From the NCBI RefSeq assembly GCF_000949295.1, contig NZ_JXYS01000081.1:1-54697 (forward strand): a stretch of 54,697 bases of DNA, read 5' to 3'. Positions 1 to 54,697 of the stretch are shown here, piece by piece. Within the stretch, counting starts at the first letter, position 1, and each line of letters begins with the position of its first letter. Source of the DNA: Acidithrix ferrooxidans (GTDB lineage: Bacteria; Actinomycetota; Acidimicrobiia; Acidimicrobiales; Acidimicrobiaceae). The position numbers and the translations under genes were made by a program. A model generated the notes under the pieces. That model was not told where the DNA came from. It worked only from the letters and a program-made list of their open reading frames with translations, and did not search any database.

Positions 1-629
1 GTTCTATCCAACGCCTGGATCTGTGTCTTTTCGTCAATACATAGTACCAGTGCAGCATCAGGGGGATTGAGATAGATCCCAGTTATGTCGCGGACCTTTT
101 CGGTAAAGGCCGGATCGGTACTGATGTTGAAGTATCCCAAGACATGGGGCTTGAGGCCAAAGGTTCTCCAGATACGTGAGATGCTCGCTGGTGATACCCC
201 GATCCGCTTGGACATTGAAGACGTCGACCACTGGGTAGCAAGCGGGGGCTCTTCTTCCAAAGTGATCCTTAGAATCTCGGCGATCTTTTCGTCATCAATG
301 CTTCTCGGTTTTCCACTTCTCGGTGCGTCATCGAGAAGTTCCACTCCGTAGTTGATAAAACGCCGCTTCCATTTGCATACCGTCTCTGTAGATATCTGAA
401 GTCTTTGCGCGATCTCGTTGGTTCCAACCCCTTCGTTACTCCATAGGGCAATGCTGGCCCTTGCCACCTGTCCTATGGGAGCTGTGGACTTTCTTACCAC
501 TGCTTCTAATTCGCTACGTTCTTTGGGACTGAGCGGAACCACCGAAGCTTGTCGTCCAGATCTCTTCTTGGGCGGCTTGCTCTGGTTGGCATCAATGTTT
601 GGCTCCTCTGAGACGGTGTGACTTTGCAT
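1..629 (-). mobile_element. IS630-family transposase, 3' end cut by the window edge
   Basis: Reading the minus strand from an ATG at 627-629 gives 209 open codons that run off base 1. The protein begins [10 protein letters not shown] and has a helix-turn-helix region (about residues 55-110, with [10 protein letters not shown] and TVCKWKRRF). A second region contains [18 protein letters not shown], and the visible part ends in [13 protein letters not shown] (residues 197-209). That last motif carries the first catalytic Asp (D199) of the IS630/Tc1 DDE nuclease. The remaining DDE residues lie outside the window. A purine-rich RBS (AAGGGAG) sits just upstream of the ATG. The right end of the element should lie between about 640 and 708, but I could not identify the terminal repeat because its partner is missing. 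Family assignment is firm; whether the copy is intact cannot be seen. Confidence 0.9.
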
Positions 630-708
630 CGTTCTCCCTTGCAAGGTTATGTCCTTACCAAGGAGAACAACCTTACGAAGGGATTAATTCCTCAGTTTCA
701 GGGAAATT

Positions 709-1700
709 ATGAGAGGGGACACTAGACAGGTAGGTAAAACCACACTGATCAAGGAGATCCTCGACACTCGAGGCGGACGATTTGTCACGTTCGACGATAC
801 AGTTGCAGCCATTGGTGCCCGAGAAGACCCGGTTGGATTCGTGGACTCAGACCCAAATCGCCTGCTGACAATTGATGAAGTTCAACGTGTTCCAGGGTTG
901 ATATTAGCCCTAAAGTATATAGGTGACCGTGACACTCGCCCGGGTAGATTCCTATTGACCGGATTGGCCAACCTGATAAAGTTATCGGCTATGCGGACAA
1001 GTTCGGTGGGCGTACTGAGGGTATCGAACTTTACGGCTTTAGCCAGGGCTAACTCGTAGAACACACGGTAAAGTTCATTGATAGGCTTCTTTCTCGGGAT
1101 CGTTTCACAAACTGCACCAGTGAACTTAACCGAAGTGATTATCTCAACCTGGCGATTATCGGTAGTTACCCTGAAACGATCGCCCGGCCGACGCCGTAAT
1201 CGTTGAATCGATAATTGTAGGGTGACGCTTTGGTTGATTACTATGGGGGTGTAGAGCGTCACTGGAGCTGATGATGCTGTGGGGGCGACCGCGTAGCCGC
1301 CCGAAGCCGATCTGGCATGCGATACTGAAATTTCCCAACGAACTTTAACTACTTACTTGGAGTTACTGCAGACGCTCTATCTAACTCAGCAGATTCTAGC
1401 TTGGAACACTAATCTAACTAAGGGAAGTTTTCTCCAAACCAAAGGTATCGCCTCTCGATAAGGGCTTAGCCGCGCGGCTATTCAACATATAGTCAAAAGG
1501 AGGTTCGCTCGAGGCTAACCCAAATGCAGAGGGTGGATTGATCGAGAGTTTTGTCGTCAGTGAAATCAGACGTCAACTCACATGGAGCCAGGAGGCAGCC
1601 AGGCGTGCACACTTTGATGACCAGTGCCGTCGGTGAGGTAGACCTGGTCCTTGAGATGCCCGACGAAAGCTAGGCCTGCATGGAAGCGACGATATGTTTT
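709..1700 (+). pseudogene. Decayed ATPase of the AAA_14/DUF4143 family
   Basis: Pieces of one protein appear in order in different frames. At 709-990 there is a Walker A region (RQVGKTTL), then LLTIDEVQRVPGLILALK and RPGRFLLTG. A frame change near 1000 gives GRTEGIELYGFSQG, and after a stop codon come FIDRLLSRDRF and DYLNLAIIGSYPE. Around 1345-1480 there is TYLELLQTLYLTQQILAWN, and around 1530-1650 GGLIESFVVSEIRRQLTWS and EVDLVLEMPDES. These are the N-terminal ATPase, middle helical and C-terminal nuclease-like parts of the family, usually about 400 residues long. Several frameshifts and in-frame stops show it is dead. The first residues before the P-loop are missing, and the start abuts the IS630 end, so insertion may have truncated it. 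Homologues are common orphan ATPases; their role is not settled. Confidence 0.8.
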
Positions 1701-1773
1701 CAAGCTGCAGCTTTTGGCTTGTTGATCCCATTTGCACACGTGACAAGGTCGATAAGAGAACAGAGAATGTTAA

Positions 1774-2064
1774 GTGCTTTTTGAGTTATGGGATGACCTT
1801 GCACTACTCGCCCAAGAGTGCGTCATAAAGACTAAATTACTATTCGACAACTTCGCACAAGCTTTTTCTCCTAAAAGAATTATGAATGCGGAAACCGCAT
1901 CTGATTGTATTTTCGATAATTTTATTTTATTTGCTAAGGATACGAAGGAAGCGTCACTGCTAGTTGCTCAATTCGTATCAAACTTCGACCAACATAAACA
2001 ATCCATGATTTTCAACAGCACTCCAGTAGTGGTTCTTTTAGACAATGGCGATCTCTATCTATGA
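1774..2064 (+). CDS. Uncharacterised ORF of 96 codons, doubtful
   Basis: An open frame starts at GTG 1774 and ends at the TGA after DNGDLYL. The translation has amphipathic stretches such as LFDNFAQAFSPKRI and ASLLVAQFVSNF, and no family I recognise. There is no clear Shine-Dalgarno sequence, and the frame lies between decayed genes. It may be a remnant or chance. Confidence 0.2.
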   Translation: MLFELWDDLALLAQECVIKTKLLFDNFAQAFSPKRIMNAETASDCIFDNFILFAKDTKEASLLVAQFVSNFDQHKQSMIFNSTPVVVLLDNGDLYL

Positions 2065-2093
2065 AAATAGATTACGGGTTCAAGATTTTATTC

Positions 2094-2363
2094 TCAAGAA
2101 TAAAATAGCGGGGAACTGCGGTGCAGTTTTGGTTGGTTGATCTTTTGCCGGATGAGAGCAAGCGGCCTAAGTTGACAGCGTTGAGCAGGCCGTTATGAGA
2201 TTTTGAGGTAGTCACTTGGTGTCTCAAGTTGAATCTCTTGGTATGGATGGATCCGATACCAAGTTTTGGTTGAATTGCCATGAGTTCGCACGGTATCCAT
2301 GATCTCTGTGGCCCAGGCGAGATTGCGGGCCTTGGTTTTAGACCTCGGCGAGCTGGGTAACAT
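2094..2363 (-). pseudogene. Unassigned decayed coding remnant
   Basis: On the minus strand an ATG at 2361-2363 opens a 56-codon frame with protein-like composition (KARNLAWATEIMDTVRTHG, then YRIHPYQEIQLETPSDYLKI). It stops at 2193-2195, and the same frame continues for 33 further codons with RPAQRCQLRPLALIRQKIN to a TGA at 2094-2096. The continuity across the stop suggests a real gene with a nonsense mutation. I do not recognise the family, and no intact neighbour indicates a role. Confidence 0.35.
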
Positions 2364-2386
2364 CAAATTTTAGGATTTCAGATATC

Positions 2387-2474
2387 AAAGATAGCGCTAC
2401 CTCTATTGGCTAAATCTTGAAACGGCCCCTATACCGAAGCCAAATTTTAAACCAATAGCGATAACGCTATCTTT
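2387..2474. repeat. 88-bp imperfect inverted repeat
   Basis: The left arm AAAGATAGCGCTACCTCTAT (from 2387, continuing TGG) pairs with the right arm ending at 2474. The outer 10 bp (AAAGATAGCG / CGCTATCTTT) and the inner TATTGG / CCAATA match exactly, with a few mismatches between them. The arms continue weakly inward (TTGGCTAAA / TTTAAACCAA), so nearly the whole 88 bp could fold as one long hairpin. It lies downstream of rpsT among gene remnants. It may be a miniature inverted-repeat element or an RNA structure. Confidence 0.5.
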
Positions 2475-2497
2475 GCGTAATTGTAATGGTTCTTGCT

Positions 2498-2525
2498 GGA
2501 TCTCTTTGGAAAACACTAGAGATCC
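2498..2525 (-). terminator. Hairpin downstream of rpsT, possible terminator
   Basis: GGATCTCT (2498-2505) and AGAGATCC (2518-2525) form an 8-bp stem with a 12-nt loop, 10 bases beyond the rpsT stop. No U-run follows on the minus strand, so intrinsic termination is uncertain. Confidence 0.3.
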
Positions 2526-2535
2526 AACCGAGCTA

Positions 2536-2805
2536 TCAATCGGTTTGGCTAATTTTAGCGATCTGCGCCATTAGGCGTGACTTGCGTCGCGATGCCTGAT
2601 TCTTGTGAATGATACCCTTGGTAACTGCTTTGTCAAGCTTGGAAATCGCAGTTCGAAGCGTTTGCTCCGACTTTTCCGCGTTACTTTGGGCGTCTGCGAT
2701 TGCTACCTTAACACGAGTCTTGAGCTCAGATTTTAGGGCCTTGTTCCTAGAGTGTGCCACTTCGTTCTGCTTATTGCGCTTGATCTGGCTCTTGATATTT
2801 GCCAT
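2536..2805 (-). CDS. rpsT: 30S ribosomal protein S20
   Basis: This 89-residue protein starts MANIKSQIKRNKQNEVAHSR, the usual S20 N-terminus, and contains the conserved C-terminal segment GIIHKNQASRRKSRL. It is highly basic and helical, and its length is normal for the family (about 85-90). S20 binds the 5' and 3' minor domains of 16S rRNA during 30S assembly. It is transcribed divergently from lepA across a 215-bp gap. This rpsT/lepA neighbourhood is common in actinobacteria. Upstream of the ATG, TGAGGTAAAC on the minus strand gives a good RBS (GAGGT). Confidence 0.97.
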   Translation of the reverse strand: MANIKSQIKRNKQNEVAHSRNKALKSELKTRVKVAIADAQSNAEKSEQTLRTAISKLDKAVTKGIIHKNQASRRKSRLMAQIAKISQTD

Positions 2806-3020
2806 GTTTACCTCAGTTGTCGTTATGTCTAAAAACTATCGCTTCGAAAGATGGCTTTGCGTGAATCCAGCCCAAGGTAGGATTTGGCGTTTGGCCACAT
2901 ATAGGTATGAATATTGAGCGAACCGCACTATTTTCAACTACCTACATCTATTGCGAACAACTTAGTTTAGCGCTAATGGATCATAAATGCGCCGAAAGAA
3001 CCTAGTCTGATTGTTCAGAA

Positions 3021-4811
3021 ATGGTAGAAATTAATAAGATTCGCAATCTTTCAATAATTGCACATATAGATCACGGTAAGTCAACTCTCTCAGATCGAAT
3101 TCTGGAGCTGACTAAAGCCGTCGACCCCAGAGAGATGCGCGAGCAGTATCTCGACTCGATGGATATTGAGCGCGAACGAGGCATAACCATAAAAGCCCAG
3201 AATGTGAGGGTAAATTGGAACGGACATATTCTTCATCTGATCGATACGCCCGGCCACGTTGACTTTGGTTATGAGGTAAGTCGATCATTGGCGGCCTGCG
3301 AGGGAGTGGTATTGCTGGTGGATGCGTCTCAAGGAATTGAGGCACAGACCTTGGCGAACTGCTACTTAGCGATCGAAAATGATCTCGAGATTGTCGCGGC
3401 GCTAAATAAGATTGACCTTCCCGCTGCGGACCCCGATCGTTATGCCGCCGAGATTGAAAACGTATTAGGAATCCCAGCGGATTCAATACTTAGGGTCTCA
3501 GGAAAGACTGGCGTGGGGGTAGATGCTCTTTTGGATGCCGTTGTCGAGAGAATTCCCCCTCCAAAGGGAGACCCAAATGATCCTTTGCGTGCTCTGATAT
3601 TCGATTCCATCTACGATCAATATAGAGGTGTCGTCTCTTCTATAAGAGTAATGGACGGCACTCTGCATGCCAATGATAGATTGCGGTTTCTTCAGGCTGG
3701 AACGCTACAGAGCGTCGAAGAGATTGGTGTTCGTACTCCGGTTCAGGTATCTGTGGAAAAGCTCGGACCTGGAGAGGTTGGATACCTTATAACCGGGCTA
3801 AAGGATATCGGCCAAGCACGTTCCGGAGAGACGATAACAACGGCTGAAAAGGGGGCTACGGTCGCTCTAGATGGCTATTTGCATCCAAAGCCTATGGTCT
3901 TTTGCGGATTGTATCCCATCGATGGTGATGAATTTGAAGACCTTAGGGAATCCTTGGAAAAGCTGCGTCTGAACGATGCCTCATTTACCTATGAGCCAGA
4001 GTCGTCATTGGCGCTGGGGTTTGGTTTTCGGTGTGGGTTTTTGGGGCTACTACATATGGAGATCGTTAGGGAGCGTTTAGAACGGGAGTTCGGCTTAAGT
4101 TTGATAGCGACGGCACCATCGGTTGAGTATATGGTTACCGTTGCTGGATCGGTTGACGCAGTTTTGGTGGACAATCCTTCAGAGATGCCGGCCGCTCAAT
4201 CGATAATAGCAATTTCAGAACCATTTCTCAAGATCAACGTCTTAACTCCAAGCGAATACACCGGCACCATCATGGAGCTTTGCCAAAGTCGGCGAGGCGA
4301 GATGGTTAATGTCAACTACATCTCACCTGAGCGTGTCGAGATGATCTATAGAATTCCACTTGCTGAAGTAGTGATGGACTTCTTTGATGCCCTTAAGTCC
4401 CGAACCAAAGGATATGCCAGCTTAGATTACGAAGCTGATGGTTATGCGCCATCAGATTTAGTCAAGGTCGATATCTTGTTGAATTCGACTCCCGTGGACG
4501 CCTTTTCTGCAATTATTCATAAGTCAAAGTCATATGACTACGGACGCAAAATGACCACAAAGCTTCGCGAGTTGATACCTAGGCAGCTATTTGACGTTCC
4601 GATTCAGGCAGCTGTTGGCGGTCGAATCATTGCTCGTGAGACAGTGAAAGCGCGCCGTAAGGATGTCCTTGCTAAATGTTATGGTGGCGATATCTCTCGT
4701 AAGAGAAAGCTGCTCGAAAAGCAGAAAGAGGGTAAAAAGAAGATGAAGAATATTGGAAGGGTAGAGGTCCCTCAGGAGGCATTCATCTCCGCACTGCGCC
4801 TCGACGATTAG
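3021..4811 (+). CDS. lepA: Elongation factor 4 (LepA), ribosome-associated GTPase
   Basis: The 596-residue protein has G1 AHIDHGKS (residues 14-21), G3 DTPGH (75-79) and G4 NKID (129-132). The EF-G-like domains II, III and V and the LepA-specific C-terminal domain (ending around [14 protein letters not shown]) follow. This is full length for LepA, about 600. EF4 acts on ribosomes and has been linked to back-translocation, 30S maturation and translation under stress. No strong Shine-Dalgarno precedes the ATG at 3021, but the conserved N-terminus starts there ([18 protein letters not shown]). A cytochrome P450 gene follows after 55 bp, separated by a 13-bp dyad and without a convincing terminator. 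Confidence 0.98.
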
Positions 4812-4828
4812 AACGGCGACATGGAGTA

Positions 4829-4866
4829 AGTCTTTTATCTTGTTGGGTGGCGTAAGATAAAAGACT
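4829..4866 (+). promoter_or_regulatory. Perfect 13-bp dyad abutting the P450 start codon
   Basis: AGTCTTTTATCTT (4829-4841) and AAGATAAAAGACT (4854-4866) are exact reverse complements around a 12-nt spacer. The right arm ends at the base before the ATG at 4867. The stem is AT-rich and has no following U-run, so it makes a poor intrinsic terminator for lepA. It could be a protein operator, or an RNA hairpin that controls P450 translation, because no Shine-Dalgarno is otherwise visible. Confidence 0.6.
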
Positions 4867-6042
4867 ATGATCCAAAATCCACTTGATATCGTTCAGCTCT
4901 TGGCCGGCGATTCAAAGGTGCGCGAGAATCCTTTTCCAATCTACGACATGGCCCGTTCGATGGGAGAGGTAATCCCTGTAATGGAACGGTTTTACTTAGC
5001 TACTTCATTTTTTGCATGCGATAGCGTGCTTCGTAACCATAGCTTTGGCAAGCGAGCAGATTCGATAGAACAGGCACGACCTCTAATCTTTGATTCCAAG
5101 TATCCGCCGTCGATGCTCTTTCAGGATCCGCCGAACCACACCAGATTAAGGCGATCGGTCACGACGTTTTTCACACCCTCAAAGATCTCTGGTCTAGAGC
5201 CATTGATTCGTGAAACTACTAGGAGCGCCTTATCGTCAATGGTCAAAGATGGAGGAGGAGATATCGTCTCAAAGGTGGCTCTAGAGATACCGATTTCTGT
5301 GATTTCAGCGATGTTGGGGGTCGATAGAGGTGAGCGGTCGAACTTGGCCCAAGAGGTCGCCATCGTTGCAGCCAGTTTGGATATCGGAGAGCGCGTTCGA
5401 CAAGGTGACCGCCAAGAGCTAATTGATGCTGGAAGTAACCTGTTGTCTTTTTTTGATGAGCTTATTCAATCTGACCTAGAAAAGACCAGATTGCTTACAT
5501 CCCTAATGGAAGGCGATAGTCCTCTTGATGGTAAAGAGACCGCCGTAATGGCACTTTTGCTCTTCATGGCAGGATTTGAAACTACCGCCAATCTCCTTTC
5601 AAGCATGGCCTATCGCCTGGGTACCGATGATGAGGTGTATTCGAAAGTAGGGGGTTTTAACGACCTTTTGCCAAGGGCGGTAGACGAATTTTTGCGTCTC
5701 GACTCTCCGGTTCAACTAGACGGTAGGGTGGTTCAATCTGAGGTGACGATCGCCGGCGTCGAATTAGAGGTTGGAAGTTTTATCCTGACGTTGCTAGGTG
5801 GGGCAAATCGAGATCCATCCGTCTTTGAAGATCCGAACGCTTTTAGGCTAGATCGGTCGAATTCCTCGCTTATCTCCTTTGGTGCTGGTATCCATCATTG
5901 TGTTGGTGCGACACTTGCTCGACGTGAGGGTGCGATCTTTTTAGAGGAGTTACTGAAATTGCCGACTTATGAGGTGGTTTCGGCTAAGGCGAAGAGCTCG
6001 TTGACCCTGCGAGGTTTCGAATCCATAGAAGTAAAGTTTTAA
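4867..6042 (+). CDS. Cytochrome P450
   Basis: The 391-residue soluble bacterial-type P450 has no membrane anchor. It shows the I-helix oxygen-activation motif AGFETT (residues 235-240), the K-helix ExxR as E274-F-L-R277, and the heme-ligand loop SFGAGIHHCVGATLAR with the cysteine thiolate at C345. These are all the residues needed for monooxygenase activity. Substrate cannot be deduced, and no ferredoxin or ferredoxin reductase gene is adjacent. The start at 4867 gives a normal N-terminus (NPFPIYDMARSMGEV). A photolyase gene follows 148 bp downstream on the same strand. A P450-photolyase pairing recalls the light-induced carotenoid/photolyase loci of Thermus, but that parallel is only suggestive. 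Confidence 0.95.
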   Translation: MIQNPLDIVQLLAGDSKVRENPFPIYDMARSMGEVIPVMERFYLATSFFACDSVLRNHSFGKRADSIEQARPLIFDSKYPPSMLFQDPPNHTRLRRSVTTFFTPSKISGLEPLIRETTRSALSSMVKDGGGDIVSKVALEIPISVISAMLGVDRGERSNLAQEVAIVAASLDIGERVRQGDRQELIDAGSNLLSFFDELIQSDLEKTRLLTSLMEGDSPLDGKETAVMALLLFMAGFETTANLLSSMAYRLGTDDEVYSKVGGFNDLLPRAVDEFLRLDSPVQLDGRVVQSEVTIAGVELEVGSFILTLLGGANRDPSVFEDPNAFRLDRSNSSLISFGAGIHHCVGATLARREGAIFLEELLKLPTYEVVSAKAKSSLTLRGFESIEVKF

Positions 6043-6190
6043 CAAGATAGTTATCAACCACTAAACCTTGACCGTGGCTTCGAAAAGGCGCGATGCTAAG
6101 GTCAATTCGTACGATCAAAGTTGAATTTGAGTATTGGAACTTTCCAGTGCCTCGTGGTGAGCCTGACAAGATTAACAGAAAGTTCACTGG

Positions 6191-7600
6191 ATGCAAAAGG
6201 TGATTGTCTGGCTAAGGCGAGACTTGAGATTGAGCGATAACCGAGCCATGGCGGCGGCTTTGTCGCTACCTGATGCGGTTGTCTACCCCTATTTTGTTTT
6301 TTCACCCAAGTTGTTAGAGAAGACCTCTCCTGTTCGTTCGTCTTATTTGGCTGGTGTGGTCAGGGACCTCGATGGAGATCTCGATGGTCGACTCAATTTG
6401 GATTGGGGCGATCCTGTTGGGTCACTCGTCTCTTTCGCGCTTGAGATTGGCGCCACAAAGGTCTATGCAACTAAAGAGTTCTCGCCGCTAGGACGGACGC
6501 GCGATGAAGCTGTTGGACTGAAGCTCAGGTTAAATGGTATTCAATTTTTACTAGGAGATTCGCCATATTTGATCTCACCCGGAAAGATCAATCGTCAGAG
6601 TGGTGGATGGTACAAGGTGTTTACTCCCTATTACCGTGCTGCGTTGTCCCATGGATTCGAACTTCCTTTCGATATTCGATTTGATCCAAATAGGTTCTCA
6701 AACCGAGTTCTCTTTCATCGCCAGGCTGAGGCATACCTTGAAGGTTCCGATTGCTTTGATAGGAAGCGGTTCCCTACCAAAGCTTCATTTGTGTTGGAGG
6801 CCTTTTCGACCTTTGTGGAGGAAAAATTAAGTCACTACAGCATTGGTCGCAATAGTCCATCGACCGAGAATACCTCCGTCGTTTCACCAGCTCTTCGCTT
6901 TGGAGTGGTACATCCCCGCCAACTCGCGTACTTGGCCTCTGGCCAGGAGGGTGGCTCTGACTATATTCGCGAGCTTTTTTGGCGAGATTTTTACGCCCAG
7001 GTCTTGTTGAACAATCCAGAGAGCGCATGGAAGAACCTTAATGAACAGTTTGATCAACTTGTTTATGATGAAATAGACGAGGCAACGACGCGCTCGCGCT
7101 TGCAAGCATGGAAATTAGGGCTTACCGGATATCCCATTGTCGATGCCGGCATGCGTCAGCTGCTTGCGACGGGCTGGATGCACAATAGGTCAAGAATGAT
7201 CACTGCGTCGTTTTTGATCAAGGATCTGCACGTTCCATGGCAGGTTGGTGCCCGCTACTTTATGGAGCATCTCATTGATGGAGATTTGGCCTCGAATAAC
7301 CACTCTTGGCAGTGGGTGGCTGGTTCGGGTACAGATGCAGCCCCCTATTTTCGAATCTTCAATCCCGTGCTTCAATCTAAAAAGTTTGATCCCAACGGAG
7401 ACTATATAAAAACATGGGTCAAGGAGTTGGCGGAGATCCCGAGCCGATTTGTGCACGATCCCTCTGAAGCCAAGCGTCTCGGTCTTATTGGGGAAGCCTC
7501 TTATCCGTCGCCGATCGTTGATCACGCCTTAGAGAGGCAAATAACACTGGAGCGTTACGAGGCGATGAAGGTCGTTACCGCTTCGAACTCTGATGAATAG
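6191..7600 (+). CDS. phr: Deoxyribodipyrimidine photolyase (cryptochrome/photolyase family)
   Basis: The 469-residue protein starts with the antenna-domain motif VIVWLRRDLRLSDNRA. It carries the FAD-binding C-terminal half with IRELFWRDFYAQVL, GYPIVDAGMRQLLATGWMHN, RMITASFLIKDL and DLASNNHSWQWVAGSGTDAA. These match class I CPD photolyases, as does the length (about 470). The enzyme uses near-UV/blue light and reduced FAD to split cyclobutane pyrimidine dimers. A 6-4 photolyase or cryptochrome role is less likely but cannot be excluded without alignment. It lies just downstream of the P450 gene on the same strand. No terminator is obvious after it, and decayed DNA follows. Confidence 0.95.
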   Translation: MQKVIVWLRRDLRLSDNRAMAAALSLPDAVVYPYFVFSPKLLEKTSPVRSSYLAGVVRDLDGDLDGRLNLDWGDPVGSLVSFALEIGATKVYATKEFSPLGRTRDEAVGLKLRLNGIQFLLGDSPYLISPGKINRQSGGWYKVFTPYYRAALSHGFELPFDIRFDPNRFSNRVLFHRQAEAYLEGSDCFDRKRFPTKASFVLEAFSTFVEEKLSHYSIGRNSPSTENTSVVSPALRFGVVHPRQLAYLASGQEGGSDYIRELFWRDFYAQVLLNNPESAWKNLNEQFDQLVYDEIDEATTRSRLQAWKLGLTGYPIVDAGMRQLLATGWMHNRSRMITASFLIKDLHVPWQVGARYFMEHLIDGDLASNNHSWQWVAGSGTDAAPYFRIFNPVLQSKKFDPNGDYIKTWVKELAEIPSRFVHDPSEAKRLGLIGEASYPSPIVDHALERQITLERYEAMKVVTASNSDE

Positions 7601-8030
7601 CCATCGACCCTTCGCTTTGACTTTTCGGCTTCTTCAACCATTGGATATTCATTTTTGGCTGCTCCAAGTTACTTCAAATTCACATGGCAACCCATTACAG
7701 CGTTATCTATCTCAAAGCTAGCCGGAGGACCACTGTTCTTGTGGTTTGCGTATTAGCCGAGGAACTGAGGTTTTCACTCGGTATGCTAAAGAAGTTGTTC
7801 AACCAGGAACGGCTAAGGTAAATCCATGCTTTGACATTTGGAGGAAAGTGGTGCTTGAGCCAATCAGTCTTAGACGAATTCATCATGTGTATACCGAAGT
7901 CCGATTTTATTAGCGGACGCTAGATCGCACTAAGATTCACTCTTGATCCATAAATTGTCAGATATTGACGTATTAACAGCTGTAAGTGCTGTAATAATGC
8001 TAACAAAATGTTTTTCTGCTTAGGTTTTAA
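7601..8030. other. Gap with no recognisable gene
   Basis: I see no convincing coding frame, RNA gene or strong hairpin. The only notable feature is a motif at 7900-7924 (TCCGATTTTATTA followed by GGACGCTAGA) that recurs at 9806-9843. Confidence 0.5.
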
Positions 8031-8694
8031 GAATGGGGAGCTTCAATACAGCAGTCGCTATTTGAAGAGTCGGGGAGCGCTCCGGCGGTATCGCGAGAGT
8101 TAGCATTGGCACTTTTGCGTTTCGCTGATTCTGGTATTGACGATGTACAAATTAGCGAATTTAAAATAGATGGGTCGCGGGAAACTCGCCAAGTACATGT
8201 TAACCCCCGAAAACAGTTGCGATTGATACATCGTGTGCTAGGCGAAGAAATAGCTTTTGATTTTGAAGAAGCATTAGTTGGAACTCAAATGTGATTCTCT
8301 CTCATTGGGCCTACTCTAAGAGCCTTAGGCGGAGGCCAAATTCTTATCTTTGATGAGATCGATTTGAGTTTTCATCCAAGATTATCAGCACGTTTGGTGA
8401 AACTATTTCAAGATCCCGAGATTAACCCCCCCCAAAAAAAAAGGTGCTCAGCTGATCTTCACCTCCCACGATACCAGTCTTCTAAACCACCTAAATCGTG
8501 ATGAAGCCTGGCTAACCGAAAAGGGTGAGAGTGGTGCGATTACTTTGACCGCTCTGGTGGAATATGGTGGAGACAAAGTTAGGAGATCCTTAAACTCGGA
8601 AAGAGCGTATCTGCAAGGAAGATTTGGCGCAGTTCCTGAAATTGACCAGTTCGCGCTTCGTCAGGCGATTGGACTGGTTTCGACCGGTGACTAG
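8031..8694 (+). pseudogene. Decayed AAA ATPase resembling the COG1106/AbiLi family (C-terminal two-thirds)
   Basis: Three consecutive frames rebuild one protein. The first (8031-8294) has SRELALALLRFADSGIDDVQ and LIHRVLGEEIAFDFEEA. The second (about 8303-8433) has LRALGGGQILIFDEIDLSFH, which includes an intact Walker B (LIFDEID), then ARLVKLFQDPEIN. The third, after a C8A9 homopolymer at 8426-8442, has AQLIFTSHDTSLLNHLNRDE, AWLTEKGESGAITL and ERAYLQGRFGAVPE. These are hallmarks of the AAA_21 ATPases found in abortive-infection loci. The Walker A half is missing and there are at least two frameshifts. The last frame ends at TAG 8692-8694 and overlaps the GTG start of the next gene remnant, as in an intact two-gene operon. 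Confidence 0.75.
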
Positions 8695-8909
8695 ATCTCA
8701 AAGAACCAAGGGTACCGGAGGAAACTCTCTCAAGCGCCGGGTGGAAGTTCGCAAACCTCGATGATTGTTTCTCATATTTTACGAAGGGGTTAAGGACCGA
8801 GCCGGAGTATCTTGAAGCACCAAAGTCGCAACCGTGGGTACGTGATAGTGTGGCAGTCACCTTACAGGTGCAAGATGGACTGACGCAGTGTCGAATAATC
8901 ATTGTCTAA
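8687..8909 (+). pseudogene. Decayed RloB-like gene (partner of the upstream ATPase)
   Basis: A GTG at 8687 overlaps the ATPase stop codon. It opens 25 codons (SQRTKGTGGNSLKRRVEVRK) to a TGA at 8762. The next frame continues with CFSYFTKGLRTEPEYLEAPK and PWVRDSVAVTLQVQDG before a TAA at 8907. The basic RKRGTGGxxxxRR start followed by F..F..G.RTEPEYLEAL is typical of RloB-domain proteins. Only the first third is present, and it is frameshifted. ATPase + RloB is the gene order of AbiL-type abortive-infection systems as I know them. No C-terminal catalytic region is visible. Confidence 0.65.
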
Positions 8910-9355
8910 TTGAGAGTTCCTCACTGCAGTAATCCTTAGTGCATCGGCAATCTCAGGTCGCTGGTAATGGCGGCACAGAGGAGAGTTTGCCAACCTGACT
9001 CATCATCGGCGCGCTAAATTATTACTTTTCTAGCATGACATAACCAACGCGAGAGTCACGGCAGAAAAACTTTCTCAAATTTCACTCATTTTCGGGCCTG
9101 GTTGCTCTCAGCTACTGGCAAACTTGACTAGACGTAGCTAGCTACAATCACTCCGGCGACAACCCACTTACCTAGAGCACATCTCCAATTGCGAGTCCAA
9201 ACCAATCGGACAGCTGGTAAATATAAACAACGACATAATGTCTCTTTATGCTGGTCAATGGGACTTGAATCCAGTACTGACAGGTTGAACCGGGGAGAAT
9301 CGAAGTACGATAACGGGTATACAGCTTATTTCGGAAGGCTAGTTAGGCTGAGCGT
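8910..9355. other. Gap with no recognisable gene
   Basis: I see no family-level coding signal on either strand. The missing C-terminal part of the RloB-like gene could not be traced here. Confidence 0.4.
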
Positions 9356-9772
9356 GTGCGGAGTCCTATCGAGTTCAGAGAATACGAAGAAGGCGATCTC
9401 GATGGTGTGATTGCCTTGTGTAGTCAAGAGAGCTGGACCTCCTATGCCGACGACAGAGATCGAGCGCGGGAAGTCTTCGCCGCGCCCGGGGTGGTCGCCG
9501 TGGTTGCCACTGCTTCCAGGCATATTATTGGGTTCGCCTACTTCCAAACCGATAGAGCGATACAAGCTCACCTGTCTCTTCTCGTTGTAGAACAGACCTT
9601 TCGCAGACTCGGTGTCGCCAAGGGAATCATATCCTACGCGTTCCCGTTGCTTGGGGCTACGAGAGTCGATCTAATTACCGATACCGCCGAAACCTTCTAT
9701 CGCTCTCTTTCCCACAAGGCGGAGTCGGGCTTCCGGCTCTATCCACCTAGGACATCCACTAACGACATGTAA
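9356..9772 (+). CDS. GNAT-family N-acetyltransferase
   Basis: The 138-residue protein has the compact GNAT fold: an N-terminal FREYEEGDLDGVIALC, a central VVAVVATASRHIIGFAYFQT strand pair, and LSLLVVEQTFRRLGVAKGII with the acetyl-CoA pyrophosphate-binding Q/RxxGxA pattern (FRRLGVAKG). The substrate is unknown. The GTG start at 9356 is the first that precedes the conserved FREY segment; no strong RBS is seen, so the start is uncertain. By eye its base composition (for example around 9460-9520) is richer in G+C than the surrounding DNA. Together with decayed genes on one side, this suggests recent acquisition. The C-terminus after FYRSLSHKAESGFRLY looks slightly unusual but complete. Confidence 0.8.
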   Translation: MRSPIEFREYEEGDLDGVIALCSQESWTSYADDRDRAREVFAAPGVVAVVATASRHIIGFAYFQTDRAIQAHLSLLVVEQTFRRLGVAKGIISYAFPLLGATRVDLITDTAETFYRSLSHKAESGFRLYPPRTSTNDM

Positions 9773-10221
9773 GCGAGGTAGGTTCTCTTTGGCGATGAGA
9801 ACCGATCCGATTTTATTAATGACCAGTTATGGTGGACGCTAGACATATGCCGGGCCGTCTTGCTGCTGGAGGGCAATGGGTGTCGTTCTGCCCGGATGGT
9901 TGAGAGTTTTGCCTCGCTCGACACAGCTACCAATTCGTGTCAAAAAAAAGTTACGGAATCCTGAACAACTATGAATGTTCTCGACAACTACTGAATAAGT
10001 TACCCGCTCTGAGCTGCGCTGATATAACTCATGACCCTTATTTAAGAACCCAAGAGCCAACTATCCACATATTGGAATTGACCCAATCTGTGGAATTTAT
10101 GTAGTGATCGACGCTAGCGCCATTATTGCAATTTATATGGCATCAACTACTACTTTTGTTGTAATAGTTGCTGAGTTAACTTCCAAAAGCTACATATCTG
10201 ATCGAGGCGGAATCCTTGCCT
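9773..10221. other. Gap with no recognisable gene
   Basis: It contains the second copy of the motif seen at 7900 (9806-9818 and 9834-9843) and otherwise no coding signal that I recognise. Confidence 0.4.
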
Positions 10222-10257
10222 CCGCATGGAGCCTCGAACTGTTGATGCGGTTTTTTT
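10222..10257 (+). terminator. Intrinsic terminator-like hairpin with no upstream gene
   Basis: CCGCAT (10222-10227) pairs with ATGCGG (10245-10250), and seven T residues follow. Alternative pairings GCGGA/TCCGC and GAGGC/GCCTC just upstream (10204-10235) could compete, as in an attenuator. The nearest plus-strand gene (GNAT) ended 450 bp earlier. Confidence 0.55.
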
Positions 10258-10285
10258 GCAACCACACTCAGAGATTAGCGACACT

Positions 10286-10316
10286 GGGAAAACCAGGTAC
10301 TAAGGGAAAACCAGGT
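10286..10316 (+). repeat. Two copies of a 13-bp direct repeat
   Basis: GGGAAAACCAGGT occurs at 10286-10298 and 10304-10316, an 18-bp period. The first copy lies in a small hairpin (CTGG GAAAA CCAG). It sits between two terminator-like hairpins. Confidence 0.6.
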
Positions 10317-10350
10317 GCCAAAGCGACCACTTCGAGCAATCAATAGTATT

Positions 10351-10393
10351 GATTTGGCAAGAAGATGGCGCTTTTCTTGGCCAAATCTTTTTT
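10351..10393 (+). terminator. Strong intrinsic terminator, gene served unknown
   Basis: GATTTGGCAAGAA (10351-10363) pairs with TTCTTGGCCAAATC (10374-10387) with one bulged base, and TTTTTT follows at 10388-10393. This is a textbook plus-strand terminator. No plus-strand gene is seen between 9772 and here, so it may end a small RNA, perhaps starting after the terminator at 10257. Downstream (10394-10678) I see nothing else. Confidence 0.75.
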
Positions 10394-10678
10394 GGAAGTG
10401 TGTTTGTGTTGCCAGCAACCTGTTTTTGACCCACCCCACTTATTCGTGGTAGTGCTTTTGAGCATATAGAGATATCGCTGATTGTAGATTTTTGAATTCT
10501 CTTGGGTAGGTCGATCCATGAGAAACCGCAATTAGCTAGATTTTGCCGGCACCAAAATGTCAAAAAACTATTAATCGAAAAACTAAGCAAACGTGCCAAC
10601 TATCCTGACACTCACCGCTATGGACAACCTCGTATCTAGGTCGTAAACCTATCTAATTCAGAGGATCTGAGATTGCGA

Positions 10679-11503
10679 TCAGAGCGCTTTTTTAGTCATT
10701 TTCGTATGAGTCAATCGAATGTAGATTGTCATAACGGTAACTAAATAAGTAATCCAAACAATGCCTTGTAGGACTGTGGGTGTTGAAGCGTATCCAAAAA
10801 AGCTATGGACGATATCACCGAGAGTTGAAGAGTCGGGTAAAAGCGACGAAGAGTTCCACATCGTCTCTCGAAGTAGAGGGAGATATCCCAGACTCTGGAG
10901 GTTTTCCGCTGCGTCCACCAAGAGCCCAGCGCCAAATGCCATGAGTGCGATCCCAAGTATTCGAAACGCTTTAGCTATATCTAGCTTTTTTCCAAGGCGA
11001 TAGATCGAAAAAGCAAAGGCTAAAGAAGCAAGTAACCCAATTGCACCGCCAATAATGGCGCCCTTCGCGCTGGTAGCAAAGACGATTGCAAGAGTAAAAA
11101 CCATCGCTTCGAGAGCTTCGCGCCCCACAGCTTGGGCTGCCATTATCGCGATTCCTAGGCGTGCACCTCGCTCAAGGGCTTCATTGGTCTGTTTTTTTAG
11201 TTGTGTTGATACTTTTCTGGAGTGACTGGTCATCCAAAATGTCATATAGGTCATTACGCCTGCGGCGATGAGGTATGTGACCGTCTCGAATTGGGTTTGA
11301 AGGCGTGTTCCCGCGTAATCTTTAAGGGTCAGGTAAATTACTGTTCCAGCTATTAGAGCAAAGGCTAGAGCAATGCTCACGCCTAAAATGACGTCTTTGA
11401 AGTTTTCCCTTTTCCCGATCTTGTCAAGGTAGGCGAGAAGGATCGCAACGATTAGAGATGCTTCAATCCCCTCACGTAGAAAGATTACGAGCGTTGCCAG
11501 CAA
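10679..11503 (-). CDS. FTR1-family iron permease
   Basis: The 274-residue protein has about seven hydrophobic segments and the FTR1 start LATLVIFLREGIEASLIVAI. The first iron-binding motif is R10-E-G-I-E14. The second has the form R128-E-A-L-E132, with Ala in place of the usual Gly. FTR1/EfeU proteins move iron across the membrane, with oxidation usually supplied by a partner (EfeO/EfeB or a multicopper oxidase). No such partner is encoded here. The start is TTG 11501-11503: an in-frame stop lies six codons upstream, and GAGGCGG forms an RBS 5 nt before it. The protein fits an organism living in iron-rich, acidic water. It is flanked by gene-poor DNA and is probably a single-gene unit. Confidence 0.92.
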   Translation of the reverse strand: MLATLVIFLREGIEASLIVAILLAYLDKIGKRENFKDVILGVSIALAFALIAGTVIYLTLKDYAGTRLQTQFETVTYLIAAGVMTYMTFWMTSHSRKVSTQLKKQTNEALERGARLGIAIMAAQAVGREALEAMVFTLAIVFATSAKGAIIGGAIGLLASLAFAFSIYRLGKKLDIAKAFRILGIALMAFGAGLLVDAAENLQSLGYLPLLRETMWNSSSLLPDSSTLGDIVHSFFGYASTPTVLQGIVWITYLVTVMTIYIRLTHTKMTKKAL

Positions 11504-11907
11504 ACAGTCCGCCTCGATTCATGATTGGCGACGTCAAAGGGTTTCTTGGATAGCCCTTTAGCCACATAGAGCGTATGAAATCGAAGATTCATTCCAAGAA
11601 GGATTCATAGTTTACACAAATTAGAGGGGCTGCTGGCTGCAATTGCGAGGTTGAGTGCCCTAGCTATCTCTTAGATCTTTTATTGAGTTTTGGTGGCTTG
11701 TTGAATTGATGGGGCTATGGATGGAGGAGGCCTACTGTTTTGATAGGCATAGAGTCTGATTCGACCAGGTGCGATAAGCGCCTAATAGTTCTTTGATTTT
11801 TCGCCGATAGTTGCTTGGTATCTTTGTGAGGGTAGCCTAGTTTCTTGCGTGCACTATTGAATTTTGAGTCTTGATGTGGTTTTGTGGCTTCTGGTACCCC
11901 CTAGGGT
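11504..11907. other. Gap between divergent iron permease and GT2 genes
   Basis: This should hold two divergent promoters. I see no gene and no strong dyad. Confidence 0.4.
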
Positions 11908-12807
11908 ATGGTTTTAGGGATAATCGGTGACTCGAGATACGGAACTTCGAAATATTGGACTAGTCAAGGAGCGGTTTTGAAGGATAATGAGTATTCGCTA
12001 GCTGAAGAGATTGAGTCTCACGGCTATGTCATTGTTTCCTCGAACGCTATCCAGAAGTTTGTGCCTGAGGGCGAAGACGAAGTTCCTCTTATCTCGATTG
12101 TAACTCCGTTTTATAATCCGGGTGAGCATTTTGAAAGCGCTATTCGTGAGATGGTGAATGTTCTAGATAGCGTCGGCCTCTCATATGAGCTGATCGCGGT
12201 AAGCGACGGTTCGACTGATTCAAGTCCTTCCACCATCTCTAAGATCGGAATCTCTACCATCAAGGACGTATATCACCTGCGACGTCAAGGTAAAGGTGCT
12301 GCTCTTAGAACGGGTTTGGCGCTAGGTCGTGGAAAGTACCTTGGGTTCATCGATGCTGATGGGGATATCGATCCATCTGCGCTTAGGGCATTCATTGGCA
12401 CGGTCGCGCTTTATGAGCCTGATATTGTGCTTGGATCGAAGCGTCACCCAATGTCCAAAGTCGTATATCCTCCAATCCGGCGTCTCTATTCGGCAATGTA
12501 TCAACTCTTGATTAAGGCTCTGTTCGGTTTGAGCATTCGAGATACCCAAACAGGAATCAAACTTGCTCGCCGTCAAGTAATTGAAGATGTTCTCCCACTG
12601 ATGGTTGAAAAGCGGTTCGCATTCGATTTGGAGCTGTTTGTGGTGGCTCGCCGTTTGGGATATCGGAACTTTTTTGAAGCACCGGTGGTGATTCGGGAAC
12701 GACTTACCTCTACGGTCAATAGCCGAGCAGTCTTCAATACCATCGTCGATACCTTTGCGATCTTTTATCGCGAGAGGATCTTGCACTTTTATGATAGGGT
12801 CACCTAA
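11908..12807 (+). CDS. Family 2 glycosyltransferase, dolichol-phosphate-mannose-synthase-like
   Basis: The protein is 299 residues. The GT-A domain starts near residue 61 with PLISIVTPFYNPGEHF, followed by VSDGSTDSS (98-106), RRQGKGAALRTGLALGRG and the metal-binding DADGD (149-153). SIRDTQTGIKLARR is the acceptor-side motif typical of polyprenol-phosphate mannosyl/glucosyltransferases (DTQTGxKxxRR). There is no C-terminal membrane pair, so it resembles the short soluble DPM1 type. It probably transfers a sugar from a nucleotide-sugar to a polyprenyl phosphate. The first 58 residues are not part of the domain and may be an extension or a too-early start; I saw no clear RBS at 11908. It stands alone, and a 7-bp hairpin straddles its stop codon. 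Confidence 0.88.
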   Translation: MVLGIIGDSRYGTSKYWTSQGAVLKDNEYSLAEEIESHGYVIVSSNAIQKFVPEGEDEVPLISIVTPFYNPGEHFESAIREMVNVLDSVGLSYELIAVSDGSTDSSPSTISKIGISTIKDVYHLRRQGKGAALRTGLALGRGKYLGFIDADGDIDPSALRAFIGTVALYEPDIVLGSKRHPMSKVVYPPIRRLYSAMYQLLIKALFGLSIRDTQTGIKLARRQVIEDVLPLMVEKRFAFDLELFVVARRLGYRNFFEAPVVIRERLTSTVNSRAVFNTIVDTFAIFYRERILHFYDRVT

Positions 12808-12820
12808 GACCTCAGGTGAC
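12799..12820 (+). terminator. Hairpin at the end of the GT2 gene, weak terminator candidate
   Basis: GTCACCT (12799-12805) pairs with AGGTGAC (12814-12820) across an 8-nt loop that includes the stop region. Only a loose T-rich run follows (GCTGTAGTTTTC). Confidence 0.35.
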
Positions 12821-13188
12821 GCTGTAGTTTTCATTGTCAACCTGGACTTGTAAGGTTGTCACATAGCATTTTTGCTAACTATTTGTCACCTACTGGCTCT
12901 AGCGGAAGGATTATTGAAATCCCTAAATCTGAAGGAGGAGATTTCGGGTAGCTTTTCATTGTTCTCGATTCAATGGTTGATGTACGTCCAAAGTCTTTTA
13001 GTCGATCCCCAATGTAAGCTTTGTCTTTTAGTTTCCGCGGATATTTTGCCTGAAATCATAATTTGACTTACCATTTTTTGAGACGGTGTCGATATATTTT
13101 GATGGTGTCGCGATTGCTCAATCTGCCAGTACGGCGTTAGTGGGTTGTAGCAAGGTCACCAAACGAGCCATAAAACTCCGGAAAACTT
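12821..13188. other. Gap upstream of hrcA with no gene seen
   Basis: A 64-codon open frame at 12872-13066 has no family signal or RBS, and I do not accept it. The region should contain the hrcA promoter, with the CIRCE-like operator at its 3' end. Confidence 0.4.
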
Positions 13189-13215
13189 TTAGCACTCGGT
13201 AAACTTAAGTGCTAG
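13189..13215 (+). promoter_or_regulatory. CIRCE-like HrcA operator
   Basis: TTAGCACTC (13189-13197), nine spacer bases, then AAGTGCTAG (13207-13215). The consensus CIRCE is TTAGCACTC-N9-GAGTGCTAA, so the left arm is perfect and the right arm differs at its first and last base. It ends 33 bp before the hrcA start codon, as expected for autoregulation of hrcA-dnaJ by HrcA. Confidence 0.85.
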
Positions 13216-13248
13216 AAAACTTCAAGATTTAGTCGTTAGGAGTCGAAA

Positions 13249-14259
13249 TTGGGCTCTCATTCGGATGATAGGCGTGCGCGAATCTTACGTGCAGTTGTGG
13301 AAGGGTACGTTGGAACTGCTGAGCCAGTTGGTTCTGCCTATATTGTTGCAACTACCGATATTGCTGTATCGTCGGCCACAATTAGAAACGACATGAGTTT
13401 TCTAGAGAGTGAAGGATATCTTCGTCAACCCCATACCAGTGCCGGTAGAGTGCCCACTGAAAAGGGATATCGTCGCTACGTCGATGAACTTATGGGTGAA
13501 GCTGATGGTGGAAACAAGAGCGACCAGGTTTTGGGGTTTTTCAAATCTGCTCACTTGGAGATAGACGAACTCTTGGGCGCGACAACGACGCTATTGACGA
13601 ATTTGACTAATTGTGCGGCAATTATTACAGGCCCCTCTCCGCAGCGCGCACAGATAATCTCCGTAAAGTTCGTAGGACTTGCCTCTAGGCTCGTTCTGGC
13701 TGTAGTGGTCGATGTAAATGGGTCGGTTGAGAAACGAGCTATCGAATGGCCCCTAGATGTAGATTACGGGCAACTTGAGCAGCTTTCAGAGGTTATGACC
13801 GACCATTTCAAGGAGAAGGAGCCTCATTCGGTCGATGAAGCTCCATATTTTGACGATCTTGACTTTAGTAATTTGGTTTCGCGTTGCTTTGTCGCAGTTA
13901 AAAGTGCAGTCGCCGACGCTGAGCGAGACGGTGTATTTATTGGAGGAGCCAGCACGGTGGCTGCTTCGTTTAATGCTCTTGAGACCGTGCGTGGAATAAT
14001 TTCAATTTTGGAGCGTCATTATCTCGTGGTCTCGTTGTTGAGATCTGTGATCTCCACAGGGCAGGCGGTGGCTATTGGCTCCGAACACGGGCTTACCTCC
14101 TTGCGGGAGTGCGCAGTGGTTGCTGCCCCGTATTCGATAGATGGTATTCAAGTGGGAAGCGTTGGGCTCATTGGTCCAACAAGAATGAATTATGGTTCGG
14201 TGATCGGCGCTGTTCAGTTGGTCAGTGAGAACCTTGGGAAGAGACTTAGCGAGGGATAG
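13249..14259 (+). CDS. hrcA: Heat-inducible transcription repressor HrcA
   Basis: The 336-residue protein has the winged-helix N-terminus (RRARILRAVVEGYVGTAEPV, SSATIRNDMSFLESEGYLRQ, PHTSAGRVPTEKGYRRYVDE). A GAF-like middle and a C-terminal segment follow, with the family motif IGSEHGLTSLRECAVVAAPY and GSVGLIGPTRMNYG. The length is normal (about 340). It represses heat-shock genes through CIRCE, and GroEL modulates its activity. Start: TTG 13249, 8 nt after an AGGAG. Its stop codon is directly followed by the dnaJ ATG, so the two genes are translationally linked. The CIRCE-like site just upstream implies autoregulation. Confidence 0.97.
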   Translation: MGSHSDDRRARILRAVVEGYVGTAEPVGSAYIVATTDIAVSSATIRNDMSFLESEGYLRQPHTSAGRVPTEKGYRRYVDELMGEADGGNKSDQVLGFFKSAHLEIDELLGATTTLLTNLTNCAAIITGPSPQRAQIISVKFVGLASRLVLAVVVDVNGSVEKRAIEWPLDVDYGQLEQLSEVMTDHFKEKEPHSVDEAPYFDDLDFSNLVSRCFVAVKSAVADAERDGVFIGGASTVAASFNALETVRGIISILERHYLVVSLLRSVISTGQAVAIGSEHGLTSLRECAVVAAPYSIDGIQVGSVGLIGPTRMNYGSVIGAVQLVSENLGKRLSEG

Positions 14260-15381
14260 ATGGCAGCAGATTTTTATGAACTTCTTGGAGTTTCTCGTAC
14301 CGCCTCAGATGATGAAATCAAAAAGGCATATCGCAAGTTAGCCCGTGAGCTACACCCCGATACCAATCCTGGTGACAAAGAGTCCGAAGAGCGCTTCAAG
14401 CAGGTCTCTAGGGCATATGAGACTCTTAGCAACGCTGAAAAGCGTAGAGCCTATGACGTCTATGGTGAAGGCGGAGCCTCACAAATGGGCGGTGACCCCA
14501 ATGACTTCTTTGGACAAAGTGGATTCGGAGACATTTTCGAGTCGATGTTTGGTGCTGCTTTCGGAGGAAATGCCCGAACTTCAAGGTCTGGCGCATTGCG
14601 TGGTGAAGATATGCAAGTTAGCGTATCACTCACCTTTGAGGAAGCCGTATTTGGGGTTCATAAGGAGGTTTCGATTCGTGTGCCCGCTACCTGTACTACT
14701 TGTGGCGGCAATGGATCTAAGCCAGGAACCACCCCTACGATATGTCCCTCATGTCAAGGCGCAGGAAGCGTCAAGAAGATTGCCCAGACGATTCTAGGAC
14801 GTATGGTTACGACAGTTGCATGCGATCGCTGTCGAGGAAATGGTCAGATTATTTCAACTCCATGCCAGGACTGTCGAGGTGACGGTAGAAGGACCGTGGA
14901 TCGAACCTATACCGTCGATGTGCCACCGGGTGTGGATGATGGGACCACCTTACACCTGACAGGCAAGGGTGCTGCGGGAGGTCGGGGCGGGATGCCTGGA
15001 GACCTTTTTATTTCGCTGAGAGTTACACCAGATCCTCGCTTTACGCGAGAGCGAAACGACATCCATTCAGTCCTGCACATCAGTTACGTCCAAGCAGCGC
15101 TGGGGGTTGAACTCGAGGTTGAGACGATCGATGGTCTTGAAGGGCTGGTTATTCCAGGGGGAACTCAATCAGGGAAGCGTTTCACGATTCGTGGTAAGGG
15201 TGTTCCTCACTTAAGATCTCGTGGACGCGGTGACCATATCGTCACAGTCTCGGTTGACATTCCCACCGCGGTAAGCCACGAAGAAGAGACTCTACTTAGG
15301 CAATTGGCAACGGTAAGGGGAGATATAGTTGCTCATCACGAAGCTGGCCTTTTTTCGCGCATAAAGTCGGCACTTTTTTAA
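14260..15381 (+). CDS. dnaJ: Chaperone DnaJ (HSP40)
   Basis: The 373-residue protein has a J-domain with HPD at 32-34, a Gly/Phe-rich linker (about 70-115) and four zinc-binding repeats: CTTCGGNG (C145, C148), CPSCQGAG (C162, C165), CDRCRGNG (C188, C191) and CQDCRGDG (C202, C205). The substrate-binding C-terminal domains and a short tail follow. All functional elements are intact. It stimulates the DnaK ATPase; dnaK and grpE are not in the window. This is the hrcA-linked DnaJ typical of actinobacteria (DnaJ2). The ATG directly follows the hrcA stop. rsmE starts 9 bp later, so all three genes are probably one transcript. Confidence 0.98.
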
Positions 15382-15389
15382 TTAGTTGA

Positions 15390-16127
15390 TTGATTGGTTT
15401 GGGCTATAAAATTTCAGATCCTCATTTGGTCTCTAAAGCGCACCTGATCGTAGACGATTTTAATGAGCCTTATCTCACTGAGCACGAGGCCCATCATCTT
15501 TTTGTGGTAAAGAGGCTCATAGAGGGTGATTCTGTTACCCTTTGTGATGGAAGAGGGACTGTAGTTCCCTGTCGAGTCGTTTGTAACCCAAGCGATCGAA
15601 CAACTCGGCGCAATAAACGAGACAAGGTGCTGGTTCTTCAGACGGATGGTGATCGCTATTATCGTGATTTTTCAGCGCCAATCTTGGAGATGGTTCTAAG
15701 CGTTATTGATCCAGATCGGTTAGATATAGCTATCTCAAAGCTTACCGAATTGGGTGTAGCAAGAATTACCCTTGTTGAGGCTCATCGCTCGCGTTCTGTA
15801 CCACAGCGTCTAGGTGAAGGTCGATTAGGTCTCGCCAGACTCACAAAGATCACAAGGGAGGCGGCCGGTCAATCCCGAAGCTTATATCTGCCCGAGCTTT
15901 CATTTGGTGACTATGACGAAGTTATGGATCGGGTGATCGTATGTGATATGGACGGAGAGGATCTAGTCCTTCCACCGTCTTCGGTCTTGATCGGTCCAGA
16001 GGGTGGCTTTGCTCCTGGTGAAATACCATCAACTGTTACGAAATGGCGTCTTCCTGGAAATGTACTGCGTGCAGAGACGGCCGCTTTAGTTGCAGCTTCA
16101 TTGGCAATGGGAATGTTCCAAAATTAA
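15390..16127 (+). CDS. rsmE: 16S rRNA (uracil-1498-N3)-methyltransferase
   Basis: The protein is about 245 residues. The N-terminal PUA-like part contains LTEHEAHHLFVVKRLIEGD and VTLCDGRG. The C-terminal SPOUT methyltransferase part contains KLTELGVARITLVEAHRSR, REAAGQSRSLYLPEL, IGPEGGFAPGEI and LPGNVLRAETAALVAAS, which form the SAM-binding knot. RsmE methylates U1498 at the decoding site. Start is uncertain: TTG 15390 is close to the dnaJ stop, but there is no strong RBS, and the domain only begins around SKAHLIVDDF. The third gene of the hrcA-dnaJ-rsmE operon, a frequent actinobacterial order. Confidence 0.93.
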   Translation: MIGLGYKISDPHLVSKAHLIVDDFNEPYLTEHEAHHLFVVKRLIEGDSVTLCDGRGTVVPCRVVCNPSDRTTRRNKRDKVLVLQTDGDRYYRDFSAPILEMVLSVIDPDRLDIAISKLTELGVARITLVEAHRSRSVPQRLGEGRLGLARLTKITREAAGQSRSLYLPELSFGDYDEVMDRVIVCDMDGEDLVLPPSSVLIGPEGGFAPGEIPSTVTKWRLPGNVLRAETAALVAASLAMGMFQN

Positions 16128-16171
16128 TCTGACATTGTTGTAATTTTGACGCCTAACGTGGGCTTTTTGCG

Positions 16172-16187
16172 CTAGTATCTTCACTAG
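16172..16187 (+). promoter_or_regulatory. Putative -10 element with overlapping inverted repeat before the BldD-like gene
   Basis: CTAGT (16172-16176) and ACTAG (16183-16187) flank a 6-bp spacer. A -10-like TAGTAT lies at 16173-16178, about 22 bp before the ATG at 16201. The dyad overlapping the -10 could be an autoregulatory site. TTGACG at 16146 is too far upstream (21-bp spacer) to be a confident -35. Confidence 0.4.
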
Positions 16188-16200
16188 TAACCACATAACC

Positions 16201-16794
16201 ATGCGAAGAATTATGACGATAAGAGATGAAGAATTAGTAGACGGATACGCAGCAGCGGTTGGGTCGCGGCTTCGTTCGGTTAGAAAGCAAAAGAAACTTT
16301 CGCTCCAAGCTGTTGAAGCTATGTCGGAGCTGGAGTTTAAGGCGTCTGTTCTTGGTGCGTACGAACGGGGCGAGCGATCGATCTCTGTTCCGCGTCTTCA
16401 AAGACTGGCAGCACTATATGATGTCCCGATTGATCAACTCTTACCTAAGGATCCGTTCACTTTAAATTTACCACCGAGTGAATTCCGTTCTGGTGAGATT
16501 AATTCGGCGGATCTGATTCTTGATCCTATGATGCAGCCAGAGGTGACCTATCGTCGTTCGTCGCCGACTGAGACAAAAGTTACGATTGATCTAAATCGTC
16601 TTAATGAAGTTTCAGGACCTGAGCGTGACGTCTTGAAACGGTATCTTGGAATGATCCAGGTTCAGAGGCAGGATTTCAACGGTCGAATGATTACGATTCG
16701 AACCGACGACCTTCGGGTGATCGGATGTATCTTTGAGCTCACTTTAGACCAGATGAGTGCGCGTCTAGATGAACTCGGTTTAAGGCGTTATTGA
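16201..16794 (+). CDS. BldD-like transcriptional regulator with c-di-GMP-binding signature
   Basis: The 197-residue protein has an XRE-type HTH domain (about 17-80): VGSRLRSVRKQKKLSLQAVE then LGAYERGERSISVPRLQRLA. This matches the Streptomyces BldD DNA-binding domain closely. The C-terminal domain contains R156-Q-D158, eight residues, then R167-T-D-D170, the RxD-X8-RxxD signature through which BldD binds tetrameric cyclic di-GMP. The middle (about 85-130) is longer than in BldD and lacks known motifs. BldD-c-di-GMP represses developmental genes; in a non-sporulating actinobacterium the targets are unknown. The start could also be the ATG at 16213. A putative -10 with a dyad lies upstream and a clear hairpin follows the stop, so this is probably a single-gene unit. 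Confidence 0.9.
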   Translation: MRRIMTIRDEELVDGYAAAVGSRLRSVRKQKKLSLQAVEAMSELEFKASVLGAYERGERSISVPRLQRLAALYDVPIDQLLPKDPFTLNLPPSEFRSGEINSADLILDPMMQPEVTYRRSSPTETKVTIDLNRLNEVSGPERDVLKRYLGMIQVQRQDFNGRMITIRTDDLRVIGCIFELTLDQMSARLDELGLRRY

Positions 16795-16812
16795 TTGAAT
16801 TTTTTGAATTCA

Positions 16813-16842
16813 AGGCTATCGTTTCGTTCGAGGCGATAGCCT
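16813..16842 (+). terminator. Terminator hairpin after the BldD-like gene
   Basis: AGGCTATCG (16813-16821) and CGATAGCCT (16834-16842) form a perfect 9-bp stem with a 12-nt loop, followed by ATTTGTCG. The U-run is weak. The hairpin ends about 10 nt before the hemW start, so it may also affect hemW translation. Confidence 0.6.
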
Positions 16843-16852
16843 ATTTGTCGTG

Positions 16853-17983
16853 ATGGGTCTGTATATTCATGTTCCTTTTTGTATCTCTAGGTGCGAGTAT
16901 TGTGCCTTTGCAACTTGGTCCGATCGTTTTGATTCCATGGATAGGTACCTAGAGGCTCTCGCAATAGAACTCTCCGAGGCCGGTAGCGGCCTTGTCTTCG
17001 GCACTGTATTTTTTGGTGGCGGCACTCCCAGCCTTCTTTCCCTTGAAGCCTTATCTAAGATAATGGCAATGATCTCTCTCTCGCCGGGTGCTGAAGTTAC
17101 CATTGAAGCCAATCCAGAGTCTTTGGCCGATGAACCCGCAGATTATCTGAAATTAGGGATCAATAGGGTTAGTGTGGGGGTCCAATCGCTTAGCGACACC
17201 GAGCTAAAGCGTCTAGGTCGCGATCATCGATCATCGACTGCTAGAGCGGCTCTTGGGCGACTCTCTAATAGTGGACTTTCCTACTCGGTTGACCTTATGT
17301 ATGGTGCCGTCGGGGAAGACTTTGGATCCATCGAAGGGTCGATTGCTCAGATAATGGAGGTAGAGTGCCCTCCGGATCATATCTCCATCTATGGTTTGAC
17401 GGTTGAAGGCGGTACCCGACTCGCTGCTAAAAAAGAGATGCATCCTGATGACGATGATCTAGCTTGGAAGTATTTGGTGATTTGTGAGATCTTGGATGGT
17501 TTTGGCTTTGTTAACTATGAGGTCTCTAATTTCGCACGAGCGGGTCACTACTCAAAGCACAATTGGAGCTATTGGATGCAGGGTCGATATTTAGGAGTTG
17601 GACCAAGTGCTCACTCTTTTATTGGAGATGAACGTTCCTGGAATATCAGAGATTCCCTGAGGTGGATCGCCTCGATATCAAATAAAAAGAGTGCGAAAGC
17701 GGGCTCTGAGCGCCTAGATGTTGAAACCGCAAAGTTTGAAGGATTGGGCCTCTTGCTTCGTACGGTATTAGGAATTCCGTCCCAGACGTTTGAGATGGAA
17801 AACGTTCCCGAAGACCTCTATAGCCTAACCGAAGACCGGCGATTGGTGTTGACGCCTAAAGGACGTCTGCTTCACAATCAGCTGGTTGGATTTATAGACA
17901 CATCGAAGATTACAATAGAAGAGCTAAACGAATTTCAAGGTAGGCGTCTTGAGGATATCTTGTCCTTTTCGAGCAGTCGCTGA
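16853..17983 (+). CDS. hemW: HemW-type radical SAM heme chaperone (CPO-like)
   Basis: The 376-residue protein begins GLYIHVPFCISRCEYCAF with the radical SAM CxxxCxxC cysteines C10, C14 and C17. It has GTVFFGGGTPSLLS, TIEANPES, INRVSVGVQS and a C-terminal HemW domain (NYEVSNFARAGHYSKHNWSY, YLGVGPSAHSFIG). The absence of the extra N-terminal features of oxygen-independent CPO (HemN), together with the genomic setting, favours HemW, which binds heme and hands it to apoproteins. GTG at 16850 is an equally possible start. The gene belongs to the conserved lepA-hemW-hrcA neighbourhood of actinobacteria, but here it follows a bldD-like gene. Confidence 0.92.
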   Translation: MGLYIHVPFCISRCEYCAFATWSDRFDSMDRYLEALAIELSEAGSGLVFGTVFFGGGTPSLLSLEALSKIMAMISLSPGAEVTIEANPESLADEPADYLKLGINRVSVGVQSLSDTELKRLGRDHRSSTARAALGRLSNSGLSYSVDLMYGAVGEDFGSIEGSIAQIMEVECPPDHISIYGLTVEGGTRLAAKKEMHPDDDDLAWKYLVICEILDGFGFVNYEVSNFARAGHYSKHNWSYWMQGRYLGVGPSAHSFIGDERSWNIRDSLRWIASISNKKSAKAGSERLDVETAKFEGLGLLLRTVLGIPSQTFEMENVPEDLYSLTEDRRLVLTPKGRLLHNQLVGFIDTSKITIEELNEFQGRRLEDILSFSSSR

Positions 17984-18008
17984 CCGAAAATTCCAAAGGA
18001 CACTTGTA

Positions 18009-18632
18009 ATGCTTTCAAAAAAAATCGCTATGGACATAGGAAATCACCTAGTCCAGTTGGATTTCAATAATTCGCAGGGCGTTAACGAGATGCTTGTGCT
18101 CCTTGAGAACTGTTTTTTTGAAGTAGGCGTCGGCGACGATTTAGGGATCTTTAGTTTTCTCGTACGTGCCTTTGATCGAATTGTGGCCATGGACGCACTT
18201 GTAGTTGCAAGGGCAATCTCTTCTAATGTGAATAATGGCTATGTGGGCGAGTCTTTGAAATTTACTTCAAGTCAAGAGTATTTAATTGAAGACCTATCAA
18301 CTCTCTTGATTGAGACCAGAGGCCTTCTAGAGCCAGTAATTGATCCGAGAAGCCAAAGGGAAGCCGTAAATCTATTCAGCAATATATTGCTTGATATCCG
18401 CTACAATAAGCCACAAGGGGTCGTGAAGGCTCTCGCTAAGTTGCTCGTGTTGGATGGCGTCGGAAACTTCGTCGATAGCATCAGCGTGATCCTTGAACAC
18501 GTGGATGCTTTGCCAGGTGTCGATGAAAGTGGGGTGGTCTTTACTGATCTGTCGTCGTTGAGGGTAAAGTTACGCGAGGTACTTTCAGGGGGTCCATTCG
18601 AAGCTCTCATAGTAGAAGTGGCCAGAGGTTAG
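18009..18632 (+). CDS. Uncharacterised protein of 207 residues
   Basis: The start is set at ATG 18009 because AAAGGA lies 8 nt upstream; the frame stays open for 20 more codons 5', overlapping hemW. The protein is rich in leucine, valine and acidic residues and looks all-helical (LLENCFFEVGVGDDLGIFSF, VKALAKLLVLDGVGNFVD, ISVILEHVDALPG). There is no signal peptide, membrane span or metal motif, and I do not recognise a family. It follows hemW by 25 bp and is probably co-transcribed. The two genes together are followed by noncoding DNA and a strong hairpin at 18912. Confidence 0.7.
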   Translation: MLSKKIAMDIGNHLVQLDFNNSQGVNEMLVLLENCFFEVGVGDDLGIFSFLVRAFDRIVAMDALVVARAISSNVNNGYVGESLKFTSSQEYLIEDLSTLLIETRGLLEPVIDPRSQREAVNLFSNILLDIRYNKPQGVVKALAKLLVLDGVGNFVDSISVILEHVDALPGVDESGVVFTDLSSLRVKLREVLSGGPFEALIVEVARG

Positions 18633-18911
18633 TATCGATTTGGCTGACGACTCTTAGGCAAAGGTTCATTCAAAATAGTAGATACATGGTTGGGCTGATC
18701 TTTGGCTAGCCCAGTTGAGGCACTGACATATAATTAGCGGGAATCTACTCTTGGGTAAGCTCAAATGGTGCCCTTTGAATGTTTGTTGTCCTCGAAATTA
18801 TGGCTTGACCTGTTTTCAATTCAGCGTATGATTTTTGCAATTTTATAGTCCGCGATGGAATAGATGAGGTCGAATTTACTAAAATTCGCTTTGATTTTAA
18901 TTAAATTGTAA

Positions 18912-18954
18912 GCCCCAGAATCTTAAGGCGAATTTTCTCCTGGGATTCTGGGGC
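18912..18954 (-). terminator. Strong hairpin terminator downstream of satP
   Basis: GCCCCAGAATC (18912-18922) and GATTCTGGGGC (18944-18954) are a perfect 11-bp stem. Read on the minus strand it is followed by TTACAATTTAATT, and on the plus strand by CGTACTTTTA. It lies 57 bp beyond the satP stop and about 280 bp beyond the converging plus-strand gene, so it may work in both directions. The 18633-18911 stretch holds nothing else I recognise. Confidence 0.75.
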
Positions 18955-19010
18955 CGTACTTTTATAGGGCTTTAGATCAAGCTGAGCTGATCAATTTTGC
19001 AAAGTTACAA

Positions 19011-19592
19011 TTACTTCTTGAATGGGAATAGCGGAAATACCGGTTTGCCAAATGTCGTATTAGCGATGTTCGCCATTGCAGCGTACCAGGCTGCCAGAGC
19101 AAGGATAATACCGAAGTAACCTCCAATCTTGGTTGCCCCGGCACTGTTTCCGAATGCACCTATTGTCAAGAAGCCAAAGGTGATCACAAGCAGTCCGAAG
19201 ATTGCAACCAAGATTCCATTCGTCCCGAAGGAAGCGACGAACATGAGAACGGAGAAGATCAGCCAAGCTAGCAAGAAGAGGCCGGTAGCCTTGTTGGCGT
19301 CACTTGCGGGAAGGCCGCCAGCGACGTACTTGACATAGTAGAAGAAGGCGATCCAGAATGCGCCGTATGAGGTGAATGCAACCGCTCCAAAAACATTGTT
19401 ACGTTTGAATTCCCACATTCCAGCAAGGAGCTGAGCTACACCTCCGTAGATAAGTGCTAGTGGTAGCACGACGGCGGTTAGCTTGGCATTAAGGATCCCG
19501 GCATTGAAGATGCTTAGCATAAAAGTTGTCAATGCGAAGGCCGCAAGCCCTAACGGACCTGGGTCTGCGATTGTAGGCGTATTATCTGCCAT
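19011..19592 (-). CDS. satP: Acetate uptake transporter, GPR1/FUN34/YaaH (SatP) family
   Basis: The 193-residue protein has six predicted membrane helices. The N-terminal family motif is represented by ADPGPLGLAAFALTTF (canonical NPAPLGL), followed by LIYGGVAQLLAGMWEFKRNN, AFTSYGAFWIAFF and a C-terminal GKPVFPLFPFKK. The family forms hexameric acetate/succinate channels coupled to protons. The ATG at 19592 is chosen because AAGGACAGAG precedes it and the motif follows; an upstream extension of 24 codons is unlikely. It lies downstream of acs on the same strand, a very common pairing for acetate uptake and activation. The 335-bp gap between them contains large dyads. Confidence 0.93.
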   Translation of the reverse strand: MADNTPTIADPGPLGLAAFALTTFMLSIFNAGILNAKLTAVVLPLALIYGGVAQLLAGMWEFKRNNVFGAVAFTSYGAFWIAFFYYVKYVAGGLPASDANKATGLFLLAWLIFSVLMFVASFGTNGILVAIFGLLVITFGFLTIGAFGNSAGATKIGGYFGIILALAAWYAAMANIANTTFGKPVFPLFPFKK

Positions 19593-19750
19593 TATTTTTT
19601 CTCTGTCCTTTCTGACAAAGTTTCTTCCCCCAATATGACCGCTCTTTCTCTTTATCGCGGCCATCCCAGGTTCGAGTTATTCGAGCTTTGTGATTTTGTG
19701 CGATTTGAGCTGCTAGTAGCCCGTATAAGAATTACTCCTATGGACCACTA

Positions 19751-19776
19751 ACCAAGAGCGGTCGATCGATCTTGGT
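19751..19776 (-). repeat. 7-bp dyad in the acs-satP gap
   Basis: ACCAAGA (19751-19757) and TCTTGGT (19770-19776) flank 12 bases that include the palindrome GATCGATC. GATCGATC recurs at 19787-19794. It adjoins the longer dyad at 19795. Confidence 0.5.
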
Positions 19777-19794
19777 AAAAACCCTTGATCGATC

Positions 19795-19865
19795 TCATAA
19801 GGAAAATCATTGAATTCGTCAAAGACCTTTTGGTTTTTGTAGAACCCCATTGATTTTCCTTATGA
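19795..19865 (-). repeat. Perfect 15-bp inverted repeat between acs and satP
   Basis: TCATAAGGAAAATCA (19795-19809) and TGATTTTCCTTATGA (19851-19865) are exact reverse complements 41 bp apart. A further dyad (GACGACT at 19868-19874 / AGTCGTC at 19901-19907) lies just downstream of the acs stop. In RNA from acs towards satP these would form successive hairpins, which could terminate, attenuate or stabilise the acs message. Confidence 0.6.
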
Positions 19866-19928
19866 AGTGACGACTGCTGCGCATATTTTGTATACGTTTT
19901 GAGTCGTCGTTGTCTCTCGAGTAGTTCT

Positions 19929-21926
19929 TTACTCTTGAGAAGCTTGGCTAGCTGCTGCAGAATTTGCGCGATCGGCTATCTCTCGAACAACATCTGCATT
20001 GGCTAAGGTCGTTACGTCGCCGAGCTTTCGCTGCTCGGAAATGTCTCTTAGTAGGCGTCGCATTATCTTACCCGAACGTGTCTTTGGAAGTTCATCGGTG
20101 AAGACAATTGAAGCAGGGCGAGCTATCTTACCGATCTTGGTGGCTACGTGCTCTCGAAGCTCAGCAAGTAGGTCGTCATTGCCAACGACGTTACCTTTTA
20201 GGGTAACAAACGCAGCGATTGCTTGTCCAGTGGTGGCATCTGCCCGTCCGACGACTGCAGCCTCAGCTACACTTTGGTGATCGACAAGGGCCGACTCGAC
20301 CTCAAGGGTGGAGATTCTGTGGCCAGAGATATTCATGACGTCATCGACTCGACCAAGTAGCCAGTAGTAGCCGTCGGTGTCACGCTTAGCACCATCGCCG
20401 GCGAAATAGACCCATTTGTTCTCTTCTGGCTTGGAGAAGCGTCCCCAATAGACATCTTTGAAGCGCTCTGGGTCACGATATATCGTGCGCAACATTCCAG
20501 GCCATGGATGAGTTAGGACCAGATAGCCACCGCCGCCCAATGGAACTGAGTTTCCTTCGTCGTCAACGATGTCGGCACCGATTCCCGGTAAGGGAACTGT
20601 AGCCGACCCAGGCTTGGTGGTAGTTACTCCAGGTAGTGGTGAGATCATTATGTGGCCAGTTTCAGTCTGCCACCAAGTGTCAACGATGGGGCAGGTGCCG
20701 TTTCCGATGTTCTCGTTATACCAGATCCAGGCCTCTGGGTTGATTGGTTCACCAACGGTCCCAATGACTTTGAGGCTGGAGAGATCATGCTTGGCTGGGT
20801 ATTCGGTTCCCCACTTCATGAAGGTGCGAATTGCTGTAGGGGCGGTGTAAAACTGATTCACCTTGTACTTGGCGATAATCTCCCAGAAACGATCCTTGTC
20901 AGGAAAATTGGGAACACCTTCGTAGATTACGCTTGTGCAACCATTTGCCAAGGGGCCATAGACGATGTAGGTGTGACCTGTAACCCATCCAATGTCTGCG
21001 GTGCACCAATAGACATCGTCTTCTTTTACGTCGAAGACATTTTTATGGGTGTAGGCAGCTCCGACTAGGTAGCCACCGGTCGCGTGTTGAATTCCCTTTG
21101 GTCGCGCAGTTGTGCCCGAGGTATAGAGAATGAAAAGCGGATCTTCTGAGTCGGTCTCAGTAGCTGCTTTTTCTGTCGATTGATCTGCGACTAGGTCGTG
21201 ATAGAAGATATCTCGGCCGTCAACCATGTTTACTTTGGCGCCAGTGCGTGCTACTACGACGACATTGGTTATGGTTGGTGTCTCTTCGATCGCTGCATCT
21301 GCATATTCCTTGAGCGCTACGCGGTTTCCGTTTCGCCAAGATTCATCACATGTAATTAGTATTTTTGCTTCGGCATCATTGATACGGTCTCTTAGGGAGT
21401 CTGAGCTGAAGCCACCAAATACTACTGAATGGGTTGCGCCCAGGCGAGCAGAGGCAAGTAGTGCTATGGGAAGTTCTGGAATCATTCCCATGTATATGGC
21501 GATTCGATCGCCCTTTTGAATACCTAGGCTCTCTAGACCATTGGCTAGCTGATTGACTTCTTTGTAGAGGTCGGAGTAGGTTATGACCCGGGAATCACCA
21601 GGCTCGCCCTCAAAGTAGTAGGCGACCTTGTCGCCGTTTTTTTCCAAATGGCGATCGAGGCAACTTTCGGTAACGTTTAACTTTGCATCTACAAACCACT
21701 TCGCGAATGGGGCGTTAGACCAGTCAAGCGTCTGGGTCCATGGTGTTCGCCATGAGATGTTTGCTGCTTGACCGTCCCAGAAACTTACGTAATCGTCCCC
21801 CTCGGCGTAGATTGATTGCGAATTGATGTTGGCTTGCGATTTGAACTCTTCGGACGGAGTAAATTTTCTTTGTTCGTCCATGAGAGCCTCAATTGTTACC
21901 GCATGCTCTTCCGGTAACTCAGGCAT
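19929..21926 (-). CDS. acs: Acetyl-CoA synthetase
   Basis: The 665-residue adenylating enzyme turns acetate, ATP and CoA into acetyl-CoA. Motifs include the phosphate loop LYTSGTTARPKGIQHATGGY, the acetate/CoA-site DDVYWCTADIGWVTGHTYIV, WWQTETGHIMISPLPG and the hinge/A8 region VDDVMNISGHRISTLEVESA. The C-terminal PKTRSGKIMRRLLRDI carries the catalytic lysine at about K620, normally regulated by acetylation. The start at ATG 21926 has a GGGGGA RBS; a TTG 36 bp upstream lacks one. satP follows on the same strand. Alternative substrates such as propionate are possible, but the sequence is typical Acs. Confidence 0.97.
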   Translation of the reverse strand: MPELPEEHAVTIEALMDEQRKFTPSEEFKSQANINSQSIYAEGDDYVSFWDGQAANISWRTPWTQTLDWSNAPFAKWFVDAKLNVTESCLDRHLEKNGDKVAYYFEGEPGDSRVITYSDLYKEVNQLANGLESLGIQKGDRIAIYMGMIPELPIALLASARLGATHSVVFGGFSSDSLRDRINDAEAKILITCDESWRNGNRVALKEYADAAIEETPTITNVVVVARTGAKVNMVDGRDIFYHDLVADQSTEKAATETDSEDPLFILYTSGTTARPKGIQHATGGYLVGAAYTHKNVFDVKEDDVYWCTADIGWVTGHTYIVYGPLANGCTSVIYEGVPNFPDKDRFWEIIAKYKVNQFYTAPTAIRTFMKWGTEYPAKHDLSSLKVIGTVGEPINPEAWIWYNENIGNGTCPIVDTWWQTETGHIMISPLPGVTTTKPGSATVPLPGIGADIVDDEGNSVPLGGGGYLVLTHPWPGMLRTIYRDPERFKDVYWGRFSKPEENKWVYFAGDGAKRDTDGYYWLLGRVDDVMNISGHRISTLEVESALVDHQSVAEAAVVGRADATTGQAIAAFVTLKGNVVGNDDLLAELREHVATKIGKIARPASIVFTDELPKTRSGKIMRRLLRDISEQRKLGDVTTLANADVVREIADRANSAAASQASQE

Positions 21927-23316
21927 AGCTTCCCCCTTAACATTGTGACAAACTTCATACAAAGTTGAAGCGACACGATAATAGGCATTTAATGGTCGCG
22001 ATGTCCAAACGAAGCAAATAATTCTTATATTTGTTGTTTTCGGATGATTGATCTTGATTTTATGGGTATCATGTATTCTCCCTTTGGCGAAGGATTGCGA
22101 TTTTCTCTAATTCGTGTTCAACTGTGACCATTGGTGCCCAGGCGATAGCGTGCATATCTTCTCCTCGGATTGGCGCTTATGGGATTTATGTTTGCCTCTC
22201 GATCGGACCATTGCGGGATTGGTCCTGTCTAAGATTGTGGCGACGCCTAAAGCACTCCTAGAGAAGCAGGAGACGTCTACCAAAACCATTCGGGCCTTTT
22301 AATTTATATAAGCAATTTCAAGCAGATCTTTTTCAAGCTAAGGCGAAATCTTCAAAGCCAATCCAAGAGATAGGCCACGGCTGTTCAAGCGCTATTTAGA
22401 GTGAAAGCGTACTTTAAGTACCCAGGGGATTTTTGATGAAAATTTTTTGTTGCAAGAGTTTTGCGCAATCTCCTATCGCATGAGGTAGGCCGGGTACGGT
22501 CGAAATTGACGATGGAGCCCGGTGTTTTATGGACATGTTGTGCGCTTCAATATGGAAAGTCCGAGAGGGATCGGTGACGAGCGTAGAGGAATCTTCTTAT
22601 ATTGCAACGTTTATTTGCAACGTTGCAATCAAATTAGGACGTTCAAGGGAGACTTTAAGGCTATGTCTAACAATTGTTTGAGATGTTCGTGCCAAGGGTC
22701 TGAAGTTTTTAAGAGATTGTGGACGAGGAATTTTTAGCCATTTTTACTGTCCTGCTTAGCCTCTAATGTTAACATTTGAAATGGATCTTATCAATCTGTC
22801 AGCATTAATATATAACTCGAATTGTCGTCTTGATGAGATCAAAAGTTTGGATTAGATGCAATCAATTTAGCATATCGTTGACCAATTAGTTATAAATTAT
22901 TAAAAGGTACGCTAAGCCATCAATTTATGGGTGGATTGAGTTAATAAACGTCGTAGCGAACGGATTTTTAGGTCTATGACTACATTAATGGATCTTGATA
23001 AAATGGGTGTAGGTTCAAGAGATATGAGTTATTGATTGTTGAACTTAAGCCGAACTTGCAGTTATTTCCTAGCTTACATATTAGAGATTGCGATTTAGTA
23101 CTTTATTCCGTTCTCTTCGATCTAGTGAATGCAATGGATTTTGTTTTGGCTCGTTAGCTTTCAGAGGCTAGGTAGTGGTAGCTGATCGTTAGTCAGACAC
23201 TTATCGTCAGTATTTGCGAGGTAGCACCGCTATTCTAAGCGGGTATCGCCAGTATAGAGGTAAAACTTCACTTGCTATCGTGTTTATCTAATTTGGATAT
23301 GGGAGAGATGATAGGA
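21927..23316. other. AT-rich gap of about 1.4 kb with no gene recognised
   Basis: The part next to 21927 should contain the acs promoter. The rest is AT-rich with short, unconvincing frames. At 22615-22628 there is a perfect 14-bp palindrome TTGCAACGTTGCAA, with a partial copy TTGCAACGT at 22602-22610. I see no tRNA, rRNA or CRISPR-like array. Confidence 0.5.
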
Positions 23317-24288
23317 CTATAAATTGGGATTATCTATCGTTTCAGCAGCCTCGATTAGTTCGTCAAATATTGACTCTAATGCCTCGTATGGTGCTGATAG
23401 ATATGGCTTGAAGTTTTGTATATCAATTGAATGTTCCAAAAAATGTGGTTCAAGCGTTTTCATTCGAAGGGGAGTTCTGTATCTATTTGAAAGTAAAAAA
23501 TCATGGAAGATCGTCTCTTGATCTACTCCGAAACTAAGTTGAATTAGAGCAGCTAAAATACCGGTTCGGTCTTTCCCTGCGGTGCAATGGAAGATCACGT
23601 TGTCCTGTTCGTTTGCGATGATTGCGCTTGCAACCCCGAGGAGGTCATCAAGGTGAGTGTCAACGATGGATTGGTACATTTCACACATGTGGTTATCGTC
23701 AAGACCAGATAGCTTGCCAGCTAGGATTTCTGGCAAAGCATCGCTTAGATCTGCAATTGTGCTAGTGATCGGTACTTCGATAATTTCGATCTCTGACGAC
23801 TTCAATAGTCGAGTGGGACTTAATTCGCGTTCTTGATCCCGGCGTAGGTCGTAGATAGTCGAGATCTTTAGCTCGCTCAAGACTTTAAGATCTGATTCAG
23901 TTAGATTGGCAAGATTGTCACTTCTAAAATATCGCCGCCAAGGCATATGTATACCTTTGAGACCAGCGTATCCCCCAGCGTCTCTGAAATTTGTGGCACC
24001 TTCCAGCTTTATGTGGCGCATGGCTAGCTCTTGGCTCTTGCCGTCACTGAATTCAAAGTTGAAGATCGTCATATGGTCAATCGGTGCTTCAAACTTGAGT
24101 TCGATTGATTCGAATTTGGTCAGACTAATTATTTCAGTTGTCATCAATCCAATTTGACCCTGGCGTATGGTTCTTAGCAGTACTTTAGGATCGTCGATGA
24201 AGGAAAAGAGTCTAAGGCTATTCTGGTTATTATTGGTGTAATTTTCGTACAGATATACAGAAGTGTTCTGGCTATTGATGATTAGCAT
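23317..24288 (-). CDS. Tyrosine-specific protein phosphatase (Y_phosphatase3 type)
   Basis: The 323-residue protein has a conserved domain from about residue 90: IKLEGATNFRDAGGY, then STIYDLRRDQERE. The P-loop H234-C-T-A-G-K-D-R-T-G243 contains nucleophile C235 and R241. The C-terminal LSNRYRTPLRMKTL resembles the helix found in this family of bacterial and fungal phosphatases, usually 240-270 residues. The first ~90 residues are extra and unrecognised; ATG codons at residues 73 and 90 could be the true start, the latter directly before the domain. Substrates may be phosphotyrosine or phosphoinositides. The gene is AT-rich and isolated in gene-poor DNA, which suggests acquisition. Confidence 0.88.
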   Translation of the reverse strand: MLIINSQNTSVYLYENYTNNNQNSLRLFSFIDDPKVLLRTIRQGQIGLMTTEIISLTKFESIELKFEAPIDHMTIFNFEFSDGKSQELAMRHIKLEGATNFRDAGGYAGLKGIHMPWRRYFRSDNLANLTESDLKVLSELKISTIYDLRRDQERELSPTRLLKSSEIEIIEVPITSTIADLSDALPEILAGKLSGLDDNHMCEMYQSIVDTHLDDLLGVASAIIANEQDNVIFHCTAGKDRTGILAALIQLSFGVDQETIFHDFLLSNRYRTPLRMKTLEPHFLEHSIDIQNFKPYLSAPYEALESIFDELIEAAETIDNPNL

Positions 24289-25330
24289 TGATCAGCTCTT
24301 TCTGTCTAATCTTTTTGACGCCATCCCAACAAGGTGGCTTTATCTTTACTTTCGATCCTAACGCCGAGTTGAGATTTTGGGTGATGTTAGGGGTTGATCA
24401 CTTGAAAGTGTCGCTGAGGTGGATCTTTGATGGCGCTATGTAACCTTTTGAGATCCTCACCTCCATAGTAGCAAAAAAGAGTTACTTGGTTGTCGATGCC
24501 CCCTTTGCGATCCAGAAATAAGGGATAACCCTAAGGCGAGATGTTCTAGGTTATTTAACATTCTTTGGGGATTCGGATCTTGTCGATAAGCGGTTTTACT
24601 TCAGTTGGTGGAGGTCGACTACAGAGGGTTAATTGTTGTGCTAGTAGGGCCTATAAAGCGCCAGAGGCGGTGCACGGAGTTCATTTGGCTAGGGACATTA
24701 AGAGACAGACCTGTTTGGTCTTCATCCTTAACCGCCAGCCTTTTTTACAAATTGGGCTATTGCTCTACCGACTATATATCGGAGAATTCAGATTGTAAGG
24801 TTGGCAATTGTGCGCTGTTGGCTTGTCTGTGATTGGAGTTATTCTCCGATCAAATTGCTTTGGGCAAGACTGGTGAATTGATTTCTTCTTTTTCTTTTCA
24901 AAGATGGGTTTTATGGCTGATGCTCGGGTTTAGTGCAGCGTTGGCGTAGATTATCCTCTTCCAGCTGGGAATGCCGATCTTCTTCCTCGCAGTTACGATG
25001 GCCTTAGAGATATAGCCTGGCGTAGCGGTGCTCAATTGTTGATTTGATCACGATGTTTTAGGTTTCTGCGCGACCTCTATCACCAAAAGGAGTGCACTGA
25101 TCGCAATTTTTACGGTTTGAAATGTTTTTCCAGTTTGTAGAAGCCATCGAATTATTGATATTGCTAATTGGATCGCTTGTTAATCTGGGATATAGAAGAT
25201 TAATGTTAAAGGTAATAGATGTTAATCTTAATTTATTTAAATTATCGACTCATACGTAAGTAGTGCGAAAGATCTTTGTTTTACTTAGGTATTTGAGAAT
25301 CGTGGATTAAGCAAATGTGATTTAGCTTGA
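24289..25330. other. Gap of about 1 kb with no gene recognised
   Basis: Overlapping frames at 24565-24832 have no family signal. An imperfect dyad (GAGGTGGATCT near 24417 / AGATCCTCACCTC near 24455) could be a hairpin upstream of the phosphatase. The rest is AT-rich and featureless to me. Confidence 0.45.
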
Positions 25331-25834
25331 TTAGCAATTTGGTATTGTTACCGGTTGATTGTTAACGGGGTTGGGTAAATATGCAACCGTTTTCGAGGTG
25401 ATTGTCGGAGCGATGCTCGATAGTATTCCAGCAAATGCAGGTAAGGAGACAGATGCAGTTGCGTTGACACAAATAGAGGAGGCGCTCGAAAGGAAGTTGT
25501 AGGCGATTATTCGATAACCGTGACCTTGGTGATTATTTAATGATTGCCACAAAAATTGAGCGCTAGCGTTCCGATCGATTTCTATCGTGCCATTTTGATA
25601 ATAGAGAGATTTGTTGACTGTGTTAGCTGCTTCTGTGGCCGCAACCTCAACTCTATTTTGAAGCTGTGTTTTTGCCATGTAAAGGTAATTTAGATCGATC
25701 AACAGTCCCGCGAGGGTGATGGCAACCACAGCAATGGCTGGTGCGAGGATTATGATCGAGCCGCGATCTTCATCTCGGTCACAGAAGGTGGTGGCAGCTG
25801 ATCTACATAATCTTCGAAGTCGGCTACGTTTCAT
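25331..25834 (-). CDS. TadE/TadG-like pilus-associated protein
   Basis: The 167-residue protein has a basic N-terminus, then DEDRGSIIILAPAIAVVAIT and AGLLIDLNYLYMAKTQLQNR. This is the single N-terminal hydrophobic helix and following region of TadE/TadG-like pseudopilins (usually helicopter Tad motif: G(S/A)xxx...D...). The rest is a secreted domain with two cysteines. It is the last gene of the tad run and overlaps the previous gene by 4 bp (ATGA). Canonical pilins have Glu at position +5 after the processing Gly; here the segment is GSIIIL, so processing is uncertain. Confidence 0.75.
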   Translation of the reverse strand: MKRSRLRRLCRSAATTFCDRDEDRGSIIILAPAIAVVAITLAGLLIDLNYLYMAKTQLQNRVEVAATEAANTVNKSLYYQNGTIEIDRNASAQFLWQSLNNHQGHGYRIIAYNFLSSASSICVNATASVSLPAFAGILSSIAPTITSKTVAYLPNPVNNQPVTIPNC

Positions 25835-26226
25835 GGACAGCCCTTCGAGATACCAAGGTTGGACGTGGACGACGACGTAATCGGAATTATGGCGATCAAG
25901 GGATTGGAGATAGAGATCGTGAAGGTCTCAAGAGTGCAGCCCCCGTAGGTCATATTGGTATTTACGTTGAGCGTTGAAGATGAGATGCCCAACTGCTGTA
26001 GATAGCTGGCCGCTAGGGTAAAGCTTTCGCTCTGGCTCAGAGGCGTTTGTCTTATTTGAGCCGTTCTCACCAAGTTACGCAACGTCTGTGAGATGCCGCT
26101 TGAGTATTTCTGGGTTACCGACGTGATCGCGAATATATAGCTGGAGAAGCCGAGAACTATTACTAGCGCGATGATGGCTAGGGCTACATCGATAACGCCC
26201 GATTCATCTTTTGCAATTGCATACAT
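25831..26226 (-). CDS. TadE-like small pilus-associated protein
   Basis: The 131-residue protein begins MYAIAKDESGVIDVALAIIA, with a DESG sequence directly before a hydrophobic helix (about 10-32) and a Ser/Thr-rich secreted C-terminal part with two cysteines. This is the layout of TadE/F pseudopilins. The E+5 residue of true pilins is replaced (GVIDVA). It sits between two similar genes, 16 bp after the previous stop and overlapping the next gene by 4 bp. Individual role in the pilus is unknown. Confidence 0.7.
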   Translation of the reverse strand: MYAIAKDESGVIDVALAIIALVIVLGFSSYIFAITSVTQKYSSGISQTLRNLVRTAQIRQTPLSQSESFTLAASYLQQLGISSSTLNVNTNMTYGGCTLETFTISISNPLIAIIPITSSSTSNLGISKGCP

Positions 26227-26242
26227 TCATTACTCCTCTTTG

Positions 26243-26632
26243 TTAGTTGGTTATTGTGGCACGTGAGCTTATGGACGAACTGACTATATTTCCGAGGGAA
26301 AATATCAACGGAACACTGCACTGTATCGCTACCGTGACGTTCATTGGTGCTTTTGTCGTTTCATTTAGGGCACATTGCTTTGCTAACGACCCGAGATCGG
26401 CCTTGGCGGTATCTAGGATCGTTGCTCGGGAAAGATAGCCATTTTGGTAGTCGATTCCGGCAAAGAGTCTTGCAGTATCTTGAGCTACCGCAAGCGAGCG
26501 GATACGGGTATCAGCTATCCTGGCCAGGTAGACGATTGCCTGAAGGATCAAGAGTGCGACAAGAATTCCAGCTATCGAACTAATGATTCCCGTACCGCTC
26601 TCGGAGGAGATTGCTTGCTTGGGATCTTTCAA
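26243..26632 (-). CDS. TadE-like small pilus-associated protein
   Basis: The 129-residue protein begins MKDPKQAISSESGTGIISSI, with a hydrophobic helix at about 17-37 following the ESG element. A polar domain with two cysteines follows (KQCALNETTK and IQCSVPLIF). It starts 6 bp after the pilin-like gene. By position and layout it is a pseudopilin-like component; sequence alone would not identify it. Confidence 0.65.
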   Translation of the reverse strand: MKDPKQAISSESGTGIISSIAGILVALLILQAIVYLARIADTRIRSLAVAQDTARLFAGIDYQNGYLSRATILDTAKADLGSLAKQCALNETTKAPMNVTVAIQCSVPLIFSLGNIVSSSISSRATITN

Positions 26633-26638
26633 GTGAGG

Positions 26639-26878
26639 TTATTGTCCTAACTTTGCAACTTGGGCATTTATGGTGTTGGTCGCAGTTCCCATGGTTGCTT
26701 TGAAGGCAACCCATAGGATTACCCCAAGAAAGGCGAAGATCAGGACCGCTATTGCTGCAGAGACGACGCCTTCTCCGGCTTCGTCAAAGTCGTAGCGATC
26801 TCTCCACTGAGAAAGCCAATGAACTCCGTCTCCGACCAAAAGGGTTATTTTGATTATTGTTTGATTTATTAGTGACAT
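26639..26878 (-). CDS. Flp/Tad pilin-like protein
   Basis: The 79-residue protein ends in a membrane-helix segment, DEAGEGVVSAAIAVLIFAFL then GVILWVAFKATMGTATNTIN. It resembles the Flp major pilin (short, DExG before one helix, small polar tail). The start is ATG 26878, with GAGAG upstream; a longer frame to 27073 overlaps tadC and lacks family similarity. Canonical Flp proteins carry a Gly/xxxxEY processing site; here EGVVSA lacks the EY pair. It is encoded right after tadC, where the pilin is often found in actinobacterial tad clusters. Confidence 0.7.
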   Translation of the reverse strand: MSLINQTIIKITLLVGDGVHWLSQWRDRYDFDEAGEGVVSAAIAVLIFAFLGVILWVAFKATMGTATNTINAQVAKLGQ

Positions 26879-26982
26879 AGCGACTCTCAATCTTTTGTGT
26901 GCGGTGCATACCTTTGGAAGTTGGTTACTGGAGGCGTTCTGGGCGCGATAGTTTTTCAAAGTTGAATTCGAGAGGTGGTTTA

Positions 26983-27813
26983 CTATCCGCTCACGGTGCG
27001 GAGTATTGAGAGGAAAGGAATAAATATCAGGATGATGCCTGGTACCAATGCAGCGATTGTGATTGGAATCCAAATTTTTTGCGAGTTTTTTTCCATTAGG
27101 GCGAGTGCTTGACGATGTGCATCGACCCTTTGCGATTGAGCCTCATGTCTGGCAGCCCTAGGTAAGTTTCCGCCCCAAAGTCCGCTCTCTAAGATGATAC
27201 AAAACCGATGTAGAGAATCTGAATTGAATGTGATCTGTAAGATGGCGAGGGCCTCGGAGAGTTCGACTCCACTGGCGAGGGAGAGATTTAAATCTTCAAA
27301 CAGTGCTCTGCATGCGATGGTTGAGTTTTTGGACAGCCGTGCTATTGCAGATGTGATTGATAGTCCTGCGGAGAGGTATACAGCCATCTTTTCGATATCC
27401 AATGCAAGATTTGCATCGATCGCTTTTGTGATTTTAGCTTTTCGGAGTTGGTCATTTACGACTGGGAATGCTACCGCCAAAGTTAGGCCAGATAAAAAGG
27501 CTAAGAACGACAAGACAGAGACCGACCAGGACCTGCTCAGAATTGACAGAACGAACAGTCCTATTGTGGCCAAAGCTATGTGAGGTGTGTAGTTGGCTTT
27601 TAGCCATCGACTCCGTGCAGTTAATCCCTCTATGAGATCTTTCGAGGAACTATGGCCTTTCAAATTGATTGAGGGCGCACTTTGTTCTGCTATCCAATGG
27701 CGAGAGATTCGTTCTTTGGCGGATCGGTTTTTTTGATAATAAACTGATATGGTGATTCCACCTCCGATGCCCGATGAGATTGTCGCTAATGCAGCTGGAA
27801 TGGATGGATTCAT
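26983..27813 (-). CDS. tadC: TadC-like type II/IV secretion inner-membrane protein
   Basis: The 276-residue protein (from ATG 27813, which overlaps the tadB stop as ATGA) has a T2SSF domain: LALDIEKMAVYLSAGLSITS, ALFEDLNLSLASGVELSEAL and ILESGLWGGNLPRAARHEAQ. Membrane helices lie in the first third and at the C-terminus (IWIPITIAALVPGIILIFIP). TadC pairs with TadB to form the platform that couples the TadA ATPase to pilus assembly. An upstream in-frame extension would overlap tadB and is rejected. The Flp pilin-like gene follows after 104 bp. Confidence 0.85.
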   Translation of the reverse strand: MNPSIPAALATISSGIGGGITISVYYQKNRSAKERISRHWIAEQSAPSINLKGHSSSKDLIEGLTARSRWLKANYTPHIALATIGLFVLSILSRSWSVSVLSFLAFLSGLTLAVAFPVVNDQLRKAKITKAIDANLALDIEKMAVYLSAGLSITSAIARLSKNSTIACRALFEDLNLSLASGVELSEALAILQITFNSDSLHRFCIILESGLWGGNLPRAARHEAQSQRVDAHRQALALMEKNSQKIWIPITIAALVPGIILIFIPFLSILRTVSG

Positions 27814-28718
27814 TCTGGGAGTACCGCCTCTTTTGTCTTTAGAGTTGCATACAGGCGCTTGGGATCCGACAGACGGCTTGCCCAAACCCACGTTGCTATC
27901 AAAACCAAAAGCGATAGGACAAGACCGAGTTGACCGAGCGAACTTTGGTAGGGCCCTGTCCCTGCTATTGCGCTTCCTGCGCCAAGCATTCCCAAAGGCA
28001 CGATTATTACGAAGTATTTTGCGAACCGAACTCCTGCTAGGCGAGCCTCATATTCGCTTTGACGATCCCATTCGGCTTGTCTATCTTCTTGTAAGTCTGA
28101 GATCAGTGTCATAAGATCTGACCCTGGAGCGTCTTTGGCGACACTCAGAAGTTCAGTGACTATCGAGGTGCCGCTGTCATTTAGACCCTTGGACAAGATG
28201 GCAAGGGCTGAGTCGAAAGAGCCAGTAATTGAGAAGTTCCGTTCGGCTTGGTGAAAAAACTTCGATATCGTGGGCGGCGCTGATTTGCCAGATGAAAAGA
28301 GTGCGTTCGGAAGCGGTGCGCCCATTGTGCCGATGCGTAGTTGAAGCTCGGAGAGGATTAGTGGCCAGCTTCTAAGTGCATCAACGCGGATCTTTGTCTC
28401 TTTTTTGATCTTTAACCCACGGACACCGCCTAATGCCGTGATCGCAAATACAATCGATCCAAGGATGGGGCTAGAGGACAAGGAGAGGGCAGTTCCGGTT
28501 GCAAAGATTGAGAGTGCAAAGATCAAAGAGAGTTCACCCGTGCTAAATGTTGACAGTAGAACGTTGACCTTTTCGACTATTTTTTCCTGGTGACCCTGTT
28601 TTCCTTGGGTTTTTTTCGCATTGGAGTGCGCAATTATGACGGTTGATGCACCAATGAAAGCGATCCCGCTGGCTAGAGTCGTCAGCTCCTTTGTGTTAAA
28701 GCGTCCTGGATTAATCAT
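27810..28718 (-). CDS. tadB: TadB-like type II/IV secretion inner-membrane protein
   Basis: The 302-residue protein has two or three N-terminal membrane helices, a cytoplasmic T2SSF domain (LRSWPLILSELQLRIGTMGA, GSFDSALAILSKGLNDSGTS, VTELLSVAKDAPGSDLMTLI, DRQSEYEARLAGVRFAKYFV) and C-terminal helices. It works with TadC as assembly platform. Its ATG overlaps the tadA stop by 8 bp, and its stop overlaps tadC, so translation is coupled. Confidence 0.87.
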   Translation of the reverse strand: MINPGRFNTKELTTLASGIAFIGASTVIIAHSNAKKTQGKQGHQEKIVEKVNVLLSTFSTGELSLIFALSIFATGTALSLSSSPILGSIVFAITALGGVRGLKIKKETKIRVDALRSWPLILSELQLRIGTMGAPLPNALFSSGKSAPPTISKFFHQAERNFSITGSFDSALAILSKGLNDSGTSIVTELLSVAKDAPGSDLMTLISDLQEDRQAEWDRQSEYEARLAGVRFAKYFVIIVPLGMLGAGSAIAGTGPYQSSLGQLGLVLSLLVLIATWVWASRLSDPKRLYATLKTKEAVLPE

Positions 28719-29985
28719 TCAAGAGCTCTTCCATGGTAATGTCAATCCCTTTGTTTCTGCTCTTTTGTCTGAGCCTTTGGGGGAGGAGGCCGCTGGGCAC
28801 CAACTTATTGTCGACAAGTTCAAAGATCGTGGAAGTTGTGAAGGAATTTGAGTCGACTCCACCGTTGGGATCTTCAACCGCCACAATCTCAGTTACTTTG
28901 GGGACACCGTCAATTCGATTTGCATAAACCACTAGGTCGACGGCGTCCGAAACCATTTGAGTGACCGCGCTAAAGGGCATTTGGAAGCCTCCGATTTGGA
29001 TTAGCAGTCTCAGTCGAGAAAGCGCCGCCCGCGCCGAGGTGGCGTGGATGGTCGTATATCCAGGTACCCCTGATGATAGGGTGAGTATGAGAGGTAGCGC
29101 CTCTTTGTCTCTAACCTCTCCCACGATCGCAAAGTCTGGTGACATTCGCAAGAAGCCTGCAACTAAAGTTCTAAGGTCGATTCCGTTTCGATCACTTCTT
29201 GTGGGTCGGCTTTGGAGATGTGCAACATTGGGCAGTTCAACTAGAGTTTCTAGGACCTCTTCGGCGATGGTAACTCTCGTCTCAGGTGGCAACTCACCTA
29301 CCAAAGTCCCCAAAAGTGTAGTTTTGCCGGATCCTGGTGGCCCCGCAAAGATAATGGTCGATCTGGCCTCTTGCGCTTTCAATAGAAAGCGAGCAGCAGA
29401 AGCTGAGAGCATCTGCCGTTTGATCAGCTCTGATATATTACGAATTGGCAGGCCCGTAAATTTCCGGATATTTACGATAAGTGACCCTTCTTTGGTAAGG
29501 TCGGGATGCACTATGTGTAACCTGGCGCCCTGGGCTAATTGCACGTCTTGGAGACCATCAGCTGGTTCTAGCTTGCGCTGATTTAGGCCATTTTCCGAGA
29601 GAATTCGCGCGATAGTTCTTCGCAGGTGCTCTGGGTCATGAAAGCTTTCATGGTGGAAAGTGGTTCCTCTGCCATGTCGTCGAATGAAGATTGAATCGTG
29701 GGCGTTGATCATGATCTCCCAAACAGAATCGTCGGCGAGAAGGCTATCAATCGGGCCATAGCCAACAATGTTGGATTCAATCCGTCCCGATATATGCCGC
29801 TTAGAGTCGTCAGTTAATGGTCTGTGCGAGTTTCGCTGTTGCCAAAGGTCGATCTCTTGGTTTATGATCCCTACCAGCCTCGGGCGATTTGAGACTATCG
29901 TGACGTCAATATCGTTCTCATGTGCAATGAGTTGAACTGATCGCTCGATCTCCTGTAGTGGAGTTTGGGTGCTTATTATTGTCAA
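28711..29985 (-). CDS. tadA: TadA/CpaF-type secretion ATPase
   Basis: The protein is about 424 residues. The N-terminal domain has VGYGPIDSLLADDSVWEIMI and the arginine-rich LRRTIARILSENG. The ATPase core has Walker A GPPGSGKT, an Asp-box region TIAEEVLETLVELPNVAHLQ, Walker B DFAIVGEVRDKEA and the His box GYTTIHATS. It powers assembly of Flp/Tad pili. Start chosen at TTG 29985 because AGGGAG lies 7 nt upstream; a TTG at 30012 would add nine residues. It leads a compact operon tadA-tadB-tadC-pilin-TadE-like genes. cpaB and cpaE, its usual upstream partners, are 3.5 kb away, beyond two opposite-strand genes. Confidence 0.93.
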   Translation of the reverse strand: MTIISTQTPLQEIERSVQLIAHENDIDVTIVSNRPRLVGIINQEIDLWQQRNSHRPLTDDSKRHISGRIESNIVGYGPIDSLLADDSVWEIMINAHDSIFIRRHGRGTTFHHESFHDPEHLRRTIARILSENGLNQRKLEPADGLQDVQLAQGARLHIVHPDLTKEGSLIVNIRKFTGLPIRNISELIKRQMLSASAARFLLKAQEARSTIIFAGPPGSGKTTLLGTLVGELPPETRVTIAEEVLETLVELPNVAHLQSRPTRSDRNGIDLRTLVAGFLRMSPDFAIVGEVRDKEALPLILTLSSGVPGYTTIHATSARAALSRLRLLIQIGGFQMPFSAVTQMVSDAVDLVVYANRIDGVPKVTEIVAVEDPNGGVDSNSFTTSTIFELVDNKLVPSGLLPQRLRQKSRNKGIDITMEELLND

Positions 29986-30012
29986 TTTATAACTCCCTGA
30001 ATAAGATCCCAA

Positions 30013-30459
30013 GGATCCAAATGTTCTCCTAGCGGGAACCCGGAGATCCTGGATGGTTCATTTTGGATCTGACATCTAGCGATGATCGTGCCGACATCGA
30101 CGATTTTTCGGGACCAAGTTTTAGATCAAAAGGGGATTTAACCGATAGATTTAGCATCGAACAGAGTTTTGGCTTGTGCAAGTCTTCTTATTTGCTCAAG
30201 TTGTCATTTTTGGCCGTGCGGTTTTTCAATAGAGATCAAGGAGAAAACTGGCTTTTCTGTTTTGAAGCTTGTGGATATACGCCTTGATGACGCTTGGACC
30301 CTGTCCGGTCGATTCGAAAATTGATATCAACCAAGCATGATTCACAGTGACTGGAGCGACCTGCTTTGTTGATTACTTAAATATATATCAAACAAGTCCG
30401 ATAAAGGGTGTTAACATTCGAAATAACTCAAAAAATTTTAGTGATAGATCAAGAGTTTG
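30013..30459. other. Divergent promoter region between tadA and the MFS gene
   Basis: No gene is seen; a 74-codon frame at 30063-30287 has no family signal. It should hold the tadA promoter on one strand and the MFS promoter (next entry) on the other. Confidence 0.4.
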
Positions 30460-30486
30460 TTTAGTTGCATGTAACATGCAACTAAA
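30460..30486 (+). promoter_or_regulatory. Perfect 13+1+13 operator-like inverted repeat before the MFS gene
   Basis: TTTAGTTGCATGT (30460-30472), one base, then ACATGCAACTAAA (30474-30486). The TTGCATG half-site pattern resembles operators of MarR-type repressors of exporters. A possible -35 (TTGCAT 30465) and -10 (TAAGAT 30488) with a 17-bp spacer overlap it, so binding would block transcription. No regulator gene lies next to it. Confidence 0.7.
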
Positions 30487-30516
30487 ATAAGATAAAAACA
30501 TATAATTAGGAGCATT

Positions 30517-32259
30517 ATGAAGATTGTTGATAAAGCACCTGAACCAGGTGGTGACGGTCAATCTAAGCAAGAACGGCGTTACCAATGGATGGTTCTCTCC
30601 AACACAACTTTGGGCGTCTTTATGGCTTTTTTAAATTCGTCCATCGTAATAATTGCACTTCCTGCAATCTTTAGAGGAATCAAGCTCAACCCCTTGGCGC
30701 CTAGTAACGTAAGTTATCTTCTTTGGATGCTTCTTGGATTCTCGGTCGCCTCTGCTGTTCTGGTGGTTTCGCTAGGTCGATTGGGTGATATTCTCGGACG
30801 AGTACGCCTTTATACTTTGGGCTTTCTAATCTTTACCCTGGGATCTATTGCCTTAGTGGTGACTCCAGGTAGCGGATCCAGTGCGGCCCTTTACCTTATA
30901 ATTATGCGAGTCGTCCAAGGAATTGGTGGCGCACTTCTCTTTGCGAATTCAAATGCAATCTTGGCGGATGCTTTCCCGCCATCGCGCCGGGGTACGGCAC
31001 TTGGAATTAATCAAGTTGCCGGTCTCTCTGGAGCTTTCCTTGGTCTGATTGTGGGCGGTCTTTTGGCGGATGTCAATTGGAGGCTCGTCTTTGGTGTCTC
31101 GGTCCCATTTGGTATTTTTGGAACCGTTTGGGCATATTATAAGTTGAAGTCTTCGGCACCGCGTAGACAGATCAAGATTGACTATCTAGGTTCAGGCCTC
31201 TTTGCAGGTGGCCTCATTTTGATCCTCATCGCGATCACATACGGAATTCAGCCTGCCCCTGGCCACACAATGTCATGGGCAACTCCGACGATTCTGGCAG
31301 AGTTTGCAGCTGGATTCATCTTGCTCGGTCTATTTTTCTACACCGAGACCAAGGTTGAAAATCCCATGCTTCAGATCTCGCTCTTTAAGATTAGAGCTTT
31401 CGCGGCTGGAAACGCCGCGAACCTGATGGCAGCTATTGGACGAGGTGGCCTTCAATTTATGCTGATCCTGTGGTTGCAAGGGATCTGGTTGCCGCTGCAC
31501 GGCTATAGCTTTGCCCGCACCCCTCTGTGGGCCGGTATCTACATGTTGCCTCTTACTGTAGGGTTTTTGGTAGCCGGGCCGGTTTCAGGCTTCCTTTCAG
31601 ATCGCTTTGGCGCGAGGTTATTTGCGACGCTGGGAATGTTGGTGGCCGCGATCTCTTTTTTCCTTCTGATTCTTCTTCCGACCAACTTCACTTACTGGGT
31701 CTTCGCGCCAATTCTGGTCTTAAATGGGATCGGATTTGGCCTCTTTGCGGCCCCCAATAGCTCGGCGGTAATGAATAGTGTGCCAGCTAACGCTAGAGGG
31801 ACTGCCTCTGGGATGTTGGCTACTTTGACCAACACGGGGCAGGTGCTTTCAATCGGTATATTCTTCTCCCTTATGATTGCCGGAATATCCTCGACCCTGC
31901 CTGGTCAGCTATATTCGGGGTTGAGAAGTTCGGGAGTCGGTATTCATAAGGCGGCATACATCGCGCACCTGCCCGCAGTCGCCTCATTGTTTGGCGCATT
32001 TTTAGGATTCAATCCTATAAAGACGCTTCTCGGCTCCTCGCTGTCAAGTCTGCCTGCTCACACCGTTGCAACGCTAACTGCTAAGAGTTACTTTCCGACC
32101 TTGATATCCAACTCCTTTAAGCATGGAATTACTATCGCCTTTAGCTTTGCTCTTGCACTATGTTTATTCAGTGCCATTGCGTCGTGGATGCGAGGTTCGA
32201 CCTTCGTTCATGAGGATGCACATAATGATTTGAATGATGAGCCAAAGCCTGTTCAATAA
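30517..32259 (+). CDS. MFS multidrug exporter, DHA2 (14-helix) family
   Basis: The 580-residue membrane protein has about 14 hydrophobic segments. Motif A is represented by SLGRLGDILGRVRLY, motif C-like by NQVAGLSGAFLGLIVGGLLA, and the DHA2 opening by LGVFMAFLNSSIVIIALPAI. A long loop before the last helix and a polar tail (EDAHNDLNDEPKPVQ) are also seen. Drug/proton antiport (EmrB/QacA-like) is the usual role; substrate unknown. RBS TTAGGAG precedes the ATG. The promoter carries a perfect 27-bp operator-like dyad and the gene ends at a strong terminator, so it is a self-contained regulated unit. It stands inside the tad cluster on the opposite strand, suggesting insertion. Confidence 0.93.
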   Translation: MKIVDKAPEPGGDGQSKQERRYQWMVLSNTTLGVFMAFLNSSIVIIALPAIFRGIKLNPLAPSNVSYLLWMLLGFSVASAVLVVSLGRLGDILGRVRLYTLGFLIFTLGSIALVVTPGSGSSAALYLIIMRVVQGIGGALLFANSNAILADAFPPSRRGTALGINQVAGLSGAFLGLIVGGLLADVNWRLVFGVSVPFGIFGTVWAYYKLKSSAPRRQIKIDYLGSGLFAGGLILILIAITYGIQPAPGHTMSWATPTILAEFAAGFILLGLFFYTETKVENPMLQISLFKIRAFAAGNAANLMAAIGRGGLQFMLILWLQGIWLPLHGYSFARTPLWAGIYMLPLTVGFLVAGPVSGFLSDRFGARLFATLGMLVAAISFFLLILLPTNFTYWVFAPILVLNGIGFGLFAAPNSSAVMNSVPANARGTASGMLATLTNTGQVLSIGIFFSLMIAGISSTLPGQLYSGLRSSGVGIHKAAYIAHLPAVASLFGAFLGFNPIKTLLGSSLSSLPAHTVATLTAKSYFPTLISNSFKHGITIAFSFALALCLFSAIASWMRGSTFVHEDAHNDLNDEPKPVQ

Positions 32260-32289
32260 AGATCCTCTTCAAAAAAGACGAGAACTTAC

Positions 32290-32356
32290 CCATTTCTCAT
32301 TGACTACACAACGATCTAAAAGGAGCGTGGTCAATGAGAAATGGCTTTGTTTTTTT
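32290..32356 (+). terminator. Strong intrinsic terminator after the MFS gene
   Basis: CCATTTCTCATTGAC (32290-32304) and GTCAATGAGAAATGG (32330-32344) form a perfect 15-bp stem with a 25-nt loop, followed by CTTTGTTTTTTT. The 220 bp to the next gene hold nothing else clear. Confidence 0.85.
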
Positions 32357-32575
32357 GCTTTGTGGTGCATTTGTCTTCATGATCACATGAGCCGATGGTG
32401 AGGACCCTGGGCATTTAGCTCTGAGGAGAATCATCGATATTGATTCTCACAATAGCGAAAAATCTAGTTGCTAGAGGACTTTAGACGAACTTTCATCGTT
32501 ACTATGGGATCTGTCCTTCTTGGATTCTAGATTGGAGTATCTCGTGCGATCGTTTTACTGTGGAGATGGTGAAAT

Positions 32576-33490
32576 ATGAACTTCGAAGATCTGCCTGTTG
32601 TGGATCCTAGGGTTGCACAGGTGCCTTTTGGCTCTATGGAAACGGTGACCGAAATTGGACCGAATGCGATACGAATTGTCGCACCAAATGCATCGCCAAT
32701 GACTCTAGATGGAACCAATACCTATCTTTTGGTGGGCGACAAATTGTCCACATTTATCGTAGACCCAGGCCCTTCGACGCTGGAGCACCTCTTGGAGGTA
32801 AAGGGAGTAATCGAGAAAAAGGGGCTTGATCCACGTGGCATTCTTTTGACCCATGGTCACTTTGATCACTCTGAAGCAACCAAGGCTTTCGGCTTAGAAT
32901 TTGAAGTACCTGTCTATGGGAATGGCCACCTAGATGATTTGGAGATGATACACCTTTCAGATAATGACTCCATCGAACTTGATTCGTCCAAGGTGATAGC
33001 ACTTGGCACTCCGGGCCACACCGGGGACCATCTTTGTTTTCTTCTACCTGATGGAGAGCTCCTAACCGGTGATCACATTCTTGGCAGGGGTACCTCGGTG
33101 GTGGCCGCTCCAGATGGTGACCTCGAAAGCTACATCGGATCATTGATCAAGGTTTACGACTTGGATCGACGTCATCTTTTACCTGGTCATGGACCAGACC
33201 TAACCTCTGAGATATCCAAAGAGGTCGTAGGGTATTACCTGAGTCATCGCATGTTGAGGTTGAAGCAAGTTCTATTTTCTTTTGACGAAAATCCAAAAGA
33301 TGTCAAGGATGTTGTCAGAGGAATATATGGTGATTCGGTCCCGGAATCACTTTTTTTTGCAGCCGAACTTTCCACCCGGGCCTCGGTTGTCGCACTCTTA
33401 GAAGGTGGCCATTTGAGAGCTGTTGGCTCAGGGGGCTACATACGCAATGAGGCATCTGATTTTGATATGACTCTCTTTTTGAAGGGGTGA
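32576..33490 (+). CDS. Metallo-beta-lactamase-fold hydrolase (LACTB2/ribonuclease Z-like group)
   Basis: The 304-residue protein has the metal motif THGHFDHS (H93, H95, D97, H98). GTPGHTGDHLCFLL supplies the next His, LTGDHILGRG the bridging Asp, and LLPGHGPDL the last His. The C-terminal winged-helix-like part (SHRMLRLKQVLF onward) is typical of LACTB2-like proteins, about 290 residues. Such enzymes cleave RNA or thioesters; the exact substrate is unknown. GGAGATGG precedes the ATG. It follows the MFS gene but lies beyond a terminator, so it has its own promoter, and it converges on cpaE. Confidence 0.88.
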   Translation: MNFEDLPVVDPRVAQVPFGSMETVTEIGPNAIRIVAPNASPMTLDGTNTYLLVGDKLSTFIVDPGPSTLEHLLEVKGVIEKKGLDPRGILLTHGHFDHSEATKAFGLEFEVPVYGNGHLDDLEMIHLSDNDSIELDSSKVIALGTPGHTGDHLCFLLPDGELLTGDHILGRGTSVVAAPDGDLESYIGSLIKVYDLDRRHLLPGHGPDLTSEISKEVVGYYLSHRMLRLKQVLFSFDENPKDVKDVVRGIYGDSVPESLFFAAELSTRASVVALLEGGHLRAVGSGGYIRNEASDFDMTLFLKG

Positions 33491-33519
33491 TTTGTCGGGC
33501 GACTTCTTATTTTGACGGT

Positions 33520-35103
33520 TCAATTGATTCCATCACTGGCGAGCTCTCCAGGCATTATTCGCCGCAAATTGACCTTAGGTTCGGACTTTGTTTGTTTGGG
33601 AGTATCTTCACGTGCAAGCCATGACATCAGGGGTTGATATAACCCTTTGGGAAGTGGTCTAATCGATTCATGAATTGACTCTAAATTGCGCTCAAATCCG
33701 CAGGTAAAGATCTTTAGTGCAGCATTATCGGGGCTGACTTTAAGGTTTCGTCTTGATTTTGAGGTATTAGGTTCGTTGTGGAGGATGAATTCACTGCAAA
33801 CCTGGTTGCAGAGTCGTTCCAATTGAGAATGCTGAGGATTCGAGGAGCGTCGAATGGTTCGATTGGATTTGCAGACTACTAAGGCAATGCAAGCAATGGG
33901 CGTCCCAAGCGATAAGACTCGATGGAGTAACCGGAGGGCTCCATGAATTCCTCGCAGGTCTTCGCTAAGTGTGATTATTACACGGTCAGCTAAGGCGAGC
34001 GCCACTTCACTTCCAAGGACCGTTGGATCTGGATCTACGGCGTCGACGATCCGAGGAGCACGAATCTTATTGTCGATGTCAAACACCACGTAGTTGAACT
34101 CCTCTGTAACTTTATCGATCAAACTCCTTAGGTCGTTCTCTCGTGCTGCCAAGGTATCTTCTTGCCGCTTGGTTCCAACGATCATTACATAGCGCCGTTC
34201 TAGACACTGGATATAAAAGTTTCGCAGATAGGTAGCAGTGAGCTCAGACTTTCGCGCGCCAACCATTAATTCGCCGAGGCCAGGGTGGGCGCGATCGACG
34301 TCGTGGTACATTCCGATGTCACCATCGGCTTTCATATCGATCAAGAGCGTCGAATCCATTTGGGCTAACGCTTGAGCGATCGCCATTGAAGTCGTAGATG
34401 CCCCAGACCCGCCTACGCCAAGGACCGCAAACGTTCTTGATTGGGGTTGTGGCTTTTGCTCTATTGGATTTGTGGTATTTGCGAAGTTGTATAGCTCTCC
34501 TTCGTAGTCAAAGCTATCTATTTCTGTTGGATTGAAGTTGGATTCATGTAAGATCGGATTGAATTGTTCCTGGTTGATTGTTTGACTCTCCAGCCCCTCT
34601 AAGAAGCTCTGCTCGTCAAATCCTAGGTGAAGATCGCTCAAGTCAATAAAAGGATCGCTATCTGGGGTCTCGGGTGGTTCTGGAGTTTTTGGCGCTTCTG
34701 TTTTTGGCGAGTTTTTTTTAGAGATAGGTTCTATCGCGCCATTGAACTCCTCGACACTAAAGGGGTAGCAAAGGTAGTTACTAGATCCTTCGATCACTTT
34801 TTGGGGATTTGGGGTCGTTCCGATCTTGATTGCCTTGATATTGTGTGCCTTGGCAATTTCGTAGATTGAGATCAATTGTTCGCTGGCATTTGAATCGACC
34901 AGGATTGCCACGACCAAGGCTTTGGCTTGAAGGTACTCTATGACCTCCTGCGTTGACATTGCTACCGCAAGGTCAACGTCTACGACCGATCCATTACACC
35001 ATCGACTTAACTCTCTTAGCCAAGCGTGGGTTCCACTTAAGATAGCGATTACTGTTGGTCGGTTGTTAGGGGACGTTATGGATGGTGAATGTCCGTCTTC
35101 CAT
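33520..35103 (-). CDS. cpaE: CpaE/TadZ-like pilus localisation ATPase with an atypical P-loop
   Basis: The 527-residue protein has an N-terminal receiver-like domain (about 15-125), a proline- and acid-rich linker (130-225) and a MinD/ParA-like domain. The P-loop is GVGGSGASTT (229-238), in which both lysines of the deviant Walker A (KGGxGK) are absent. Later MinD-like segments are TLLIDMKADGDIGMYHDVDR, YVVFDIDN, ADRVIITLSEDLRGI and CIALVVCKSN. CpaE/TadZ proteins place the pilus machinery at the cell pole, and some members have degenerate ATP sites. AAGGA precedes the ATG at 35103. It lies 50 bp after cpaB on the same strand. Confidence 0.82.
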   Translation of the reverse strand: MEDGHSPSITSPNNRPTVIAILSGTHAWLRELSRWCNGSVVDVDLAVAMSTQEVIEYLQAKALVVAILVDSNASEQLISIYEIAKAHNIKAIKIGTTPNPQKVIEGSSNYLCYPFSVEEFNGAIEPISKKNSPKTEAPKTPEPPETPDSDPFIDLSDLHLGFDEQSFLEGLESQTINQEQFNPILHESNFNPTEIDSFDYEGELYNFANTTNPIEQKPQPQSRTFAVLGVGGSGASTTSMAIAQALAQMDSTLLIDMKADGDIGMYHDVDRAHPGLGELMVGARKSELTATYLRNFYIQCLERRYVMIVGTKRQEDTLAARENDLRSLIDKVTEEFNYVVFDIDNKIRAPRIVDAVDPDPTVLGSEVALALADRVIITLSEDLRGIHGALRLLHRVLSLGTPIACIALVVCKSNRTIRRSSNPQHSQLERLCNQVCSEFILHNEPNTSKSRRNLKVSPDNAALKIFTCGFERNLESIHESIRPLPKGLYQPLMSWLAREDTPKQTKSEPKVNLRRIMPGELASDGIN

Positions 35104-35153
35104 TATTCCTTCTTTGGGGTATAAGCGTCTTTGTTCTTTTGATTGCTAAAGTC

Positions 35154-35879
35154 TTATCCTGCGAAGTTGACCGCATAGGTTCCTGGGTCATTTGGAGGAT
35201 TGACTTGGTTCGCGAGATCAATTGAAACTGTCTGAGATGCGGTTCCATTTGCAATTGCTAATGCCGTCATTGAATCTGGGACAGCAACGGTGATGGTAAT
35301 AGGTGCGTTGGTTGGGGCAGATACGCCTGTTTGAATGGCTGAAAGCGCTTCTACCACGAGGTTTCGCCCCAACACGGTCGTCACCGCAGAGGTGCCTTGC
35401 CCAGCGGTGCCATAGATGTCTATGCGATCGCCAGTAACGATTTCGCCATTTAATGCTCTCGATATGGGGATGGCAAATGAGATTAGCCTCTTTTGATTCC
35501 CCGACTTGGAGGCGACTACTTCGCCCGGTGACACTGTTTGGCCCGATTCTATAGAATAAAGAGTCCGTCGGCCAATAATTCCGGCTTCGGCAAGGGTTGG
35601 TGTCGGCGCACCAACAGTATTTGCTGATGTCACCCGAGCAACAGAAAGGTCACCAGCTGATACGATCTGGCCAGGTAGGATTTGGCGATTAGCAATTGTG
35701 ATATATCCAACGGTGGTACCAGCTGTTGAGGTGGAGGTAATGGCTTTCAGCGCGAGGCCGACGCCTAGGATCGAGAGAAGAATGCCAACATTTCGATAGA
35801 TATTGCGAGGTTTCCAACTGGCCTTGTTTGGGCTGGAGCTCAGACCGAGTCTTATATTTCGCTTCGGAAGTGTTTTCAA
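35154..35879 (-). CDS. cpaB: CpaB/RcpC-like Flp pilus assembly protein
   Basis: The 241-residue protein has a basic N-terminus and one membrane helix (about 30-48, VGILLSILGVGLALKAI). A SAF domain (VGYITIANRQILPGQIVSAG, GRRTLYSIESGQTVSPGEVV) and an RcpC-type domain (SFAIPISRALNGEIVTGDRI) follow. CpaB is an envelope component of Tad pili. The start TTG 35879 has AAGGA about 11 nt upstream and is only fairly certain. It is the first gene of the minus-strand run cpaB-cpaE and lies divergent from a small HTH gene, with a 16-bp palindrome between them. Confidence 0.85.
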   Translation of the reverse strand: MKTLPKRNIRLGLSSSPNKASWKPRNIYRNVGILLSILGVGLALKAITSTSTAGTTVGYITIANRQILPGQIVSAGDLSVARVTSANTVGAPTPTLAEAGIIGRRTLYSIESGQTVSPGEVVASKSGNQKRLISFAIPISRALNGEIVTGDRIDIYGTAGQGTSAVTTVLGRNLVVEALSAIQTGVSAPTNAPITITVAVPDSMTALAIANGTASQTVSIDLANQVNPPNDPGTYAVNFAG

Positions 35880-35966
35880 AGGGGTTTTTCCTTGAGTAAG
35901 CGCTCGATTTGAGCGTACGTCTCAATGAGGCCTAGTAGGCAATTTGAAAAATGAAGCAAAATCGTT

Positions 35967-35982
35967 ATATTGACGTCAATAT
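35967..35982. promoter_or_regulatory. 16-bp perfect palindrome between cpaB and the HTH gene
   Basis: ATATTGACGTCAATAT is its own reverse complement and sits in the 305-bp divergent region, about 90 bp before cpaB and 200 bp before the HTH gene. It has the look of a dimeric regulator site. The rest of 35880-36184 is AT-rich. Confidence 0.5.
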
Positions 35983-36184
35983 TTACGATATCTTAGAATA
36001 GCATAGTTGTTTGATATCTTTCAAAATAACATGATAAATTGTAAGAGCAGAGAAATTGATGTTTCCGCCCGATTTGTTACGAATTGCTTAGCGCCACCCA
36101 CAAAACTTGCGTAGATCAAAGTGGAACCGAATTCTCCAATAACGAGTTGGTAACTAGATCACCACTTACGAGGAGGTAATTATA

Positions 36185-36418
36185 ATGGCAGTTCACCGAA
36201 AAGCTTATGAGGCTATCGACTGGATGTCCTCAAAGGAGGCCTCTGAGTATTTAGGGGTCAGTCTTCAAACTTTGTATAGATTTATTGATTCGGGGTCGCT
36301 CACCGCCTACTTTATGGGTCGTGTCATTCGACTTAAATACAAGGACGTTGTGGAGTTCTTGGAGGGCCAAAGAATTGGCAGGGGTACGCTACATTCCATC
36401 CTCGAGGAGTCTCAGTAG
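36185..36418 (+). CDS. Small excisionase/MerR-type helix-turn-helix protein
   Basis: The 77-residue protein contains one HTH_17 domain: WMSSKEASEYLGVSLQTLYR, then FIDSGSLTAYFMGRVIRLKY and KDVVEFLEGQRIG. This is the winged-helix type shared by phage excisionases, BldC and short actinobacterial regulators. GAGGAGGT lies 7 nt before the ATG, the strongest RBS in this part of the window. With no integrase nearby, a transcriptional role is more likely than excision. It is divergent from the cpaB-cpaE pilus genes. Short tandem repeats begin at its last codons. Confidence 0.85.
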   Translation: MAVHRKAYEAIDWMSSKEASEYLGVSLQTLYRFIDSGSLTAYFMGRVIRLKYKDVVEFLEGQRIGRGTLHSILEESQ

Positions 36419-36470
36419 TTAGTCTCAGTAGTCAGTAGTCAAGAGTCTCGGTAACGAAGAGTCTCGGTAA
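36408..36470 (+). repeat. Short tandem repeats at the 3' end of the HTH gene
   Basis: AGTCTCAGTAGT occurs at 36408-36419 and 36421-36432, CAGTAGT again at 36433-36439, and AAGAGTCTCGGTAA at 36441-36454 and 36457-36470. All share AGTCTC. The first unit includes the stop codon of the HTH gene. The following 36471-36740 holds no gene I recognise. Confidence 0.7.
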
Positions 36471-36740
36471 TATCGCCCAAGTCACAGCCTTAGCTCCCTA
36501 GAAAATTTTCTTATGGTCAATGTGATCGCTAAGTTTATTTTGCCAATTTTGTGGTAGTCGAAGCGCCAATCAAACTCTCACTCTGATTCGAGCAACAAGT
36601 ATTGCTGTCTATTAGGGAAATATTTATCTTTGGCTATTTTCTTTTCGAAAGATCTGTTCGCTTAAAATTGAGTTCAAAGTGCTGGGTAAACTCCAATTTG
36701 TCCCAGCAATCTTCTCCAAGCAGACATAGCCTCATTTTGA

Positions 36741-37322
36741 CTATGGCCTTCTTATTGAGATCGTTCCAAGTGCTGCCAATGGGAAGATCGTCCTAAATAT
36801 GGCGATTTCATTTAGTTTTTCTAGAAAGATCAGATCCTCGCCGACTCCGGCGAAGTTGTATAGAGCTTTATGGTTGTTATGCAGTAGCGTAATTTCGAGC
36901 TTTGAACCAAGAGGAAGATGCCTATCCAAATAGGCGAGGATTGAAAATTGGGCCTGAACATCAGGACTCTTACTTTTTTTTAGCGCGAGATCAAAACGCT
37001 CCTTGAAGGTTACCTCTGAGATCGCACCGAAGGTTATGAGCACTACATCCCTTTGGCCAGTAGAAACATCTTTCTCAATTATCACGGCGTCGCTGAGAAC
37101 TTTGGCGACTATTCCGGTAATCCGTATGCCCGAAATGGACTGAATGTATATCTCAGTTTGACTACGGGATAAGTTTTCTAAAGCTTTTTTCGTGTCAAGA
37201 GGAGCTCTAGCGACCTCCGAAAACGGTGTCTTTTGTGCGCCATAGAGGTTCCGCTCTGCTAGGACTTCATTCATTGCCCATCGATCCAGGGCCGACGTGG
37301 GGTTGTCTAGAAAATCTTCCAA
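36741..37322 (-). CDS. Uncharacterised actinobacterial protein of 193 residues
   Basis: The N-terminal part is short and charged (LDRWAMNEVLAERNLYG, then APLDTKKALENL). A beta-rich core follows (TEIYIQSISGIRITGIVAKV, VVLITFGAISEV), which resembles the small barrel-like domain of a widespread actinobacterial protein of unknown function next to housekeeping genes. It has no signal peptide or membrane helix. TTG 37322 is the apparent start, without a strong RBS. It faces away from phoH. Resemblance is judged by pattern only, so function is left open. Confidence 0.65.
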   Translation of the reverse strand: MEDFLDNPTSALDRWAMNEVLAERNLYGAQKTPFSEVARAPLDTKKALENLSRSQTEIYIQSISGIRITGIVAKVLSDAVIIEKDVSTGQRDVVLITFGAISEVTFKERFDLALKKSKSPDVQAQFSILAYLDRHLPLGSKLEITLLHNNHKALYNFAGVGEDLIFLEKLNEIAIFRTIFPLAALGTISIRRP

Positions 37323-37432
37323 CTGAATCGATCTACTTTCTCTCCAAGAAATTCATACGGGATGCAGGGGGTTTATCGCAAGTTTTGCGATGTGAGATTT
37401 GGAGGCGATTTTGGTCGCAATTAGTTGGCGAT

Positions 37433-37450
37433 GAAGCCTAGGCAGGCTTC
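37433..37450. other. Small hairpin in the 400-bp gap before phoH
   Basis: GAAGCCT (37433-37439) pairs with AGGCTTC (37444-37450), followed by TTGGTTT. A wider imperfect dyad CTTGGTT / AACCAAG overlaps it. It lies between two divergent genes, so a terminator role is not expected. The rest of 37323-37724 shows no gene. Confidence 0.4.
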
Positions 37451-37724
37451 TTGGTTTAACAACTCGTCTCGTTCTCGTAACGAACCAAGACTTTGCTTTC
37501 AAGTTAACCACAATATAATAACTTAATCTCGGATCCGAGAGGGGGCCGTTGGCCGCTTATTTTTGGAATTACATTGTTAGTGAAGTTACCTGGTCTATCA
37601 TCCCAGCCAACTCTGACTTGTGACCATAGTGTGAAGATGGTCCTTCCTCGTGATAGCATAAGTAGGTGTAGATCATTTAGGAAGGCGATCTTTTCTTGAA
37701 ATTTGTTAGCGTGGAGTCTCACCT

Positions 37725-38687
37725 TTGTCAATGACCGACGCAGTGGTGGTCTTCGTCCCGAGCAATAATCTAATGGCGGGGCTATTGGGACAGGGCGATA
37801 AGTTCCTTAGGATGTTGGAAGCGGCATTTCCGAACTCTCTGGTGCACGTCAGAGGGAATCAAATTACGATCGATGGCCCGGATGCAGGTTTATTATCCAA
37901 GCTATTTCGCGAATGGGTGGTTCTTTTGGAAGCCGGAGAGGTTCTTGATGAGAATGCCGTGTTGCGTACAATCGATATGATAAGCGCCGATGTCAATCCA
38001 TCTGAGGTGTTGACGACCAAGATAGTAAAGTCTTCGCGAGGAAAATACGTAAAGCCCAAGACTGCTGGCCAAAAGAGATACTCAGATGCTATAGCGGCAA
38101 ATACCATAACTTTTGGTGTTGGACCAGCTGGAACTGGCAAAAGTTATTTGGCCGTGGCGCAGGCCGTTCAAGCTTTGCAAGAGAAGTCGGTCAATCGAAT
38201 TATCCTAACTCGACCTGCGGTTGAGGCGGGGGAACGCCTTGGATTTCTGCCGGGTGACCTCATGGCAAAGGTGGATCCCTACCTCCGCCCTCTCTATGAT
38301 GCACTCTATGATATGTTGGACACAGAAACCGTTCTGAGGCTTATTGAGCGTTCAACAATAGAGATCGCTCCGCTTGCCTTCATGCGAGGTAGAACTCTAA
38401 ATTCCAGTTTTATAATCCTAGATGAAGCTCAAAACACCACGCCAGAGCAGATGAAGATGTTCCTAACTCGAATCGGTTTTGGCTCCAAGGCGGTAATCAC
38501 TGGTGATGTTACTCAGGTTGATATTGCGGGAGGACGTTCTGGGCTACTCGGCCTGGAGAGCTTATTGAGCGGGATCGAAGGAATTGCGTTCGTACATTTA
38601 GGTCGCCAAGATGTGGTTCGGCATAAGATAGTTTCTGATATCGTAGCCGCCTATGAAAAGGCTACTCCTCCACCGAATCTAAGGTAG
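37725..38687 (+). CDS. phoH: PhoH-family ATPase (PhoH/YbeZ)
   Basis: The 320-residue protein has an N-terminal nucleic-acid-binding-like region, Walker A GVGPAGTGKS (133-140 for GPAGTGKS), TRPAVEAGERLGFLPGDL, Walker B SFIILDEAQNTTPEQMKMFL, and KAVITGDVTQVDIAGGRSGL. The length is typical (about 320-350). PhoH proteins are ATPases linked to RNA metabolism and act with YbeY, which is encoded next. TTG 37725 has GGAG 8 nt upstream; ATG 37731 is the alternative. Confidence 0.95.
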   Translation: MSMTDAVVVFVPSNNLMAGLLGQGDKFLRMLEAAFPNSLVHVRGNQITIDGPDAGLLSKLFREWVVLLEAGEVLDENAVLRTIDMISADVNPSEVLTTKIVKSSRGKYVKPKTAGQKRYSDAIAANTITFGVGPAGTGKSYLAVAQAVQALQEKSVNRIILTRPAVEAGERLGFLPGDLMAKVDPYLRPLYDALYDMLDTETVLRLIERSTIEIAPLAFMRGRTLNSSFIILDEAQNTTPEQMKMFLTRIGFGSKAVITGDVTQVDIAGGRSGLLGLESLLSGIEGIAFVHLGRQDVVRHKIVSDIVAAYEKATPPPNLR

Positions 38688-38885
38688 AATGTAGTTCTTT
38701 TAAGAGACCTTACACCTCTTGGCCTACATGGACGTTTTATCCAAAGAGTAGGCTGTCTGGATAGGTTTGTGGTTGCCTTCCGAGCTATTTGTGCTGAGCA
38801 TTTCTAATTTGCTCTTGACGAAATGTTGTTATCGTGGCTCCTGCAAAGTTTAGTGGAAGCCTTTCGATACATAGGGTTAGTTAGA

Positions 38886-39365
38886 GTGACGATTATTGTA
38901 TATTCGGTCGATGCGCAGCAAGACTCGTCGCTGGACCCTACTGTTTGGGGAGAGCTGACAAGAGAGGTCTTGCTCGCAAGCGGTGTTAGCGGAAATGCCG
39001 AGTGTTACCTATCATTTGTAAGTCCACAAGAGATCGCCAAGTTGAATATGGAGTATATGGGAAAACAGGGTCCCACTGATGTTCTTTCGTTTCCAGTAAG
39101 TTTTGAAGTGGAGATATCGGCTGAGATTCCTCGTATTCTAGGTGAGATATATATCTGTTGCGATGTGGCACGTGAAAATTCTCAAGAACACCAAGATGAT
39201 CTTCATGATGGTAGTCTTGAAGATGAATTGGCTCTTTTAGTGGTACATGGCGTATTGCATCTTTCTGGAATGGATCATGAGATAGAAGAAGAGGCAGAGG
39301 TCATGGAAGCTCGTGAACGTGACCTACTTAATGACTTTTATTATTCCAAGAAGTTGAAACATTGA
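38886..39365 (+). CDS. ybeY: Endoribonuclease YbeY (16S rRNA maturation)
   Basis: The 159-residue protein has the core PTDVLSFPVS, LGEIYICCDVA and the zinc motif VHGVLHLSGMDH (H121, H125, H131). YbeY helps mature the 3' end of 16S rRNA and perform ribosome quality control. GTG 38886 is taken as start because the domain begins at TIIVYSVDAQ; a frame from 38823 adds 21 hydrophobic residues without family similarity. It stands between phoH and a CBS-domain hemolysin gene, the usual bacterial order. Confidence 0.93.
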   Translation: MTIIVYSVDAQQDSSLDPTVWGELTREVLLASGVSGNAECYLSFVSPQEIAKLNMEYMGKQGPTDVLSFPVSFEVEISAEIPRILGEIYICCDVARENSQEHQDDLHDGSLEDELALLVVHGVLHLSGMDHEIEEEAEVMEARERDLLNDFYYSKKLKH

Positions 39366-39472
39366 GCAGATCGATAGACCTAGTTGAAGACCTAGATAAA
39401 AGGGGCGGAAGTCATCCTTTGCGCCTCAGTTTGGGCGTCGGTGGAGACGTATCGGACCGAACGGTATAGACG

Positions 39473-40774
39473 ATGAATATCATTATTGCGGCTGTTGCAT
39501 GGCGAGCGAGCGATACGCTCACCGTTTTTGCTGTAGTCGTTCTTATAGCTGCGTCCGGCTTTGTTGCTCTGGCTGAGACCTCGTTGACTCGCATAACAAA
39601 GGTTAAAGCCTCCGTTCTCGCGGAGCAGAATCGACGTGGAGCCAAGGATCTTTCAAAGTTGATTGAAGAGCCCGGCAAATTTTTGAATGCGATTTTGTTG
39701 ACCGGATTGGTTTTTCAACTTGTAGCTGCCACGCTGGTCGGAGTTATAGCCGCTCGTCTTTTTGGTGCCCTAGGTGTGAGCGTAGCCATAGTCTTTGAAG
39801 TTATTGTAATTTTTATTGTCGCAGAGGCTATCCCAAAAAATTACGCTGTTCACCATGGAGAACGTGCCGCACTGTTTTCCGCCCCTATCGTCTCTTTGTT
39901 GGTGCGGTTTCCACTTGTTAGAGGGGCTTCGATGGTCGTCTCTGGTATTACGAATGCACTTTTGAAGGGGCAGCCATATTCTACAATGGGAAATGTCTCA
40001 GAGCAGGAGTTGCTTGCTATGGCAGATGCGGCTGCCGAAGATGAGGCAATCGAGGATCAAGAGCGAGAAATTATTGCGTCGGTTATTGAATTTGGCGATA
40101 CCGTTGCACGTGAAATTATGGTGCCTCGCGTAGATATAGTGGCGGCTGATCAAACTTCCACTATTGACTTCGTATTGTCGCTGGCGTTAGAAAAAGGAGT
40201 CTCGAGACTTCCAATTTACGATCACAACTTAGACAATATCACTGGAATAGTTATGATTAAAGATCTGGTTCGCGCTAGTAGGAGCGGACAGCGTTTGGCT
40301 TTGGTGGCTACAATAACACGAGGCGCTCGATTTGTCCCAGAGACCAAACCAGTCCTTGCACTTTTACGCGAGATGCAAGCCGGTAAGTATCACCTAGTTT
40401 TGGTGGTCGATGAATATGGCGGTACCGCGGGTCTAGTGGCAATGGAAGATCTGATTGAAGAACTCGTCGGAGATATTGTTGATGAATTCGATCTCGAAGA
40501 GGATGAAGTTGTTGAAATTCGTCCTGGTTGTTATCGAGTGAAGGCTACTAAAAGTGTTGATGAATTGAATGAAGAGTACTCTCTTTCTCTTCCTACAGGT
40601 GATTGGGATACGGTAGGCGGCCTCTTTTTGCAGCTTCTCGAACACCTCCCGAAGGTTGGAGAGGAAGCTACCAGTGGAAAGTACGCCTTGATCGCAGAAA
40701 ATGTAATAAGAAATCGTGTTGTCACCATTCGTCTTGAGATCCGTGATGGCCCATCTGGCGATTCGGGGATTTGA
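39473..40774 (+). CDS. CNNM/CorC-type membrane protein with CBS domains (hemolysin family)
   Basis: The 433-residue protein has a DUF21/CNNM membrane domain (about 10-180, with AVVVLIAASGFVALAETSLT). A CBS pair follows (about 200-330: TVAREIMVPRVDIVAADQTS, KGVSRLPIYDHNLDNITGIV, HLVLVVDEYGGTAGLVAMED), then a C-terminal CorC_HlyC domain (about 345-425). These proteins are linked to Mg2+/Co2+ efflux; the name hemolysin is historical. The stop overlaps a TTG of era (TTGA). It is the standard neighbour between ybeY and era. Confidence 0.93.
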   Translation: MNIIIAAVAWRASDTLTVFAVVVLIAASGFVALAETSLTRITKVKASVLAEQNRRGAKDLSKLIEEPGKFLNAILLTGLVFQLVAATLVGVIAARLFGALGVSVAIVFEVIVIFIVAEAIPKNYAVHHGERAALFSAPIVSLLVRFPLVRGASMVVSGITNALLKGQPYSTMGNVSEQELLAMADAAAEDEAIEDQEREIIASVIEFGDTVAREIMVPRVDIVAADQTSTIDFVLSLALEKGVSRLPIYDHNLDNITGIVMIKDLVRASRSGQRLALVATITRGARFVPETKPVLALLREMQAGKYHLVLVVDEYGGTAGLVAMEDLIEELVGDIVDEFDLEEDEVVEIRPGCYRVKATKSVDELNEEYSLSLPTGDWDTVGGLFLQLLEHLPKVGEEATSGKYALIAENVIRNRVVTIRLEIRDGPSGDSGI

Positions 40775-40776
40775 AT

Positions 40777-41628
40777 ATGACTTTTGATGATTACAGATCT
40801 GGTTTTGTTGCGATAATCGGTCGACCCAATGTGGGTAAGTCCACCTTGATCAATTCTCTTGTCGGCAAGAAGATCTCTATCGTTTCCACCAAACCGAACA
40901 CGACTCGAACAGCGATTCGTGGAATTATAAGTGGGGACGGCTATCAAGTCGTCTTAGTCGATACGCCGGGAATCCATAAGCCGAGATCCCGTCTTGGTGC
41001 TCGATTGAATAACACAGCAACAGATGCTATGAGCGATGTGGATTTGGCAGTTGTCGTGGTGGATGCGTCGGCTTCGATGGGTCCTGGCGACGAGAGAGTT
41101 TTGGCAAGTGCCCCTCCGGGTAGCTTTATCGTCTTGAATAAGGTGGATCGGGCTTCCAAGAGTGCAATTATGGATCGCCTTTTAAGGTTGAGCTCCTACA
41201 ACATGGAAGAATATTTTCCCATTTCCGCCAAGACCTTAGAGGGTGTAGACGAACTTCGTGAGGCGATAGTTGCCAAGATGCCAAGCGGGCCACCATACTA
41301 TCCACCAGGTGTGGTCTCAGATACGACTGAGACAGAGTGGATTGCAGAACTTGTTCGAGAGGCTTTGCTGGAGATATTGCGAGAGGAACTGCCACACTCG
41401 CTCGCCACAATGGTGACCGAGGTTGAGGAGTCCTATATTCGCTGTGAGATATTTGTAGAGAGGGACTCTCAAAAGGGTATTGTGGTCGGACACAGGGGTT
41501 CCAACTTGAAAGAGGTGGGCATTCTGGTCAGAAAGAGCTTGCCTCCAAAGATGTACCTGGAGCTTGTGGTGAAGGTTGCCAAGGATTGGCAATCTCAAAA
41601 TCGCTATCTTGATGAGTTTGGCCTTTAG
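40777..41628 (+). CDS. era: GTPase Era
   Basis: The 283-residue protein has G1 GRPNVGKST, switch I TKPNTTRTAIRG, G3 DTPGIHKP, G4 NKVD and G5 SAK. A C-terminal KH domain follows (CEIFVERDSQKGIVVGHRGS then LKEVG). Era binds the 3' end of 16S rRNA and helps 30S assembly. ATG 40777 and TTG 40771 (overlapping the upstream stop) are both possible starts. It is part of the ybeY-CBS hemolysin-era run. Confidence 0.96.
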   Translation: MTFDDYRSGFVAIIGRPNVGKSTLINSLVGKKISIVSTKPNTTRTAIRGIISGDGYQVVLVDTPGIHKPRSRLGARLNNTATDAMSDVDLAVVVVDASASMGPGDERVLASAPPGSFIVLNKVDRASKSAIMDRLLRLSSYNMEEYFPISAKTLEGVDELREAIVAKMPSGPPYYPPGVVSDTTETEWIAELVREALLEILREELPHSLATMVTEVEESYIRCEIFVERDSQKGIVVGHRGSNLKEVGILVRKSLPPKMYLELVVKVAKDWQSQNRYLDEFGL

Positions 41629-41898
41629 CACTTCTAATTGGATTGCAAAGAAAACTTATGGAGTCCAATCAATAAAAATCTATTTTTCAATGAGATACGC
41701 TCCTTGGCCAACTTTCATCTTTTAGTGTTATATTTCCAGAGAGATCGCGGTCGTTGTTTGGATTGAAATCGCGGATGTGTTTTAGACTCTCTCCTTGAGT
41801 GGGTATCTGAATTTTCAAAAAGGCTAAAGCTGTTTTTGATTTAGAATCAACAGTCGCGATCTATTTGGATCTTCCCGTTGGATTGTTTAGGAGCTCGA

Positions 41899-42378
41899 AT
41901 GGAAAACGGAGCGGTTATCGAGGCTGTCTGCGGGCGATTTGTAGGTCGTGGAAGTGGAACGTATCCAACGATCGCTGATTTTGAATACAATGAAATAACG
42001 ATCTTTTCGCTATCTAAAAAGGGATTTATCAAATACTCCCAAGGGACTACATCGATTGGAGACGATACTCCAATGCATCAAGAGATGGGGTACCTTCGAT
42101 TGGGAGCAGATCAATCCGTTGAATTTCTAGTCGTTCAGCCGACGGGATTGACCGAAGTTTCGGTTGGGTCCGTCGCTATTTTAGGCGATGGAAGCGTTGA
42201 GATCTCAAGTGGTTGCGTTCCGATGTCATCACCAAGTGCTAAGGCGGTGCGACGAATTGAGAGGAAATTTACCTTCGACTCGCTGGGCCTGGCCTATTGG
42301 ATCTCGATGGCGACGAATGACGTCTTTCTCTCTCATCATCTATCTGGGGTTCTTACCCGAAAGGTGAGTGTCAATTGA
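41899..42378 (+). CDS. Nitrobindin-like heme-binding FABP family protein
   Basis: The 159-residue beta-barrel protein begins VCGRFVGRGSGTYPTIADFE, corresponding to the family signature GxWxGxGxGxYPTI. Phe replaces the usual Trp. Later segments are MHQEMGYLRLGADQSVEFLV, QPTGLTEVSVG and FLSHHLSGVL, the last containing the proximal-His region. Actinobacterial members bind ferric heme and isomerise peroxynitrite in vitro. ATG 41899 is chosen because AGGAG lies 5 nt upstream; the TTG at 41878 would place that RBS inside the gene. Its stop overlaps the TTG start of uppS. The 240-bp gap after era holds no gene. Confidence 0.85.
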   Translation: MENGAVIEAVCGRFVGRGSGTYPTIADFEYNEITIFSLSKKGFIKYSQGTTSIGDDTPMHQEMGYLRLGADQSVEFLVVQPTGLTEVSVGSVAILGDGSVEISSGCVPMSSPSAKAVRRIERKFTFDSLGLAYWISMATNDVFLSHHLSGVLTRKVSVN

Positions 42379-43127
42379 CCTTCGATCCTAATTGTGATTC
42401 GGATTCAGATGTGACGCTCTCTTGGCTGGATAAAGGCCGAATTCCACGGCACGTGGGTTGTGTAATGGATGGCAATGGTCGATGGGCCCAGCGGCGAGGT
42501 TTACCACGAACCGATGGCCATTCTGCTGGCGAGTCTGCGTTGATGGATACCGTATATGGATGTCTCGAAGTCGGTGTGAGCTGGTTAACCGTTTATGCAT
42601 TTTCTACCGAGAATTGGAGGCGACCCGCTGACGAGGTTCGATATCTGATGAACTTCAACGAATCCCTGTTGATGCGGCGTAAGGACGAACTTGATGAAAA
42701 TGGTGTTCGTATAAACTTTGCAGGCAGACGAGATTGGCGTGTGCCCAAGAAGGTTCTTCGCCAGATGGATGAGAGCGCAGATCAAACCAGGGATAACGAG
42801 AAGTTAGTTCTCACTATTGCTTTTAATTACGGAGGAAGGGCAGAGATTATTGACGCCGTTCGATCGTTGCTGGATAGTGGAGCTAAAAGTTCAGACATCA
42901 CCGAGAAGGCTATCTCTAAACACCTATATAACCCAGATGCACCTGAATTGGACCTTGTGATTAGAACGTCGGGAGAATATAGGATTTCAAACTTTCTTCT
43001 CTGGGAGATTGCTTATTCAGAGCTGGTCTTCACCGATGTTCTGTGGCCAGATTTTCGTAGAGAAGATCTATATAAGGCGATCTACGAATATCAGGGGCGA
43101 AATAGGCGCTTCGGCAAGATTGGATAG
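42375..43127 (+). CDS. uppS: Isoprenyl transferase (undecaprenyl-diphosphate synthase family)
   Basis: The 250-residue cis-prenyltransferase has HVGCVMDGNGRWAQRRG (catalytic D32), HSAGESALMD, LTVYAFSTENWRRP, AFNYGGRAEI and the C-terminal IRTSGEYRISNFLLWEIAYS with FTDVLWPDF. It condenses IPP units on an allylic diphosphate to make the lipid carrier for peptidoglycan and other glycans. Product chain length is unknown. The TTG start overlaps the nitrobindin stop (TTGA). It forms a tight cluster with a 52-residue membrane protein and recO. Confidence 0.95.
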   Translation: MTFDPNCDSDSDVTLSWLDKGRIPRHVGCVMDGNGRWAQRRGLPRTDGHSAGESALMDTVYGCLEVGVSWLTVYAFSTENWRRPADEVRYLMNFNESLLMRRKDELDENGVRINFAGRRDWRVPKKVLRQMDESADQTRDNEKLVLTIAFNYGGRAEIIDAVRSLLDSGAKSSDITEKAISKHLYNPDAPELDLVIRTSGEYRISNFLLWEIAYSELVFTDVLWPDFRREDLYKAIYEYQGRNRRFGKIG

Positions 43128-43129
43128 AG

Positions 43130-43288
43130 ATGAAGACCATAGCAGCCCTTGGAATCTTTGGAATTTTTGCTTTTTTACTCTTTGCCGCTATTGGTGGGTT
43201 TAGACCGGCTTGGATCGTGTTGGTGGTCGTGATAGTCTTTTCCCTCCTATTTAATATCGGACCAAATAGGAAGCGCAAGACAAAATAG
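43130..43288 (+). CDS. Small membrane protein of 52 residues between uppS and recO
   Basis: The ATG at 43130 follows the uppS stop by 2 bp. The frame ends at TAG 43286-43288, directly before the recO ATG. The translation has two hydrophobic stretches (ALGIFGIFAFLLFAAIGGF and WIVLVVVIVFSLLF) separated by a short RPA turn, and a basic tail (NRKRKTK). Exact packing between two conserved genes argues that it is real. The function is unknown. Confidence 0.75.
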   Translation: MKTIAALGIFGIFAFLLFAAIGGFRPAWIVLVVVIVFSLLFNIGPNRKRKTK

Positions 43289-44005
43289 ATGCCCCTTTAT
43301 AACGACCAAGCAGTTGTCTTGCGCAATTGGAAACTTGGCGAGGCCGATAAGATCATCTCCTTATACGGTGTGGAGCACGGCAAAATCAGGGCTGTTGCCA
43401 AAGGCGTTAGAAAGACAAAGACCAAGTTTGGCGCTCGACTTGAACCGATCAGCTACCTGAAGATTCAGTGTTGGGAGGGTAGCTCTGAACTGCATATCGT
43501 CAGCCAAGTTGAGTCAATTGAACTCTTTCCTAGGATAAAATCCGACCTCGAGCTTTTGCGTAAAGGGCTTGCAATAGTAGAAGTCATTGAGGAGTTGATC
43601 GGAGATTCAACGGGTGATATTGAGATCTTCAAACTTCTCGTGCGCGCCCTTGATACTCTGGAGCGGCGTGATTCGCCATATTTGCTGAGTGGATTTTTAT
43701 GGCGGCTTCTACAGGTAGAGGGTGTCTCCCCTGAGCTCTCGTGTTGTGTTGAATGCGGAGAGCCAGAAGGGCTCGAATTTTTCTCTAACTCTGGGTCGGG
43801 ACTGGTGTGTTCTAGCCACGGTAGCGCTAAGCGGATTTCAAAGGGTGCCATAGAGGTGATCTCCTATATCAGCCAAGGTGAAGTAGCCCGCGCCCTTGCC
43901 CTTGGTGATTCGCCAGTGCGATTAGAAGTTGAAGAGTTGGCGATTTCCCAAGTGGAGAATTTGATATCGCATAAGGTTAAGGCCCTTCATCTCGGTTCTT
44001 ATTAG
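43289..44005 (+). CDS. recO: DNA repair protein RecO
   Basis: The 238-residue protein has an N-terminal OB-fold (QAVVLRNWKLGEADKIISLY, GKIRAVAKGVRKTKTKFGAR LEP region), a helical middle and a zinc-finger part with CCVECGEPEG and VCSSHG (C153, C156, C174 and probably H177). RecO works with RecR to load RecA on SSB-covered gaps. It directly abuts the small membrane protein gene upstream. glyS follows 38 bp downstream. Confidence 0.93.
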   Translation: MPLYNDQAVVLRNWKLGEADKIISLYGVEHGKIRAVAKGVRKTKTKFGARLEPISYLKIQCWEGSSELHIVSQVESIELFPRIKSDLELLRKGLAIVEVIEELIGDSTGDIEIFKLLVRALDTLERRDSPYLLSGFLWRLLQVEGVSPELSCCVECGEPEGLEFFSNSGSGLVCSSHGSAKRISKGAIEVISYISQGEVARALALGDSPVRLEVEELAISQVENLISHKVKALHLGSY

Positions 44006-44043
44006 AAGAGTTCTATTGTTTTGGCATTAGGATCAATTGGATC

Positions 44044-45357
44044 ATGGCTAATGCTGAATTAATGGAAAAGATTGTAAGCCTCTGCAAGAGACGCGGGTTT
44101 ATATACCCGTCAGCGGAGATATATGGTGGATTTCGTTCCACCTACGACTATGGCCCCCTCGGGGTCGCGATGTTGCGTAATGTCAAGAACCAATGGTGGC
44201 ATGCCATGGTGGAGCGCAGACGAGATGTGGTTGGCCTTGACGCCTCTATCTTGTCCACGCCAAAGATTTGGGAGGCTTCGGGTCACCTTGCGAATTTTAC
44301 CGATCCTTTGGTGGATTGTCGTAAATGTAAGGAGAGATGGCGCGCCGATCATATAGATGGCGTCTGTCCCAACTGTGGATCTAGCGACTTGACCCCATCA
44401 CGCGAATTCAATATGATGTTCAAGACTCATGCGGGTCCGGTCGAGTCAGATGGATCGGTCGCATACCTGCGCCCTGAGACGGCCCAAGGGATGTTCATAA
44501 ACTTTGCGAATGTTCTCACAACCTCTCGAAAGCGGCCTCCTTTTGGTATAGCTCAGGTGGGGAAGAGCTTTCGCAATGAGATAACGCCTGGGAATTTTGT
44601 CTTTCGAACTCGTGAATTTGAACAGATGGAGATGGAGTTTTTCGTTCCGCCTAACGAGGCTCAAACCTGGTTTGAATATTGGTATCAAGAGCGCTTTGCA
44701 TGGTATCAAGAAAATGGCATACCGAGCGAAATGTTACGCCTACGCCATCACGAAAAAGAGGAACTGTCTCACTACAGCGCTGGAACCGTAGATATTGAGT
44801 TTGATTTTCCTTGGGGATGGGGTGAGCTAGAGGGCATCGCCAACCGTACCGACTTTGACCTCAAATCACACCAAAGCGCTTCGGGGGAGAAACTGGAATA
44901 TTTCGACCAGGTAACAAACAGTCGTTATACTCCCTATGTCATCGAACCTGCTGCTGGTGCGACCCGGGCTATGATGGCCTTTTTGATTGCTTCATACCGA
45001 GAAGATGAAGTCGAAGGCGAAGTCCGCGTGGTACTTGGTCTTCACCCTAAAATTGCTCCTATTCAGGTTGCAATCCTGCCGTTGATGAGAAAGGCGCCCT
45101 TGATGGAGAAGGCGGGGTCGATCTTCTCAGCTCTTTCGGATAGATTTCTCTGCGACTATGACGACACTCAATCAATAGGAAAACGATATCGACGCCAGGA
45201 CGAAGTTGGAACACCAGTCTGTCTAACTGTCGATTTTGATTCACTCGAGGATGATACAGTTACATTGAGAGATCGTGATTCGACTAGCCAAATTAGAGCC
45301 AAGGTGTCGGATTTGCCGAGTGAGATCGATAAGTTATTTAGCGCTTTTGAGAGATGA
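44044..45357 (+). CDS. glyS: Glycyl-tRNA synthetase (homodimeric type)
   Basis: The 437-residue class II synthetase has motif 1 region STYDYGPLGVAMLRNVKNQW, a zinc-like insertion DCRKC and CPNC (C92, C95, C108, C111), motif 2 region YLRPETAQGMFINFANV with FRNEITPGNFVFRTREFEQM, motif 3 near IEPAAGATRAMMAFL, and a C-terminal anticodon-binding domain (APIQVAILPLM onward). This is the eukaryote-like alpha2 enzyme used by actinobacteria. The recO-glyS link is common there. A hairpin at 45511 and a terminator at 45683 follow. Confidence 0.97.
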   Translation: MANAELMEKIVSLCKRRGFIYPSAEIYGGFRSTYDYGPLGVAMLRNVKNQWWHAMVERRRDVVGLDASILSTPKIWEASGHLANFTDPLVDCRKCKERWRADHIDGVCPNCGSSDLTPSREFNMMFKTHAGPVESDGSVAYLRPETAQGMFINFANVLTTSRKRPPFGIAQVGKSFRNEITPGNFVFRTREFEQMEMEFFVPPNEAQTWFEYWYQERFAWYQENGIPSEMLRLRHHEKEELSHYSAGTVDIEFDFPWGWGELEGIANRTDFDLKSHQSASGEKLEYFDQVTNSRYTPYVIEPAAGATRAMMAFLIASYREDEVEGEVRVVLGLHPKIAPIQVAILPLMRKAPLMEKAGSIFSALSDRFLCDYDDTQSIGKRYRRQDEVGTPVCLTVDFDSLEDDTVTLRDRDSTSQIRAKVSDLPSEIDKLFSAFER

Positions 45358-45510
45358 TTCTTTGAATGCGTATCGTTTTGGCGTCTTTTATTTTGATGGC
45401 GCTTTAGCTTCGTAATACCTTATTTTGGAGCTTACGAGATGATATTTATAGTTGACCATAAATCGTTGACCACAATGAATCGCACAACTGAAGCTTTATA
45501 TGGATTTTGT

Positions 45511-45541
45511 AATCTCCGGTGATCTTTGATCTCCGGAGATT
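45511..45541. other. 9-bp hairpin between glyS and ppdK
   Basis: AATCTCCGG (45511-45519) and CCGGAGATT (45533-45541) form a perfect stem with a 13-nt loop. No U-run follows. At 45447-45470 there are also two GTTGACCA direct repeats with unknown meaning. Otherwise the 390-bp gap is empty. Confidence 0.5.
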
Positions 45542-45682
45542 CCTCATTAGGGTGGTAAATTGGCTGATTGAAACGCTTTTTATGAAAATCAATTCGCACT
45601 TTCAGCCAAGGTAGAAGTTGTGTCATCGCATATTTTAAAGCAGTATGGATATATATAGTAGTCAAATTGTATACATTGAAAA

Positions 45683-45708
45683 ATCACCCTTATGGGTGAT
45701 GATTTTTT
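45683..45708 (+). terminator. Intrinsic terminator upstream of ppdK
   Basis: ATCACCC (45683-45689), loop TTAT, GGGTGAT (45694-45700), then GATTTTTT. It ends upstream transcription, probably from glyS, 39 bp before the ppdK start. Confidence 0.75.
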
Positions 45709-45746
45709 ACTATCTATTTGACAAAGTTAGTTAGCATAGAGTTGCT

Positions 45747-48380
45747 ATGAATTTTGTTTTTGACTTTGATTTTCACCATGCTAAAGCGCCTAGGGATATG
45801 CGAGATCTTTTGGGTGGCAAGGGCGCCAATCTCGCCGAGATGACTTCGGTACTCAAGCTTCCAGTGCCCCCAGGCTTTACGATATCGACACAGGCTTGTC
45901 GTGAATATATGCACTCTGGATGGATCCCACAATTTGACCTTGAGATAGATGCAGCGCTTGGTCGTCTCGAGGACAAGATGAAAAAGCGAATCGGAGATCC
46001 AACAAATCCACTACTGGTCTCGGTACGTTCTGGAGCAAAGTTTTCAATGCCTGGGATGATGGATACAGTCTTGAACCTAGGGCTTAACGATATAAGTGTC
46101 GGTGGTCTGCACGATCAAACACAAGACGAACGCTTTGCCTACGACTCCTATCGACGGTTTATTCAGATGTATGGTCGAATCGTCTTGGGTGTCAAAGGCG
46201 AGGTCTTTGATGATCTTTTCGATGCGGCAAAGGATTTGGCGAGTGCGCGTTCGGATTCGCAGGTACCAACAGTTTTGTTATCCTACTTGGTGAACTCATA
46301 TAAAGAAATCGTACTTCGATATGTAGGAGCTGCCTTCCCTCAGGATCCCAAAGAGCAATTGCGGGGGGCAATTGAGGCGGTATTTCGTTCATGGAACGGC
46401 GAGCGTGCGATCGCCTATCGACAACGGGAGGGAATTCCCGACGACTTGGGTACTGCGGTGAACGTCCAGACGATGGTATTTGGAAATCGTGACGATAACT
46501 CAGGGACTGGTGTTGGCTTCACGCGTAATCCATCGACCGGTGAGGCCCTCGCGTATGGTGATTTCTTAGTCAATGCACAGGGTGAAGATGTCGTTGCTGG
46601 TGTAAGAAACACGGAGCCTCTTTCGGCCATTGCACAGCGTTTCCCGGTTATAGATAAGGAGCTGCGCGAGATCTTTGGTCGGCTAGAACGTCACTATCGA
46701 GATATGTGTGATACAGAGTTTACGATCGAGCAGGGCAAATTATGGATGCTTCAGACTCGCGTGGGAAAGAGAACTGGCTTAGCCGCCCTGAAGATGGCTG
46801 TCGATATGACCAATGAACCCGATATCGGCCTATCTCGCGAGGAGGCAGTCCTTCGTATTACCTCGGAACATTTAGACCAGGTATTGCATCCGCAATTTAC
46901 GACAACTGAGGTCGAGGTTATCGCCAGAGGGCTAGGGGCATCTCCAGGAGCCGCCGTTGGAAAGGCCTACTTTAGTAGTGAAGATGTTATAGCAGCTACT
47001 CAAAGGGGTGAACGGGCAATTTTGGTCCGCAAGGAGACCTCGCCTGAGGATGTGAGTGGCATGCTGGCCGCAGAGGGTATAGTCACATCTCGGGGAGGAC
47101 TTGTCTCTCACGCTGCCGTAGTGGCTAGAGGGTGGGGCAAGCCAGCCATTGTTGGTGTGGATTCGATTCACATTATCGGTCGCTCCTTCGTAGCAAACGG
47201 CTTTAGTGTGGTTGAAGGTGACGAGATATCACTAAATGGAACGACCGGCGAGGTGATTCTCGGAGCCGTAGAGGTATCAGTCTCTGAGCCTTCTTTTGAA
47301 TTTGAGATGATTCTTGGTTGGGCGGATGATATTCGTAAGGGTAAGGTTGCGGTTAGAACTAATGCCGATACCGCTCAAGATGCCGCTAACGCTCGTAAAT
47401 TTGGAGCTGAAGGTATTGGCCTATGTCGTACTGAGCATATGTTTTTAGCTGAGGATAGGCTTCCGATCGTCCGAAGGATGATTTTGGCCGAGACCGAAGC
47501 GGATGAGGCAGATGCACTCGAGGAGCTTCGGATTGCGCAAAGGATCGATTTTCGGGAGATCCTGCTCGCCATGGATACTTTGCCAGTTACGGTTCGCCTT
47601 CTCGATCCTCCCCTTCATGAGTTTTTGCCTGACACAGAGTTTTTGGCGATCAAAGAGGCTTCGATTGGTCTAACCGAAGAAGAAGGGCGGCTCTACAAGG
47701 CAGCTCGCGCTTGGAGAGAGGTCAATCCAATGCTGGGCACGAGAGGCGTTCGCCTAGGGGTTATGAAGCCGGGACTCTATAGCATGCAGGTTAGAGCTTT
47801 GATTGAGGCGGCTCGAGATTTGGCCGACAATGGATTTCACCCCAATGTCGAGATAATGATCCCTCTGACAGTCGCTAGGGCAGAGCTTGAGCTAGCTCGT
47901 TCGTGGGTTGAAGATGCAATCTCTTCCGAAGGTGACTTTGGAGATGTGGCTATTTCTATTGGGACTATGATTGAGACTCCAAGAGCAGCCATTTGTGCCA
48001 ACGAAATAGCACAGGTCGCTGAGTTTTTCTCTTTTGGTACGAACGACCTAACGCAGATGACTTTTGGCTTTTCTCGTGATGACGTCGAAGGCAAAATGAT
48101 GGCGACTTACATAGATCAGGGCTTGCTTCCGTCCAACCCCTTCAAAAGTCTAGACGGTGATGGAGTTGGGGAATTAGTGAGAATTGGTATCGCCAAAGGA
48201 AGGCAGGGCCGTCCGTCTCTAAAGGTGGGGATATGCGGAGAACACGGTGGTGATCCCGCATCAATCGATATCCTCGTAGATGCTGGCGTGGATTACGTCT
48301 CATGTTCACCATTTAGGGTGCCAATTGCACGTTTGGCAGCCGCACAAGCCGTCCTTCGCCATGGCGTGAGCGATAAATAG
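45747..48380 (+). CDS. ppdK: Pyruvate, phosphate dikinase
   Basis: The 877-residue enzyme has an N-terminal nucleotide-binding domain (LLGGKGANLAEM, VRSGAKFSMPGMMDTVLNLG, VGFTRNPSTGE). The central phospho-His domain contains SRGGLVSHAAVVARGWGKPA (catalytic H455), and the C-terminal PEP/pyruvate barrel contains GIGLCRTEHMFL and KVGICGEHGGDP (C830). It interconverts PEP + AMP + PPi and pyruvate + ATP + Pi, and can serve gluconeogenesis or PPi-linked glycolysis; acetate growth through acs would need such a step. No Shine-Dalgarno is seen. TAGCAT at 45733 lies 8 nt before the ATG, which fits a leaderless transcript. Confidence 0.97.
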   Translation: MNFVFDFDFHHAKAPRDMRDLLGGKGANLAEMTSVLKLPVPPGFTISTQACREYMHSGWIPQFDLEIDAALGRLEDKMKKRIGDPTNPLLVSVRSGAKFSMPGMMDTVLNLGLNDISVGGLHDQTQDERFAYDSYRRFIQMYGRIVLGVKGEVFDDLFDAAKDLASARSDSQVPTVLLSYLVNSYKEIVLRYVGAAFPQDPKEQLRGAIEAVFRSWNGERAIAYRQREGIPDDLGTAVNVQTMVFGNRDDNSGTGVGFTRNPSTGEALAYGDFLVNAQGEDVVAGVRNTEPLSAIAQRFPVIDKELREIFGRLERHYRDMCDTEFTIEQGKLWMLQTRVGKRTGLAALKMAVDMTNEPDIGLSREEAVLRITSEHLDQVLHPQFTTTEVEVIARGLGASPGAAVGKAYFSSEDVIAATQRGERAILVRKETSPEDVSGMLAAEGIVTSRGGLVSHAAVVARGWGKPAIVGVDSIHIIGRSFVANGFSVVEGDEISLNGTTGEVILGAVEVSVSEPSFEFEMILGWADDIRKGKVAVRTNADTAQDAANARKFGAEGIGLCRTEHMFLAEDRLPIVRRMILAETEADEADALEELRIAQRIDFREILLAMDTLPVTVRLLDPPLHEFLPDTEFLAIKEASIGLTEEEGRLYKAARAWREVNPMLGTRGVRLGVMKPGLYSMQVRALIEAARDLADNGFHPNVEIMIPLTVARAELELARSWVEDAISSEGDFGDVAISIGTMIETPRAAICANEIAQVAEFFSFGTNDLTQMTFGFSRDDVEGKMMATYIDQGLLPSNPFKSLDGDGVGELVRIGIAKGRQGRPSLKVGICGEHGGDPASIDILVDAGVDYVSCSPFRVPIARLAAAQAVLRHGVSDK

Positions 48381-48488
48381 TATTATTTTCGCGGAATCGA
48401 TTCAATGATTTGGTGATAGTAATCCCGCTTGAGTGTTTGTGGGATTGACTCTAGAGCATAAAGCCCAAATTAATGTCTTTTATATCAC

Positions 48489-48526
48489 CTCCAAAGATCC
48501 CAAGGCGGGATCTTTGGAGTATTTTT
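48489..48526 (+). terminator. Strong terminator after ppdK
   Basis: CTCCAAAGATCCC (48489-48501), loop AAGGC, GGGATCTTTGGAG (48507-48519), then TATTTTT. The 13-bp stem is perfect. It lies between ppdK and the converging B12-binding regulator gene and could serve both. A weaker dyad AATCCC / GGGATT lies upstream at about 48421-48446. Confidence 0.85.
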
Positions 48527-48671
48527 AGGAGACCTCTCATCTATTCTTAAACGTCATTTCGCGTATATCATGAGATTTGAGGCGTAAATTGGAATCGCTC
48601 GGACATCCTTTTGAGCGTTGAACGAATAGCTATCTTGTAATTTGAGGGTTCAATTTGTGCCAGTGGATCTG

Positions 48672-49478
48672 TTACTGTGCGATGGAGTCAATATCGACTT
48701 CGCCATGTGCGCTTTGAATAGTTTGGATGAGTTCCGATACGCTTGATCCCATCCCTCCTACTATCGTCCGGAAGCCGTTTTCCTCGAGGAGTTCTTTTGT
48801 AATTAGGGCCGATGGTCTTGCTTTTGGATTTGTTACAGACAGTACAACAAAGTCCGGCTTGTCGGTTTTGGCAAAATCGACTAAATCTTGCATTGGTACC
48901 TGTGAACCAAGGTGTTGAACGAGCCAGTGGTGAAAACGGAGAGAGGCGGTCGCCATCATAGAGGGTAATTCATGTTCGTCTCCCACGGGTGTGGTTACTA
49001 CTACTTTACCGTGCGGTCGTCCTCGTCGTTGATATGATGCGGTCTCTAGAATATGGCAGCAAATCCTACTTGCCCTGTGCTCTACGGCGACTGAAAGGCA
49101 GCCCGTAGTCCATTCTTGGCCAATTTCATATAGAGCAGGAGCCATCATCTTTTCGATTGCCTCTACGATATCGAGCCCTCCAACCAACAGTCTCTCAAAC
49201 TGATCTTTGGCATTTGAAGCGCTACCTGTGATCAGGTTGGTGTAGAAGTGTTGAGATAGGACTTCCCAATCTCGAACTTTTGTAACCTCGGGCGGTGGGA
49301 TTGGAGAATATCGAGCGTCTCTGAATGCCGCTAGGTCGCTTTTGTGAACTCGATAGCGAGTCCCTACCTTCTCCGCCTTGAGGACGCCTTCTCGAATCCA
49401 ACGGTAAGCCGTCTGGTAATGCACACCTAATATCTCTGCTGCATCCGCCAATTCAACGTATTGCGTCATCACATTCAA
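48672..49478 (-). CDS. CarH/LitR-like B12-binding regulator with an excisionase-type HTH
   Basis: The 268-residue protein has an HTH_17 domain at about 8-52 (ELADAAEILGVHYQTAYRWI then REGVLKAEK). A four-helix B12-cap domain at about 72-150 contains W123-x9-E133-H134, the W-x9-EH motif that holds the adenosyl group in CarH photoreceptors. A cobalamin-binding Rossmann domain from about 157 carries D167-E-H169-E-L-P, matching DxHxxG with Pro for Gly. H169 would be the lower axial cobalt ligand. CarH-type proteins repress in the dark and release DNA when light breaks the Co-C bond. The typical CarH has a MerR-type HTH; this one is closer to BldC/excisionase domains. Start ATG 49478 or 49469; no strong RBS. 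Confidence 0.88.
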   Translation of the reverse strand: MNVMTQYVELADAAEILGVHYQTAYRWIREGVLKAEKVGTRYRVHKSDLAAFRDARYSPIPPPEVTKVRDWEVLSQHFYTNLITGSASNAKDQFERLLVGGLDIVEAIEKMMAPALYEIGQEWTTGCLSVAVEHRASRICCHILETASYQRRGRPHGKVVVTTPVGDEHELPSMMATASLRFHHWLVQHLGSQVPMQDLVDFAKTDKPDFVVLSVTNPKARPSALITKELLEENGFRTIVGGMGSSVSELIQTIQSAHGEVDIDSIAQ

Positions 49479-50224
49479 TTCTACTTTTCAAATGAGTTTT
49501 CGCCATGACCTCAAAGTTCATTTGCAGCCATACGACTTTTGATCTTCAGGATGAATACATCAAAATAAAGATCCATTTTTTGTACTGGGTCCTCATCAAT
49601 GATCGCCCTTATTGTCCTAGTCGTCGGCAGTAAAGTTCGATCTAGGTAGGTTAACTTTTGCTGCTGTTTCAAACTATGGAGTTAATTTTACAAAATTATA
49701 ACTATAAAAATAGCCAGATTACAGCGTTAGTTGTGACGCAAAGTGAAATTTCTGAATTTTATCTGAATTCGATGGGGTCCGCTTCCAATCTCTTGCTTTG
49801 ATCGGATTTGAACGCTGCGTCGGCTTCGAAGTTGAAGAGGTCTTATTCTTGGTTTTTGGATTTATAAAACAGTTTTATTTCCTTGGCGTAGACCTCCAAT
49901 CGATAGCCGAGTGTTCTTTGTAGTCCAAGTTGCTTGCCTACTATTTTGTGCGGTATCTGGAATTGATAGATGCGACAATGGGGTCGAATGTCACAGCTAT
50001 TTTATGAGTGATGATAACTTCAATGCCTTTCGCATAGACTCATCGGTGTGAGCTAGATTTTGTTTATAAGGTACAAAAGTGTGCCAAGTCACATGGCTTG
50101 TGCTCGTATCGTGTCGTATTCATCTTTGTGTGGACCTTTAAAATAGAGTTGCTCCCCTTGTCTGCGGTAGGTGATTTTCTTTGTGCGACTGGGCGTCAAC
50201 CTGATCTCTTGAAAGCGGTTTTTA
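49479..50224. other. Gap of about 750 bp with no gene recognised
   Basis: It separates the divergent B12-binding regulator and dnaG and should contain their promoters. It is AT-rich in the middle (49680-49800). I see no coding signal or strong dyad. Confidence 0.45.
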
Positions 50225-52168
50225 GTGTCAATTCCATCCTCTGAAGTGACTGCTGTGTTAGAACGCGTCGACCTGATTGGTTTGGTCTCCGAACACGTGC
50301 CTTTGCGTAGAGTCGGGAACCGTTTCGTCGGACTGTGTCCCTTTCACTCTGAGTCCACGCCGTCGTTTTCAGTAAATCCAAAATTAGGCGTTTATTACTG
50401 TTTTGGTTGCCAGGTTTCTGGCGATGCAATCTCGTTCGTGCGCTCGATAGAGAAGCTCGATTTCGCAGACGCAGTGGAATATCTCGCTAATCGTGTTGGT
50501 ATCTCGATAAGTCGTGATTCGGGGGAGGACTCTAAGGCCAAAGGTCGCCTAAAGGTGTTGCGTGAGACGATAAGTAGAGCCAAGGAGTTTTTCGTCGCAA
50601 ATTTGAATGACGGACCTAACTCTAAGATTGCTATTGACTATTTGGAGAGCCGAGGCATCTCTGCCAAGCTCAGAGATAGATTTCAAATCGGATTGTCCCC
50701 AGGTGATTCTCTTGCACTTTCTAGATTCCTAGGAGTCTCTAATGGCCTCTTTAGTGCCAGTGGCTTAGGGTTTGTTGACTCTTATGGCCATCAAAGAGAT
50801 ATGTTTTCGGGAAGGATAGTCTTCCCGATCTTTGATCAATCGAATAATCCTGTGGCCTTTGGAGGAAGGGTTATCCCTGGAGTTGAATACCGTGGAGAAT
50901 CCGAGCCTGCTAAATATAAAAACTCACCTGAAACCGATCACTATGCCAAAAGGCGTACCTTGTATGGCCTGAATCTATCAAAATCTGAGATAGTACATAA
51001 GGATATGGCGATTATATGTGAGGGGTATACAGATGTCGTTGCATTCTTCAAGGTAGGTCTTGAAGTGGCTGTGGCTACGTGTGGTACTGCCTTGACGGAG
51101 GAGCACCTCGATCGCCTTAAGAACTTCTCTAAAAATATTGTTTTAGCCTTTGATGGTGATAAGGCTGGGGCGAGTGCAACCGAGCGGATATACGAATGGG
51201 AACGTAGATTTGGTTTAAATGTAAGGGTGGCTAGCTTTCCCGACGGGGAAGACCCAGCATCACTTTCGCTCTCATCGCCGGATCTCCTGAGAAAGGCGAT
51301 CGAAGAGGCTCAGCCATTTTTATCCTTTAGACTCAGGCGATTCTTTAAAGATAGTGATTTAAAGTCAATCGAGGGGCGGGTGAGTACGAGTAATGGCGCC
51401 ATCAATATTATCTCTGAGCATCCCAATCCTCTTATTCGAGGGCAGTATCTGATGATGATAGCTGACGCTTGTCGGCTAGAGGTTAAAGATTTAGAGCGGC
51501 GACTCGAGAGAACTGTGCGTGCTCGCCGTTCACATAGCGAACCAAGTCAGGAACTTGTCAAAGGTGTAAATCAACCAATGGTTTCCCCAGTTCAGCCTCA
51601 AGACGACGCCAATGTTGATCTGGCCCCTTTGTCTGAGGATGATTTTGATCAACTTTCTTCGACACTGCCGCCGCGTTATTCTTTGAGCGAACTCCTAGAT
51701 GGTGAATTTAGACCATACAATGAAGCGATTAGAGCATTGATCGCAAATCCCACAGATTTGGGCGACTATATGCCTCCATTTTTATTTACCCATCCGATAC
51801 ACCTGGAGTTGCGTGAATATTTGACTACATCGAATGGCCTGGAACTACGCCACCAGAGCGATCTTCCCCTAAGCGAAACCGCACGTAGCCTAATGGCTCG
51901 ACTTTCAGTTGTTCCCTCGGAGATGGATGAGGTCGGTGTGATAGCTCAACTACTCGAACTCCACTGTGATCGCACGGTCGAGGGACTCCTTCGTCGGATC
52001 AGAAGAATGGCTCAATCGGGGAACGAGGATGATTTGGTCCTGTTGGAGATCTCTTCGACTATGGCTTTTATTAGGTCAGAGCGAGCGAAATTGCGGGACT
52101 CGCTCACTCTTGATGAGGCAGTTGGGACTTTACTGCGATATTTTTGGGAGAATGAGGTGCCAGAGTGA
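50225..52168 (+). CDS. dnaG: DNA primase
   Basis: The 647-residue protein has a CHC2 zinc domain (C38-P-F-H41 ... C59-F-G-C62) and the core with GRIVFPIFDQSNNPVAFGGR. TOPRIM motifs are CEGYTDVVAF (E266) and AFDGDKAG (D310, D312), followed by a C-terminal DnaB-interaction region. It makes RNA primers at the replication fork. The GTG at 50225 lies directly before the usual N-terminus (IPSSEVTAVLERVDLIGLVS). sigA follows 55 bp downstream, recalling the macromolecular-synthesis operon, although rpsU is absent here. Confidence 0.97.
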   Translation: MSIPSSEVTAVLERVDLIGLVSEHVPLRRVGNRFVGLCPFHSESTPSFSVNPKLGVYYCFGCQVSGDAISFVRSIEKLDFADAVEYLANRVGISISRDSGEDSKAKGRLKVLRETISRAKEFFVANLNDGPNSKIAIDYLESRGISAKLRDRFQIGLSPGDSLALSRFLGVSNGLFSASGLGFVDSYGHQRDMFSGRIVFPIFDQSNNPVAFGGRVIPGVEYRGESEPAKYKNSPETDHYAKRRTLYGLNLSKSEIVHKDMAIICEGYTDVVAFFKVGLEVAVATCGTALTEEHLDRLKNFSKNIVLAFDGDKAGASATERIYEWERRFGLNVRVASFPDGEDPASLSLSSPDLLRKAIEEAQPFLSFRLRRFFKDSDLKSIEGRVSTSNGAINIISEHPNPLIRGQYLMMIADACRLEVKDLERRLERTVRARRSHSEPSQELVKGVNQPMVSPVQPQDDANVDLAPLSEDDFDQLSSTLPPRYSLSELLDGEFRPYNEAIRALIANPTDLGDYMPPFLFTHPIHLELREYLTTSNGLELRHQSDLPLSETARSLMARLSVVPSEMDEVGVIAQLLELHCDRTVEGLLRRIRRMAQSGNEDDLVLLEISSTMAFIRSERAKLRDSLTLDEAVGTLLRYFWENEVPE

Positions 52169-52223
52169 ACTCCTTGGCAACCAATTGCAACTCAAGCAAT
52201 CTTGGGCGAGTCGGGACTTTCAA

Positions 52224-53165
52224 ATGACCGATATGAATACTACCTCAAAGTCCTCCCTTGAATCGGATATCTCCTTGCGTGACTATTTGAAAGAGATATC
52301 GAAATATCCACTTTTGAATTCTGAAGAGGAGCTGGAACTGGCCAGTCGGATCGATGCTCGGACTCTAGCGCTGGTTCGCCTTGAAGCCAATGAGCCCCTC
52401 GAAGGTGATCAAGAGCTTATAAAACTTGGTGATTTGGCTAAGTTGAAACTTACCAACTCCAATCTTCGATTGGTGGTGTCGATAGCTAAACGTTATCGCT
52501 ATCGAGGTCTCTCGTTCTTAGACCTTATCCAAGAGGGCAATATTGGGTTGATGCGGGCTGCTGAGAAGTTCGATTACCGAAAGGGCTTTAGGTTTTCGAC
52601 TTACGCCACTTGGTGGATCAAACAAGCTATTGTTCGATCCATAGGTGAGCAGAAGGGTAATATCCGGATCCCACAGCATATCCTCGACGATCTAAATTTG
52701 ATTACAAGAATTAAAGGCACTCTAAAGCAGGAGTTGGCTCGGGATCCAACGATGCCGGAGCTGGCGCGTGCTTGCCAGATGCCCCTCGAACATATCGTCG
52801 ATCTCCTAAACATCAAGTCGGACTCCATCTCGTTGGATCAGAATTTAAAGTCAGACTCCGAAGGGGAAGTCACCTTGATGGACATGATTGAAGATGAGTC
52901 ATCGGCGAGTCGCTATCTTGGTGTTGAGCAGGAGGATATTAGGGGGCGCTTACGTCATGCCTTGGATGAATTGGGCGATAAAGAGAGGGAAGTTCTTTCG
53001 CTTAAGTATGGTCTTGGCTCTGCAGCAGTTCCCATTCGTGACGACGAGATTGCTCGACTAATGGGTGTGTCGAAGGAACGGATTCATCAAATTGAGTCAC
53101 GTGCTATGCGTAGGGTGAAATTTGGAAATTCCGCGGAAGAACTTCGAGGTCTGATAGACCTTTAA
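52224..53165 (+). CDS. sigA: RNA polymerase sigma factor, RpoD/SigA-like
   Basis: The 313-residue protein has region 1.2 (SLRDYLKEISKYPLLNSEEE), region 2 (76-145: LTNSNLRLVVSIAKRYRYRG, LIQEGNIGLMRAAEKFDYRK, FRFSTYATWWIKQAIVRSI), region 3 (about 155-225) and region 4 (240-305; HTH RDDEIARLMGVSKERIHQIE). The ATG at 52224 is chosen; the frame is open for 86 codons more, but that part overlaps dnaG and has no sigma similarity. It lacks the long acidic region 1.1 of most primary sigma factors, so it could be the primary factor in short form or an HrdB-like group 2 factor. Position after dnaG favours the primary one. Confidence 0.93.
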   Translation: MTDMNTTSKSSLESDISLRDYLKEISKYPLLNSEEELELASRIDARTLALVRLEANEPLEGDQELIKLGDLAKLKLTNSNLRLVVSIAKRYRYRGLSFLDLIQEGNIGLMRAAEKFDYRKGFRFSTYATWWIKQAIVRSIGEQKGNIRIPQHILDDLNLITRIKGTLKQELARDPTMPELARACQMPLEHIVDLLNIKSDSISLDQNLKSDSEGEVTLMDMIEDESSASRYLGVEQEDIRGRLRHALDELGDKEREVLSLKYGLGSAAVPIRDDEIARLMGVSKERIHQIESRAMRRVKFGNSAEELRGLIDL

Positions 53166-53291
53166 CCCTCGAGCTACGATGACTGACCGTTGGTGGATGG
53201 TTGGTAACTCGGAGCCCAGGCGAAATTATCTCATAATGTATTTTGAGTGTATTGAAGTTGGGTTCAGCGTGCTAAATTGTAAAGGTACCTT

Positions 53292-53364
53292 TCCGGGGTA
53301 GCTCAATTGGCAGAGCACGCGGCTGTTAACCGCGGTGTTGAGAGTTCGAGTCTCTCCCCCGGAG
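53292..53364 (+). tRNA. tRNA-Asn (anticodon GTT)
   Basis: The 73-nt gene folds as a full cloverleaf: acceptor TCCGGGG / CCCCGGA with discriminator G, D-stem GCTC / GAGC, anticodon stem CGCGG / CCGCG with loop CTGTTAA (GTT at 53325-53327), and T-stem GAGAG / CTCTC with loop TTCGAGT. CCA is not encoded; GCTTTTTATTTTT follows and would terminate transcription. A -10-like TAAATT at 53273 with TTGAAG at 53252 (15-bp spacer) may be the promoter. Confidence 0.97.
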
Positions 53365-53396
53365 CTTTTTATTTTTCGAGGTCGTAGATACTTTTT

Positions 53397-53422
53397 TTGA
53401 GCTTGGCAATTGCCAAGCTCAA
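53397..53422. terminator. Perfect 26-bp palindrome, probable bidirectional terminator
   Basis: TTGAGCTTGGCAA (53397-53409) is followed at once by its reverse complement TTGCCAAGCTCAA (53410-53422). ACTTTTTTT lies before it and CTTTTATT after it, so it can act in either direction. It is 33 bp past tRNA-Asn, which already has its own T-run. The 53423-53664 stretch after it holds no gene. Confidence 0.65.
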
Positions 53423-53664
53423 CTTTTATTGCGATTCTTCTTCGGGTTGACGCAAAGCCAACTTTTTCCTCAGGGTTATAGATCCAAGGTATTGACCAAT
53501 TGGGGCGTTTGTTTGTTTTAAGTGCAATTATCGCTAAAGCCAATGCGAAAGATTTGTCTCGCTCGTGGATTTAATGGCTCTTGGATAAAATAGCAATCGG
53601 TTCAAGTGATAATTGCGAAATGGGTATGTGAAGTATGTTTGACGTCTCTTCGATCTTGTCGGTC

Positions 53665-54105
53665 ATGCCAGACAGGAAAGCTCCAAGGATATGTTTTGTC
53701 TGCGCTGGAAATATCTGTCGGTCACCTATGGCGGAGTTTGTAGCAGTTAATGTCGCTCTCGACCATGGCATGAGTGCTCAAATCTCTAGTGCTGGGACTG
53801 GATCCTAGCATATCGGTCAAGATGCAGATCCTAGGGCACATGAAGCACTTTCACGAAAGGGCTACAGCTCGCATCGCCATAGCGCATCTAAGTTCGAACC
53901 TAATAAGTCAAGGGACCTGGATCTAATTGTGGCCCTGGATAACGAGAATTACGACTTTTTGCGTCGGCTAAGTTCCAAGAGATCTTGGAAGGCTGAACTT
54001 GTCATGTTACGTTACTTTGATCCGATGCTAAGCGGCCTTCATTGGGAGCCTTCGCATGAGTTCGATGTGCCAGATCCTTATTTAGGCGATAGCTCAAGTT
54101 TCGGC
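53665..54105 (+). pseudogene. Low-molecular-weight protein-tyrosine phosphatase, amber mutation and intron interruption
   Basis: From ATG 53665 the frame reads APRICFVCAGNICRSPMAEF, with the CX5R active site C13-AGNIC-R19, then ISSAGTGS. A TAG at 53806-53808 (codon 48) stands where the family has Trp (TGS-W-HIG). The frame continues correctly: HIGQDADPRAHEALSRKGY, LDLIVALDNENYDFLRRL and the general-acid segment FDVPDPYLGDSSSFG. It departs from the family at 54106, where GTGCG begins a group II intron; the last ~25 residues would lie beyond the window. ATG 53635 is an alternative start in the same frame. The gene would encode a cytoplasmic phosphatase, but as read it makes only 47 residues unless the amber is suppressed. 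Confidence 0.85.
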
Positions 54106-54697
54106 GTGCGTCATGAATGAAAGAGGTTGTAAATCATGTAGAAGCTGATAACAATCACACTGCAATGCTACATAGATGATGGAGGTAGGCCCTCCGGGAT
54201 CGCCTTTTGGGAGGAGATTCCAAACCACCGTACGGGGCATTAGCTAAAGACTGTTGTCCAAAGCGGTACTAAAAAAGTTAGAGCAATGACTCTTTCAGGT
54301 ATGAGTTAAGAAGACGAGTGAAAACAAACCACTGACGAAGCGTTCGAAATTGGTATGGATGATGTCGAAACCGAGGGACGTCGAACTTTCGGGACAACTT
54401 GGAGACTAACCCAATTAGTGCTCCCCTTGGCTATATGGGGGCATCCGGCGTGTAGGTGGCGTGAGCTTAACATCAGGCGTTTATGTGGAACATGAGAACC
54501 CAGTCCTAGACGTTCTTGGCTAAGCCCACATGGGCTAAGCCCAAAGATGAGGAAAAACCTACAAGTTGCAGATCAACAAGAGGGAAAGTACCAAATGCCT
54601 ATGGATTGGGGGCGGACCATCCCGTAGTAGCTACGAAGTCCTTGTAATGAGGATGTAAGCCAAAGAGATGGAGTAAACAGCAGATCTAGTTGTAATT
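54106..54697 (+). mobile_element. Group II intron, 5' part (domain I onward), cut by the window end
   Basis: It starts GTGCG, matching the 5' consensus GUGYG, exactly where the phosphatase similarity stops. About 590 nt of structured noncoding sequence follow, with segments of the kind seen before ltrA-type maturase genes (GGACGTCGAACTTTCGGGAC around 54374, GGAGACTAACCCAATTAGTG, GGAACATGAGAACCC, GTAGTAGCTACGAAGTCC). A candidate EBS1 GTCGAAA (54364-54370) can pair with the seven exon bases before the site (TTTCGGC, 54099-54105) with one G-U pair. The reverse transcriptase gene and 3' end are outside the window. Class is not assigned. Confidence 0.75.

Follow-up and report, generated by a model that had tools for sequence, protein, structure and literature searches.

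An excisionase-headed, CarH-like B12 photoreceptor candidate of Acidithrix ferrooxidans and its actinobacterial family, linked to rhodopsin genes and 10-bp TTAG arrays

The window examined here is a stretch of 54,697 nucleotides from Acidithrix ferrooxidans (contig NZ_JXYS01000081.1). Between dnaG and ppdK, on the minus strand, it carries a gene for a regulator, P0001, in which a small DNA-binding head is joined to a two-part cobalamin domain. The features of the locus are as follows, with TtCarH (CarH of Thermus thermophilus) as the reference for aligned residues.

48672..49469, minus strand: coding sequence of the HTH_17-B12 regulator P0001, 265 aa, with ATG at 49469
49311..49451, minus strand: HTH_17/excisionase-type winged helix-turn-helix, residues 7-53 (PF12728, TIGR01764)
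49044..49247, minus strand: four-helix B12-binding_2 domain, residues 75-142 (PF02607, 35.7 bits, cut-off 23)
49110..49112, minus strand: Trp120 of GxxW, aligned with TtCarH W131
49077..49082, minus strand: Glu130-His131, the EH motif, aligned with TtCarH E141-H142
48738..49010, minus strand: Rossmann-type B12-binding domain, residues 154-244 (PF02310, 42.1 bits, cut-off 32.1)
48972..48983, minus strand: Gly163-Asp-Glu-His166, GxxH, with His166 at the lower axial ligand position (TtCarH H177)
48963..48965, minus strand: Pro169, where TtCarH has Gly180 in the alignment
48894..48908, minus strand: Gly188-x3-Pro192, GxxxP, placed by alignment and the published motif
49470..50224, minus strand: upstream region as far as dnaG, with no TTAG array above shuffles
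48489..48519, no strand assigned: terminator-like hairpin of 13 pairs, between the regulator gene and the convergent ppdK

The open reading frame at 48672-49478 on the minus strand had been taken, from its letters alone, for a B12 photoreceptor-type regulator, and the reading frame, the Pfam domains and the signature residues all agreed with this assignment. The 268-aa frame begins at a TTG three codons before the ATG at 49469. We preferred the ATG because alignments of relatives begin near it and fit it better. With this start, the residues previously numbered W123, E133, H134 and H169 become W120, E130, H131 and H166. Hairpin sites numbered three across the window, compared with a shuffle mean of 1.7. 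The A. ferrooxidans genome contains a single copy of this type of regulator, the second match to P0001 (E 3.9e-4) being a long methionine synthase-like frame. Close to the contig end, positions 54181-54300 matched a group II intron domain (RF01999, 76.7 bits). An identical transposase-like protein stretch was found at one end of contigs C81 (window 3-644) and C67 (L115:1-618), and since these ends share it, the assembly was probably broken by a repeated insertion sequence.

The head of P0001 matched HTH_17 (PF12728) of Pfam with 53.1 bits (E 3.9e-14, cut-off 27), and the excisionase model TIGR01764 of NCBIfam was passed as well (46.6 bits, cut-off 28.8). The Pfam models MerR (19.9 versus 28.2 bits) and MerR_1 (14.3 versus 21.6 bits) both stayed under their cut-offs, confirming the view of the sequence-only reading that the head is of the HTH_17 type instead of the MerR type. 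The modelled head consists of helices 7-14, 18-27 and 43-53 and strands 33-35 and 38-42, and its second helix contains HYQTAYRWIR. When the head profile was compared with PDB sequences, RacA (E 0.0015) and Gp37 (0.0068) were the best matches, and no BldC chain was matched.

We then examined the sensor part, in which Pfam found no domain beyond B12-binding_2 and B12-binding, and no bilin-binding domain, so that these two and HTH_17 are the only domains matched in the 265 aa. Light-responsive cobalamin domains have been defined by four motifs, GxxW, EH, GxxH and GxxxP, in the accessible part of the SignatureFinder paper (PMC11796333), and P0001 has all four, as GQEW, EH, GDEH and GSQVP. Over 81 aligned rows, comprising the window protein and the best 80 of the 343 related loci described below, the axial His was present in 81, the Trp in 79, the Glu in 78, the His of EH in 76 and the Gly of GxxH in 77. 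The full GxxW-x9-EH was absent in five of the 80 loci (L054, L073, L078, L088 and L109). Because these pocket residues are nearly invariant, they are not there by chance in P0001, and the W-x9-EH motif and axial His reported earlier correspond to W120, E130-H131 and H166. The replacement of Gly by Pro in the DxHxxG motif was equally real, as P169 against Gly180; Pro occupies this position in 71 of the same 81 rows, and it is therefore the norm of the family and no oddity of P0001. In the alignment to the photocobilin SaPCob, H166 is matched by a His and P169 by a Pro. The available text of PMC11796333 describes SaPCob as an AdoCbl-binding protein with a green-light response. Pro169 is thus compatible with B12 photochemistry, and we rejected the Gly-to-Pro change as a mark of lost function.

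An AlphaFold model of P0001, built from 18 aligned sequences (mean pLDDT 94.2), has the fold of solved photoactive B12 domains by Z scores and in the Foldseek list. The closest sensor folds were those of photocobilins, SaPCob (8j2w/8j2x; for 8j2x Z 24.2, rmsd 1.6 over 191 residues) and AbPCob (8j2y; Z 23.6), followed by CtMerR of Chloracidobacterium thermophilum (8jbs/8jbt; Z 20.6) and the TtCarH domain (Z about 18). Photocobilins differ in having a bilin-binding domain, as the same partly accessible paper describes (PMC11796333). CtMerR shares the four motifs and is light-responsive, whereas its head is reported there to be of the MerR family and its aligned sensor is only 22% identical to that of P0001. 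With CarH and LitR, P0001 shares the two-part cobalamin domain and the W, E, H and axial His of the AdoCbl pocket, but their head is of the MerR type. On the NCBIfam model TransRegCarH it scored 72.3 bits, far under the cut-off of 400, although this was still its best NCBIfam match. From these residues and this fold we infer that P0001 binds B12 and responds to light.

To place P0001 in a family, relatives were sought in named genomes with a single HTH pattern, G[VI]HY[QM]T[AV]Y. This gave 365 stretches, of which 343 were confirmed as relatives. The locus counts given below refer to the best 80 of these 343, ranked by likeness to the window protein; all 80 are actinobacterial by title, and they include near-identical members (L099/L100/L107/L108 and L064/L066). 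Within the order, homologues at E <=1e-15 were found in 49 of 198 genomes, A. ferrooxidans included. For L107 and L108, titled Bifidobacterium breve, the regulators and neighbours closely resemble those of Actinobacteria bacterium IMCC26207 (L099), and these Bifidobacterium labels are probably wrong.

In a maximum likelihood tree, run in quick mode with SH-aLRT support only and with TtCarH as a very long outgroup branch, the window protein joined L035 and L036 (support 100). It fell in an 11-row group together with Ferrithrix (84), which was nested in a 17-row group (80, weak) whose members nearly all adjoin dnaG, ppdK or glyS. The rhodopsin-linked members formed a separate 45-row group (98), and ten YGWVRQG-like rows a third one (99). 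The window arrangement next to dnaG was found in 14 of the 80 loci.

Clustering of neighbouring genes revealed a seven-helix-like protein adjoining the regulator, which proved to be Bac_rhodopsin in all three members scanned with Pfam (8.5e-42, 2.7e-39 and 2e-40). By tblastn, rhodopsin was present in 19 of the best 80 of the 343 loci, in 18 of them immediately divergent from the regulator; the one non-divergent rhodopsin, in L059, lies at +1733. One of the rhodopsin-linked regulators is that of Nocardioides sp. Soil774 (L076). Those of L104 and L113 are distant (31-32% to references). For comparison, rhodopsin occurs in 22 of the 198 genomes of the order (21 above cut-off). The adjacency in 19 of 80 loci is far above the expectation from rhodopsin frequency, though the 19 are mutually related. 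Other linked genes in the same 80 loci were a whiB-like gene (7), lycopene cyclase (4) and photolyase (3, one a partial match). Phytoene synthase and desaturase were both matched in L097, and in L089 desaturase was matched weakly. Because the gene finder is crude in high-GC DNA, all neighbour counts are lower bounds.

Two further kinds of neighbour were noticed. In L110, L111 and L114, regulators of the YMTAYRYVR type directly precede genes that include a relative of the impB/mucB-family polymerases and DNA polymerase III alpha, assigned by a domain scan in L111 only (PF00817 for impB/mucB) and by cluster in the others; this suggests light control of error-prone repair by that type. An HD-domain-type gene adjoins the regulator in L040, L043 and L044, with Pfam run on L040 only.

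One prominent feature of the divergent intergenic regions was NTTAG repeated every 10 bp. The mean four-unit TTAG score of 18 rhodopsin loci was 12.7 out of 16 at period 10, while at periods 7-9 and 11-14 it ranged between 8.6 and 9.2, and ten of the 18 reached at least 13 (13 of them at least 12). Among 79 loci with 320 bp upstream, 21 regions scored at least 13 of 16 at period 10 and none did so at periods 7-9 or 11-15. In control sets of 50 random-window draws from the same loci and 50 dinucleotide shuffles, the mean was 0.06 and the maximum 1 in each. The exact pair TTAGN6TTAG occurred 39 times in 1,173,853 bp of locus DNA, 36 of them inside the 25,280 bp of upstream windows; of the remaining three, two lie in L038 and one in L090. 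The pair was present in 26 of the 79 upstream regions and in 10 of 19 rhodopsin-linked loci. Eighty units from 20 loci gave a consensus of roughly (T/A)TTAGY-N3-R. Rhodopsin-linked L086, L094, L097, L105 and L113 scored below 12 of 16 for four TTAG units, and L094, L097 and L105 hold partial repeats. Arrays were also present where rhodopsin was not found, in L071, L087 and L095, whose divergent neighbour is a whiB-like gene. The ten YGWVRQG-like rows have a short array, which runs on the opposite strand, with an exact two-unit match in eight of ten, and L059 has a second array (14/16) before its rhodopsin gene. Apart from these, L074:648 and L096:11613 carry a reverse-strand TTAG-like array before what appears, by eye, to be the same small membrane protein gene.

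CarH operators and these candidate arrays are both tandem direct repeats. In the accessible text of PMC9304148, CarH heads occupy direct repeats of 11 bp (nnnnTnnACAn) in darkness and come off them in the light; the arrays of the relatives differ in having NTTAG at 10 bp in place of TnnACA at 11 bp. The operator choice that was suggested might differ from that of CarH now has a candidate, found in the relatives, and the suggestion of a separate subfamily is upheld by the non-MerR head, the separate tree groups and the distinct repeat type.

Twelve whole genomes (about 50 Mb), mostly picked because they carry an array-bearing regulator, were scanned with a three-unit pattern allowing at most one mismatch. 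The 22 matches represented 12 distinct arrays, each of which is placed by its coordinates 40-70 bp upstream of a regulator gene of the P0001 family. Two of the 12 genomes gave no array, and a reversed control pattern gave 9 matches. The presence of arrays before regulators is partly due to the choice of genomes; their absence elsewhere in those genomes is not. In another genome (G174, contig 88), a perfect three-unit TTAGY array was seen about 60 bp before an HD_5-domain gene (L201:5797-5821); it may be a chance match, as the reversed control gave 4 matches in this genome.

Ferrithrix thermotolerans (G082; L041) is a member of the window's own group, and its regulator adjoins dnaG as in the window. 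Its genome contains two three-unit arrays, whereas the reversed control gave none. One is perfect (C44:89455-89479) and is found 109 bp upstream of a rhodopsin gene, after which comes the beta-carotene dioxygenase gene blh (PF15461); the other, with one mismatch (C48:113970-113994), lies 169 bp before whiB (PF02467, 3.5e-22). The rhodopsin-blh pair is unlinked to the regulator gene, and rhodopsin and whiB, the genes after the two arrays, are the same ones that adjoin regulators in other relatives. We scored 20 of the 23 rhodopsin matches in the order (19 genomes), two of them with only 165 and 126 bp of upstream sequence. Ferrithrix scored 22.0 and the others from -3.6 to 8.1, except G160 at 15.6, a genome in which no regulator was detected. 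No array was found before rhodopsin in four genomes in which the best regulator belongs to the YMTAYRYVR type (G053, G064, G155 and G161), nor in G132 and G167.

On the basis of these results, P0001 is probably an AdoCbl-based repressor relieved by light, which controls retinal and carotenoid genes and acts in trans in the window's group. AdoCbl would serve as a light-labile co-repressor. In the dark, it would sit with Trp120 and Glu130-His131 of the helical bundle on one side and the axial His166 of the Rossmann domain on the other and keep the sensors assembled, so that several HTH_17 heads could lie head to tail on direct promoter repeats and repress transcription. In the light, the Co-C bond would break, the assembly loosen and the heads leave, allowing transcription of the target. 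As candidate operator, the relatives have about 2-6 direct NTTAGYNNNN repeats, which recur with each helical turn (10 bp) and separate the regulator gene from a divergent neighbour, be it rhodopsin, whiB or another gene. The regulators of the window's group stand beside dnaG or ppdK and apart from their putative targets, and action in trans would reach the rhodopsin-blh pair and whiB in Ferrithrix. No rhodopsin was found in the A. ferrooxidans genome, and the target there may be the carotenoid operon (GGPP synthase-crtI-crtB). With the PduO-type adenosyltransferase that its genome encodes, the organism can probably convert cobalamin to AdoCbl.

Whether such targets could be recognized in A. 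ferrooxidans itself was determined by array scans of the window and genome. In the promoter of the window gene, neither TTAG nor any other four-letter word formed an array with a 9-11-bp period that exceeded shuffles, the exact two-unit TTAG repeat is absent upstream in all 13 listed relatives of the window's group, and comparison of the upstream regions of the window gene and L035 revealed nothing outside the coding start. At 4867-7600 the window also encodes a cytochrome P450 (PF00067) and, after it, a DNA photolyase (PF00875, PF03441), and such a pair adjoins carH in Thermus thermophilus (L032) as well, together with carotenoid genes. This likeness had suggested both genes as targets, but no array above shuffles was found before either of them or elsewhere in the window. 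The expectation of targets within the window, at the P450 and, as autoregulation, at the regulator's own promoter, was therefore not borne out, and the photolyase was dropped along with them. Genome-wide, TTAG arrays were not enriched over a reversed-pattern control (42 versus 93, 2 versus 6 and 21 versus 61), and we rejected a genome-wide TTAG regulon in this organism because the counts lay below the control. One-mismatch sites on C132 and C92, near an FMN-dependent dehydrogenase and other genes with no evident light theme, were taken as chance.

The pigment genes of A. ferrooxidans lie on contig C67, where GGPP synthase, crtI and crtB are opposed by lycopene cyclase and a hydroxylase-like gene. 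The best two-unit site in 20 kb of this contig, TTTAGTGATAATTATTCTGA, starts 172 bp before GGPP synthase, whose promoter region is C67 6930-7133, and it ranks in the top 1.3% of locus windows at two units and 6.5% at three. In the carotenoid regions of Ferrithrix and G080 the best site is likewise just before GGPP synthase. Three of eight regulator-bearing carotenoid loci were similar in this way and the other five had nothing near the top (combined p about 0.04), in a test that left out the crtB matches of G164 and a second G092 locus (L214) with only weak matches. The regulator-less genome G117 gave 23% and 41%, and a second such genome, G032, was left unscored. The site before the carotenoid operon is a hint only, marking that operon as a candidate target.

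These data bear on the possibility that the window copy has drifted to other targets, such as ppdK/dnaG or another regulon, and no longer controls pigment genes. The lack of arrays at its own promoter and in the window, the lack of excess in the genome and the conserved place beside dnaG (14 of 80 loci) would all fit such a drift. The second helix of the HTH is almost unchanged, however; Ferrithrix in the same group retains arrays at rhodopsin-blh and whiB, and the candidate site before the carotenoid operon also speaks for pigment control. We regard drift as possible, though on the doubtful side.

The head itself raises another alternative, in which P0001 would be an activator or an architectural protein like BldC or Xis, with arrays that nucleate filaments, B12 that tunes their length and a light effect that depends on the promoter. 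The head of P0001 is the same small type of winged HTH as in BldC and Xis, and the accessible part of PMC5859096 describes BldC multimers arranged head to tail on direct 9-bp repeats of variable number, much as the repeats of the relatives vary in number. The orientation of the array relative to the gene also differs between groups. On the other hand, BldC is a bare winged HTH with no effector domain, whereas P0001 is fused to a B12 sensor, and the BldC repeats, given as AATTxxxx(C), have a period of 9 bp and those of the relatives one of 10 bp. The distance of the 12 placed arrays from the gene start, 40-70 bp upstream in every case, is what a repressor site overlapping a promoter might show. 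We therefore consider this alternative unlikely.

Comparison with TtCarH showed where the sensors differ. His132 of TtCarH, the light-state ligand, which follows the Trp, corresponds to Thr121 in P0001; its equivalent was found in none of 16 rows of the dnaG/ppdK-linked group, in contrast to 15 of 19 rhodopsin-linked rows. Judged from these alignments, the two groups may not share the same light-state chemistry. In the accessible text of PMC10442372, most H132A TtCarH remains tetrameric after light, although earlier work in which H132A disassembled is cited there too. Gly192 of TtCarH, placed at the dimer-dimer contact in the same text, is His181 in P0001. Altered tetramer formation in P0001 is possible in view of the two replacements (His132 to Thr121 and Gly192 to His181). 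The partner of TtCarH Gly160 was Gly150 in one alignment and an Arg in the other, and we drew no inference from this position because the two disagree.

An alternative on the sensor side is a sensor of B12 level, which light would disturb only incidentally. The loss of the His132 equivalent in the window's group, a methionine synthase-like gene near an adenosyltransferase elsewhere in the genome and the absence of rhodopsin from A. ferrooxidans would favour it. The light signature of P0001 is nevertheless complete, relatives among the 80 loci adjoin rhodopsin, carotenoid and photolyase genes, and CtMerR is described as light-responsive in the available part of PMC11796333 though an Arg aligns with TtCarH His132. 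These points make sensing of B12 level alone quite unlikely. That the TTAG array binds another factor, for example a WhiB protein or a sigma factor, is very unlikely. In its favour, whiB-like genes occur in 7 of the 80 loci and one follows a Ferrithrix array, and binding of the array by the regulator is itself deduced from sequence. Against it, arrays precede the regulator in loci that gave no whiB match and, in the 12 selected genomes, in 12 of 12 three-unit cases; spacing by one helical turn suits a multimeric binder of direct repeats; and the sole strong case among the 20 rhodopsin regions is Ferrithrix, which has the regulator, compared with 15.6 in G160, where none was detected.

Returning to the light-relieved repressor, the family would consist of CarH-type sensors, set by light, that hold BldC-like heads on repeats of one helical turn. 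More broadly, we favour, if with some reserve, the proposal that excisionase-headed B12 photoreceptor repressors control actinobacterial rhodopsin phototrophy through a 10-bp TTAG operator and that the target of the window member has moved to unlinked pigment genes. On this proposal, green light sensed through B12 would turn on the rhodopsin pump as well as retinal/carotenoid synthesis. A search of the open literature by titles and opening lines of abstracts, with subscription papers and preprints outside its scope, yielded no paper on control of rhodopsin by a B12 photoreceptor in actinobacteria and none on the combination of HTH_17 with a B12 light sensor, and the accessible parts of PMC8591293 and PMC8582858 contained no link between rhodopsin and a B12 photoreceptor. 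The SignatureFinder paper, in its accessible part (PMC11796333), refers in general terms to fusions of light-responsive domains with HTH domains and gives 1561 clustered sequences, and members of the P0001 family may therefore sit unnamed in that network. If the proposal is true, it would tie B12 status and green light directly, at the molecular level, to rhodopsin phototrophy, and would supply an operator open to testing as well as a set of compact light switches that could serve as tools, with a head and repeat spacing unlike those of CarH.
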